Part shown: one piece after another, positions 1 through 36,821 of the stretch
Layout of the letters: each line of letters opens with the position of its first letter
How positions within the stretch are numbered: the first letter of the stretch is position 1
Source of the DNA: a virus
IMG/VR virus record: IMGVR_UViG_3300048437_000177
Location: 1 to 36,821 of that record
Reading direction: 5' to 3' (one strand)
Length of the DNA: 36,821 nt
Notes under the pieces: generated by a model
Database searches by the model: none
Seen by the model: the letters and a program-made list of their open reading frames with translations, nothing else
Told to the model about the DNA's origin: nothing
Made by a program: the position numbers and the translations under genes

Positions 1-53
1 AAGAATTAAAGCAAGAGGTTAACGACCTCAGGGCACAGCTAGAGGACAAATAG
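1..53 (+). CDS. 3' end of tail fibre gene (partial)
   Basis: Only the last 16 codons and a TAG stop are present, in the frame starting at base 3. They encode a charged helical end (ELKQEVNDLRAQLEDK), the kind of short coiled coil that often closes a trimeric phage fibre. The two leading bases complete a codon begun by the last base of the window: that base (G) plus AA gives GAA and keeps the frame of the fibre that runs off the right end. I therefore treat this as the C-terminus of that same fibre on a circular or permuted genome. If the contig is linear it would be the end of another coiled-coil protein. Confidence 0.6.
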   Translation, partial: ELKQEVNDLRAQLEDK

Positions 54-314
54 ATGGCGATCACACGAGTAAGGACGGTGAACCGATTGGAGGTTTTCCC
101 AAGAGATCCAGATTGGCTGGTGACGGTGGTTTATGAGGAAACTTTTGACGATACCGAGGACGCGCAGCTTCCGTTCACCTCAGATCGCAAGGTGGTGCTG
201 AAGCGGTATACCGAAAGCACAGACGAGAATGGCAACAAAGTGCAGAACGTCACTGATATCAGCGGGGAAGATGCTGCGGTTCAGGCAGTCTGCAACGCGC
301 TCTGGACTGATTAA
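54..314 (+). CDS. Small tail-fibre-adjacent protein (86 aa)
   Basis: The protein has 86 residues and starts directly after the fibre stop (TAG then ATG), with GAGGA as ribosome binding site. It is acidic and probably beta-rich (LVTVVYEETFDD, KVVLKRYTE), with no signal peptide or membrane segment. Similar small proteins beginning MAITRV lie beside fibre genes in marine phages, so a virion or fibre-associated role is likely; that is inference from position and resemblance. Its stop overlaps the next start in a TAATG junction, which indicates translational coupling within the late operon. Confidence 0.7.
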   Translation: MAITRVRTVNRLEVFPRDPDWLVTVVYEETFDDTEDAQLPFTSDRKVVLKRYTESTDENGNKVQNVTDISGEDAAVQAVCNALWTD

Positions 315-730
315 TGCCACTTCAGACCTCTGGCGCAATATCACTCAGCCAAGTGCAGGCTGAGTTTGGAGGCAGCAACCCGATTTCGATGTCGGAGTAT
401 TACCGTGGCGGGAGCTATGTCCCGACAACTGGAACAGGGTCGTATTCAAGTTATCAGGCTAGTTTACAATCCCCGCTTTATTACTTTACCGGCGACGGTA
501 TTGTGGTCTGGAACGGCTCGCAGGTGGCTAATGTGAGTGCTGGCGCGACAAGCGCCACGGCTGGCGGCTACACATATCAGCGAGGCTCTCTTTATACGAC
601 GATCTACGGCAAATACACGACAACGTACTACTACTACGTTCGTCGTGCCACTGCGGCTACCAGCATCAATACAGGCATACCAAGCAGCGGAACCATATCG
701 ATGAACCAATTTTACGGCGGGCAAGGCTAA
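314..730 (+). CDS. Gly/Ser/Tyr-rich tail or adhesin protein (138 aa)
   Basis: This 138-residue protein is rich in Ser, Thr, Tyr and Gly. It begins with SGAISLSQVQAEFGG and PISMSEYYRGG and closes with a related SGTISMNQFYGG. This ISLSQ/ISMxxFYGG pattern is widespread in small structural proteins of marine phages and is probably an exposed tail or adhesin module. The middle contains a Tyr run (TTTYYYYVRR) and no catalytic motif. The start ATG overlaps the preceding stop, and its own stop overlaps the next ATG. The product is probably part of the virion; the precise role is unknown. Confidence 0.65.
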   Translation: MPLQTSGAISLSQVQAEFGGSNPISMSEYYRGGSYVPTTGTGSYSSYQASLQSPLYYFTGDGIVVWNGSQVANVSAGATSATAGGYTYQRGSLYTTIYGKYTTTYYYYVRRATAATSINTGIPSSGTISMNQFYGGQG

Positions 731-1272
731 TGTACACACTGTCACAAATTGACACCTTGCCGGCGAGCTTTGACACCCTGTTTGCGCAGTCTCTGCCAAG
801 CATGGAATCAGGCACATTTGATTGGGCGTATTACGGAAGCCCCGCAGATAACGGCGCTAAAAAGGAAGTCATAAGGGGGCAATATGAACAATTTTTACAC
901 TCAGATATCCCTGTGTTAATGGTTCTTTTATGGCAAAAAGATGGGCACCCAGTTCAAATAGCGGCTTGCAACATCGATCCAGCGGAAAACGATTACATTG
1001 TTTTCCAATACGCCCTCTACGGTGCAGACGCTGGAGGCAGCAAAAGCTGGCTGCACGACTTAGCCTACGTCGAGACTACAAGAGATTTTTTGCGTGACCA
1101 GCTAGGGATGCTTGGCTTTTTAATAAGGTGCAATCACAACAGTAGCCTCTTCAACTACCACATGAGCAAAGGCTTTGCGTCAAATATCTACGACGTGTCT
1201 TTGGCTGGCGTCGAGGATCTATCAGAATCGGGCGGTGCTACGACGGCAACCATCAAATACAGATACCTATAA
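730..1272 (+). CDS. Unknown protein, possible GNAT-like fold (180 aa)
   Basis: The protein has 180 residues and no membrane segment. The stretch from about residue 60 to 150 alternates strands and helices (VLMVLLWQKDG, then FLRDQLGMLGFLIRCNHNS, then YHMSKGF). The ending, a helix, a strand with Asn and a GF motif, resembles the C-terminal half of GNAT acetyltransferases, but I see no clear acetyl-CoA loop, so this is weak. The start is fixed by a TAATG overlap with the upstream gene and an AAGG site. It is the last gene before a 91-bp gap and the lysis cassette. Confidence 0.6.
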   Translation: MYTLSQIDTLPASFDTLFAQSLPSMESGTFDWAYYGSPADNGAKKEVIRGQYEQFLHSDIPVLMVLLWQKDGHPVQIAACNIDPAENDYIVFQYALYGADAGGSKSWLHDLAYVETTRDFLRDQLGMLGFLIRCNHNSSLFNYHMSKGFASNIYDVSLAGVEDLSESGGATTATIKYRYL

Positions 1273-1276
1273 GTCT

Positions 1277-1304
1277 TTGATTTAGATACAACTTTCAGTA
1301 GAAT
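1277..1304 (+). promoter_or_regulatory. Candidate promoter ahead of the lysis genes
   Basis: In the gap 1273-1363 there is TTGATT (1277-1282), a 16-base spacer and TAGAAT (1299-1304), close to a sigma-70 promoter. It would serve the peptidase, XhlA-like and holin genes. A TACAAC half-site sits in the spacer, but its partner half (GTAGAA) is poor, so repressor control here is doubtful. Confidence 0.35.
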
Positions 1305-1363
1305 CGACAACATCCACCCTGCTACACCGCTTCCGCGACAGCACACAACCCTCTTGGAGCCAT

Positions 1364-1714
1364 ATGGACTTTCGATACTTCAAAATCGAAGACTTTGCGT
1401 GCAGTGAAACCGGAGAGAACGAGATCCAGTGGGACTTCGTGTCCGCTCTCGATGACCTGCGCGGCGTGTGCGGATTCCCGTTCATCATCACATCGGGTTA
1501 CCGCTCGCCGTCCCACAGCGCCGAGGCCGCCAAGGCAAGGCCCGGGCAGCACACTCTGGGCATTGCGGCGGACATTAAGGTCACTGGCGGGGCGCAGCGG
1601 CACGCGATTGTCAGCAACGCCATCAAGCTCGGGTTCAAGGGCATCGGTGTAGCGAAGACGTTTGTTCACGTCGATAGGCGCGAAACAGACCCAATGATAT
1701 GGCAGTACAGCTAG
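1364..1714 (+). CDS. M15-family peptidase endolysin
   Basis: A 116-aa protein with the zinc peptidase M15A signature (D-Ala-D-Ala carboxypeptidase or L-Ala-D-Glu endopeptidase type). ITSGYRSP is at residues 41-49, then H63 and D70 in QHTLGIAADI, and the last ligand H102 in FVHVD (D104). These match the family's metal ligands and catalytic region. It would cut peptidoglycan cross-links at lysis. There is no signal peptide, so release needs a holin, and a holin-type gene follows two genes downstream. The start has a GGAG site at good distance. The 3' end overlaps the next gene by 16 bases. Confidence 0.9.
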   Translation: MDFRYFKIEDFACSETGENEIQWDFVSALDDLRGVCGFPFIITSGYRSPSHSAEAAKARPGQHTLGIAADIKVTGGAQRHAIVSNAIKLGFKGIGVAKTFVHVDRRETDPMIWQYS

Positions 1715-1986
1715 TGGATGTCGAGCAGCGGTTAACGCGCTTCGAGGAGAAGCTGGACACGATCAATGACGCATTGGTCTCACTGGCCCGTATCGAGGAG
1801 CGCGTCACGACGATATTGAAGCACAACGACAGGATTCACGAGCAGGTGCAGCAGCTAGACAACCGAGTCGATGAGCTTGAGGCTCAGAACGCGGTGCAGG
1901 AGTTCACGCTCGGCAAGGGCGAGCGACTTTTCTGGCTGGGTATGACGGTGTTTGTTGGACTACTGGTTAGCGGGGTGGCGAATTGA
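1699..1986 (+). CDS. XhlA-like coiled coil with C-terminal membrane helix (lysis)
   Basis: The 95-residue protein has a long charged amphipathic N-terminal helix (about 5-70: VEQRLTRFEEKLDTI, NRVDELEAQN) and one hydrophobic segment near the C-terminus (LFWLGMTVFVGLLVSGVA, about 76-93). This matches the layout of haemolysin XhlA-type lysis proteins. It probably assists or regulates the holin. The ATG at 1699 lies inside the peptidase gene; a GTG at 1714 is an alternative start. The stop TGA overlaps the TTG start of the next gene, so the three lysis genes form a coupled set. Confidence 0.75.
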   Translation: MAVQLVDVEQRLTRFEEKLDTINDALVSLARIEERVTTILKHNDRIHEQVQQLDNRVDELEAQNAVQEFTLGKGERLFWLGMTVFVGLLVSGVAN

Positions 1987-2357
1987 GTTTACTGGGATCG
2001 ATCATTGGCCCGGTTGCCGAGCTAGGCAAAACTTGGATGGAGGGCAAGGTCGCCAAGACCAAGGCCAAGGCCGAGGCAGAGTCCAAGGTAATGATCACGC
2101 AGGCCAAGTCTGCGGCTGACTGGGAAACGGCAATGGCTCGCGCCAGCAACCAGAGCTGGAAAGACGAGTGGCTGACAATTTTATTCAGCATACCTCTGGT
2201 GCTGGCGTTTGTGCCCTCGGCGGTACCGTATGTCCGACAAGGCTTTGAGGTTTTATCAACCATGCCAGAGTGGTACCAGTATGGACTGTCCGTAATTATC
2301 GCCGCCAGTTTCGGTGTCCGGGGAGTTATCGGCATTATGAACAAGGTGAAAAAATAA
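1983..2357 (+). CDS. Holin, GTA 3TM type
   Basis: The protein has 124 residues: an Ala/Lys-rich amphipathic N-terminal part (about 15-50), then a conserved-looking WKDEW and two or three hydrophobic segments (about 60-80, 97-120), ending with SFGVRGVIGIMNK. The pattern of a Trp-Asp-Glu-Trp turn, FVPSAVP and PEWYQYGL followed by FGVR fits the gene-transfer-agent 3TM holin family (GTA_holin_3TM). It would form the membrane lesion that frees the M15 endolysin. The start codon is TTG, overlapping the previous stop (TTGA), with a GGGGTGG binding site. It ends one base into the next ATG. Confidence 0.82.
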   Translation: MSLLGSIIGPVAELGKTWMEGKVAKTKAKAEAESKVMITQAKSAADWETAMARASNQSWKDEWLTILFSIPLVLAFVPSAVPYVRQGFEVLSTMPEWYQYGLSVIIAASFGVRGVIGIMNKVKK

Positions 2358-4018
2358 TGGCTCTCGAATCCAGCACATATATCAACGGCTTGGTTGTATC
2401 GAACCCCACTAGCTCGGACAACATCAGCGACGGCGACAACCACATCCGCTTGATCAAAAGCACAATCAAGGCTACGTTCCCGAACGTCACTGGCGCGGTC
2501 AGCGGCAGCCACACAGATATCAACAGCGCGGTGACTAAGGCTAACTTAGCGACCAGTGCCAACACCGCGACCACAATCGTCAAGCGAAACGCCTCTGGCA
2601 ACTTCACCGCCGGTACGATTACAGCCGCGTTGAGCGGAAACGCCACGACGGCCACTAGGCTGCAAACTGCCAGAAACATCGGCGGCGTCTCTTTTAACGG
2701 CACCTCCAGCATTGACTTGCCCGGCGTAAATACCTCTGGCAACCAGAGCACATCGGGGAACGCGGCAACCGCTACTCGACTTGCGACAGCCAGAAACATC
2801 GGCGGCGTCGCTTTTAACGGCACCGCCAGCATCAACCTTCCGGGCGTAAACACCTCTGGCAATCAGAACACTTCAGGGAATGCAGCAACCGCTACAACCG
2901 CTACAACCGCTTCACAACTTACTACATCCAGAACGATATCTATGTCTGGCGATGTTACTGGCTCTGCTTCTTTTAACGGTTCGCAGAACGTAAACATCAC
3001 CGCCACGGTTGCGGATGACAGCCACAACCACATCGCATCTAACATCGACTCATTTGCCGAAGAAGTACAAGATGTTGTGGGCGCTATGTTTAGCGGCAAC
3101 ACCGAAACTGGTTTGAGTGCCACCTACGATGATGCGGATGGCACTATTGATTTGGTTTTAACCAAAGACCCAACAATAACTTTGACCGGCGATGTCAGTG
3201 GCACTGGCACCATGACCAACTTGGGCAATGTGAGCATCACGGCCACAATTGCTGATGATTCTCACAATCACATCACAAGCAACATCGACGGGTTCACAGA
3301 GGCAGTTCAGGATATAGCTGGCTACATGTTCAGCGGCAATACTGAGACAGGGGTGTCCGCCACTTATCAAGACGGCGACGGCACCGTGGACTTGGTGCTA
3401 AGTACCGAGTATGTGCAAGACATTGTCGGAGCCATGTTTACGGGCAACACCGAAACTGGTTTGAGTGCGACGTACCAAGATAATGACGGCACTATTGATC
3501 TGGTTCTGACGAAAGACCCAACGATAACTTTGACCGGCGATGTCAGTGGCACTGGCACCATGACCAATTTGGGCAATGTGAGCATTACCGCTACGGTTGC
3601 GGATGACAGCCACAACCACGTCGCATCTAACATCGACTCGTTTGCGGAAGAGGTGCAGGACGTAGTAGGAGCCATGTTCTCTGGCAACACCGAAACTGGT
3701 TTAAGTGCCACCTACGATGATGCTGATGGAACTATTGATTTGGTTTTAACCAAAGACCCATCAATAACTTTAACAGGTGATGTCAGTGGCACTGGCACCA
3801 TGACCAACTTGGGCAATGTGAGCATCACGGCAACAGTCGCCAACGACTCGCACACCCACGACACTCGTTATTTCACTGAAACTCAAGCAGACAATCGGTT
3901 TTTAGCAATCGGGGGTACAGCAGCAGACAGCGCCAAGGTAGACGGTAAATCTGTTGCGGTGGTTTCCTCGCTTCCCGGTTCCCCTGACGCCAACACAATC
4001 TATTTTGTGACTAGCTAA
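2357..4018 (+). CDS. Repeat-rich tail fibre protein
   Basis: I chose the ATG at 2357 (MALESSTYINGL, AAGGTG site, one-base overlap with the holin stop), giving 553 aa; an upstream frame extension lies inside the holin gene. The N-terminus (NDHIRLIK-like NHIRLIKSTIKATFPN) is typical of fibre attachment domains. Then come two ARNIGGVxFNGTxSIxLPGVN repeats (about 110-180). Next are three long copies of DDSHNH-SNIDxF-EVQD-GNTETG-ATY-DGT-DLVLTKDP-TGDVSGTGTMTNLGNVS, the middle one with an extra inner copy. The C-terminus is SLPGSPDANTIYFVTS. It is a trimeric beta-structured fibre, distinct from the one at the window ends. Confidence 0.82.
   Translation: MALESSTYINGLVVSNPTSSDNISDGDNHIRLIKSTIKATFPNVTGAVSGSHTDINSAVTKANLATSANTATTIVKRNASGNFTAGTITAALSGNATTATRLQTARNIGGVSFNGTSSIDLPGVNTSGNQSTSGNAATATRLATARNIGGVAFNGTASINLPGVNTSGNQNTSGNAATATTATTASQLTTSRTISMSGDVTGSASFNGSQNVNITATVADDSHNHIASNIDSFAEEVQDVVGAMFSGNTETGLSATYDDADGTIDLVLTKDPTITLTGDVSGTGTMTNLGNVSITATIADDSHNHITSNIDGFTEAVQDIAGYMFSGNTETGVSATYQDGDGTVDLVLSTEYVQDIVGAMFTGNTETGLSATYQDNDGTIDLVLTKDPTITLTGDVSGTGTMTNLGNVSITATVADDSHNHVASNIDSFAEEVQDVVGAMFSGNTETGLSATYDDADGTIDLVLTKDPSITLTGDVSGTGTMTNLGNVSITATVANDSHTHDTRYFTETQADNRFLAIGGTAADSAKVDGKSVAVVSSLPGSPDANTIYFVTS
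3001..3840 (+). repeat. Tandem near-identical repeats inside the tail fibre gene
   Basis: Long DNA repeats underlie the protein repeats. A segment starting GATGTCAGTGGCACTGGCAC occurs at 3191, 3539 and 3779 and remains nearly identical for about 45 bases. The longer unit with ACAGCCACAACCAC (about 3015 and 3608) and GAAACTGGTTT (about 3104, 3457, 3697) recurs with few changes. Such near-identity points to recent duplication and possible length variation by recombination. Confidence 0.8.
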
Positions 4019-4019
4019 A

Positions 4020-4526
4020 ATGTCAGGTATCTACAGCGGATCGACAGAAATCACAGAGATATATTCTGGCTCAACGCAGGTGTTAGAGGTGTATTCTGGC
4101 AGCACGTTGGTGTGGTCAGCGAACCACCGAGTTACGCAGGGCTATTCGGGTACGAGCACCTTAAATGTCGCTGGCTTCCAGACAACGCGGATAGGCGGCA
4201 GTAATTTAGGGTCAGTTTCACCTACTCAACTGAACGGTGTAGACATTGAGGGGATTCGCGTGACCTACCAAGATTTTGGTTACGGCACCCCGTTCAAGAA
4301 ACTAGAGGTTTGGGTAGACGGTCAACAGAGCGAAAACCTTTTTTCTTCGGTTTCTTTTAATTCAATGGGAACCAAGTACACAGGAAGTGGCACGGGCTAC
4401 AGCTATTTTCAATACCCATCTGACCATCAAAGTTTTCAAGACGTGACTGTTTGGCAGTGGCAGCTTACGACTTCAGAGAGAGCAGACTTTGACGGGTCAG
4501 GCGTTGTTGAGGTGGAGTTCGCGTAA
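4020..4526 (+). CDS. Tail protein with IYSGST repeats (168 aa)
   Basis: The 168-residue protein opens with three short repeats, GIYSGSTEI, EIYSGSTQV and EVYSGSTLV. This (I/V)Yx(G)ST motif is common at the N-terminus of small tail and adhesin proteins in marine phages. The rest is Ser/Thr/Gly-rich and predicted to be beta-structured (VTYQDFGYGTPFKKLEVWVDG) with no enzyme motif. It starts two bases after the fibre stop, and its stop overlaps the next ATG as TAATG. I infer that it decorates the tail or fibre tip; receptor binding is possible but not shown. Confidence 0.65.
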   Translation: MSGIYSGSTEITEIYSGSTQVLEVYSGSTLVWSANHRVTQGYSGTSTLNVAGFQTTRIGGSNLGSVSPTQLNGVDIEGIRVTYQDFGYGTPFKKLEVWVDGQQSENLFSSVSFNSMGTKYTGSGTGYSYFQYPSDHQSFQDVTVWQWQLTTSERADFDGSGVVEVEFA

Positions 4527-6082
4527 TGCCATACATCCCACTAAGAAAAATAGGCGCAGGCGGAATCGTTACAGATCAAGACCCCTATGATCTTGAGCTA
4601 ACGCAGTTCCCTGATGGGAACAACGTCACGTTCCACAGCGGACGCATCGGCAAGGCGCTAGGGCACAGCGTGCGCGAGTCGCTGAGTTTCTCCCCCACCG
4701 CCGTGCAGGGATGGCTGTATGGCGGCAACAACACGTTGGTGATCGGAAGTCTCAACAAGCTCTATCGCTTCGACGGGACTACGGTCACGAACGTGACCAA
4801 GACATCGGACTCTACTAACTACTCAAACTCGCCGCGCTGGCAGGGGGCGCAGCTTGGTACGGCCATGATGATGAACAACGGCTCCGAGGCACCGCAGTAC
4901 ATGCTGCCCTCCGGCACTCGATTTGCTGATCTACCCTCGTGGCCCAGCAACTTGGTCACGCAGTGCCTAAAGCCATTCAACAGCTTCTTGGTGATGACTG
5001 GTTATGAGATCGGAAGCAGCAAGCGGCCATTCACCGTCCGCTGGTCTGACGAGTACGACCCCTCCAGCATCCCCGGCTCCTATGACATTACCAGCACAAC
5101 CAACTTATCAGGTGAGACAACTCTGGGCGGCTCTAACGGCGAGTTGGTCGATCAACTGACGCTGAACAACTCGAACATTATCTACGCAGAGCGCGGCGTG
5201 TTCGCCATGGACTTTATCGGCTTCCCTCTAGTGTTCAGCTTCCGAGAGGTCTTCAGCGATGACGGCATCATCAACCGTGGCGCGTGTGCGTCGATACCTA
5301 ACGGCCATGTGGTCGTGGGCCAGAACGACATCTACTTGCACGATGGGTCGCAGAAGCGAAGCATCGTAGACAACAAAGTGAGGCGCACCTTCTTCAACGA
5401 CCTCGCCGACACTCGCTCTGTCTTCTGTCAGACCATCCCCGACACGACTGAAGTGTACATCTGCTACGCCGATGATGACGCAGCAGACTCGCAGTCTGCA
5501 AACCGCGCACTGGTCTACAACTGGAAGCAGGACGCCTTCACGTTCATCGACCTGCCAAACGCTAGGTCGATGACGGTTGCTGATCGCATGGACACGTCGG
5601 GTAACTACACCAACTCGACTGCCACTTGGAACGCCTCCAGCGACTATTGGTCAAACGTGTCGCTGGGAACGCAGGCCAACAACATTAAACTCTTCGCCGC
5701 CGATTCCGTTGGCGACAAGATCCGCATGATGAACGACACCAACGGCCTGTCGGGCAACGCAATGCCTGCATTCCTCGAAGCCACAAAGATCGATCTCGAT
5801 CAAGTGCTGGGTCAGTCAACACGCAACATCAAGCAGCTCAAAGGCATCATGCCCCAGATTGAGGGCACCGGCAGTGTGCGCGTGCAGGTAGGAATCTCCG
5901 ACGCGCCGCAGGACGGTATCCGCTGGCAGATCGACAAGACCTTCAACGTCGAGTCAGATCATAAAATCGACTTCCGCACATCTGGCAGGTATTTCGCTTT
6001 GCGAATCGAGTCGAACTCAGCGTCCGACTACTGGCGTCTGACCGGACTCGATATCGACGTGCAGGAGGTTGCAGGCCGATGA
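4526..6082 (+). CDS. Tail hub/nozzle protein, P22 gp10-like
   Basis: At 518 aa it is in the size range of podoviral tail-hub proteins (P22 gp10 is 472 aa). The sequence is made of short beta-strand blades with repeated aromatic turns (GWLYGGNNTLVIGSLNKLYRFDG, NIIYAERGVFAMDFIGFP, YNWKQDAFTFIDLP), which suggests a beta-propeller-like body. The N-terminus MPYIPLRKIGAGGIVTDQDP is typical of this protein class in marine podoviruses. It would sit below the portal-adaptor and close the packaged head. The family call comes from pattern and position, without a search. The stop overlaps the next gene (ATGA). Confidence 0.65.
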   Translation: MPYIPLRKIGAGGIVTDQDPYDLELTQFPDGNNVTFHSGRIGKALGHSVRESLSFSPTAVQGWLYGGNNTLVIGSLNKLYRFDGTTVTNVTKTSDSTNYSNSPRWQGAQLGTAMMMNNGSEAPQYMLPSGTRFADLPSWPSNLVTQCLKPFNSFLVMTGYEIGSSKRPFTVRWSDEYDPSSIPGSYDITSTTNLSGETTLGGSNGELVDQLTLNNSNIIYAERGVFAMDFIGFPLVFSFREVFSDDGIINRGACASIPNGHVVVGQNDIYLHDGSQKRSIVDNKVRRTFFNDLADTRSVFCQTIPDTTEVYICYADDDAADSQSANRALVYNWKQDAFTFIDLPNARSMTVADRMDTSGNYTNSTATWNASSDYWSNVSLGTQANNIKLFAADSVGDKIRMMNDTNGLSGNAMPAFLEATKIDLDQVLGQSTRNIKQLKGIMPQIEGTGSVRVQVGISDAPQDGIRWQIDKTFNVESDHKIDFRTSGRYFALRIESNSASDYWRLTGLDIDVQEVAGR

Positions 6083-6327
6083 GCTACATCCCCTCAAGCA
6101 CAGCCGCCGACACGGCGGTGGGCCTGCGTAGCTGGCTGGTGCAGGAGCTTAACAGGATCGCCAACGGCTTCACTGTTGCCGGTCAAACGACAACGCTGCC
6201 GGTGCTGACCGTGGAGCCAGCGAAGCCAGAAACTGGTCAGGTGGTGCTCGCAGATGGGACGGCTTGGAACCCCGGCTCTGGTCGAGGCCTTTATTATTAC
6301 GATGCCGGATGGCAGTACATTGCATAG
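6079..6327 (+). CDS. Small virion protein with fibre-like C-terminal motif (82 aa)
   Basis: The 82-residue protein starts in an ATGA overlap with the tail-hub gene. The first 35 residues are helical (LRSWLVQELNRIANGF). The second half (TVEPAKPETGQVVLADGTAWNPGSGRGLYYYDAG) resembles the small beta element often found in phage fibre and baseplate proteins (a dGTxWnPGSGxGxYxY pattern). It is probably a small tail component, perhaps bridging the hub to another protein. No enzyme motif is seen. Confidence 0.65.
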   Translation: MSYIPSSTAADTAVGLRSWLVQELNRIANGFTVAGQTTTLPVLTVEPAKPETGQVVLADGTAWNPGSGRGLYYYDAGWQYIA

Positions 6328-6336
6328 GACAGAACC

Positions 6337-8586
6337 ATGATATTTGGATTCGGTAAGAAAAAATCAAGCAGCAGCTCCAACAGTCAAGCGAACACATACG
6401 TTGATCCAACTCAGCAGCCGTTCCTGCAAGATGTAAGGCAAAACGCTCAGGATCTCTATAACCAAGGGCCGATGCCCGTTGAAGGCGTTGCTGGTATCAA
6501 CCCAAACCTTCAAACATCGCTGAACGATCAGTTCGCCGGAGGCAACCAAATTGCCAACGCTGGCGGCAACATGATGACGCAAGGCGGGGGCATGATGAAT
6601 CAGGGCTTTGGTGGTGCGATGAACTACGCCAACCAAGCCATGAACGCTGGCCCCGGTGCAGGCGCTAACTTTGCCATGAATACCGGCAACCAGTACGCTG
6701 GGGGCGTTTCTCAAGGAGGGTTCGCTCAGTCTGGCGGCGTAAACTACAACACCGCCAACAACATGCGAAATAGCGCATCAAGGATGGGCGCGGCTTACAA
6801 CAGAGGGCCAAACCTCGGCAACGTGTCGCAGTACGGCGGTCTGGCTGCACAAGGCAACGCCGCGCAGGGACAGGGGCCGAATCTAGGCTTTGCGTCACAA
6901 ATTGGTGGCATGGCAAACCAAGCAAACGCCGCTAGTGCCAACGGAATAAACTCTGGTTTAGCGAATCAGATTGGCGGCATGGCAAACCAAGCAAACGCCG
7001 CCAGCGTAAACGGCATCAACTCTGGGTTAGCGAATCAGATTGGTGGTATGGCAAACATGTCCAACGCCGCCAGCGTCAACGGTATCGATACCAACTTAGC
7101 TAATCAGATTGGCGGCATGAGCAGAGACGCTGGCGCGGCAAACGTAAACGGTTTCAACTCAGGTGTGGTTAGTCAGGCTGGCAACCTTGCATCTCAATCT
7201 GCGGGAACACAGAACCAAGGGTTTAATCAAGGCAATCTGTCAAATTACATTAACAACGATGTTTTACAGGGTCAGATCAACGCAGCTACGCGAGACATCA
7301 ACCGCAACTTGGAAGAGAACCAGTTTACAGGCAACGCATCCAACGCCGCAGCATCTGGGAATAGTGGGTCAAGTCGAAGAGCAGTCATGGACGCTATAGC
7401 CGCACGCGGAGCAGCAGACCGATCAGCGGACGTATCTTCGCAGATGCGTGGTCAGGCGTATGGTCAGGCGCTGGGTATCGAGGCTAACCGAGCGCAGCAG
7501 AACGCGCAGATGGGACAGCAGAATCAGCAGTTCAACGCAGGCGCTACCAACAGCATGGCGAGTCAAGGTCTTGGCATCGCCGGAAACCAAGCAAGTCAAA
7601 ACGCAGGCTTCAACCAGCAAGCAAACATTAGAAACGCTGACGCCACAAACGCAATGCAAGCGAGAGGCATTGACCTAGCTGGTTCACAAGCTGGCATGAA
7701 CGCTGGGTTCAACCAGCAAACTAACATTGCGAACCAAAACGCTTCTAACGCCATGCAAGGCAGAGGTATTGATGTCGCAGCAAGCCAAGCGGGTATGAAC
7801 GCAGGCTTCAACCAGCAGACAGGTTTAGCCAACATGGGCGCGGCAAACGCCATGCAAGGCAGAGGTATTGATGTCGCAGCAAACCAAGCGAGTATGAACG
7901 CTGGATTTGATCAGCAAACAGGTTTAGCCAACATGGGCGCGGCAAACGACATGCTCCGTACCGGCATCAACACCGCCACGGGCGTAGACGCCATGAACAC
8001 TGGCTTTCGCCAGCAGACAGGAATGCAAAACACAGGTTTTAGGCAGGACATGTCTAGAGCCGGACTCGGCGTCGAGGCCGGTAGATCATCTGAGAACGCT
8101 GGCTTTAGCCAAGACGCAATGAAAACAAACGCAGGTTTCGGCAATCAACTTCTCGGCCAAGGTTACGGTCTCAGTCAGAACAACAACCAGTTCAACGCGG
8201 GGCAGCGACAAGACGGCAGACAGTTCGATGCCACCCAGTACAACAACGCTCGACAGTACGGCACTGGTATGGGCGCTAACGCCTTCAATTCAAACACAGC
8301 CAACAACCAGTTTGGCGCAGATATGTCCTTCCGTGGCGGTCAGGCAGGCATGGGTATGTCGCAAACGGGCGCGAACATGGTCGGATCTGGCTTGGATCGG
8401 GCGCAAGGTTCAGGTCAATACATGCGCGACTACGATCAGCAGATGGAAAACTACAATTACCGTCAGGGCATGGCACCTTACAACTCACTGCAATTCTACA
8501 ATGAGCAGATTGGAGCGCCCAACAACTTGTCCAGCTCGAACACTAGCAGCAAGGGCAAGTCTAGCGGCTTCAACTTCAGCATCTAA
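6337..8586 (+). CDS. Gln/Asn/Gly/Ala repeat virion protein (749 aa)
   Basis: This 749-residue protein is very poor in charged residues and has two repeat blocks. Block one (about 185-290) holds copies of a roughly 28-residue unit, LANQIGGMANQANAASVNGIN. Block two (about 400-560) holds copies of a roughly 34-residue unit around QAGMNAGFNQQT and NAMQGRGIDVAAS. The N-terminus MIFGFGKKKSSSSS is basic. A more ordinary helical segment (about 305-390) lies between the blocks. Its place, between the tail hub and the probable ejection proteins, suggests an internal virion or ejected protein that unfolds through the tail. Function is unknown. Confidence 0.7.
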   Translation: MIFGFGKKKSSSSSNSQANTYVDPTQQPFLQDVRQNAQDLYNQGPMPVEGVAGINPNLQTSLNDQFAGGNQIANAGGNMMTQGGGMMNQGFGGAMNYANQAMNAGPGAGANFAMNTGNQYAGGVSQGGFAQSGGVNYNTANNMRNSASRMGAAYNRGPNLGNVSQYGGLAAQGNAAQGQGPNLGFASQIGGMANQANAASANGINSGLANQIGGMANQANAASVNGINSGLANQIGGMANMSNAASVNGIDTNLANQIGGMSRDAGAANVNGFNSGVVSQAGNLASQSAGTQNQGFNQGNLSNYINNDVLQGQINAATRDINRNLEENQFTGNASNAAASGNSGSSRRAVMDAIAARGAADRSADVSSQMRGQAYGQALGIEANRAQQNAQMGQQNQQFNAGATNSMASQGLGIAGNQASQNAGFNQQANIRNADATNAMQARGIDLAGSQAGMNAGFNQQTNIANQNASNAMQGRGIDVAASQAGMNAGFNQQTGLANMGAANAMQGRGIDVAANQASMNAGFDQQTGLANMGAANDMLRTGINTATGVDAMNTGFRQQTGMQNTGFRQDMSRAGLGVEAGRSSENAGFSQDAMKTNAGFGNQLLGQGYGLSQNNNQFNAGQRQDGRQFDATQYNNARQYGTGMGANAFNSNTANNQFGADMSFRGGQAGMGMSQTGANMVGSGLDRAQGSGQYMRDYDQQMENYNYRQGMAPYNSLQFYNEQIGAPNNLSSSNTSSKGKSSGFNFSI

Positions 8587-8595
8587 GGAAAGAAC

Positions 8596-9894
8596 ATGGC
8601 TGGAATATATGACGTACTGCGGGGCAATTTTGATCTGGGCGACCAGCAAGCTCTGCTGGACGAGCGGCTACAGGATCTTGGTGGTGCTGATGTGGCGCAG
8701 CAATTACAGCAGCCCGGTATCGACCCCGCCGCTGTCGGAGCTGAGAGCGCATACACAATGCGCCGGGCCGGCATGGTTCCAAACCAACAAGGCCAGCTAG
8801 TAGACCCCTACCGAAACATCGCGCTGTCACGCGAGGCTCGACTCCAGATGGCGCTGCAACAGGACAAGGCTCGTCGAGAAGAGATAGCCGACAGCACATT
8901 GTTTAAGGTGGGCGACACACTGGCGGACACCGGGCGCATGTTCTTGTCGCCGCTGTTCTGGCTCAAGGGCGAGGACACAACCAAGTACGACCCTAGTGAA
9001 CGGCTCAAGACCGGGTACCGTAACCAGTTCGACGCCCTTCAGGCTTTGCGAGAAACCAACGTCGAGAAGTTCCTGACCTCACGCAACCAGCGGCTCGACG
9101 CCGCTACGTCTTTGGAGGTCAGCCGACGCAATCAGCAAATACAAGCCACGTCGCCGTATGAAAAAGAGCTAATGGGGTTTGCTGCTGGTAAGGGTAGAGC
9201 AGCCGACTATTACGACCCCACCATGCGTCAAGATTTGACTGAGCAACTAGCCTTAGAAAAAAGGACGGCTATGATGTTCGGCGACAGGGTTGTAGATCGC
9301 ACGACGCACAGCTTTGTAACGGGTCGCGCAGAGAAGTTCGCGCAGCAAGTATCTGGATATAAACAGGCGCTGCAAGGCTACAACCGCCTGAAGTCATCTC
9401 TTGAAGCAGGTGATGCCTTCGGTGACATCGCAGCCATCTTCGGCTTCATGAAGATGCTAGACCCGACTTCTGTTGTTAGAGAGGGCGAATTTGCGGTCGC
9501 CTCTTCTGCCGGCGGCTTATTCGAGAGAATGAAAATCATCATGCAGCAGGCTGATAACGGGCAACGTCTGACCCCTGAAATGAGACAGGAGATCATGGCT
9601 CTGTCTAACGAGCTGGTTGACACATACAACGTCGCCTACCAGAGCAAGAGAGACGGATACCAGAAAGAGTTTAAGCGTTATCAATACCAAGATGATGAGA
9701 TCAACGAACTTCTGGGTAGCGCACCGAATATCGACACCGAGTCATCGATTGAGAACATCAACTACACGATGCCAGACGAGACCTTTACAGGTCTAGGTAT
9801 TGATCAAGACGCATTGATGAAAGGCCCAGAGGGTTACAAATCTAATACCCCCAACCCTGATATCCCCACCTACATGATGAGAACAGATCGATGA
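8596..9894 (+). CDS. Probable internal virion/ejection protein (432 aa)
   Basis: A 432-residue, mostly helical, charged protein with good GGAAAG binding site. Around residues 275-310 it has the stretch GFMKMLDPTSVVREGEFA, a conserved element I recognise from phage internal-virion, injection and lytic-transglycosylase-like proteins. The C-terminus is an acidic tail (LLGSAPNIDTESS) ending in YMMRTDR. It is followed by another large probable ejection protein, with overlapping stop and start (ATGA). It is likely carried in the capsid and ejected with the DNA, by analogy with T7 gp14-16 and P22 gp7/16/20; this is inference. Confidence 0.65.
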   Translation: MAGIYDVLRGNFDLGDQQALLDERLQDLGGADVAQQLQQPGIDPAAVGAESAYTMRRAGMVPNQQGQLVDPYRNIALSREARLQMALQQDKARREEIADSTLFKVGDTLADTGRMFLSPLFWLKGEDTTKYDPSERLKTGYRNQFDALQALRETNVEKFLTSRNQRLDAATSLEVSRRNQQIQATSPYEKELMGFAAGKGRAADYYDPTMRQDLTEQLALEKRTAMMFGDRVVDRTTHSFVTGRAEKFAQQVSGYKQALQGYNRLKSSLEAGDAFGDIAAIFGFMKMLDPTSVVREGEFAVASSAGGLFERMKIIMQQADNGQRLTPEMRQEIMALSNELVDTYNVAYQSKRDGYQKEFKRYQYQDDEINELLGSAPNIDTESSIENINYTMPDETFTGLGIDQDALMKGPEGYKSNTPNPDIPTYMMRTDR

Positions 9895-11882
9895 GCCAAG
9901 ATCTCAACGCTTTGATTGCCTTGTACGACACAGAGAAAGGCAAAAACCCCGAATGGGACAAGGACACACTTTCTGCGATTCAGGCAGGTATGTCTCAATT
10001 CAACGAGGGCCAGATAGATCAAGACCGTGGCGCGAGTGGAGATATACGCCTTCAGGTAGGTGCAGCGCAGAGTCCAGAGGACAGGCTGGCTACGATGCGT
10101 AACTTCTACCCAGAGGCCATACCTTATGGCGAAGATAATTTCCTAGCCATTAACCGACGCAACAACCAGCCGTTCCTGTACAACCCACCGGGCATGGACT
10201 TAGGCGACATCCCCGAGTATGGACGAGAGCTTGTTACCGCTGGCGCGGGTATTGGTGCCGCGGTTTTAACATCTCCCGCCGCCACTACAGGTGTTGGCGC
10301 GGCTGCTCCGTATGTTGCCGGTGGCCTTGCATCAGCAGGCGCTGGATTAATGTACGACCAAGGTATGGAGTATCTGGGTGACACGGTAGACACGCGCACG
10401 CTAGGCGAGCAGTTCGAGGACTACAGCGTTGAGGCCGCCCTAGGCATGTTGCCCGTGGATAAGCTAGGTGCGCCCGTATCTAACTTCATGCGTAAGTTTG
10501 TCACAGGGCCAGCGCAGGAAGCTGTACGCGAGGTCGTTGAAAAGTATGGCATTGAAGCCACAGCAGGCACGGTAGGCAACGGGTTGCTGCAATCGTTAGA
10601 GGCTGGCTCACAAAGGATGGGCGCAGCGATGGGTAACTTCCAAAAATCTGCTGACGAAATGTACGCAGGCATTCAAACAATGATTGACGATATGTTTGAA
10701 GGCATGGGCGGCCCTGTCAGCTCCATAACAGCAGGCAGGAACGCGATAGACAAAGGCAAAGGATTCATCACCACCTTCCGAGAAGAAGCCGACAACATGT
10801 ACAAACTTGTTGACGAGCGTATCGGCCCAGATGAGGTGATCATGCCGATGAACCTCAGAAGCACCGCTGGCGGCATGATTGGTGTAGATGCGCTGGGTGA
10901 ACTTTTTGAACCCCAGCTTGCCCGAAAGATCATAGGTGCCTTGGAAGACGGCGGCCCGGTTTCTTATGCCAGCTTGGCGCAGATACGTTCTACCTTGGGC
11001 GAGCAGATAGGGGCTAGAGAATCAGTCGGGCCGGGGAACATTGGACTCGGGCAAGCAAAGAAGCTCTACGAGGCAATCACCCTTGACATGCAGGAGCTGG
11101 CAAAGAGCCAAGGCGACGAGGCATATGCGGCTTGGACAGCTGCTAACGACTTTTATCGGGCGGGGTCTAAGACGATTGACGAAGTCATTACGCCTACCAT
11201 GACCACTAACAGTGGCAAGGAGTGGCTACCTCCAGAGGAAGTGTCGAGCAAAATTGCTTCTTTGGCAAAGAGAGACCCAGACGGACTAGCTCGTATGCAG
11301 ACCTCTGGTGTCATGACCGAGGCAGACATGGGTAAGGCTGGCGCTGGCATCCTAGAGGATGTAGGCAAAGCGAAAGAAGGGAGCGCCGCTGAGATCGCAG
11401 AGCGATTGTCTCCGTCTCGCATACCCACGCAGACATCGTCCAATGTAATACACGAAGAATCTAAAGATGTGCTGTTCAACATGACCAGCAGAGAGATATT
11501 TGAGGATCTGCGGGTGTTGGGTGGTGCGCTTAAAGAGACAGACCAGCTAGTGAACTACTCAAACACAGGAGCGCAGAACCTTCTAACTACCGCTCTTACT
11601 GCTGCGGGAGCAGGACTGGCTGGGGGAGACGCCGCTCAAGTTTCTGGGGCGGTTCTGGGCACTTTTGTCCTTCCCTATCTTGCATCTAAGGGTTTGCAGT
11701 CAAAGCCATTTATCAACTGGGTAACCAAAGGATCTAAATCTGGCACCGGGCCAGAGTGGGTCAGAGCTGGCGCACGCATGGCAGCGAAAGAGGGCTTGAT
11801 GGAACTTTACGACGCGGTCATAGAGTTCGAGTCTGGGAACACTGGGGCTGACGCTGAAACTCGCGGAATGCTTTTTGAGTAA
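9891..11882 (+). CDS. Probable internal virion/ejection protein with hydrophobic segments (663 aa)
   Basis: The protein has 663 residues. Near residues 108-150 there is a long glycine/alanine hydrophobic stretch (AGAGIGAAVLTSPAATTG, then YVAGGLASAGAGLMY), and near 565-605 a second (TTALTAAGAGLAGG, AVLGTFVLPYLAS). These look like membrane-inserting segments, as seen in ejection proteins that make a channel through the envelope. The rest is helical. No transglycosylase active-site motif is obvious. Its start overlaps the previous stop. I place it in the ejectosome by position and composition only. Confidence 0.65.
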   Translation: MSQDLNALIALYDTEKGKNPEWDKDTLSAIQAGMSQFNEGQIDQDRGASGDIRLQVGAAQSPEDRLATMRNFYPEAIPYGEDNFLAINRRNNQPFLYNPPGMDLGDIPEYGRELVTAGAGIGAAVLTSPAATTGVGAAAPYVAGGLASAGAGLMYDQGMEYLGDTVDTRTLGEQFEDYSVEAALGMLPVDKLGAPVSNFMRKFVTGPAQEAVREVVEKYGIEATAGTVGNGLLQSLEAGSQRMGAAMGNFQKSADEMYAGIQTMIDDMFEGMGGPVSSITAGRNAIDKGKGFITTFREEADNMYKLVDERIGPDEVIMPMNLRSTAGGMIGVDALGELFEPQLARKIIGALEDGGPVSYASLAQIRSTLGEQIGARESVGPGNIGLGQAKKLYEAITLDMQELAKSQGDEAYAAWTAANDFYRAGSKTIDEVITPTMTTNSGKEWLPPEEVSSKIASLAKRDPDGLARMQTSGVMTEADMGKAGAGILEDVGKAKEGSAAEIAERLSPSRIPTQTSSNVIHEESKDVLFNMTSREIFEDLRVLGGALKETDQLVNYSNTGAQNLLTTALTAAGAGLAGGDAAQVSGAVLGTFVLPYLASKGLQSKPFINWVTKGSKSGTGPEWVRAGARMAAKEGLMELYDAVIEFESGNTGADAETRGMLFE

Positions 11883-11891
11883 GGAAACACA

Positions 11892-12407
11892 ATGGGATTG
11901 TTAGATATTTTCAAGGCCGCAGGCGATGCCAAGATGGACATCATGAACAAGTTCATGGATCCCAACGGCGACGGCATGTACGGCAAGGCGTCTCAGTTCT
12001 TGGGTGGAATCGAAGATCGCAAGAACGAGCTGTTTAATCCAGCAACCTCAACGCTTGGGGCGCTGGGATTCGGGCAGAACAATTACGGTCTAGCTGGAGC
12101 GGGGCAGATGCCTCAGATTGAGGAGATGCAAGCCGCCGACTCGGCCAAGATGATGCAGAACTCACTGGCATCTATCGGCGCTAACATCCCTGCCGCTGGT
12201 ATGGTGTCTTTGGGCCAAATGGATCTGAGCACGCCGGATATGACTAACCCTTTTGTTGGAACGCCTATTGATTTCGACAGTGCGGCCAAGCGAGAGAAAG
12301 AGAAGATGCTGTTGGAGGAGGCAAGCCAAAGCTCCGGCATGCTTAACGATCCCAATCAATTCACACCCACCCCGGAGGCTGGTGTACTTGATATGAGGAT
12401 GGCTTGA
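11892..12407 (+). CDS. Small virion-region protein (171 aa)
   Basis: The 171-residue protein has a GGAAAC binding site and starts MGLLDIFKAAGDAKMDIMNKFMDP. It is Met-, Gly- and Ala-rich with short helical segments and no membrane segment long enough to be convincing. It contains a DPNGDGMYGK stretch (about 23-33) resembling a calcium-binding loop, which may be chance. It lies between two large probable ejection proteins and ends one base before the next start. Likely a minor structural protein; not recognised. Confidence 0.6.
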   Translation: MGLLDIFKAAGDAKMDIMNKFMDPNGDGMYGKASQFLGGIEDRKNELFNPATSTLGALGFGQNNYGLAGAGQMPQIEEMQAADSAKMMQNSLASIGANIPAAGMVSLGQMDLSTPDMTNPFVGTPIDFDSAAKREKEKMLLEEASQSSGMLNDPNQFTPTPEAGVLDMRMA

Positions 12408-12408
12408 T

Positions 12409-13863
12409 ATGTCGGGTTTTAGTTCTGTTATTGCAAAAAAGTTATATGACGGTGCCTCTGACTTTGTTGATGATCTTGGCCGCATGTACGACGAGCGGTT
12501 TGATAAGCGAAAAAGAGAAGTCGAGAGGCTAAACAATTTCGAGGTAGAGGTATTGCGGAACCAAGGGTACGCGCCTCCCCCGACTGCTAAGTTGTCTGAT
12601 TTTGAGGGCATGCCTTTCGTTACGTCTATGTCAGACCGAACCGACGCCAGAGGGGAGATAATCGGTATCGACGGCGTAAGGTTTAACGACCCTGTGATGC
12701 TTCGCGGCGGTCAGGGCTACATGTTCGACGATGAGCTTAACCCCGGTCAGGTGTGGGCCTCGGCCAGAAATCCAGTAAACCAAATAATGAAAGCCGCTGG
12801 AGAGCTTAAAGAAACCTACGGCAAAGACCCTCTTTATATACCTTGGCGCATGGCACCAACAGGTGGTGATTTTGCAACCATGACCGGCGAGACAATGATG
12901 GCTTACGCATCTGCTGCCATGTCACCGTCTCAGAAAAAAGCACTCGATAAAGCGATCCGAGAGTACGAGACTGTTGGATCGATAGATCAAAACACTAAGA
13001 AAAGAGTTAACGCCGGGTTGCAGATCAAAGGGTGGAAGGGCGTAGATGATCCCCGTTCTATAGAAGTCTGGCGCAACACGCCCGACGCGGTGCGTAAAGA
13101 GCTGAAACAAAGAGTTTTCGACAAAGAGTTCCGTAACGACGGCGGCCTGAGTTTAGGACAGGCGAGGTTAGCCGTAACAGACCCTTTGCAGGTAAACGCC
13201 CGAGACGCTGGTGTACAGAACGTGGGAAGAATTTTCACGGGCAATGACCCGAAGAGATCGACTCACCCCGCATACCCTTTCGGCGTTCCCGGCGAAGGTG
13301 TGGCGCAGCTCTCTGGTATCGATGACGTGTCGATATTTGAGCTTTTGCCGGGTTTGCGATTAGGTGAAAAACAACGTCTGGTTGATGATCCAATTAATCC
13401 TACCGCTAACAATGTACGCGCCATGCAAATGGCTGCTAAATCTGGCGTCATCACTGAGGACGTTCTTCGCGCCCTTTCAGACCGTGGCGTCAATGTGGCT
13501 GTTACTGGCCTACCAACCGGGCTACTGGCCGGTGCTACAGGTGAAGACCTGATGGTGCGGAACGCAGACGGAACCTCGCGCCCCATGAACAACATGGAGC
13601 TGGCAATGTACGAGGACAGCCAACGCAGCATAGCGCCAGCTCTGGAAGCCTTAGCACCAGACGAGGGCTTCGCTTACGGCGACGTGTTGCCGATCAAACG
13701 TATGACCGACGAGGACGCAAGGGAAGAAGATATGTTTGGCGGGTTCAGGCCAGCATTCCCCAACATGGTGCGCGACACGGCTGCCGATCTTGTCAAAGCT
13801 AGTCAGGCTTTGAAGACCGGCATGCTTGACGAGCAAGCCTATATGAACCTGATGGCTCCATGA
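12409..13863 (+). CDS. Large virion-region protein of unknown function (484 aa)
   Basis: A 484-residue protein that I do not recognise. It begins MSGFSSVIAKKLYDGASDFVDDLGRMYDERFDKRKREVERLNNFEVEVLRN as a short helix and charged coil (about 1-50). The middle has TYGKDPLYIPWRMAPTGGDFATMTGETMMAYASAAMS (about 130-165), which resembles an element seen in large phage ejection proteins. No catalytic motif is clear. The stop shares the ATGA overlap with the next gene. It belongs to the late structural block, probably as an internal virion protein. Confidence 0.6.
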   Translation: MSGFSSVIAKKLYDGASDFVDDLGRMYDERFDKRKREVERLNNFEVEVLRNQGYAPPPTAKLSDFEGMPFVTSMSDRTDARGEIIGIDGVRFNDPVMLRGGQGYMFDDELNPGQVWASARNPVNQIMKAAGELKETYGKDPLYIPWRMAPTGGDFATMTGETMMAYASAAMSPSQKKALDKAIREYETVGSIDQNTKKRVNAGLQIKGWKGVDDPRSIEVWRNTPDAVRKELKQRVFDKEFRNDGGLSLGQARLAVTDPLQVNARDAGVQNVGRIFTGNDPKRSTHPAYPFGVPGEGVAQLSGIDDVSIFELLPGLRLGEKQRLVDDPINPTANNVRAMQMAAKSGVITEDVLRALSDRGVNVAVTGLPTGLLAGATGEDLMVRNADGTSRPMNNMELAMYEDSQRSIAPALEALAPDEGFAYGDVLPIKRMTDEDAREEDMFGGFRPAFPNMVRDTAADLVKASQALKTGMLDEQAYMNLMAP

Positions 13864-14303
13864 TAATAGAAGCAGTAGCAGCGGTGACGGCGGCGTGCAA
13901 GACGCTAGAGATGGCGGCTGGCGCGGCCAACAACATCGAGTCCCTTGGTGCCTTTATAGGCCGCATGGGCGCTGCCGAGTTTGATCTGCAAAAAGCCAAG
14001 AACTCTACCCGAACCATGAGCGAGGCCGAGGCCGCCAAGGCGGTTATGGCAGAGGAGATGGTTCGTCAGTCACGTCAAAGGATGAAGGATTTATTCCTGT
14101 CCCTGAACCGAACTGACCTCTGGGATGATATGCAGCAGAAGATGGCCGAGGCTAGAAAGAACCGTCAGGAAGAGGTCAAGAGACAAGAAGCTCTGGCAAG
14201 GAAAAAGAAAAAGCAACTGATTGAGATACTGATAGCCATCGCCATATGCCTTGGGGTAGTCCCGGTGGCTATCGCCTTGGTGCTTTGGTGGGCAACAAGC
14301 TAG
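13860..14303 (+). CDS. Helical protein with C-terminal membrane segment (147 aa)
   Basis: The 147-residue protein overlaps the previous stop by four bases (ATGA). An Ala-rich N-terminal helix (about 1-40) and a long basic helix rich in Arg, Lys, Glu and Gln (about 85-122: QQKMAEARKNRQEEVKRQEALARKK in sense) lead into one hydrophobic segment (about 122-145: LIEILIAIAICLGVVPVAIALVLWW). It is thus a membrane-anchored coiled coil. It could be a spanin-like or ejection accessory protein. It has no lipobox or signal peptide, which argues against a classical spanin. Confidence 0.6.
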   Translation: MIIEAVAAVTAACKTLEMAAGAANNIESLGAFIGRMGAAEFDLQKAKNSTRTMSEAEAAKAVMAEEMVRQSRQRMKDLFLSLNRTDLWDDMQQKMAEARKNRQEEVKRQEALARKKKKQLIEILIAIAICLGVVPVAIALVLWWATS

Positions 14304-14311
14304 GAGGAAAC

Positions 14312-14485
14312 ATGCCAACACCGCGTAAAGGACTCTACGCAAACATTCACGCTCGCCGTAAGGCGGGAAAGAAGCCACGCAAGCCGGGGAGCGCAGGTGC
14401 GCCAAGTGCCGCAGACTTCAAAGCCGCAGCCAAGACGGCAAAGAAGCCAAAGAGCAAGCGCAAAACAACGCCAAGACGCAGGTAA
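14312..14485 (+). CDS. Small very basic protein (57 aa)
   Basis: I chose the ATG at 14312, right behind a strong AGGAGG site; an upstream in-frame start lies inside the previous gene. The 57-residue product is rich in Lys, Arg, Pro and Ala (MPTPRKGLYANIHARRKAGK, then RKPGSAGAPSAADFKAAAKTA). The YANIHAxRK and KPGSxGAPxAxxFKxxAKTA elements occur in a common small marine-phage protein of unknown role. Its charge suggests nucleic-acid binding or a role inside the capsid. It is the last gene of the late operon. Confidence 0.75.
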   Translation: MPTPRKGLYANIHARRKAGKKPRKPGSAGAPSAADFKAAAKTAKKPKSKRKTTPRRR

Positions 14486-14648
14486 CTGTACCAAGAGCGT
14501 ACCACGGGGTTTTAGAGGGTCACTTTGGCACTGGCCCTTTTACCTGTAACCTGTTGATAACCCTAGGTTTATCGCCATGATCGTGAACCGCATAGTGCAG
14601 CAAGCAGCGGTTGTCCCACATAACCGTGGTATTTTCATTTTCGTTCAT

Positions 14649-14693
14649 TTTCAATCACTTAGATAAATTAAAGGTAACCGTTTCAATCACTTA
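14649..14693 (+). repeat. 13-bp direct repeat pair in the attP candidate
   Basis: TTTCAATCACTTA is found at 14649-14661 and again at 14681-14693, a period of 32 bases or about three helical turns. A close relative, ATCAATGACTTA, flanks the small terminase gene at 27841 and 28474. Within the attP candidate the pair may be integrase or excisionase arm sites. Confidence 0.6.
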
Positions 14694-14719
14694 AACCCAC
14701 GCAAAATAAGGCATCTTCA

Positions 14720-14736
14720 GACAAATAACTTTTGTC
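14720..14736. promoter_or_regulatory. Repressor-type operator O1 (integrase region)
   Basis: GACAAATAACTTTTGTC is a 17-base inverted repeat with perfect 6-base arms and a 5-base centre, the same layout as the other operators in this window. It lies 98 bases upstream of the integrase start. Confidence 0.6.
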
Positions 14737-14769
14737 ACTGTACCACGAACTGTACCACGTTTTAGTTTC

Positions 14770-14786
14770 GACAACCCTAGGTTGTC
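14770..14786. promoter_or_regulatory. Repressor-type operator O2 (integrase promoter)
   Basis: GACAACCCTAGGTTGTC has 7-base perfect arms. It lies 48 bases upstream of the integrase GTG, with GATAAT (14795-14800) just downstream as a possible -10. Binding here would shut integrase transcription. A relaxed relative, GATAACCCTAGGTTTATC, is at 14556-14573. Confidence 0.7.
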
Positions 14787-14834
14787 TTTCCACAGATAAT
14801 TTTGTAACCTCTAGCAATCAGATGGAGGTGTATC

Positions 14835-15863
14835 GTGGCAGTGATTCAAAAGAGAAGAGATGCAAAAGGCAACGTCCGTTACCGGGTGTTGATCCGCAAG
14901 GCCGGAAAGCCTACGGTTTCTAAAACTTTTTCCAAGTGGCAGACAGCCAAGGACTTTGCCAGCAAGACCGAGACGGACTTGGAAAAGGGCGAGTTCAGGG
15001 CTGAAAAGACTGTGCTGTCTGACGTGATTGATCAGAGCTTCAAGGTGCTGGACATGCCTGCCGATAAGGCCAAGGTGTACCGGCAGATCGACAAGCACTT
15101 CGGGTGCTACGCTTTAAAGGATTTGAGGCGAGAGGTGTTCTTTGAGTACGTCGAGAGGCGCAAGCACGAGGTTAAGGCCAGCTCCATAAACCACATATTC
15201 GTGTACATGCGGACGCTGTTAAAATTTGCCGAGACGTACATGCAGCTCAAGCCGGAGATGGCGGAATTCAATCTGGCAAAGGATTGGCTTGCAAGCCAGA
15301 AGTTCATCACCAAGTCTGATCGCAGAACGCGCAGGGTCACTGACGAGGAGCTGCGTGCTATCGAAGAGGAATGGATTCTGGATGACTTCCAAGGGGCGCA
15401 GGAAAAGAACTGGTCTCTGCCAGAGGTCATGCGCTTCGCTGTCCTAACCGCGATGCGCCGGGGGGAGCAGTTTACCCTGCGCTGGGACGAGTTGGATGCC
15501 GAGGAGAGAACGGTAGGCTGCTGGCGCAAGCACCCCAAGGGCAAGGTCTACAGCCGGGTTCCGCTACTGGCGGATGCAATGGCGATTATTGAGAAGCAGG
15601 AGCGCCGTGGGGAGTTCATTTTCAACGTCAGCTCAAACCACGCGGCCAAGATCTTCAACAGGTATCGCGACAAGGCGGGTATCAAGGATCTGGTCTGGCA
15701 CGACCTGCGCCACGAGGGTGTCAGCCGATTGACTGAGATGGGGATCTTCCTGCCATCCGAGGTGGCAATGTTCAGCGGCCACCGGGACATCCAAATGCTT
15801 CAGTCCTATACGCACCTGCGAGCGGAACACATCGTCGGAAACCTAAAAGAAAAAGGACTTTAG
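14835..15863 (+). CDS. int: Tyrosine-recombinase integrase
   Basis: The 342-aa protein starts at GTG behind GGAGGT. The N-terminal 60 residues form the arm-binding-type beta domain (VRYRVLIRKAGKPTVSKTF). A SAM-like core-binding domain follows (about 60-165). The catalytic domain shows the first Arg in TAMRRGEQFTLRWDEL (about 205-220), HDLRHEG (about 288-294), then FSGHRDIQMLQSYTHL with the second His and the nucleophile Tyr (about 315-330). All expected residues are present, so it should be active in site-specific integration. The candidate attP lies just upstream, and two operators suggest repression by the phage repressor. Confidence 0.95.
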   Translation: MAVIQKRRDAKGNVRYRVLIRKAGKPTVSKTFSKWQTAKDFASKTETDLEKGEFRAEKTVLSDVIDQSFKVLDMPADKAKVYRQIDKHFGCYALKDLRREVFFEYVERRKHEVKASSINHIFVYMRTLLKFAETYMQLKPEMAEFNLAKDWLASQKFITKSDRRTRRVTDEELRAIEEEWILDDFQGAQEKNWSLPEVMRFAVLTAMRRGEQFTLRWDELDAEERTVGCWRKHPKGKVYSRVPLLADAMAIIEKQERRGEFIFNVSSNHAAKIFNRYRDKAGIKDLVWHDLRHEGVSRLTEMGIFLPSEVAMFSGHRDIQMLQSYTHLRAEHIVGNLKEKGL

Positions 15864-15877
15864 GTTGTCTATCACCT

Positions 15878-16081
15878 TTAAGTTGTAATTTGGCGCAAAC
15901 CTTCGTCGCGCTTGGCGGCGAAGTAGGCCTCCACGACTTTACGATCCGCCACGCGCTGACGCCCCAGCTTGTAAGTGGGGCAGCAGAACCTTTCGCTGGA
16001 GATCGCGTTCAACAGACTGCTCTTCTTCATGCCGAAGAGAGCAGACAGCTCTGTCAAATCGAGATACGGTTTTTCCATCAT
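15878..16081 (-). CDS. Excisionase/AlpA-like DNA-binding protein (67 aa)
   Basis: The 67-residue protein has a winged-helix-type pattern: LDLTELSALFGMKKSSLLNAI forms the helix-turn-helix, and CPTYKLGRQRVADRKVVEAYF the wing and final helix, as in Xis/AlpA/MerR-like DNA-binding proteins. Its gene lies between integrase and repressor, the usual place of an excisionase. The ATG overlaps the repressor stop (ATGA), and the end of the repressor gene supplies the GGAGG site. It therefore shares the leftward transcript and is translationally coupled to the repressor. A transcription factor role is the alternative. Confidence 0.7.
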   Translation of the reverse strand: MMEKPYLDLTELSALFGMKKSSLLNAISSERFCCPTYKLGRQRVADRKVVEAYFAAKRDEGLRQITT

Positions 16082-16731
16082 GCCTCCAAGAACTTTCTAA
16101 TTTTCGTACCACCAACCGAGTAGTTGTTCCCGCGTGCGCTTTTCTCAAACCGCAGGACTAGCTCCCTTCCCGAGAGCTTGCCGTGCTTTTTCCAGATATC
16201 TTCGTCGATCTCAAGAGCGTCCATCATCGCGCTACGCTGCGTTTGGTACTCCGCAACCACCGCCACAGTCACCCCGGCGTTCTTCTGCGGCTCGGAGAAC
16301 TTAACCTCGTAAACGCCTTCGCTGGGGCGTTCTGCCATCTCAACACTGACCCTGAGCAGCTTGCCGCCATCAATCAGCGTAATGTCATCGATGGCCTCTT
16401 CGTCGCTAAAGGTTGCGCCCTTTCCAGCGCCAACGACGTAGGTCATCACAGCGTAGACGCAGGCCTTGTGGCGTCTCGCCAACCTTATGTCTACCTCAAT
16501 CTCGCCATGAGCGGTGCCTAGCATGAGCCACGAGTGCTTAACGCCGAGCAGTGTAGCGAGCCGCTTCGACATCGCCGCCCTCGGCACAGTCTCCCCCGCG
16601 AGCCACTTCCTGACAGCCTCTTGGCTGACATTTAATCTCGCGGCTATCGCAGTCTGCTGACCCTTTCCGTAATCTGGTATTTCATCGCTTGCGTTACATG
16701 CTTCCAGCAAGCGGGTTGCAAAGTTGTTCAA
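16078..16731 (-). CDS. Helix-turn-helix phage repressor (CI-like), TTG start
   Basis: I chose a TTG start at 16731, five bases after an AGGGGG site, giving 217 aa. The ATG further upstream (16995) would run through the helicase gene. Residues about 22-70 form a helix-turn-helix domain (GQQTAIAARLNVSQEAVRKW, LATLLGVKHSWLMLG). The C-terminal 140 residues do not show the Ser-Lys peptidase dyad of LexA/CI-type repressors and are unfamiliar (KVRFSEPQKN-like VKFSEPQKNAGVTVAVV, then KKHGKLSGRELVLRFE). It has its own promoter and two operators. It is the probable master repressor of the dispersed operator set. Confidence 0.8.
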   Translation of the reverse strand: MNNFATRLLEACNASDEIPDYGKGQQTAIAARLNVSQEAVRKWLAGETVPRAAMSKRLATLLGVKHSWLMLGTAHGEIEVDIRLARRHKACVYAVMTYVVGAGKGATFSDEEAIDDITLIDGGKLLRVSVEMAERPSEGVYEVKFSEPQKNAGVTVAVVAEYQTQRSAMMDALEIDEDIWKKHGKLSGRELVLRFEKSARGNNYSVGGTKIRKFLEA

Positions 16732-16748
16732 AACAACCCCCTGTTGTA
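16732..16748. promoter_or_regulatory. Operator O3 overlapping the repressor ribosome binding site
   Basis: AACAACCCCCTGTTGTA contains ACAAC and GTTGT around a 5-base centre. It ends one base before the TTG start codon of the repressor. On the minus strand its CCCCC centre reads as the GGGGG of the Shine-Dalgarno sequence, so operator and ribosome binding site are the same bases. Binding would block the 5' end of the repressor gene (negative autoregulation). Confidence 0.7.
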
Positions 16749-16763
16749 AGTGAATGGAGACTG

Positions 16764-16792
16764 ATAGTAAACCGACTACTTTAACTTGTCTA
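16764..16792 (-). promoter_or_regulatory. Repressor promoter
   Basis: On the minus strand, TAGACA (16792-16787), a 17-base spacer and TACTAT (16769-16764) form a fair sigma-70 promoter pointing at the repressor. The start of transcription would be near 16757. Operator O4 overlaps its -35 and O3 lies in the leader. Confidence 0.55.
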
Positions 16793-16807
16793 CAACTTTT
16801 AATTGTT
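16791..16807. promoter_or_regulatory. Operator O4 at the repressor promoter
   Basis: TACAACTTTTAATTGTT keeps the ACAA-N7-TTGT core and overlaps the -35 of the repressor promoter and the last codons of the helicase gene. With O3 it gives two sites bracketing the promoter. Confidence 0.6.
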
Positions 16808-18151
16808 TCGCATTGCGTCCACAAACGTAAGCAACTTACTTTGGGCTTCGTCTTTTCCTGAGAGCACGTCCCTGACCAACAAGTCGGCTGGGGTGTCTGC
16901 CAGAATATGTATGACGCGCACCGGGCGCGTTTGCCCCTGACGATGCAGGCGTGCATTGAACTGCTGGTAAAGCTCCAACGACCAAGATAAGCCAAACCAT
17001 ACGATCAAAGATCCGCCATGTTGCAGGTTCAGCCCGTGCCCGGCACTGGCGGGGTGCGCCAGCATTACCGAAACCTGCCCCTTGTTCCACTTGTCGATCA
17101 GGGTTGCATCTTTTTTCAGCACCACCGCGCCCTTGATCGCCTGACAAATCCTTTCGGCATCAGACTGAAAGTTGTAGGCTATCAGCACCGGCTCGTTGGA
17201 AGCCTCGACGATCTCCTTCAGCGCCTCGATCTTGGCGTCGTGGAGAACCTCGTAGCCGTCCTCGGTGTAGAGCGACCCAGAGCTGACTTGCAGGAGCTTG
17301 TTGATCTTCACCGCCGCGTTAGCTGCAAGCACCTCGCCCTGCTCCAGCTCTATCAGGAATTCATCTTGCATCTGTTTATATGCTTTCTGGGCCTTGGGCG
17401 GCAGTGTCACCACAACGTCGCTGTCGATTCGCTGCGGCAGTTCGAGGTAATCGTCTGCGTCCATGCGTAGCACCAGATCGGCCACCCTCTCCTGCAACAG
17501 ATCAACGCGATCAGGTCTGACTTCATACTGCGACCATTGGGGGTTGCCGACTTGGCGGCAGTAGGTTTCGAGGAACTTGCCCCGGGTGTCGCCTAACCGC
17601 TTACCTTTGTCGAGGAGGTATATCTGCGGCCACAGCTCCATCAGGCTGTTGGGTGCCGGTGTCCCGGTGAGCTGCACCATCCGCTTGATGCTTCCCGCCT
17701 TCACCACCTGACGCAGCGCCTTCCACCGCTGGCTGCTGTGACTTTTGAAGCTGCTGCTTTCGTCGATTACTACGGCGTCGTAGTGCCACTCGCGCTGCAA
17801 AGCGTTTACCAACCACGGTACGTTCTCCCTATTGATGATGTGTATGGGTGCCGAGGAGTGCATCGCCTCCTCGCGCTTGGCGGGGCTGAGTCCCGCTATG
17901 ACAGAGAACCGCAGCGCCCGTAGGTGCTGCCAGTTTTTTATTTCGGCAGGCCATGTGTGTTGCGCCACGCGCAACGGGGCGATGATCAGCACCTTCTTAA
18001 TGTCCTTGGTGACCAGTAGATCGACCAGCGCCGTGAGTGTGCTGACGGTCTTGCCGAGTCCCATGTCTACCCACAGCGCCGAGTGGCTATTGTCTTTGAT
18101 GAACTGCGCGGCCCGGAGCTGGTACTGGTGAAGGTCTGTGTGCTTTAGAAT
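16799..18151 (-). CDS. SNF2-family DNA helicase/translocase, possible ATT start
   Basis: The helicase motifs are complete: I DMGLGKT, II VIDESSSF, III LTGTPAPNSL, V SAGHGLNLQHGG, VI NARLHRQGQTRPV. Upstream of the first ATG (18064, within motif I) the frame continues as KHTDLHQYQLRAAQFIKDNS, the expected Q-motif helix, so the true start is further up. No ATG, GTG or TTG exists between the frame's stop at about 18178 and motif I. The best candidate is ATT at 18151, seven bases after AGGGGA; this gives 450 aa. The gene follows VRR-NUC, a usual partner in phage replication modules. Confidence 0.85.
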   Translation of the reverse strand: MLKHTDLHQYQLRAAQFIKDNSHSALWVDMGLGKTVSTLTALVDLLVTKDIKKVLIIAPLRVAQHTWPAEIKNWQHLRALRFSVIAGLSPAKREEAMHSSAPIHIINRENVPWLVNALQREWHYDAVVIDESSSFKSHSSQRWKALRQVVKAGSIKRMVQLTGTPAPNSLMELWPQIYLLDKGKRLGDTRGKFLETYCRQVGNPQWSQYEVRPDRVDLLQERVADLVLRMDADDYLELPQRIDSDVVVTLPPKAQKAYKQMQDEFLIELEQGEVLAANAAVKINKLLQVSSGSLYTEDGYEVLHDAKIEALKEIVEASNEPVLIAYNFQSDAERICQAIKGAVVLKKDATLIDKWNKGQVSVMLAHPASAGHGLNLQHGGSLIVWFGLSWSLELYQQFNARLHRQGQTRPVRVIHILADTPADLLVRDVLSGKDEAQSKLLTFVDAMRNN

Positions 18152-18405
18152 AGGAGTTTCCCCTGCTCGATGTTGTCAACGACGTAGACGTGGAAGCCAT
18201 GCTCCTTCAGTCGTTTGTGGATCGCGTGCTGGTATGAAGTAGCGGACTTGCCGGGTGCCTTGAACTCGATCATCAGGCACTCGCCGTCCTTGAAATAGAT
18301 CATGTCGGGCACCCCGCGCTGCGAGGTTGAGACCCACTTGAAGGCCAGCCACCCCCGGTCACGGGCGTAGCGGTTGACGGTTCCCTCTATATGGGACTCC
18401 CTCAC
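18145..18405 (-). CDS. VRR-NUC domain nuclease
   Basis: The 86-aa protein is a stand-alone VRR-NUC (PD-(D/E)XK) nuclease. GVPDMIYFKDGECLMIEFKAPG carries the catalytic Asp, Glu and Lys (PD, then EFK), and SATSYQHAIHKRLKEHG carries the family's Gln and helix. It starts at GTG in a GTGA overlap with the polymerase stop. In phages this small nuclease sits beside SNF2-type helicases and is thought to process branched DNA. Its last codons contain the ribosome binding site for the helicase. Confidence 0.92.
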   Translation of the reverse strand: MRESHIEGTVNRYARDRGWLAFKWVSTSQRGVPDMIYFKDGECLMIEFKAPGKSATSYQHAIHKRLKEHGFHVYVVDNIEQGKLLF

Positions 18406-20279
18406 TTGCGGTACCTGTCGGCCTCGTAGCCTTCAACGTCGATTGGCAGACCCTTGGCCCAGTCGGGAAGCTCGCACATTAATGTGTTGAACTGCTCCAG
18501 TGAGCCGTGGCCTATCTTTGTGTCGGCAACAATCTCATCATGAACGGTCATGATGGGGTCGTAGCCAGCGGCGTCGAGCTTTAGAAGGGCGTGGGCCAGC
18601 AGGTCACGGGCCACTGCCTGCGTTATCGACTGCACCAGTGAGCCGCCGTATGTCTCAATGGTTCCCCACTTGTGTGTGAAGTTGTTCATCCCGTGGTAGG
18701 TGATCTTGCTGTTGATCAGCGCCGCCTGCGGGAACGAGAGGCACCGGCCAGACGGCAGCTTGAACAGCAGGTCACCCTTTACCATCATGAAGTCACCGGC
18801 CCGGGTCTCCTCACGCCTGCCGTTCTGGATGGCGTTGTACGCGGCGCGTTCAACCTCGTGCCACAGCTTCACAATCGGGCGGTTGGCTGCTCGCCAATCG
18901 TCTCGGATCTTAAGCGCCGTGGCATCGTCAACGTCGGTTCCGTAGTTGGCCGCCATTTTGGTAAAGGCTCTTGACCCACCCTGATAGCCCAAGGCTAAGA
19001 CAGCTATTTTTCCGTCGAACCGCTGATCCTTATCGACGTTGCTGTACGTTATTCCGTACATGTCAGATGCCGTGACCTTGTAGAGATCCAGCCCCTCGCG
19101 GAACGACTGCAACACGGTCTCGTGACCGGCCAGCCATGCAAGCACTCGGGCCTCGATGGCCGAGTAGTCGGACACGATCAGGCGCCGTCCCTTGCTGGCG
19201 ATCAGCATCCCTCGAAGGCACGAGGCCAGCAGAGCCATCGGCTCTCCCGGGAGCTGATCCGGGCAGCGGTACCGCAGTGCATCGATGATGGGGTCAACGT
19301 CATCGACGATGGGGCGCGGGAGATTCTGGGGCTGGAAGTGTCTCCCAGACCAGCGCCCGGTAGCTGCCCCGTGGTACATGCCGGTGCCATGGGCGCGGCC
19401 ATCCCGGCCCAAGCAGGCCAGCATCGCCTGAAACTTTTTGGTGCTCGACTTCGACAGCGCCTGCCGAATTTGCAGGAAGCGATACACCTTAGGTGGGCAC
19501 ACCCCTTCGAGGGCGCAGGTCACCGCTGCCTTGTCATAGCTGTCCATCACCAGACCCTGCCTATTAATCCACTCCAGCGACTTGGCCCGTGAGGACGTTG
19601 ATGCCAGCTCGCCGTCAGTCAGCGCGAACACCTCTTGGTTCAGTTCGGCCTCAACTTTCTTGATGATCTCGATGGCGTGCTCGCAGTTCTCTGCGTCTAG
19701 TTTCACACCGCGCAGGTTCATGCGCTGGTCTGCCTCCCAGACCAATCGCTCACTGGGGTGCAATGGCCGCAATTGCTTGCGGATCTCGGACTCAGCGACA
19801 ACGTCTTGAAGACAGTAGTCGTACAGCTCGCGCAGCAGATCCTGATCGTGGACTCGCTTGCCCCGGTAGGGTTTGCACAGCCGTTGGATCAGGTACTTCC
19901 CGCGCTTATCCTTCGCGGCGTCCCCGGTCATGCCCATGAAGTCGCCGCACTTACCGAGGGCGCGGGGGTAAGCCTGCGCCGCAGCCAGTGCAGCGGTGTC
20001 GTTCCACTGCGATATCGGTATCGTCGGCCACATAAGTACCCGCTGCCAGATCGCCAGCTCGAAGAAGCTGTTCCATGCCCAGATCTCAGCGCCGCGCTCG
20101 ATCAAGCGGAACAGCTCAGTCGGCGCAGGCATCCCGGGCGTCCACAGCTCGGGCGGCTCATCGTTTACCGCCCACGCTAGGCACAGCACCTCGGTGCTGG
20201 GGTGGTCGGCATACGCCCACGCACCCGCAGCCCTGATGTCACACTCAGAATAGGTCTCGAAGTCGAGGCTTACGATCAA
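18402..20279 (-). CDS. Family A DNA polymerase with 3'-5' exonuclease domain
   Basis: A 625-aa protein. LDFETYSE at residues 5-12 is exonuclease motif I. Polymerase motif A is LIVSDYSAIEARVLAWLAGH (about 365-385), motif B DGKIAVLALGYQGG (about 425-440), motif C MTVHDEIVAD (about 578-587). All acidic metal ligands are present. It is the replicative or gap-filling polymerase of the leftward module. The 3' end overlaps VRR-NUC (GTGA), and its start overlaps the ssDNA-binding gene stop by four bases, so the genes are translationally coupled. Confidence 0.95.
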   Translation of the reverse strand: MIVSLDFETYSECDIRAAGAWAYADHPSTEVLCLAWAVNDEPPELWTPGMPAPTELFRLIERGAEIWAWNSFFELAIWQRVLMWPTIPISQWNDTAALAAAQAYPRALGKCGDFMGMTGDAAKDKRGKYLIQRLCKPYRGKRVHDQDLLRELYDYCLQDVVAESEIRKQLRPLHPSERLVWEADQRMNLRGVKLDAENCEHAIEIIKKVEAELNQEVFALTDGELASTSSRAKSLEWINRQGLVMDSYDKAAVTCALEGVCPPKVYRFLQIRQALSKSSTKKFQAMLACLGRDGRAHGTGMYHGAATGRWSGRHFQPQNLPRPIVDDVDPIIDALRYRCPDQLPGEPMALLASCLRGMLIASKGRRLIVSDYSAIEARVLAWLAGHETVLQSFREGLDLYKVTASDMYGITYSNVDKDQRFDGKIAVLALGYQGGSRAFTKMAANYGTDVDDATALKIRDDWRAANRPIVKLWHEVERAAYNAIQNGRREETRAGDFMMVKGDLLFKLPSGRCLSFPQAALINSKITYHGMNNFTHKWGTIETYGGSLVQSITQAVARDLLAHALLKLDAAGYDPIMTVHDEIVADTKIGHGSLEQFNTLMCELPDWAKGLPIDVEGYEADRYRK

Positions 20280-20839
20280 GCCAAGAACTCCTCAGCCTCT
20301 TCGGCAACGTCCTGCGCTGTCTCATTGCTAACATCTTCAAAACCAGCCATTGGGTCGCTATTCCCGCCGCCCAGCGGCTCGCCTTCCTTCGCGTACTGCA
20401 CGACCTCTAGGCTGCACAACTGTCCCCAAAAACTTTTATTGTTATCCCAAGCGTAGAAACGAACCTTCGCGTTAACGTAGTCCCCGCCCCGTGTTAGCTT
20501 GCCGTCCTCTTCAACTAATGGGCTTCTATCAGCATCAATAACGACTGGCCGTCGCTTGTTGTTCGCCTTTAAAACATAGCTTCCCTCATACTCGGGCCGC
20601 TGCGTTTCCAAATCGTCAAAATGCTGCAAACAATTGTGTAGCTTTCGCGGCTGCTTATCCCCCCAGCGTGATGACAGCTCCTCCTGAATCTTCTGGATCT
20701 GAGCGATCTCTTTTTTGTGCTGAACTTCATCGAGAATGAAGTTCGCTCTATATTTCTGTGTGTCTCCTTCTGTGAAAGCCGAAGGCTCAAACAAAGATGG
20801 AAAGGAAAGTCTTACGTTGTTAATAATGATTTCGCTCAT
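20276..20839 (-). CDS. Enc34-type ssDNA-binding protein (DUF2815)
   Basis: The 187-aa protein matches the DUF2815/Enc34 ssDNA-binding family. It starts with VRLSFPSLFEP, then KYRANFILDE, later GSYVLKANNKRRPVVIDADR, and GGDYVNAKVRFYAWDNN. The C-terminus is acidic (DVAEEAEEFLA), as in many single-strand-binding proteins that recruit partners by their tail. It would coat ssDNA at the fork for the family A polymerase encoded next. An AGAGGA site precedes the ATG. Confidence 0.88.
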   Translation of the reverse strand: MSEIIINNVRLSFPSLFEPSAFTEGDTQKYRANFILDEVQHKKEIAQIQKIQEELSSRWGDKQPRKLHNCLQHFDDLETQRPEYEGSYVLKANNKRRPVVIDADRSPLVEEDGKLTRGGDYVNAKVRFYAWDNNKSFWGQLCSLEVVQYAKEGEPLGGGNSDPMAGFEDVSNETAQDVAEEAEEFLA

Positions 20840-20848
20840 ATCTGTCCT

Positions 20849-21244
20849 CTAATTTTCAAGTACGTTGAAGCCATCCAACATATCCAGCGCTGGTCTCTTA
20901 TCGGATACCGGCACCAGAGTTGGCCTGCCTTCGGGTTTCACGATCAGCGCGTTGACGCCGTCGCATTCTTTCCCAAGCATGGCTACCGCCCGGCTCGGAG
21001 AAATTGGTTTGCGTGAGTAAACTGGTTCGTTGGTGAGCATCCCCATGACGCGGATGGCCTCCTGCTCGTCTGCCCACTTTCTGTTTGTGCGGCTGGTCAC
21101 GAGCTTGTAGCCCTCAATGGGTACGCCAGAGAGCGCCAGCTTCTCTGCGTGTCTTGCGACGGAGTCGCACCAGCTCTTGATAGTGGCGAGGTGTGGCAGC
21201 AGGTCTGCAATCTCGTCGTTACTTAAAACCTCTGGGTCTCTCAC
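20849..21244 (-). CDS. DUF2800 C-terminal half as a separate gene (131 aa)
   Basis: The product matches the C-terminal part of DUF2800 proteins: helical AEKLALSGVPIEGYKLVTSRTNRKW, then a region ending LIVKPEGRPTLVPVSDKRPAL, which is the family's usual ending (K-P-G-K-P-T-L-V-P-x-S-D-K-R). In most phages these residues are fused behind the nuclease domain. Here they start at a GTG in a GTGA overlap with the nuclease gene, so both halves are made from one message. The two products could form a complex that equals one DUF2800 protein. Confidence 0.8.
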   Translation of the reverse strand: MRDPEVLSNDEIADLLPHLATIKSWCDSVARHAEKLALSGVPIEGYKLVTSRTNRKWADEQEAIRVMGMLTNEPVYSRKPISPSRAVAMLGKECDGVNALIVKPEGRPTLVPVSDKRPALDMLDGFNVLEN

Positions 21245-21975
21245 TCGAACTCCTCACCGATCTTGTCGAAAATATGCTGTGACAAAGCGCGACATGTCGG
21301 CGCGGCCTTGCAATACCGGCACTGCGACTCGCCGGGGTTAAATGGTGGCTTCTTTCCTAGTGCCGCCTCGGCTGCCGGTGCCAGAACTTCCGCGCCCCAC
21401 TTCAGCAGATCCCGGTGCCGCATGGTGTGTGTGTCGATGTGCCCCAGACGTGGCTGGACAATGGTCATGTGGATGGTGTCGAGCTGGGCATCAAAGCCGT
21501 GCTCGTTGAAGACGCCAAGGCCGTAGCACTTAAGCTGGTCGCAGTCGGCATCTACTTGGTTGCGTCCGAACTTCGCGTCCACTACCCAAGCTTCGCCTTC
21601 TTTGATGGACAAGAAGTCTGCGGTGCCGAAGCCGCCCTCGGCCCACATGGAGTAGTCCAGACGCTTCTCTATATGTGTCCGCGTTTGCGGCAGTGAGCGG
21701 CAGTGATCGACATAGACCTTCGCCATGTTGGCTTGCTCCAGATTGATGACGTGCCCGTTAAAGGTCTCGCCCATCAGCTCGTGCGGCTGTAGCCCTTTAT
21801 GCAAACAAGCCTCCGACAGTTCATGCAAGGCGGTGCCCTCTTCGGCGGCTGGACTGCCCTCGTCTTGCAAACCTTCCTGCGCCTTCACGCTGGCTGGGCA
21901 GGCGATCCATCGATGCGCGGAGCTGGCACTGAGCTTCGCGTGCGCAGGGCCAAGGTCAATTTCAAATTGCTGCAT
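21241..21975 (-). CDS. DUF2800 N-terminal half: RecB/Cas4-like Fe-S nuclease (244 aa)
   Basis: I chose ATG at 21975 (MQQFEIDLGPAHAKLSASS), since a longer frame would cross the early operator. The protein has SASSAHRWIACPAS with the first Cys, then GFGTADF and WVVDAKFG, the Asp and Asp-x-Lys of a PD-(D/E)XK core, a Gln helix (DQLKCYGLGV), and a C-terminal CRYCKAAPTC cluster. The Cys layout matches the 4Fe-4S nucleases of the RecB/Cas4 group. It is first in the leftward replication operon and probably acts in phage recombination or replication. Confidence 0.85.
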   Translation of the reverse strand: MQQFEIDLGPAHAKLSASSAHRWIACPASVKAQEGLQDEGSPAAEEGTALHELSEACLHKGLQPHELMGETFNGHVINLEQANMAKVYVDHCRSLPQTRTHIEKRLDYSMWAEGGFGTADFLSIKEGEAWVVDAKFGRNQVDADCDQLKCYGLGVFNEHGFDAQLDTIHMTIVQPRLGHIDTHTMRHRDLLKWGAEVLAPAAEAALGKKPPFNPGESQCRYCKAAPTCRALSQHIFDKIGEEFE

Positions 21976-21989
21976 AGATACTTTTTTCT

Positions 21990-22019
21990 TTGACGTACAA
22001 CATTGAGTTGTATCATGAT
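21990..22019. promoter_or_regulatory. Divergent early control region with operator O5
   Basis: TACAACATTGAGTTGTA (21996-22012) is a perfect operator with 6-base arms. It is placed between the divergent early units, 21 bases from the nuclease start and 63 from the Cro-like gene. For the rightward unit TTGACG (21990-21995) precedes it; TATCAT (22011) at 15-base spacing or CATGAT (22014) at 18 could be the -10. A leftward promoter is less clear. Bound repressor would cover both directions. Confidence 0.65.
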
Positions 22020-22074
22020 GTAGACAAGTAACTAACGCAAACAAATTTGTCGATAATTTTTCATAAGGATAAAA

Positions 22075-22329
22075 ATGAAAAACAAAACCAATAAATCGGT
22101 CAACGACGCACTTGATCAGGTAAAGAAAATACTTGGCCTTCAGTCGGATCGGCAGCTCGCTCTGCTACTAGATCTTGAGAAGCAGAACGTGGCTGCGTGG
22201 CGTGCCAAGGGCGAGGTGCCTGCGTCTCGCGCAGTTCAGCTAGAGCTTTGCACCGAGCGAAAAATCACTTGGTTCGACCTCTGTCCTAACCTGCTGAAAG
22301 ACACAACAAAGTTGTTGGGAAAGAAATGA
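22075..22329 (+). CDS. Cro-like DNA-binding protein (84 aa)
   Basis: The protein has 84 residues with a helix-turn-helix at about 22-55 (LQSDRQLALLLDLEKQNVAAW, then KGEVPASRAVQLELCTERKIT) and the ending WFDLCPN, typical of Cro/YdaS-like phage regulators. It is the first gene of the rightward early unit and faces away from the leftward replication operon, with operator O5 between them. An AAGGAT site precedes the ATG. It probably lowers early transcription and favours lytic growth, as Cro does; no competing-repressor evidence is visible in the sequence itself. Confidence 0.82.
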   Translation: MKNKTNKSVNDALDQVKKILGLQSDRQLALLLDLEKQNVAAWRAKGEVPASRAVQLELCTERKITWFDLCPNLLKDTTKLLGKK

Positions 22330-22466
22330 GAAGCAAATTCTTTCTGTGCATCTGGTGGTTTTTCCAAGTCCTTGGCGAGTTCGTTGACGATCTGAGCTAC
22401 TGGATCGTGGAGCTTTGTCGCCGCATTTCTGAGTGGGCCGAGGACATGGCGCATAAATTTAATTGA
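22326..22466 (+). CDS. Small hydrophobic protein (46 aa)
   Basis: A 46-codon gene starts in an ATGA overlap with the Cro-like gene (MRSKFFLCIWWFFQVLGEF) and ends at TGA 22464-22466. The first 18 residues are strongly hydrophobic and aromatic, followed by a charged amphipathic part (DDLSYWIVELCRRISEWAED). It could be a membrane peptide of the early region, for example a superinfection or host-takeover factor. The overlap and the tight fit before the next ribosome binding site support it as real; the role is unknown. Confidence 0.55.
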   Translation: MRSKFFLCIWWFFQVLGEFVDDLSYWIVELCRRISEWAEDMAHKFN

Positions 22467-22479
22467 TCAGGGGAAGTAG

Positions 22480-24738
22480 ATGTTAGATCAATTTGGCCAT
22501 CGCCTCGTCGAGCGGGGCTACAACATTATTCCAATCCTGCCGGGTAAGAAGAGACCTCCCGGTAACGATTGGCAGAAGATTCAAAGCACACCAGAGTTGG
22601 TAACAAGCTGGATCAATGAGATGCCGCAGTTCGGCATCGGCGTTCTGGCCTCCACTACCTGCGCGGTTGACATCGACTGCCGGGACAAGGCCGTCAACAA
22701 TAAGCTGCTGCACTGGCTGAAGAACAATGTCGGTCTCGGTGCCATTCGGATCGGTGAGAACCCCAAGTGCGTTGTCCCGTTCCAGAACGTCGAGCGGTTT
22801 AAGAAGATGAAGTCGTGCGAGTTCAAGACACCAGACGGTGTCACGCAGGCCGTTGAGATTCTGGGCCATGGGCAGCAGTGGGTCGCATACGGGATTCACC
22901 CCAAGACGATCAAGCCATACGAGTGGGTCAGCGGCCCAACGCTCGCCGACGTGTTTTACGATGACCTGCCGGAGCTGACGCAGGAGTTGGCGATGGCATT
23001 CATCGGATACTTCGAGGAGGTGGCCCGGGATCTGGGCTGGGAGGAGGTGCGACCCGGGAGCCAGCAGAAGGCCGAAGAGGCCGACGCGCTGATGAACCTC
23101 AAGGCCGCTCTGGACATGGACGCCGAGGAGATTGCAGCGATCCTGCGAGACCTCGATCCAGACGATCACCACGACAACTGGGTGAAAGTCGGCATGGCCC
23201 TGCACCACCAGTTTGGTGGCGAGCCGGAGGGCTTACAGCTCTGGGACGATTGGTCTGTCGAGGGATCAAAGTATCAGGAGGGTGAGTGCGCCAAGCGGTG
23301 GCTGTCCTTCGGTGATTACCAAGGGGCGCAGGTCACGATGGCCTCGCTAAAGTTCGAGGCAAAAAAGTCCGAGAGCGTCGAGCTGGTCGCTGACGAGTTA
23401 CCCACCATGCTAGAGCGGTGGGCGTTCGTTCAGGTAGAAGGCTCGGCGCGGGTTCTGCGGGAGGAGCTAAACTCCGAGCAGATCATCCTCTACAAGATCG
23501 AAGACCTGAAGAAAGAGTTCGCCAACCGAAAGGTGCTAGATCCCGGCAGCGACAAGCCGCGCATGGTGAACCTTGTAGACCTGTGGCTTGAGCACCCAGA
23601 CCGGCGCACATACGCGGCAGGCATCTGCTTCGCCCCGGACTCCGAGGTGCTACAGAGATACAACTTATGGCGAGGCTGGAGCTTCAAGGCCGTGCAGGGC
23701 GAGGTGCAGCCGTTCACCGACTTCGTGACCAACGTGATCGCTTCCGGGAACGAGGAGCACGCCAGATATATTCTTGGCTGGGTGGCGCAGATGATCCAGA
23801 AGCCGCAGTCCAAGGTCGGTGTGGGGCTGGTGCTCCGAGGCTCTAAGGGGTCAGGCAAGACTTTCTTTGGCGAGCTGGTCGGTGGGCTTTGCAAGGCGCA
23901 CCACCGCATCGTGTCCAAGGCCGAGCACGTCACCGGCAAGTTCAACCGGCACCTTGAGGACACCCTGCTGCTGCAATGCGACGAGGCATATTGGGCCAGA
24001 AACAAGGCAGCCGAGGGTGCGCTCAAGGATCTGCTGACCAATGGCCGGATCACCGTCGAGCGCAAGGGTATGGACTCGTACTCTTCTGCCAACTACACCC
24101 GGCTGCTGTTCAGCTCCAACGAGGAGTGGGTGGTGCCTGCGTCTCTGGACGAGCGCCGCTTTGCTATCTTCGACGTGTCGAACGTCAGGCAGCAGGACGC
24201 CAAATACTTTGGAGCGCTGAGGCGCTGGTATGACCGGGGAGGTGCCGAGCATCTGCTGCACTTCTTCAAGCACTTTGACCTGAATACCGTCGATGTCCGT
24301 CAGGCTCCGAGGACTGCCGCGCTCGATGAGCAGAAGCTGCACTCGCTGGACTCGGTGGATCAGTGGGTTATGGATTGCATCGGGTCGGGTGAGTTCCGTG
24401 AGCAGCGCACTAACGGCGAGGTGTTCGAGTTCGCCAAGTTCGAGCCTAAAAATTCGATCTACCAGACCTATGTGTCCAGCGTGAAGGGTCGATTTGAGAA
24501 CGCACGCAAGGAGTCGCAGTTCTGGAAGCACCTGCACGAGATCGATGGCCTGATCGCGGGAGAGAAACGCTCCCGGGTAGGTCACCGGCAGGTTCGCTTT
24601 GTTCAGTTCGTGATCCCAGAGCTGGCGCTCAAGGCATTTAACGCGCACCACAACATCGACAGCAACGTGATGATCGAGGCAGCCGAGGAGCTAGACCCGC
24701 TCGACCCAGCAAATTGGGACGACGAGGCACCTTTTTAG
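22480..24738 (+). CDS. NrS-1-like primase-polymerase/helicase
   Basis: This 752-aa protein has three parts. Residues about 1-190 are a Prim-Pol (AEP-type) domain, with the acidic metal site in AVDIDC (about 62-67) and GHGQQWVAYGIHPKT (about 130-145). About 210-300 is a PriCT-2-like region (DLDPDDHHDNWVKVGMALHHQF). About 390-600 is a DUF5906/SF3-type helicase: Walker A GSKGSGKT (about 453-460), LLLQCDEAYW as Walker B, and SSNEEWVVPASLDERRFAIFD as arginine-finger region. It resembles the deep-sea phage NrS-1 enzyme, which primes and copies DNA. It would start forks for the family A polymerase encoded leftward. Confidence 0.9.
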   Translation: MLDQFGHRLVERGYNIIPILPGKKRPPGNDWQKIQSTPELVTSWINEMPQFGIGVLASTTCAVDIDCRDKAVNNKLLHWLKNNVGLGAIRIGENPKCVVPFQNVERFKKMKSCEFKTPDGVTQAVEILGHGQQWVAYGIHPKTIKPYEWVSGPTLADVFYDDLPELTQELAMAFIGYFEEVARDLGWEEVRPGSQQKAEEADALMNLKAALDMDAEEIAAILRDLDPDDHHDNWVKVGMALHHQFGGEPEGLQLWDDWSVEGSKYQEGECAKRWLSFGDYQGAQVTMASLKFEAKKSESVELVADELPTMLERWAFVQVEGSARVLREELNSEQIILYKIEDLKKEFANRKVLDPGSDKPRMVNLVDLWLEHPDRRTYAAGICFAPDSEVLQRYNLWRGWSFKAVQGEVQPFTDFVTNVIASGNEEHARYILGWVAQMIQKPQSKVGVGLVLRGSKGSGKTFFGELVGGLCKAHHRIVSKAEHVTGKFNRHLEDTLLLQCDEAYWARNKAAEGALKDLLTNGRITVERKGMDSYSSANYTRLLFSSNEEWVVPASLDERRFAIFDVSNVRQQDAKYFGALRRWYDRGGAEHLLHFFKHFDLNTVDVRQAPRTAALDEQKLHSLDSVDQWVMDCIGSGEFREQRTNGEVFEFAKFEPKNSIYQTYVSSVKGRFENARKESQFWKHLHEIDGLIAGEKRSRVGHRQVRFVQFVIPELALKAFNAHHNIDSNVMIEAAEELDPLDPANWDDEAPF

Positions 24739-24753
24739 CTACAATTTCACGCC

Positions 24754-25227
24754 ATGAATACCAAAATCTGCGTCGTTTGCGGGGAGGAAAAAACGACGGC
24801 GCGGTTCTACAAGCGGCCAGATGGTTCTGTCGAGAACACCTGCCGCCCTTGCAGGACTCGCGCCGAATTCAAAACACAACACAACAGCCCACGGGACTAC
24901 CTGCGGAACACGCTCGCCAAGGCGAAGTTCGGTGCCAAGAAGCGCAACCTAGCCTTTGCGCTGGACATCGATCAAGTCATGAAGATCTGGGACGAGCAGC
25001 GCGGACGCTGCGCCCTGAGCGGTGTGCTCATGCAGGCCGCAAAGGACGGTAAGGGCCGCAAGGGCAAGGACTTGAACGTGTCTCTGGATCGCATAGATCA
25101 GGACAAGGGCTACCTCTTCACCCCCCGGAACGTACAGCTTGTCTGCCTGCGCGTAAATTTAATGAAGCACGACATGAATGAAGCAGACCTCTACTGGTGG
25201 TGCCAAAACATCCTCGACCATAAATAA
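24754..25227 (+). CDS. HNH-type nuclease with N-terminal zinc knuckle (157 aa)
   Basis: The N-terminal 35 residues have two Cys pairs (CVVC and CRPC), a zinc-binding treble-clef-like motif. The C-terminal half has RCALSG, NVSLDRIDQDKGY and NVQLVCLRVNLMKHD, the order of elements in HNH/endonuclease-VII-like proteins, with the Asp-Arg-Ile-Asp and a later Asn and Lys. It may be a recombination or homing-type endonuclease. No Shine-Dalgarno sequence precedes the ATG; a TACAAT at 24740-24745 is close enough that a leaderless transcript is possible but speculative. Confidence 0.75.
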   Translation: MNTKICVVCGEEKTTARFYKRPDGSVENTCRPCRTRAEFKTQHNSPRDYLRNTLAKAKFGAKKRNLAFALDIDQVMKIWDEQRGRCALSGVLMQAAKDGKGRKGKDLNVSLDRIDQDKGYLFTPRNVQLVCLRVNLMKHDMNEADLYWWCQNILDHK

Positions 25228-25230
25228 AAA

Positions 25231-25269
25231 GACAACTTAGTGTTGTCTGGTCAAATATCGTGTGATAGT
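25231..25269 (+). promoter_or_regulatory. Operator O6 and promoter of the first small-gene cassette
   Basis: GACAACTTAGTGTTGTC (25231-25247) is a perfect operator. It overlaps TTGTCT (25243-25248) as -35; GATAGT (25264-25269) preceded by TG at 25261 fits an extended -10 with 15-base spacing. The first gene starts at 25310. The same -35-inside-operator design is used at 26806. Confidence 0.65.
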
Positions 25270-25309
25270 TTGTCAGCGGTTTTGCACTATAGAAAATCAA
25301 GGAGTAACG

Positions 25310-25549
25310 ATGCAGCAAGGAAGTATGCAATCTGAAATAGGCTTCGATCACGTCACCGAGGTTATCATCCCGGTACTCGGCGTCATGGTAAAAATCACGC
25401 CGGTAGCAGAGCACGCCGACGGCAGCGAGGACTTTGTCCTCAGCGTGGCTGATCAGGACACCGGGGACATTTTCAAGACCATTGAGTCGCAAGACTTAAA
25501 GGATTTAATTGAGCGCCAGCATCGATTGGTGCAGGCCTTCAGCCAGTGA
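25310..25549 (+). CDS. Small acidic early protein (79 aa)
   Basis: I use the ATG at 25310 with its GGAG site; a longer frame from 25262 would begin within the promoter. The 79-residue product is acidic: VTEVIIPVLGVMVKITPVAE, then DGSEDFVLSVADQDTGDI and a Leu/Lys helix (LKDLIERQHRLVQAFSQ). It is not recognised. It is the only gene before the structured untranslated stretch and starts a repressor-controlled unit, so a role early in lytic growth is likely. Confidence 0.6.
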   Translation: MQQGSMQSEIGFDHVTEVIIPVLGVMVKITPVAEHADGSEDFVLSVADQDTGDIFKTIESQDLKDLIERQHRLVQAFSQ

Positions 25550-25703
25550 AGGAAGGGAGGCATCTCCGGCAGGGGGGCAGCGGCCTCAGTCTGAGCTGGT
25601 TACACATAACCAGACGTGAAATAGGATCGATGAGCGAGGGCAGCCTCCCGTTATCACAACGCCCCAATCGATCCACACCGCTGCACTAAATTACAACTCA
25701 ACG
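25550..25703 (+). ncRNA. Untranslated stretch with several inverted repeats: candidate structured RNA
   Basis: No gene is seen in these 154 bases. Perfect hairpin CTGGTTA-CACA-TAACCAG is at 25596-25613. GGATCGAT (25624-25631) pairs with ATCGATCC (25667-25674), enclosing a GAGG-GCAG-CCTC stem. GGGAGGC (25555-25561) could pair with GCCTCCC (25643-25649), in competition with that inner stem. It lies inside the unit driven by the promoter at 25243. It could be a leader, a small RNA or a processing site. Confidence 0.4.
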
Positions 25704-25708
25704 ATGTG
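25692..25708. promoter_or_regulatory. Weak operator-like site at the start of the HTH gene
   Basis: TACAACTCAACGATGTG has a perfect left half and a 4-of-5 right half (GATGT for GTTGT). It covers the first ATG of the following gene. It is listed as weak. Confidence 0.3.
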
Positions 25709-25985
25709 GAGACGACTATTGAGTGATTTATTCTATAAGGCAACCCGGGTGGTCATGGATGGCCGACTGGGCCGCATGTTCACCGGGCCAAGGGCCAAGG
25801 GCGCGAGCACGCGCATACGGCTAGACCAAGATCCACGGATCGTCGAGGGCATCGTGTCCGGCAGCCGCAAGGGCCAATCGCCTCAGCAGATCGCCAACGC
25901 GCTGGGCATCTCGCCCTCCTCGGTCATCAAGGTAAGGGGGCTGTTCCGGGAGCGGTGGTCGGGCTACATGGAGGAGCAGACATGA
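25704..25985 (+). CDS. Small helix-turn-helix protein (93 aa)
   Basis: The C-terminal half has a homeodomain-like helix-turn-helix: VEGIVSGSRKGQSPQQIANA followed by LGISPSSVIKVRGLFRERW, about residues 50-86. The N-terminal part is basic. The ATG at 25704 has no ribosome binding site; TTG at 25719, seven bases after GGAG, is an alternative start (88 aa). It may regulate middle or late genes, since no other late regulator is evident. The stop overlaps the next start (ATGA). Confidence 0.6.
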   Translation: MWRRLLSDLFYKATRVVMDGRLGRMFTGPRAKGASTRIRLDQDPRIVEGIVSGSRKGQSPQQIANALGISPSSVIKVRGLFRERWSGYMEEQT

Positions 25986-26158
25986 AGACATTATTGGCAT
26001 TGGCGCTGACAACGCTGGCGATTGCGGGGCTTGGCACCGCAGGCACCGCAGACTTTGAGGACGCCAAGGCCTCTGAGGCGGCCTACTGCGAGAGAGTCAT
26101 CGAAGGCACGCATACCGACTACCTGAAACTGGGGGGTGTCTGCTATGACCGTGACTGA
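25982..26158 (+). CDS. Small secreted/periplasmic protein (58 aa)
   Basis: The ATG at 25982 overlaps the preceding stop and has a GGAGGAG site. The product has a clean signal peptide (MKTLLALALTTLAIAGLGTAGTA) with likely cleavage after an Ala-rich region, and a mature part of about 35 residues with two Cys (AAYCERVIEG, GGVCYDRD), perhaps a disulphide. A periplasmic small protein in an early phage cassette suggests an envelope-directed function, such as exclusion. That is inference. Confidence 0.6.
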   Translation: MKTLLALALTTLAIAGLGTAGTADFEDAKASEAAYCERVIEGTHTDYLKLGGVCYDRD

Positions 26159-26324
26159 TTTCCTGTGCGACAAGTGCAGCAAGCTCTGCGACGTGATCGA
26201 GGAGGTGTCAATCGACATGGAGCCTTACGGCGACCAGTACGTCGAGCGACGCACATACGAGTACTGGTCTATCTGCTGCCGCGCAGGCGTCGAGGTGCTG
26301 GAGACCGAGGAGATCGTCCATTGA
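26145..26324 (+). CDS. Small Cys-rich (zinc-ribbon-like) protein (59 aa)
   Basis: I use ATG 26145 rather than GTG 26136 because it lies eight bases from a GGGGGG site. The product has CDKC near residue 8 and a CC near residue 44 (YWSICCRAGVEV), with a further Cys at LCDV, a zinc-binding pattern. Size is 59 aa. The stop overlaps the next gene as TTGA. Function unknown. Confidence 0.55.
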   Translation: MTVTDFLCDKCSKLCDVIEEVSIDMEPYGDQYVERRTYEYWSICCRAGVEVLETEEIVH

Positions 26325-26539
26325 GGCCGTCAAGCAACCCGGACAAGGAGGCGCAGAGGCGTGAAAGCGCAGAGGCGTTGGCGAAGTACCTAGAGCAAGG
26401 CGGCACCATAACCGTGGCCGACACCAGTCACTACAGGCGTGAGGCCGGTACGCTGTCCCGGGATCAGGTGGTGCGGACATTCGCCTACCAGTCCCAGATC
26501 GGCAAGATCAAGAAGGAGGCAAAGAATGAAGACCGTTGA
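26321..26539 (+). CDS. Small basic protein, TTG start (72 aa)
   Basis: The 72-residue protein starts at TTG in a TTGA overlap, with GAGGAG eight bases upstream. It is rich in Arg, Glu and Lys: NPDKEAQRRESAEALAKYLE, then GTITVADTSHYRREAG, and SRDQVVRTFAYQSQIGKIKK. The pattern suggests two helices and a small wing; DNA binding is possible. The end overlaps the next gene by 14 bases. An in-frame start further upstream runs over the previous gene and is rejected. Confidence 0.5.
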   Translation: MRPSSNPDKEAQRRESAEALAKYLEQGGTITVADTSHYRREAGTLSRDQVVRTFAYQSQIGKIKKEAKNEDR

Positions 26540-26768
26540 TGACCCGAGCCGCTCGGACGGCTCGACAGCCAGCTATTACCAGCTCCCGGGTGGTGCCGAC
26601 GAGCTACAGCACCTGATCAGCTACAAGAACATGAACGCCCAGATCGGTGAGATATTCAGGAGCTGCTACCGCTACGGGGAGTCATCCCACAGCGACCAGC
26701 TCCGGGACGCGAAGAAGATAAAGTTCTATATCGACGCCGAGATATCAAGGCTCCAAAGCCCCTTCTAA
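26526..26768 (+). CDS. DUF3310-like protein (80 aa)
   Basis: The ATG at 26526 follows a perfect AGGAGG. Residues about 15-75 read SYYQLPGGADELQHLISYKN, then MNAQIGEIFRSCYRYGE and SDQLRDAKKIKFYIDAEISRL. This order (YYxLP-ELqdLI, IGnIfrxcYRxG, DlkKixxY) matches DUF3310 proteins of phages, which are of unknown biochemical role (sometimes annotated nucleotide kinases). The stop codon is part of the terminator hairpin that follows. Confidence 0.75.
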   Translation: MKTVDDPSRSDGSTASYYQLPGGADELQHLISYKNMNAQIGEIFRSCYRYGESSHSDQLRDAKKIKFYIDAEISRLQSPF

Positions 26769-26782
26769 GGGGCTTTTTTTTT
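26755..26782 (+). terminator. Rho-independent terminator
   Basis: AAAGCCCCTT (26755-26764), loop CT, AAGGGGC (26767-26773) and a run of nine Ts form a strong intrinsic terminator. The upstream stop codon TAA lies in the stem. It ends the first small-gene cassette. Confidence 0.9.
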
Positions 26783-26805
26783 GCCTGAATTATTTTCCTT
26801 GTATC

Positions 26806-26845
26806 GACAACTTTTAGTTGTCTCTACTACCGAAGTGCGTATAAT
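26806..26845 (+). promoter_or_regulatory. Operator O7 and promoter of the second small-gene cassette
   Basis: GACAACTTTTAGTTGTC (26806-26822) overlaps TTGTCT (26818-26823) as -35; TATAAT (26840-26845) is a perfect -10 at 16-base spacing. Transcription would begin near 26852, with the first gene at 26875. A bound repressor would cover the -35. Confidence 0.8.
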
Positions 26846-26874
26846 TGACCCCATCAACAACAACGGAGATAGAC

Positions 26875-27168
26875 ATGGACAGCAGCAAAACAATCGACCA
26901 AATCATTGCCGAAGTAGCTGCGAATTTAGAATCCGAAAAAGACTTGCTCAAGCAATTTAGCTTCAAGAAAGGGTCTTGGTACACAGGCTATGAAGTCAAA
27001 GCAAACGGATATTTTGAAGGCTTGAATTTTTGGATGGTGCGCTTCGAGAAAGATGGGGCAGGCTGGGTAGCCTTCCCAATATCGGAGCGCCAAGTCACCG
27101 AACCAAAGCGGTTTGAAACATTGCATGAAGCCAAAATCAACATCTTGAAAAATGCAGAGGCCGCGTAA
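26875..27168 (+). CDS. Unknown cassette protein (97 aa)
   Basis: ATG 26875 follows a CGGAGAT site downstream of promoter 26818-26845. The 97-residue protein starts with an acidic helix (IDQIIAEVAANLESEKDLLKQ), then has strands rich in aromatics (GSWYTGYEVKANGYFEG, NFWMVRFEKDGAGWVAFPIS) and ends with a short helix. No family is recognised. The compact alpha-beta pattern could be a small host-inhibiting or accessory protein. It has its own promoter, operator and, after the next gene, terminator. Confidence 0.6.
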   Translation: MDSSKTIDQIIAEVAANLESEKDLLKQFSFKKGSWYTGYEVKANGYFEGLNFWMVRFEKDGAGWVAFPISERQVTEPKRFETLHEAKINILKNAEAA

Positions 27169-27186
27169 GCGGCCCGGGAGGAAGGT

Positions 27187-27477
27187 ATGCAAGCAGCAGC
27201 AACAGGCAAAAACGTAAAGCACTACCTACAGGCCGTATCGCCGCGGGACGTGCTGACAAACAAGCGGTACAAGGTGTTAGGCACCCCGCTCAAGGATTGG
27301 CTGGTGTGCAGCCAGTGTCGTAGGCAGCAGGTACACCACGCCCAAAACGGCGGCGAGTTCCAGAGCAAGTGCTGGCACTGCGACGCTGACCACACCAACT
27401 TTTTGTACATGGATGAGCTGGCCCGGGAGCTGATCAAGGACGAGCGGTACGAGAACCTGTACCGATTCAAGCGATAA
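27187..27477 (+). CDS. Zinc-ribbon protein (96 aa)
   Basis: The 96-residue protein has a zinc ribbon with CSQC (about 41-44) and CWHC (about 62-65) separated by about 17 residues, within SCQCRRQ-like and KCWHCDADH. The rest is helical and charged (LARELIKDERYENLYRFKR). A GGAGG site precedes the ATG. It shares the second cassette with the gene before it. It may bind nucleic acid or protein; not recognised further. Confidence 0.6.
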   Translation: MQAAATGKNVKHYLQAVSPRDVLTNKRYKVLGTPLKDWLVCSQCRRQQVHHAQNGGEFQSKCWHCDADHTNFLYMDELARELIKDERYENLYRFKR

Positions 27478-27502
27478 CAGGCCGTTGAGGCTTTGAGGCG
27501 TG

Positions 27503-27527
27503 AAGGGGCTACGGCCCCTTTTCTTTT
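27503..27527 (+). terminator. Rho-independent terminator with TACG loop
   Basis: AAGGGGC (27503-27509), loop TACG and GCCCCTT (27514-27520) form a perfect stem, followed by TTCTTTT. TACG is a stable tetraloop. It closes the second cassette. Confidence 0.85.
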
Positions 27528-27567
27528 GCGTGCGGAATAAGTCACTTTAGGTTATTCCGCATACTCT

Positions 27568-27618
27568 GTGTGCCGGGTGTGCTAGGACAAACCCGGAGCC
27601 TCAGATCACCCGGCACAC
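27568..27618. repeat. 12-bp inverted repeat pair
   Basis: GTGTGCCGGGTG (27568-27579) and CACCCGGCACAC (27607-27618) are perfect inverted copies, 27 bases apart. A direct repeat ACCCGGAGC occurs at about 27591 and 27621, next to the arms. The core TGCCGGGTG is seen again in the pair at 27821-27884. Confidence 0.8.
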
Positions 27619-27820
27619 TTACCCGGAGCGCTGAAACCCTTGTTCTTATTACCCTTTCTCTTAATTAGAGAGAGAGAGACAAGTGAGACAAGGTAAAAGG
27701 TAATCCATATGGAAATGAAAAAGACATACCTATAACTGAGGGCTGTCGCTGCCCCCCACTGGTGTGCCCCTATAAATCCCATCCCATATGGATTGAAAAA
27801 AAAGACCGGCACAGCGCACT

Positions 27821-27884
27821 CACCCGGCAACTTCAATTAAATCAATGACTTAGGTGCTCCAGAGCGTGTCAGCCGTGCCGGGTG
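27821..27884. repeat. 9-bp inverted repeat pair, same core
   Basis: CACCCGGCA (27821-27829) and TGCCGGGTG (27876-27884) repeat the core of the pair at 27568-27618 in opposite order, 46 bases apart. The ATCAATGACTTA element (27841-27852) is between them. Four copies of one 9-mer in 315 bases suggest a protein-binding array, perhaps for the small terminase. Confidence 0.7.
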
Positions 27885-27912
27885 CCCGGTGGCGCACCTA
27901 TCTGGGCGCAAA

Positions 27913-27959
27913 AACAATTGCTTATTGTGTTCACAACTGATACTTGTTTGGCGCATAAT
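27913..27959 (+). promoter_or_regulatory. Late promoter with operators O8 and O9
   Basis: AACAATTGCTTATTGTG (27913-27929) and CACAACTGATACTTGTT (27932-27948) are two adjacent operator-type sites separated by two bases. TTCACA (27930-27935) and CATAAT (27954-27959) at 18-base spacing form a promoter that overlaps them. It leads to the small terminase and, through it, the whole late operon. Confidence 0.6.
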
Positions 27960-27994
27960 GCGTGGCGTAACTAATTGAAATGCAAGGCATTTGT

Positions 27995-28366
27995 ATGGCT
28001 TACAACAAAGAGATCGACCTCGTTGAGCTGTATCGCTTGGCCGAGATCGGGCTGACCGAGGCGCAGATCGCAGACATGCTGGGCATCCATCAGGCAACGA
28101 TGACGAGGCGCAAGAAGGACGATGCTGAATTTGCGGAAGCATTAAAGGCCGGGAAGGCCGCTGGTATCAGCGCCGTCACCAACGCGCTGCACAAGGGCGC
28201 TGTCGAGGGCGACAAGACCGCTGCCCAGATCTTCTTCCTGAAGAACCGTGGGGGCTGGACAGACCGGCAGGAGGTCGATGTGAGTGGCACCGTAGGCGTA
28301 GACGTGCAGCTCGATGCGGCCATCGAGGCGCTGAAGGATGCCGGTATCGATCCATCGAAGCTGTGA
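27995..28366 (+). CDS. terS: Terminase small subunit
   Basis: I prefer ATG 27995 (AAGG site seven bases upstream); ATG 27980 is an alternative adding five residues. The 123-aa protein has an N-terminal helix-turn-helix (YRLAEIGLTEAQIADMLGI, then HQATMTRRKK), helical middle with repeated KAGKAAGISAVTNALHKGA, and GGWTDRQEVDVSG near the C-terminus, as in many small terminases (a Trp-Xaa-Asp-Arg segment). It should bind the packaging site, which may be the repeat region just upstream. The large subunit gene lies 239 bases on. Confidence 0.8.
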   Translation: MAYNKEIDLVELYRLAEIGLTEAQIADMLGIHQATMTRRKKDDAEFAEALKAGKAAGISAVTNALHKGAVEGDKTAAQIFFLKNRGGWTDRQEVDVSGTVGVDVQLDAAIEALKDAGIDPSKL

Positions 28367-28605
28367 TGCGGTTGTCAGGTATAACCCGTCGCCTAGGTAG
28401 GACGGGGGCTGACGGTCACCTTGGTACAGTTGTAGCTGTACCGCGTCATCGGCGCTAGAAAAACGTCAATGATATCAATGACTTACGAATCTCGATGCCG
28501 TCAAGGTTCTGGGGGGCGATCCGGGTCAGATCGGCTTCGCAAATCCGGGACTCCGCTGTGGGGCGGCTACGGGGGGTATATCGAGATACACACTGAGGGC
28601 GGTTT
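28367..28605 (+). other. Gap between terminase genes with two hairpins
   Basis: No gene is seen in these 239 bases. CCCGTC (28385-28390) pairs with GACGGG (28401-28406) and GGTACAG (28423-28429) with CTGTACC (28436-28442). The element ATCAATGACTTA is at 28474-28485, preceded by GTCAATGAT. G-rich runs occur near 28510-28590. Neither hairpin has a T tract, so I do not call a terminator. A cos/pac element or a translational control is possible. Confidence 0.45.
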
Positions 28606-30093
28606 GTGGCAGTAAGCACTTCAAAAAAAGCGGTTCGCAAAAAAGGGACTCCTGAGCTGACAGAAGAGCAGCAGGAAAAAGCGGCGGAGATAGCCAAAGC
28701 CATCGCTGTCGTAAAGGAACACAAGCGAACCCACCGGCTAGACCACTTCAAGCCCTACCCTTGGCAGAAAAAGTTCTACAAGGCCGGAAATCAAAACAAG
28801 CAGCGCCTGCTGATGGCGGCAAACCGAGTCGGCAAGACCGCATCGATGGCGGTAGAGGTCGCGTACCACCTAACCGGCGAGTACCCGGAGTGGTGGAACG
28901 GCATCCGCTTCAAAAAACCAACCTCGATCTGGTGCCTAGGGGTGTCAGGAGAGCAGCTCCGCGATGTTGTGGTGAAGGAGCTGTTTGGCACCTATCTAGG
29001 TGACGGCAAATTCGACGGCAACGGCCTGATCCGGCAAGACCAGACCTATCAGGTCACACCGGCCATGGGTACGCCACGCCTCCCGCGTGATGTTGCGGTA
29101 CGTCACGCCACCGGCAACACGTCGCTCGTCAGCTTCAAGTCATACACTCAGGGCCAGCATGTCTTGATGGGATCATCACAGGACTTTATCTGGATCGATG
29201 AGGAGCCAGTAGACCCAACGATCTATCCCCAGTGCCTGACAAGAACCGCCACCGGCAATGGCGGCGAGGGCGGGTACGTCACGATGACATTCACGCCAGA
29301 GAACGGTGTCACCGAGCTGGTTGCCCAGTTTATGGACAACCGGGCCTCTGGGCAGCACCTCGCAAATGCGACTTGGGACGATGCGAAGCACCTAAACAAA
29401 GAGACGAAGGAGCAGCTACTGGCTGCCATCCCCGAGTATCAGCGCGATATGCGCTCCAAGGGCATCCCGGTGCTTGGCGAGGGCATGGTGTTCGCGCTCT
29501 CCGAGGAGGTCGTTAAGTGCGAACCGTTTGAGATACCGGCCCACTACAAAAAACTTGCCGCCATCGACTTTGGTATTACCCACCCCACCTGCGTGGTATG
29601 GACGGCCTACAACCCAGACAACGACTGCATCTTTGTGTACGACATATACAAAAAAGAGGGCGAGATACCGGCGGTACACGCCTCGGCCATCAAGTCACGA
29701 GGGAAAACCATCCCGATGATTTACCCCCACGACGGCGACTCCACAGAAAAAGGCTCTGGCAAGACGCTGGCGGAGATGTATCTGGAGGCCGGGGTGCTGA
29801 TGATCGGCAAGTTCACCAACCCAGACGGCACCAACTATGTGGAGCCGGGGCTGATGGAGATGCTGGAGCGGTTCCGCACCGGCAGGTTGCAGGTTTTCAG
29901 CAACCTATCCCCTTGGTTCGAGGAATTTAGGCGGTATCACCGCAAGAAGGGGAAGATTCACAAGGAATTCGACGATTTGATGGACGCAACGCGCTACGCG
30001 GCCATATCGGTGACCAGATTCGGTCAAAACAACGCAGAGCAGCAGCAACTTGGTACAAAAGAAGGATACCTGAGCAATGAATATGACTATTGA
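28606..30093 (+). CDS. terL: Terminase large subunit (ATPase-nuclease)
   Basis: The 495-aa protein starts at GTG behind GAGGG. The ATPase domain has RLLMAANRVGKTASMAVEVA (Walker A, about 65-80) and SQDFIWIDEEP (Walker B, about 185-195). The nuclease domain shows KLAAIDFGITHPTCVVW (first Asp, about 320-336), IPMIYPHDGD and DDLMDATRYA (last acidic residues, about 458-468). These match the terminase large-subunit family (Terminase_6-like). It cuts and pumps DNA through the portal. The end overlaps the portal gene by 17 bases. Confidence 0.95.
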   Translation: MAVSTSKKAVRKKGTPELTEEQQEKAAEIAKAIAVVKEHKRTHRLDHFKPYPWQKKFYKAGNQNKQRLLMAANRVGKTASMAVEVAYHLTGEYPEWWNGIRFKKPTSIWCLGVSGEQLRDVVVKELFGTYLGDGKFDGNGLIRQDQTYQVTPAMGTPRLPRDVAVRHATGNTSLVSFKSYTQGQHVLMGSSQDFIWIDEEPVDPTIYPQCLTRTATGNGGEGGYVTMTFTPENGVTELVAQFMDNRASGQHLANATWDDAKHLNKETKEQLLAAIPEYQRDMRSKGIPVLGEGMVFALSEEVVKCEPFEIPAHYKKLAAIDFGITHPTCVVWTAYNPDNDCIFVYDIYKKEGEIPAVHASAIKSRGKTIPMIYPHDGDSTEKGSGKTLAEMYLEAGVLMIGKFTNPDGTNYVEPGLMEMLERFRTGRLQVFSNLSPWFEEFRRYHRKKGKIHKEFDDLMDATRYAAISVTRFGQNNAEQQQLGTKEGYLSNEYDY

Positions 30094-32167
30094 CGAGCAG
30101 GAGCTGCTCTCGACACTGGAGCGAAACATCGACGCAGCCGACACCTACGCCAACAGCGAGGTAGGCGACCAGCGCGACAAGGGCCACCGATACTACTACG
30201 GCGAACCCATGGGCAACGAGACCCGTGGCCGCTCGCAGCATGTGTCCCGGGACGTGTTCGACGCCGTTGAGGCCGTAAAGGCCATGATGCTGGAGACCTT
30301 CAGCGCCGACAAGAACATATGCCGCTTCGACCCGCAGTCTCCAGACGATGTAAACACCGCCCGGCTGGCTACGGCGTGGACAAACTACAACTTCTACCGC
30401 CAGAACAACGGCTACAAGATCCTCGCGGACGTTATCCACGACGCGCTGGTGGCAAAAACTGGGGTGGTGAAGCGGTATTGGAAGGCCGACTACCGCTACG
30501 AGTCCGAGGAGTTCGAGCAGTTCAGCGAGAACGAGTTCAACGTCATGATGTCAGCGCCCGACGTGGAGCTGATTGAGATGATGGAGGAGTCTATCGAGGT
30601 CGTGGACGAGCAGACCGGCACCGCCTACTCTCAGCTTGCCCTCTCTGGCACCACCCGCCGCCGCTACGACACCAGCAAGGTCTGCGTCGAGACCGTGGAG
30701 CCTGAAGACTTCCTGATCAATCCACGCGCCAAGACCGTTCAGGACTCTGACTTCTGCTCGCACCGCATGGCGCGTACCCGAGGCGAGCTGCTGTCTGAGG
30801 GCTTCGATCCCGATGTGGTCGCCAAGCTCGACGAGGAGGACATGCTGAAGGAGGATGGCTCGATTGGTCGAGACTCCGTAGATAGCTTCCGCCATGACCG
30901 CTTCGGCTTGGATGACGCCCGTGACCGTGAGTATGTGACGCTGTACGAGAGCTACATAAAGCGCCACGACCCCGAGATCAACGAGTGCGTTTACTATAAG
31001 TGCATCCACAGCCGCCGGGTGATGCTGGACATCGAGATGGTGGCCGAGATGCCGTTCCGCACCTTCACGCCCTTCCCGCTGCCACATCGATTCTATGGTA
31101 TGTCGCTGGCCGACCAGCTCTGTGATCTTCAGAAGACTATGTCGAGCCTGAAGCGCGGCGTGGTCGATCACCTGATGCTGACCACCACCAGCCGCTGGGT
31201 TGCGAACCTCAGCCTAGTTAAGAACCCACGCGACCTGCTCGATAATCGGGTAGGTGCCGTGGTGGATGTGATGTCTCCCAACCCGGAGTCTGTGGTACGA
31301 CCCCTGCCCACCCCGCAGCTCAACGGCAACGTCTACACAGCTATCGAGAACTTCGAGCAGGAGAAGGAGCAACGCTCTGGATCGAGCCGGATGTCTCGCG
31401 GCATGGACTCGACGGCGATCAGCAAGCAGAACTCAAGCGATCTAATTAGCACATTCATGAACGCCAGCAACCGGCGGATCATGGTCATGTGCAGGAACTT
31501 CGCTGAGAACTTCCTGAAGCCGTTGATGCAGGACTTGTATCGGCTGGGCGTGGAGTACGAGAACGAGACCGTGATGCTACAGCTCGACGGTGCCTTCCAG
31601 CCCGTAACGCCCTCCGCACTTGGTGACCGCACCGAGATGACCGTGGCGGTTGCCCTGACCCCGGAGGAGCAGCAGGCAGAGGCCCAGAAGCTGCTGACTC
31701 TGGACACACAGTTCACGTCCAACCCAGCCGACCCGACTGTTGGCGGCCTCTACGGGCAGCAGCAGCGCCACGCCCTGCTGTCCCGGGCCTTTGAGCTGCT
31801 GAACATCAAGGACGGTGCCTCGTTCCTGCAAGATCCAAACGACCCTCAATACCAACAACAGCAGCAGCAGATGCAGCAGCAACAGCAGCAGCAGGCTGAA
31901 GAAATGCAGGCCCGTCAGCAAGAGATTGAAAAGTTCCAAGCTGGTATGTCGGCTCGACAGGTCTCTGTTATGGAGGGCCAGCTTGAGCTGGATGTTGTGA
32001 AGGAGCAGAACCGCATGATGCTGGAGCTTGAGAAGCAGGAGTTCACTGAGGAAGAGAAAGAGGCTCGCCTGATGCTGGACACTGAGAAGCACCTGCACGA
32101 CATCGAGCGTGATCAAGCGGAGCTGGAAATAGAACGAGAACAGAAGAGGAACGTAAGCATTGGCTGA
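30077..32167 (+). CDS. Portal protein, SU10-type
   Basis: A 696-aa protein directly after the large terminase. The N-terminal region SADKNICRFDPQS, then the central clip-type helices, and DQLCDLQKTMSSLKRGVVDHLM and NGNVYTAIENFEQEKEQRSGSSRMSRGMD are typical of SU10-like portals. A poly-Gln stretch (about 593-615, many CAG/CAA codons) leads into a long C-terminal coiled coil rich in Glu, Met and Leu. The ATG at 30077 overlaps the terminase end and has an AAGGA site. It forms the dodecameric DNA channel. Confidence 0.9.
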   Translation: MNMTIDEQELLSTLERNIDAADTYANSEVGDQRDKGHRYYYGEPMGNETRGRSQHVSRDVFDAVEAVKAMMLETFSADKNICRFDPQSPDDVNTARLATAWTNYNFYRQNNGYKILADVIHDALVAKTGVVKRYWKADYRYESEEFEQFSENEFNVMMSAPDVELIEMMEESIEVVDEQTGTAYSQLALSGTTRRRYDTSKVCVETVEPEDFLINPRAKTVQDSDFCSHRMARTRGELLSEGFDPDVVAKLDEEDMLKEDGSIGRDSVDSFRHDRFGLDDARDREYVTLYESYIKRHDPEINECVYYKCIHSRRVMLDIEMVAEMPFRTFTPFPLPHRFYGMSLADQLCDLQKTMSSLKRGVVDHLMLTTTSRWVANLSLVKNPRDLLDNRVGAVVDVMSPNPESVVRPLPTPQLNGNVYTAIENFEQEKEQRSGSSRMSRGMDSTAISKQNSSDLISTFMNASNRRIMVMCRNFAENFLKPLMQDLYRLGVEYENETVMLQLDGAFQPVTPSALGDRTEMTVAVALTPEEQQAEAQKLLTLDTQFTSNPADPTVGGLYGQQQRHALLSRAFELLNIKDGASFLQDPNDPQYQQQQQQMQQQQQQQAEEMQARQQEIEKFQAGMSARQVSVMEGQLELDVVKEQNRMMLELEKQEFTEEEKEARLMLDTEKHLHDIERDQAELEIEREQKRNVSIG

Positions 32168-32363
32168 TCTATCAAGGTTCGACGACCTGCTTAACCGGGC
32201 GAAGGAGAAAAAGAAACCCAAGCCCGACATCAAGCAGGTGTTCAAAGAATTCGAGGCATACAGGGCGCAGGCGGCTGCCCCTGTGGCTGAGAAAAGTGTG
32301 GGAAGTGAAAAACCCGAAAAACCCAAAAAACCAAAGCAACCCGAAAAGGACTTTTTAGTATGA
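32160..32363 (+). CDS. Small Lys/Pro-rich protein (67 aa)
   Basis: It starts at TTG 32160, overlapping the portal stop, with AGAGGA upstream. The 67 residues are very basic at two places (AKEKKKPKPDIKQVFKEFEA and EKPEKPKKPKQPEKDF). It ends in an ATGA overlap with the next gene. Lying between portal and scaffold, it may be a head-assembly accessory. No family is recognised. Confidence 0.6.
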   Translation: MADLSRFDDLLNRAKEKKKPKPDIKQVFKEFEAYRAQAAAPVAEKSVGSEKPEKPKKPKQPEKDFLV

Positions 32364-32623
32364 GCGAAGTAGAAACAATGGAAATGCACGAACTCCAAAG
32401 CAAGGCAGACGCGGCCAGCGCGATGATGAACTCGCAGGTGTTCAATGAGGCCTTCCAGATGATGAATCAGGGGATAGTGGATCAGATGCTACAGACACCG
32501 GCGGAGGCACCTGCTGAACGCGAACGGCTTTACGCAATGTTTAAAGCAGGCCAGTTGTTCGTGCAGCAATTTGCTACATTAATCAACAACTTAGAGTTGC
32601 GTAAACAACAAGAGGCGGATTAG
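32360..32623 (+). CDS. Small helical protein before scaffold (87 aa)
   Basis: The 87-aa protein is Gln-, Met- and Ala-rich and helical (HELQSKADAASAMMNSQVFN, AGQLFVQQFATLINNLELRK). The start ATGA overlaps the preceding gene. It ends one base before the scaffold start. It is probably a head-assembly factor or chaperone-like helical protein. An operator-like AACAACTTAGAGTTGCG (32585-32601) lies in its last codons; it may be coincidence. Confidence 0.6.
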   Translation: MSEVETMEMHELQSKADAASAMMNSQVFNEAFQMMNQGIVDQMLQTPAEAPAERERLYAMFKAGQLFVQQFATLINNLELRKQQEAD

Positions 32624-32624
32624 A

Positions 32625-33584
32625 ATGGCGGAAGCAAACATTGATCCGGCAGAGCAACCCTCCCAAGACTCTTCGGAACAAGACACAATTGACAGATTGA
32701 CCACGCTGTTGGAGTCCGATCTGGACGAACCAGAGGTTGAGGAGCAATCCGATCAAGAGGCCGATGAGGCCGACATAGAGGAAGCAGAGTTCGAGGAAGC
32801 GCCCGACGAGGAAACCGAAGAGGCTGAGGAGGTCGATGAAGACCCAACCGATGAAGCCGAGGCGGAGGAATCAGAAGCTATGTTCGAGGTCGATGGCGAG
32901 AGCCTGAGCGCCGAAGAGCTAAAGCTGGGGTATCTCAGACAAAGCGACTACACAAAAAAGACGCAGGCGGTAGCCGAGCAGCGGAAGGCTTTTGAAGCCC
33001 AAACCGCAGAGGCCGAGGCGACCATGAATGCGTTGATGTCCGCCGCTGGCGCTGACATTTCGCGTTTTCAGAACGTGAACTGGGAACAGGCCGCGATAGA
33101 CAACCCTGATCAGTATCGACAGGCCAAGGCGGCCTATGAGCAGGCACAGTCCACCTACAACTTAATTAAGGCGCAGGCGGATCAGTTCCAGACTCAGCAG
33201 CAGCAACAGACCGAGGCGGCGCAGAAAGAGGCCGCAAAAGAAAGTCTGACTGTCCTGAAGACCAATATCCCAAACTGGAATAACGATCTTTATTACCAGA
33301 TCGGGGAATATGCTCAAGGTTTAGGTGTCAGCGGTGAGGAGTTCAATAAGGTCTCCGATCACCGATTGATTACCGCGCTGTGGAAGGCCATGCAGTTCGA
33401 TCAGGCAAAACGGGTGACGGCTAAGAAAAAAGCGAAGTCATCACCTACTAAAACTTTGTCAGGCTCCAAAGCTGACTCGACAAAGGCCGTTCAGTCCGAA
33501 AGCGCCCGTAAAACACGGGAGCGATTGAGAAAGTCCGGCACTGTTGATGACGCAGCGGCAGCCCTCTTGAATAGGATGAAATAA
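32625..33584 (+). CDS. Head scaffold protein
   Basis: The 319-aa protein has an extremely acidic N-terminal part (about 25-90, with runs such as EEAEEVDEDPTDEAEAEE), then SESAMFEVDGESLSAEELKLGYLRQSDYTKK, a long Ala/Gln helix (about 120-210) and a basic C-terminal end (about 265-319: KRVTAKKKAKSSPTK). Acidic N-terminus, coiled middle and basic tail just before the capsid gene is the classic scaffold layout. It would guide procapsid assembly through its basic C-terminus and then leave. Confidence 0.88.
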   Translation: MAEANIDPAEQPSQDSSEQDTIDRLTTLLESDLDEPEVEEQSDQEADEADIEEAEFEEAPDEETEEAEEVDEDPTDEAEAEESEAMFEVDGESLSAEELKLGYLRQSDYTKKTQAVAEQRKAFEAQTAEAEATMNALMSAAGADISRFQNVNWEQAAIDNPDQYRQAKAAYEQAQSTYNLIKAQADQFQTQQQQQTEAAQKEAAKESLTVLKTNIPNWNNDLYYQIGEYAQGLGVSGEEFNKVSDHRLITALWKAMQFDQAKRVTAKKKAKSSPTKTLSGSKADSTKAVQSESARKTRERLRKSGTVDDAAAALLNRMK

Positions 33585-33585
33585 C

Positions 33586-34485
33586 ATGCCAACAGTAAGC
33601 GGCACTCTAAAAACTTTCGATCAGGTCGGTAAGCGTGAAGACGTAGAAGACATCATCTACGATATTTCGCCTACGGACACACCCATGCTCACCAGCATCG
33701 GAACCTCTACTGCTGGGGCAACTTTGCACCAGTGGCTGCAAGACTCTCTTGCCCCCGTAGCGACCAACGCTAACGTGGAAGGCGCGGACGCAGGCACGGC
33801 CTCTACCATCACACAGACCGTCAAGACTGCTAACACGCAGATCTTTGACAAGGTTGTGCAGGTATCAGGAACCGCCGAAGCGGTAGGCACCTATGGCCGT
33901 ACAAGCGATCTGGCGTATGCCATCGCCAAGGCCGGTAAGGAAATCAAGCGCGATATCGAGCACAGCTTTGTAGGCGCTGGACAGGCAGGCACCGCTGGTA
34001 ACAGCAGCACTGCACGGCAATTGACCTCCGCTGCCAACCAGATCAGCGCGGCCACCACCAACACCGCTGGCTCGAATCGAGCACTAACGGAAGCACTCGT
34101 CCTCGACGTAGCACAAAAAGTGTACGAAAAAGGCGGCGATGCCTCTCAGATGCAGGTAACACCCTCGCACTCTGTAGTGGTTGCAGGCTTCGCTACGGCC
34201 TCTGGTCGCCAGCGAGACTTCGGCAGCAGCACGACTGTTGTGAACTCGGTAGACATCTTGGTAACGCCATTCGGAACCCTGAATGTTGTGCCTAACCGTC
34301 TGCTCGACGCCAACACGTCTCTGATCCTCGACACCGAGTATTGGTCACGCGCAGTTCTGCGGCCCATGCAGACTGTTGTTTTGGCTAAGACCGGCGACAG
34401 CGATAAGCGTCAGATGCTGACCGAGCTTACCTTGGTGTGCGAGCACGACGAGGCAAGCGGCAAGATCGACGCACTGACCGCGTAA
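33586..34485 (+). CDS. Major capsid protein, SU10/DUF5309 family
   Basis: The 299-aa protein begins with VSGTLKTFDQVGKREDVEDI and IYDISPTDTPMLTSIGTS, as in the DUF5309 (SU10-type) major capsid family. Then come TNANVEGADAGTAS, DKVVQVSGTAEAVGTYGR and the long helix KEIKRDIEHSF; toward the C-terminus VDILVTPFGTLNVVPNRLLD and LDTEYWSRAVLRPMQTV. These fit an HK97-fold protein with A-domain and P-domain. It follows the scaffold by one base and is followed by a strong hairpin terminator. Confidence 0.92.
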   Translation: MPTVSGTLKTFDQVGKREDVEDIIYDISPTDTPMLTSIGTSTAGATLHQWLQDSLAPVATNANVEGADAGTASTITQTVKTANTQIFDKVVQVSGTAEAVGTYGRTSDLAYAIAKAGKEIKRDIEHSFVGAGQAGTAGNSSTARQLTSAANQISAATTNTAGSNRALTEALVLDVAQKVYEKGGDASQMQVTPSHSVVVAGFATASGRQRDFGSSTTVVNSVDILVTPFGTLNVVPNRLLDANTSLILDTEYWSRAVLRPMQTVVLAKTGDSDKRQMLTELTLVCEHDEASGKIDALTA

Positions 34486-34512
34486 AGTTTGCTCATCCCT
34501 CCCCTGAGCAAC

Positions 34513-34546
34513 GGCGGCCCCTTCGGGGGTCGCCAACCTTTTCTTT
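34513..34546 (+). terminator. Intrinsic terminator/attenuator after the capsid gene
   Basis: GGCGGCCCC (34513-34521), TTCG loop and GGGGTCGCC (34526-34534) form a nine-pair stem with one G-T pair, followed by AACCTTTTCTTTT. The stable TTCG tetraloop and T-rich tail make it a good terminator. As late genes continue beyond it, it probably acts as an attenuator raising capsid expression over later genes. Confidence 0.75.
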
Positions 34547-34558
34547 TGAGGTGGAAGA

Positions 34559-34858
34559 ATGTCTGAATTGAAATCCCACATAGTTCACGACGAGATTGAG
34601 GACAAGCTGCATGTGGCCCACACGCAGGATATCGCCCCCATCATTGCGGACAACATCGCCCGATCTAACGAGATCGACAAGCACGCCAAGTACGGCGAAA
34701 CAGAGCGCGTGGCCTCTATACCTATGGTTGTAGTAGTCCAGTGGATGCAGGAGGGGATCAATGTCATAAACCCCACCTACGAGGATCAGAAGAAGATCAA
34801 GCAGCGCCTGAACAGCCCGGAGTATGCGTACCTAAGAACCCGAGGCGGTAGGTTATGA
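34559..34858 (+). CDS. Head-region protein (99 aa)
   Basis: The 99-residue protein starts at ATG 34559 behind GAGGTGGAAG. The sequence is helical and charged (HIVHDEIEDKLHVAHTQDI, IARSNEIDKHAKYGETERVA, SIPMVVVVQWMQEGINVINP), ending RLNSPEYAYLRTRGGRL. Similar small proteins with PMVVVVxWMxEGxNV follow capsid genes in SU10-like and marine phages. I take it as a head-completion or virion-associated protein. The stop overlaps the adaptor start (ATGA). Confidence 0.65.
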   Translation: MSELKSHIVHDEIEDKLHVAHTQDIAPIIADNIARSNEIDKHAKYGETERVASIPMVVVVQWMQEGINVINPTYEDQKKIKQRLNSPEYAYLRTRGGRL

Positions 34859-35763
34859 GTTTAGCGAACTATGGCGATTTAAAGTCTGCTGTAACCACAT
34901 GGTTAAACAGGGACGATTTAGACTCTCAAGTCCCCGATTTTATTGCACTGGCAGAGACTAGGCTCAAGAAAAGATTTAAGGGCGTTACCACTTTATCAGA
35001 CGTAGCTCCCACATCGGCATTTCTTACCAGCTACCCCGATGTTTACCTCTACGCTTCACTTGTTGAGGCAGAACCTTTCTTGCAGAACGATCAGCGTTTG
35101 CAAACGTGGCTGTCCTTGTATGACAGAGCATCCGCCGAGATCAGGATTGTTGATACCGCTGCTACTCTCACCACCTACGCAGGTCTAAAGGCAACGGTTG
35201 CGAGCTGGTTAGACCGGGCCGATATCGATGACGCCATACCCAGTTTTGTTGAGCTTGCGGAGAATCGTATTTTTCATGAGCTTCGCGCTCCAGTGAACGA
35301 GAAGACGATTCTCCTGACTCTGAGCAGCGACGGATATGCGACTCTGCCGTCCGACTTCTTAGAGGTTGTGGATGTTTTTTGGAACTACAACCCGCTATCC
35401 CGAGTAACTCTTACACAGCTACACAGCTATCTTGAGCGCACAGGCGTTGCGCCAGAGGTGTTTGCACGAGAGACCTATCGTTTTCGTTTTTTCCCTCTTC
35501 CTACTGTTGAGGAGAGTGACGAGCTAAGAATGATTTATTATTACGACCCCGGCAGGTTGACTGACAGCTCGACTAGCAACGTGGTTTTTGCCGCAGCCCC
35601 AGAGCTGTATTTATACGCAACACTGGCAGAGGCGTCTAACTATTTAGGCATGGACGGCTCCCAGTACGAGGCCTCCTATCAAACAGCCTTCGGCAGATTA
35701 ATGCAGCACGCTGTTGTTGCGGAGAACGCGGGAGCGACGGCAACAGTCCAAATGGGATACTAG
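34855..35763 (+). CDS. Head-tail adaptor with internal duplication
   Basis: The 302-aa protein resembles P22 gp4-like adaptors. A conserved opening element (YGDLKSAVTTWLNRDDLD, then VPDFIALAETRLKKRF) is at residues 5-41, and again at 107-143 (YAGLKATVASWLDRADID, IPSFVELAENRIFHEL). The closing element PDVYLYASLVEAEPFLQ (61-78) also recurs near 248-265 (PELYLYATLAEASNYLG). So a short copy lacking the middle has been fused in front of a complete adaptor. It would sit below the portal. The start is an ATGA overlap. Confidence 0.8.
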   Translation: MSLANYGDLKSAVTTWLNRDDLDSQVPDFIALAETRLKKRFKGVTTLSDVAPTSAFLTSYPDVYLYASLVEAEPFLQNDQRLQTWLSLYDRASAEIRIVDTAATLTTYAGLKATVASWLDRADIDDAIPSFVELAENRIFHELRAPVNEKTILLTLSSDGYATLPSDFLEVVDVFWNYNPLSRVTLTQLHSYLERTGVAPEVFARETYRFRFFPLPTVEESDELRMIYYYDPGRLTDSSTSNVVFAAAPELYLYATLAEASNYLGMDGSQYEASYQTAFGRLMQHAVVAENAGATATVQMGY

Positions 35764-35764
35764 A

Positions 35765-36821
35765 ATGTCTGGATTTTTTAAGGATAACCCGCCTGCCACT
35801 CAGGTAGGTTCTGAGGACGCAACCGAGTCCACCATACAAGAGGACGCGGTAACCCAGACCGACACATCTGGTGGCTTTTACCAAGGCTCTCCAGACCAGA
35901 CCACCACCGATGCCTACACGGCAGATGCTCTGGCGAGCAAGAACGCCGCCGAGGCCGCTAAGGTCGCAGCAGAGGCAGCGCAGGCAGCGAGCGAGTCAGC
36001 GAAGACCGCAGCAGAGACTGCGGAGGAAAACGCCGAGACGGCTGAGACGAACGCCGAGACGGCTGAAGCTAATGTGGCAACCGACGCGGCAACGGCAAGC
36101 ACCAAGGCTGGCGAGGCCGCAACGTCAGCGTCAAATGCTTCAACCAGCGAGACCAACGCAGCCGCATCGGCTACGTCTGCCTCTGGCAGTGCATCAACCG
36201 CGACAAGTCAGGCATCAGCCGCAAGCACCAGCGCCACCAACGCCTCTGCGTCTGAGACATCTGCGTCAAACAGCGCATCGGCGGCATCGACTTCCGCGAC
36301 GGCTGCCGCAGCCTCTGAGACCGCAGCGGGTACAAGCGAGACAAACGCTGCCGCCAGCGAAGCCAACGCGGCAACGTCTGCTACCAATGCGGCAACCAGC
36401 GCCAGCAACGCATCGACCAGTGAGAGCAACGCATCGACCAGCGCGAGCAACGCATCGACCAGCGCCAGCAACGCCGCCTCAAGCTCGTCGGCTGCATCGA
36501 CTTCAGAGACCAACGCGGCGACCAGCGAAACAAACGCAGCTACCAGCGCGACATCTTCTGCGGCATCGGCAAGCTCTGCCAGCGCAGCGAAAGACGCAGC
36601 CTTGGCGGCACTGGATAATTTCGATGACAGGTATTTGGGGCAAAAAGCCAGCGACCCGTCTGTAGACAACGACGGCAACGCCCTGATTACAGGTGCGTTG
36701 TATTTCGACACCACTAACGATGTTATGCGGGTGTACGACGGAAGCCAGTGGTTGGCTGCGTATGCCGATGTCAGCGGCTCGGCCCTCACTGTCAACAACC
36801 TGTCAGATCTGGCGAATGCCG
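35765..36821 (+). CDS. Tail fibre protein (5' part, runs off the window)
   Basis: Starts at ATG 35765 just after the adaptor stop. 352 codons are present. The N-terminal 50 residues (MSGFFKDNPPATQVGSEDATES, FYQGSPDQTTTDAY) form the virion-attachment part. A long Ala/Ser/Thr/Asn repeat (about 60-280, units such as NAAASATSASGSA and SNASTSASNAST) follows, a stalk. Then NFDDRYLGQKASDPSVD, GALYFDTTNDVMRVYDGSQW and NNLSDLANA. The final base and the first two window bases complete a codon, and the frame continues for 16 codons to the TAG at 51-53. Confidence 0.88.
   Translation, partial: MSGFFKDNPPATQVGSEDATESTIQEDAVTQTDTSGGFYQGSPDQTTTDAYTADALASKNAAEAAKVAAEAAQAASESAKTAAETAEENAETAETNAETAEANVATDAATASTKAGEAATSASNASTSETNAAASATSASGSASTATSQASAASTSATNASASETSASNSASAASTSATAAAASETAAGTSETNAAASEANAATSATNAATSASNASTSESNASTSASNASTSASNAASSSSAASTSETNAATSETNAATSATSSAASASSASAAKDAALAALDNFDDRYLGQKASDPSVDNDGNALITGALYFDTTNDVMRVYDGSQWLAAYADVSGSALTVNNLSDLANA

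Follow-up and report, generated by a model that had tools for sequence, protein, structure and literature searches.

In an environmental phage genome, terminators at 26755 and 27503 enclose an operator, a promoter and two small genes (here G1 and G2), and a first-pass annotation regarded the whole as a single insulated, repressor-controlled accessory module which may be exchanged among phages at fixed borders. The question posed by this locus is whether genes are indeed exchanged here and, if so, which segment moves and where its borders lie. The window referred to throughout is the whole stretch of DNA analysed, a 36.8-kb virus record (IMGVR_UViG_3300048437_000177, positions 1 to 36,821). Judging by its gene content, it appears to be a temperate phage, with genes for a tyrosine integrase, an HTH repressor-like protein, PolA, an SSB-like protein and a primase, as well as the small and large terminase, the portal and the major head protein. 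The large terminase has its nearest matches in Aeromonas phage LAh_8 and similar. A 24-nt repeat AACTTCAATTAAATCAATGACTTA, with copies that are 88% alike (27829-27852 and 28462-28485), brackets the small terminase gene and is possibly a packaging or regulatory site.

Control signals and genes of the interval

The two terminators, the operator, the promoter and both small genes proved to be real, with the second terminator placed at 27502-27521. The intrinsic terminator of the upstream gene (26755-26782, plus strand) has a stem-loop of nine pairs (26755-26776, -14.0 kcal/mol) and a run of nine T, three of which lie inside the stem, and its T-tract is common to the promoter module that comes after it. 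The TAA stop codon of the upstream gene (26766-26768) overlaps the loop of this terminator, a feature absent from the first-pass annotation. By reading, the terminator was found at the same place in the loci L066, L128 and L149, with TGA as the stop in the equivalent loop in the first two and TAG in the third. The terminator 3′ of G1 and G2 (27502-27521, plus strand) is a stem-loop of eight pairs followed by a T-tract.

The operator palindrome GACAACTTTTAGTTGTC (26806-26822) overlaps the -35 box of the promoter, which suggests repression. At up to three mismatches it has nine sites in the window against 1.33 expected, a number reached in none of 100 shuffles. Copies adjoin the repressor-like gene, which is encoded within 16078-16995 (copies at 16774 and 16791), and precede a Cro-like gene (21996) and a small gene (25231), with a further operator-like site at 14770. 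As the operator recurs at other control sites of the phage, the module is probably part of the regulon that this phage controls with its own repressor, in agreement with the control originally proposed. The sigma-70-type promoter, TTGTCT-16-TATAAT (26818-26845, plus strand), had been described as near-perfect; this holds for its -10 box, but is somewhat generous for the -35 box (4/6) and for the total of 10/12 consensus matches. Taken as classes, promoter-like sites in the window are not above chance (6 against 6.9 expected) and terminator-like sites show a mild excess (26 against 17.4). Support for these particular signals comes from their conserved position in L128 and L149 and, in L066, from that of the terminator and operator.

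G1 (26875-27168, plus strand) encodes 97 aa and G2 (27187-27477, plus strand) 96 aa, the sizes originally given. The alpha-beta fold proposed for G1 agrees with a predicted alpha-beta-alpha model of helix, antiparallel sheet and helix, the best of five models having a pLDDT of 85 and the other four 58-69. For G2, the four cysteines C41, C44, C62 and C65, invariant across nine aligned sequences, fit the zinc ribbon suggested for it, although the structural model is weak (pLDDT 78). No trustworthy match was obtained for either protein in Pfam, PHROG, NCBIfam or PADLOC, the best being to phrog_3972, a family of unknown function (E 0.0086). Likewise, there was no convincing match among PDB sequences, none by Foldseek with an E-value of 0.001 or lower, and no relative by tblastn against the phages collection.

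The stop-codon hairpin and the leader

G1 ends in an 18-nt hairpin (GAGGCCGCGTAAGCGGCC, 27157-27174, plus strand), also overlooked in the first-pass annotation, which can be written as GAGGCCGCG-TAA-GCGGCC and holds the G1 stop codon UAA (27166-27168) inside its tetraloop. The core, GGCCGC-GUAA-GCGGCC (27159-27174), folds as a six-pair GC stem with a GNRA-type loop, the 18-mer having a predicted energy of -12.7 kcal/mol. The hairpin also codes for the C-terminal residues of its ORF, usually EAA, and it would form the 3′ joint of the cassette.

The exact 18-mer was found in at least 119 IMG/VR stretches, and the same stem with the loop ATAA, in which the last codon is changed synonymously, in 63. 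The same stem occurs with the non-stop loop GCAA in 12 stretches and with the TGA-containing loop GTGA in 7, some of the latter apparently real. With identical contexts removed, as was done ahead of all junction, copy, family and unique-leader counts, 103 of the 108 unique GTAA copies in the fetched loci terminate an ORF of at least 50 aa, as do 41 of the 49 unique ATAA copies, and 78 of those 103 are followed within 60 nt by a Shine-Dalgarno-like site and a start. A collection of cellular genomes (one per species, 84,980 bacterial and archaeal species) gave 65 stretches with the 18-mer; of 66 unique copies, 34 lie at the end of an ORF and 10 have a start signal behind. By reading, L149 is the sole clear cassette-type case among these, and it carries homologues of genes of the window phage. 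That the hairpin is a chance palindrome is ruled out by the loop controls (GCAA, GTGA) and the cellular collection.

The 204 unique ORFs ending in the hairpin have a median length of 86 aa and fall into 91 families, 52 of them singletons, some of which, in GC-rich contigs, may be due to chance. Each of 38 hairpin-bearing records has just one to three hairpins; these genes occur as single or few cassettes and not in long arrays. Other small genes finish in this hairpin as well, in L002, L003, L004 and L006 (the loop having an A in L003 and L004) and in L007 and L013, which are close relatives of the phage. A search of Rfam with E up to 1 gave two matches, each far under its gathering score. The hairpin region was matched by 27 records of the phages collection, all of them short matches except for phage C72C1 (L198), which matches over 26 bp at 96% and in which the hairpin ends a hypothetical gene. 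In this phage (17289-17873), CDS0029 has the 18-mer hairpin at its end, CDS0030 has a GGGGC-ATAA-GCCCC hairpin there, and CDS0028 and the pair CDS0029/CDS0030 lie on the plus strand amid minus-strand genes.

Genes on the two sides of the hairpin change partners. Among 26 upstream families with at least two junctions, 19 have a different downstream family each time (for example 9/9, 8/8 and 7/7), while seven show a repeated partner at least once, giving 83 distinct partners over 90 junctions; the G1 family has five partners at six junctions. When pairs of junctions with the same upstream family were compared, the downstream family was shared in 4 of 62 pairs at hairpins against 593 of 1003 at the remaining same-strand junctions of these loci (Fisher 1.7e-17, the pairs not being independent). 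The ORF caller behind this count recovered 69 hairpin junctions, and direct pairing gave 128 with a downstream ORF. With sizes matched (upstream up to 200 aa, downstream up to 300 aa) the counts are 3/53 and 257/486, and control junctions with an upstream gene of up to 200 aa and a gap of 5-60 nt share the downstream family in 21 of 38 pairs. When each family is counted once, all partners differ in 10 of 14 hairpin families (45 junctions, 41 distinct partners) against 37 of 149 control families (528 junctions, 276 partners), with p 0.0007.

The borders of the exchanged segments are sharp. In 63 stop-aligned pairs which share the upstream gene but not the downstream one, identity is 1.00 from the stop codon through +7 and, with positions counted from the T of TAA, falls to 0.84 at +8, 0.70 at +9 and 0.25 at +10, only four further pairs sharing both sides; the shared DNA stops within one base of the end of the hairpin. 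Conversely, in 39 pairs which share the downstream gene but differ upstream (four more sharing both sides), the 26 nt ahead of the start codon (-26 to -1) keep an identity of 0.67-0.95, which falls at about -27 to -32, the position at which, with the usual spacing, the preceding hairpin starts. From this start-aligned profile, the linker with its ribosome-binding site belongs to the following gene, and it is within the hairpin that partners change. In the window this linker, with the Shine-Dalgarno sequence GGAGG, lies at 27175-27186 (plus strand) and is part of G2 by the alignments of shared downstream genes; at hairpin junctions generally, the next start lies 11-85 nt past the stop. The G/A base of the loop is concordant in 97 of 116 upstream-gene pairs and 50 of 59 downstream-gene pairs, against a baseline of 0.60, and since it tracks both genes alike, the crossover point within the hairpin could not be placed. 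The homology of G1 to the contigs L002-L005, which have little else in common with the window, runs from 26846-26859, just past the -10 box, to 27173-27175, the end of the hairpin.

The 5′ border of G1 carries a leader, CATCAACAACAACGGAG (26852-26868, plus strand), which from the leader scans would be the 5′ joint and ribosome-binding site of a first cassette. Leaders of the type CATCAACAACGGAG were seen after the -10 box in no fewer than four visibly distinct promoters. In loci picked by the hairpin, 29 of 35 unique copies lead into a hairpin-ended ORF. A scan of IMG/VR by the leader alone, blind to the hairpin, gave 27 stretches, in 23 of which the next ORF ends in the core hairpin; the comparison rate is 139 of 7365 open frames of at least 60 codons in the hairpin loci, many of which frames are not genes. 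Among loci not found before, 11 of 12 ORFs were hairpin-ended and the twelfth (L282) has one mismatch. Two of the four ORFs without a core hairpin at their end (L021 and L120) have the hairpin slightly past the stop. The 27 leader-hit proteins, not reduced for redundancy, form 12 clusters, nine of them with the hairpin and the G1 family included.

The reading preferred here, with a probability of roughly 0.6, is that of a system of cassette exchange among phages in which hairpin and leader are the recombination joints. The borders at base resolution, the new pairings at the hairpin and the replacement at the locus described below are direct observations. G1 (26852-27175) would accordingly belong to a large pool of portable gene cassettes of phages, each consisting of a ribosome-binding site, one small ORF and the 18-nt hairpin with the stop in its tetraloop, and the first cassette of a run would be placed behind the leader CATCAACAACGGAG, after the -10 box of any promoter that the phage uses. 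With the phage operator on this promoter in the window, cargo genes should be silent in the lysogen and expressed during the lytic phase. Since hairpin and leader are alike between unrelated cassettes, we infer that recombination between phages joins cassettes at these two sites, leaving the reading frames intact. The hairpin is probably an RNA element also, acting as a cistron separator where a Shine-Dalgarno sequence lies behind it and, it is proposed, as a terminator together with the T-tract of a following promoter module.

It should be mentioned that an 18-bp identity is short for homologous recombination. A rather unlikely reading is that the hairpin is an RNA element only, serving as stop context, intercistronic spacer, mRNA 3′ protection or half-terminator, and that selection keeps it at gene ends while the genes are moved by illegitimate recombination, the hairpin itself being no joint. 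The stable fold with its GNRA loop and the terminator-like arrangement where a T-tract follows agree with this, and a few other stems also hold a stop in the loop, with 10 stop-in-tetraloop hairpins of other stems against 3.9 expected at the same 7365 frame ends leaving room for a pure RNA role. The stem sequence, however, dominates, there being 139 core hairpins to those 10, although loci picked by the core inflate the 139. Moreover, the GTGA variant, which provides both a stop and a GNRA loop, is rare, and the outermost pair is not kept by compensation: 63 copies other than the scanned 18-mers have G-C in 24, A-C in 14, G-T in 9, T-C in 6 and others in 10, with no covariation of the outer stem seen. 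As most loci were retrieved through the exact 18-mer, they give no measure of how invariant those bases are.

Recombination route and comparison with known systems

No recombinase common to the carriers was found among the three families searched, PF00589, ERF and the integron integrases, in 39 records picked mostly by length from more than 200 loci and in many cases fragments. A PF00589 tyrosine integrase is present in 9 of these, ERF in 1, PolA in 6 and an Enc34-type SSB in 5; the record behind L149 is a whole bacterial bin, and its integrase and PolA matches are not phage evidence. The annotation of C72C1 includes a Sak-like annealing protein. With carriers so diverse and no common enzyme among the families tried, the simplest assumption is general recombination or template switching. 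Exchange between cassettes would then rely on annealing at short homologies or on template switching, carried out by enzymes of phage or host.

That a dedicated site-specific recombinase or hairpin-processing enzyme, encoded by phage or host, joins the cassettes as IntI does at attC is considered improbable. Borders that are exact to the base and fall on a folded palindrome at the ends of genes would suit such an enzyme, as would the 91 cargo families, but none is common to the 39 carrier records with three families searched, 30 of the 39 are without a tyrosine integrase (many being fragments), and the hairpin site has no integron core motif by eye. Integron cassettes consist of a single ORF with a folded attC at the 3′ end, plugged in behind a resident promoter, and the attC cores read RYYYAAC/GTTRRRY. 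The genes described here resemble these in having one ORF, a folded 3′ site and a resident promoter ahead, but the site is unlike attC in being 18 nt long with a nearly fixed sequence, and neither GTT nor AAC was seen by eye in 27150-27190. The integron integrase model TIGR02249 was over the cut-off in none of the 39 records, with weak sub-cut-off matches in 7, and the integrase of the window scored 14 bits against a cut-off of 265. On these integrase results in the 39 records and the window, identification as an integron cassette was rejected. Phage morons and the module-boundary sequences of lambdoid phages offer another comparison, morons being accessory genes with their own promoter and terminator among core genes. 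The interval is moron-like in having both and in a base composition unlike that of its neighbours (GC 0.44 in 26777-27175 against 0.60 upstream); we know of no stop-overlapping joint common to many cargo families in morons or at lambdoid boundaries.

Closer in kind are the promoter-early stem-loops (PeSL) of T4-like phages (Arbiol, 2010; Comeau, 2014; via PMC4503421), which, as summarized in the latter source, lie between variable phage genes and are reported to shuffle genes between related phages, and which a title cited there calls composite promoter-terminator motifs. A conserved stem-loop between small variable genes is seen here too. Unlike PeSL as represented in that summary, the present hairpin holds the stop codon and the promoter module is separate from it, the succession of hairpin, T-tract and promoter being found in few loci only, against 78 of 108 copies with a Shine-Dalgarno-like site and start. 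The window phage is also not T4-like by gene content, the window alone having been typed. In Cluster K mycobacteriophages, PMC3203893 describes SAS/ESAS, short repeats at the translation signals of some non-structural genes; SAS is a 13-bp repeat GGGATAGGAGCCC at start codons with 11-19 copies per genome in one phage cluster, about half of them with inverted repeats (PMC3203893). As in that account of SAS, a short repeat is tied here to the translation signals of a subset of genes, but it lies at stops, in one to three copies per record, in varied phages and with partners swapped. On reading 26840-27190, the motif GGGATAGGAGCCC was found ahead of neither the G1 nor the G2 start. No description of a stop-codon hairpin joint was found in the open-access papers searched. 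The hairpin is taken here as a variant of a kind already known, namely conserved intergenic motifs tied to modular phage shuffling.

Exchange at this locus and the cassette cargo

In L066 the large terminase, portal and major head protein are 100% identical (rounded) to those of the window, and its DNA equals that of the window at 96% over 26273 to 26830, comprising the upstream gene, terminator and operator. Between the promoter region and G2 it then has two hairpin cassettes different from G1 (92 and 71 aa), followed by the hairpin with a diverged G2 (76% in DNA), an extra 76-aa gene and the second terminator, which with its flank matches the window at 91%. Genes have thus been replaced at this locus between near-identical phages, which bears out the proposal of an exchanged accessory module. 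L128 equals the window at 89% over 24501 to 26861 and continues with yet other cassettes, and in the window-type contigs L023 and L211 this same linker leads into a different gene, which replaces G2. L007 and L013 have cassettes and G2 after the gene at 24754 instead. At the latter place the window has a second operator and promoter-like site with one 79-aa gene but no hairpin (25231-25549), and it is here that L007 and L013 carry cassettes. G1 was not found in the analysed stretches of the close relatives L007, L013 and L066, so that conservation of exactly these two genes as core replication genes in all relatives is not seen.

The borders of exchange are fixed, as had been proposed, but they are not the two terminators, and the notion of a two-gene unit did not stand, G1 being shared alone from the leader after the -10 box to its own hairpin. 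G2 sits behind hairpin cassettes in six window-type contigs (the window, L007, L013, L055, L066 and L149) and, on sequence grounds, is a unit separate from G1. A terminator-to-terminator insulated module in which both genes move together may be dismissed as very improbable, as L066 keeps both terminators while its interior changes at the promoter region and the hairpin, and relatives of G1 and of G2 form disjoint sets of contigs in every relative found, though the contigs are partly fragments.

A 22-bp direct repeat ACAGGCCGTTGAGGCTTTGAGG flanks the extra 76-aa gene of L066 (reverse strand, 1436-1457 and 1711-1732), and the window has a single copy after G2 (27477-27498) which resembles an empty insertion site and would represent a second type of joint. 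In L149 the hairpin, a T-tract, operator and promoter follow in succession, the last three being homologous to those of the window, and L007 has the same order with a GTGA loop. L225 has hairpin, T-tract, promoter and leader in succession, and L019, L256 and L261 look similar. Directly behind the hairpin and T-tract, these four loci have a similar TTTATTTGCA-type sequence, which suggests a second promoter and repressor family over the same cassette pool. In L007 (8539-9710) the operator-promoter block is duplicated, each copy starting its own cassette run, and an apparent broken cassette with a GTGA stop hairpin and T6 lies ahead of the second copy.

Representatives of 82 of the 91 cargo families were scanned, nine being left out as chance-like or long core genes. 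At most nine of the 82 match Pfam, including the cassette of L235, an ArdC-like antirestriction protein (E 1.9e-23 and 5.7e-43), with DUF723 and MUG113 (L273), DUF932 (L062) and AlpA (one) among the others. The PHROG matches are single ones to endonucleases and excisionase-like regulators together with many function-less families, and no representative matched PADLOC (0/82). The cargo probably consists of small early host-takeover or counter-defence proteins. A counter-defence role, suggested earlier for G1 and G2, is plausible given the ArdC-like protein of one other cassette, but neither has a PADLOC, NCBIfam or confident fold match.

A tentative extension of the preferred reading is a dedicated shuffling system common to unrelated phages, with hairpin and leader as matched joints selected for exchange itself. 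In that case, phages would draw on a common pool of plug-in early genes, those for counter-defence included, and the genes would work in any recipient because the stop, the spacing, half of a terminator and the ribosome-binding site are contained in the joints. If cassette exchange at hairpin and leader is right, an 18-base signature would mark exchangeable accessory genes across many environmental phages, and would provide a direct handle for gathering small early phage proteins of unknown function as candidates for host takeover or counter-defence. The design would be compact, with a single hairpin providing the stop codon, the spacing between cistrons, half of a terminator and the joint between genes, and the origin of phage mosaicism at gene borders would become testable.
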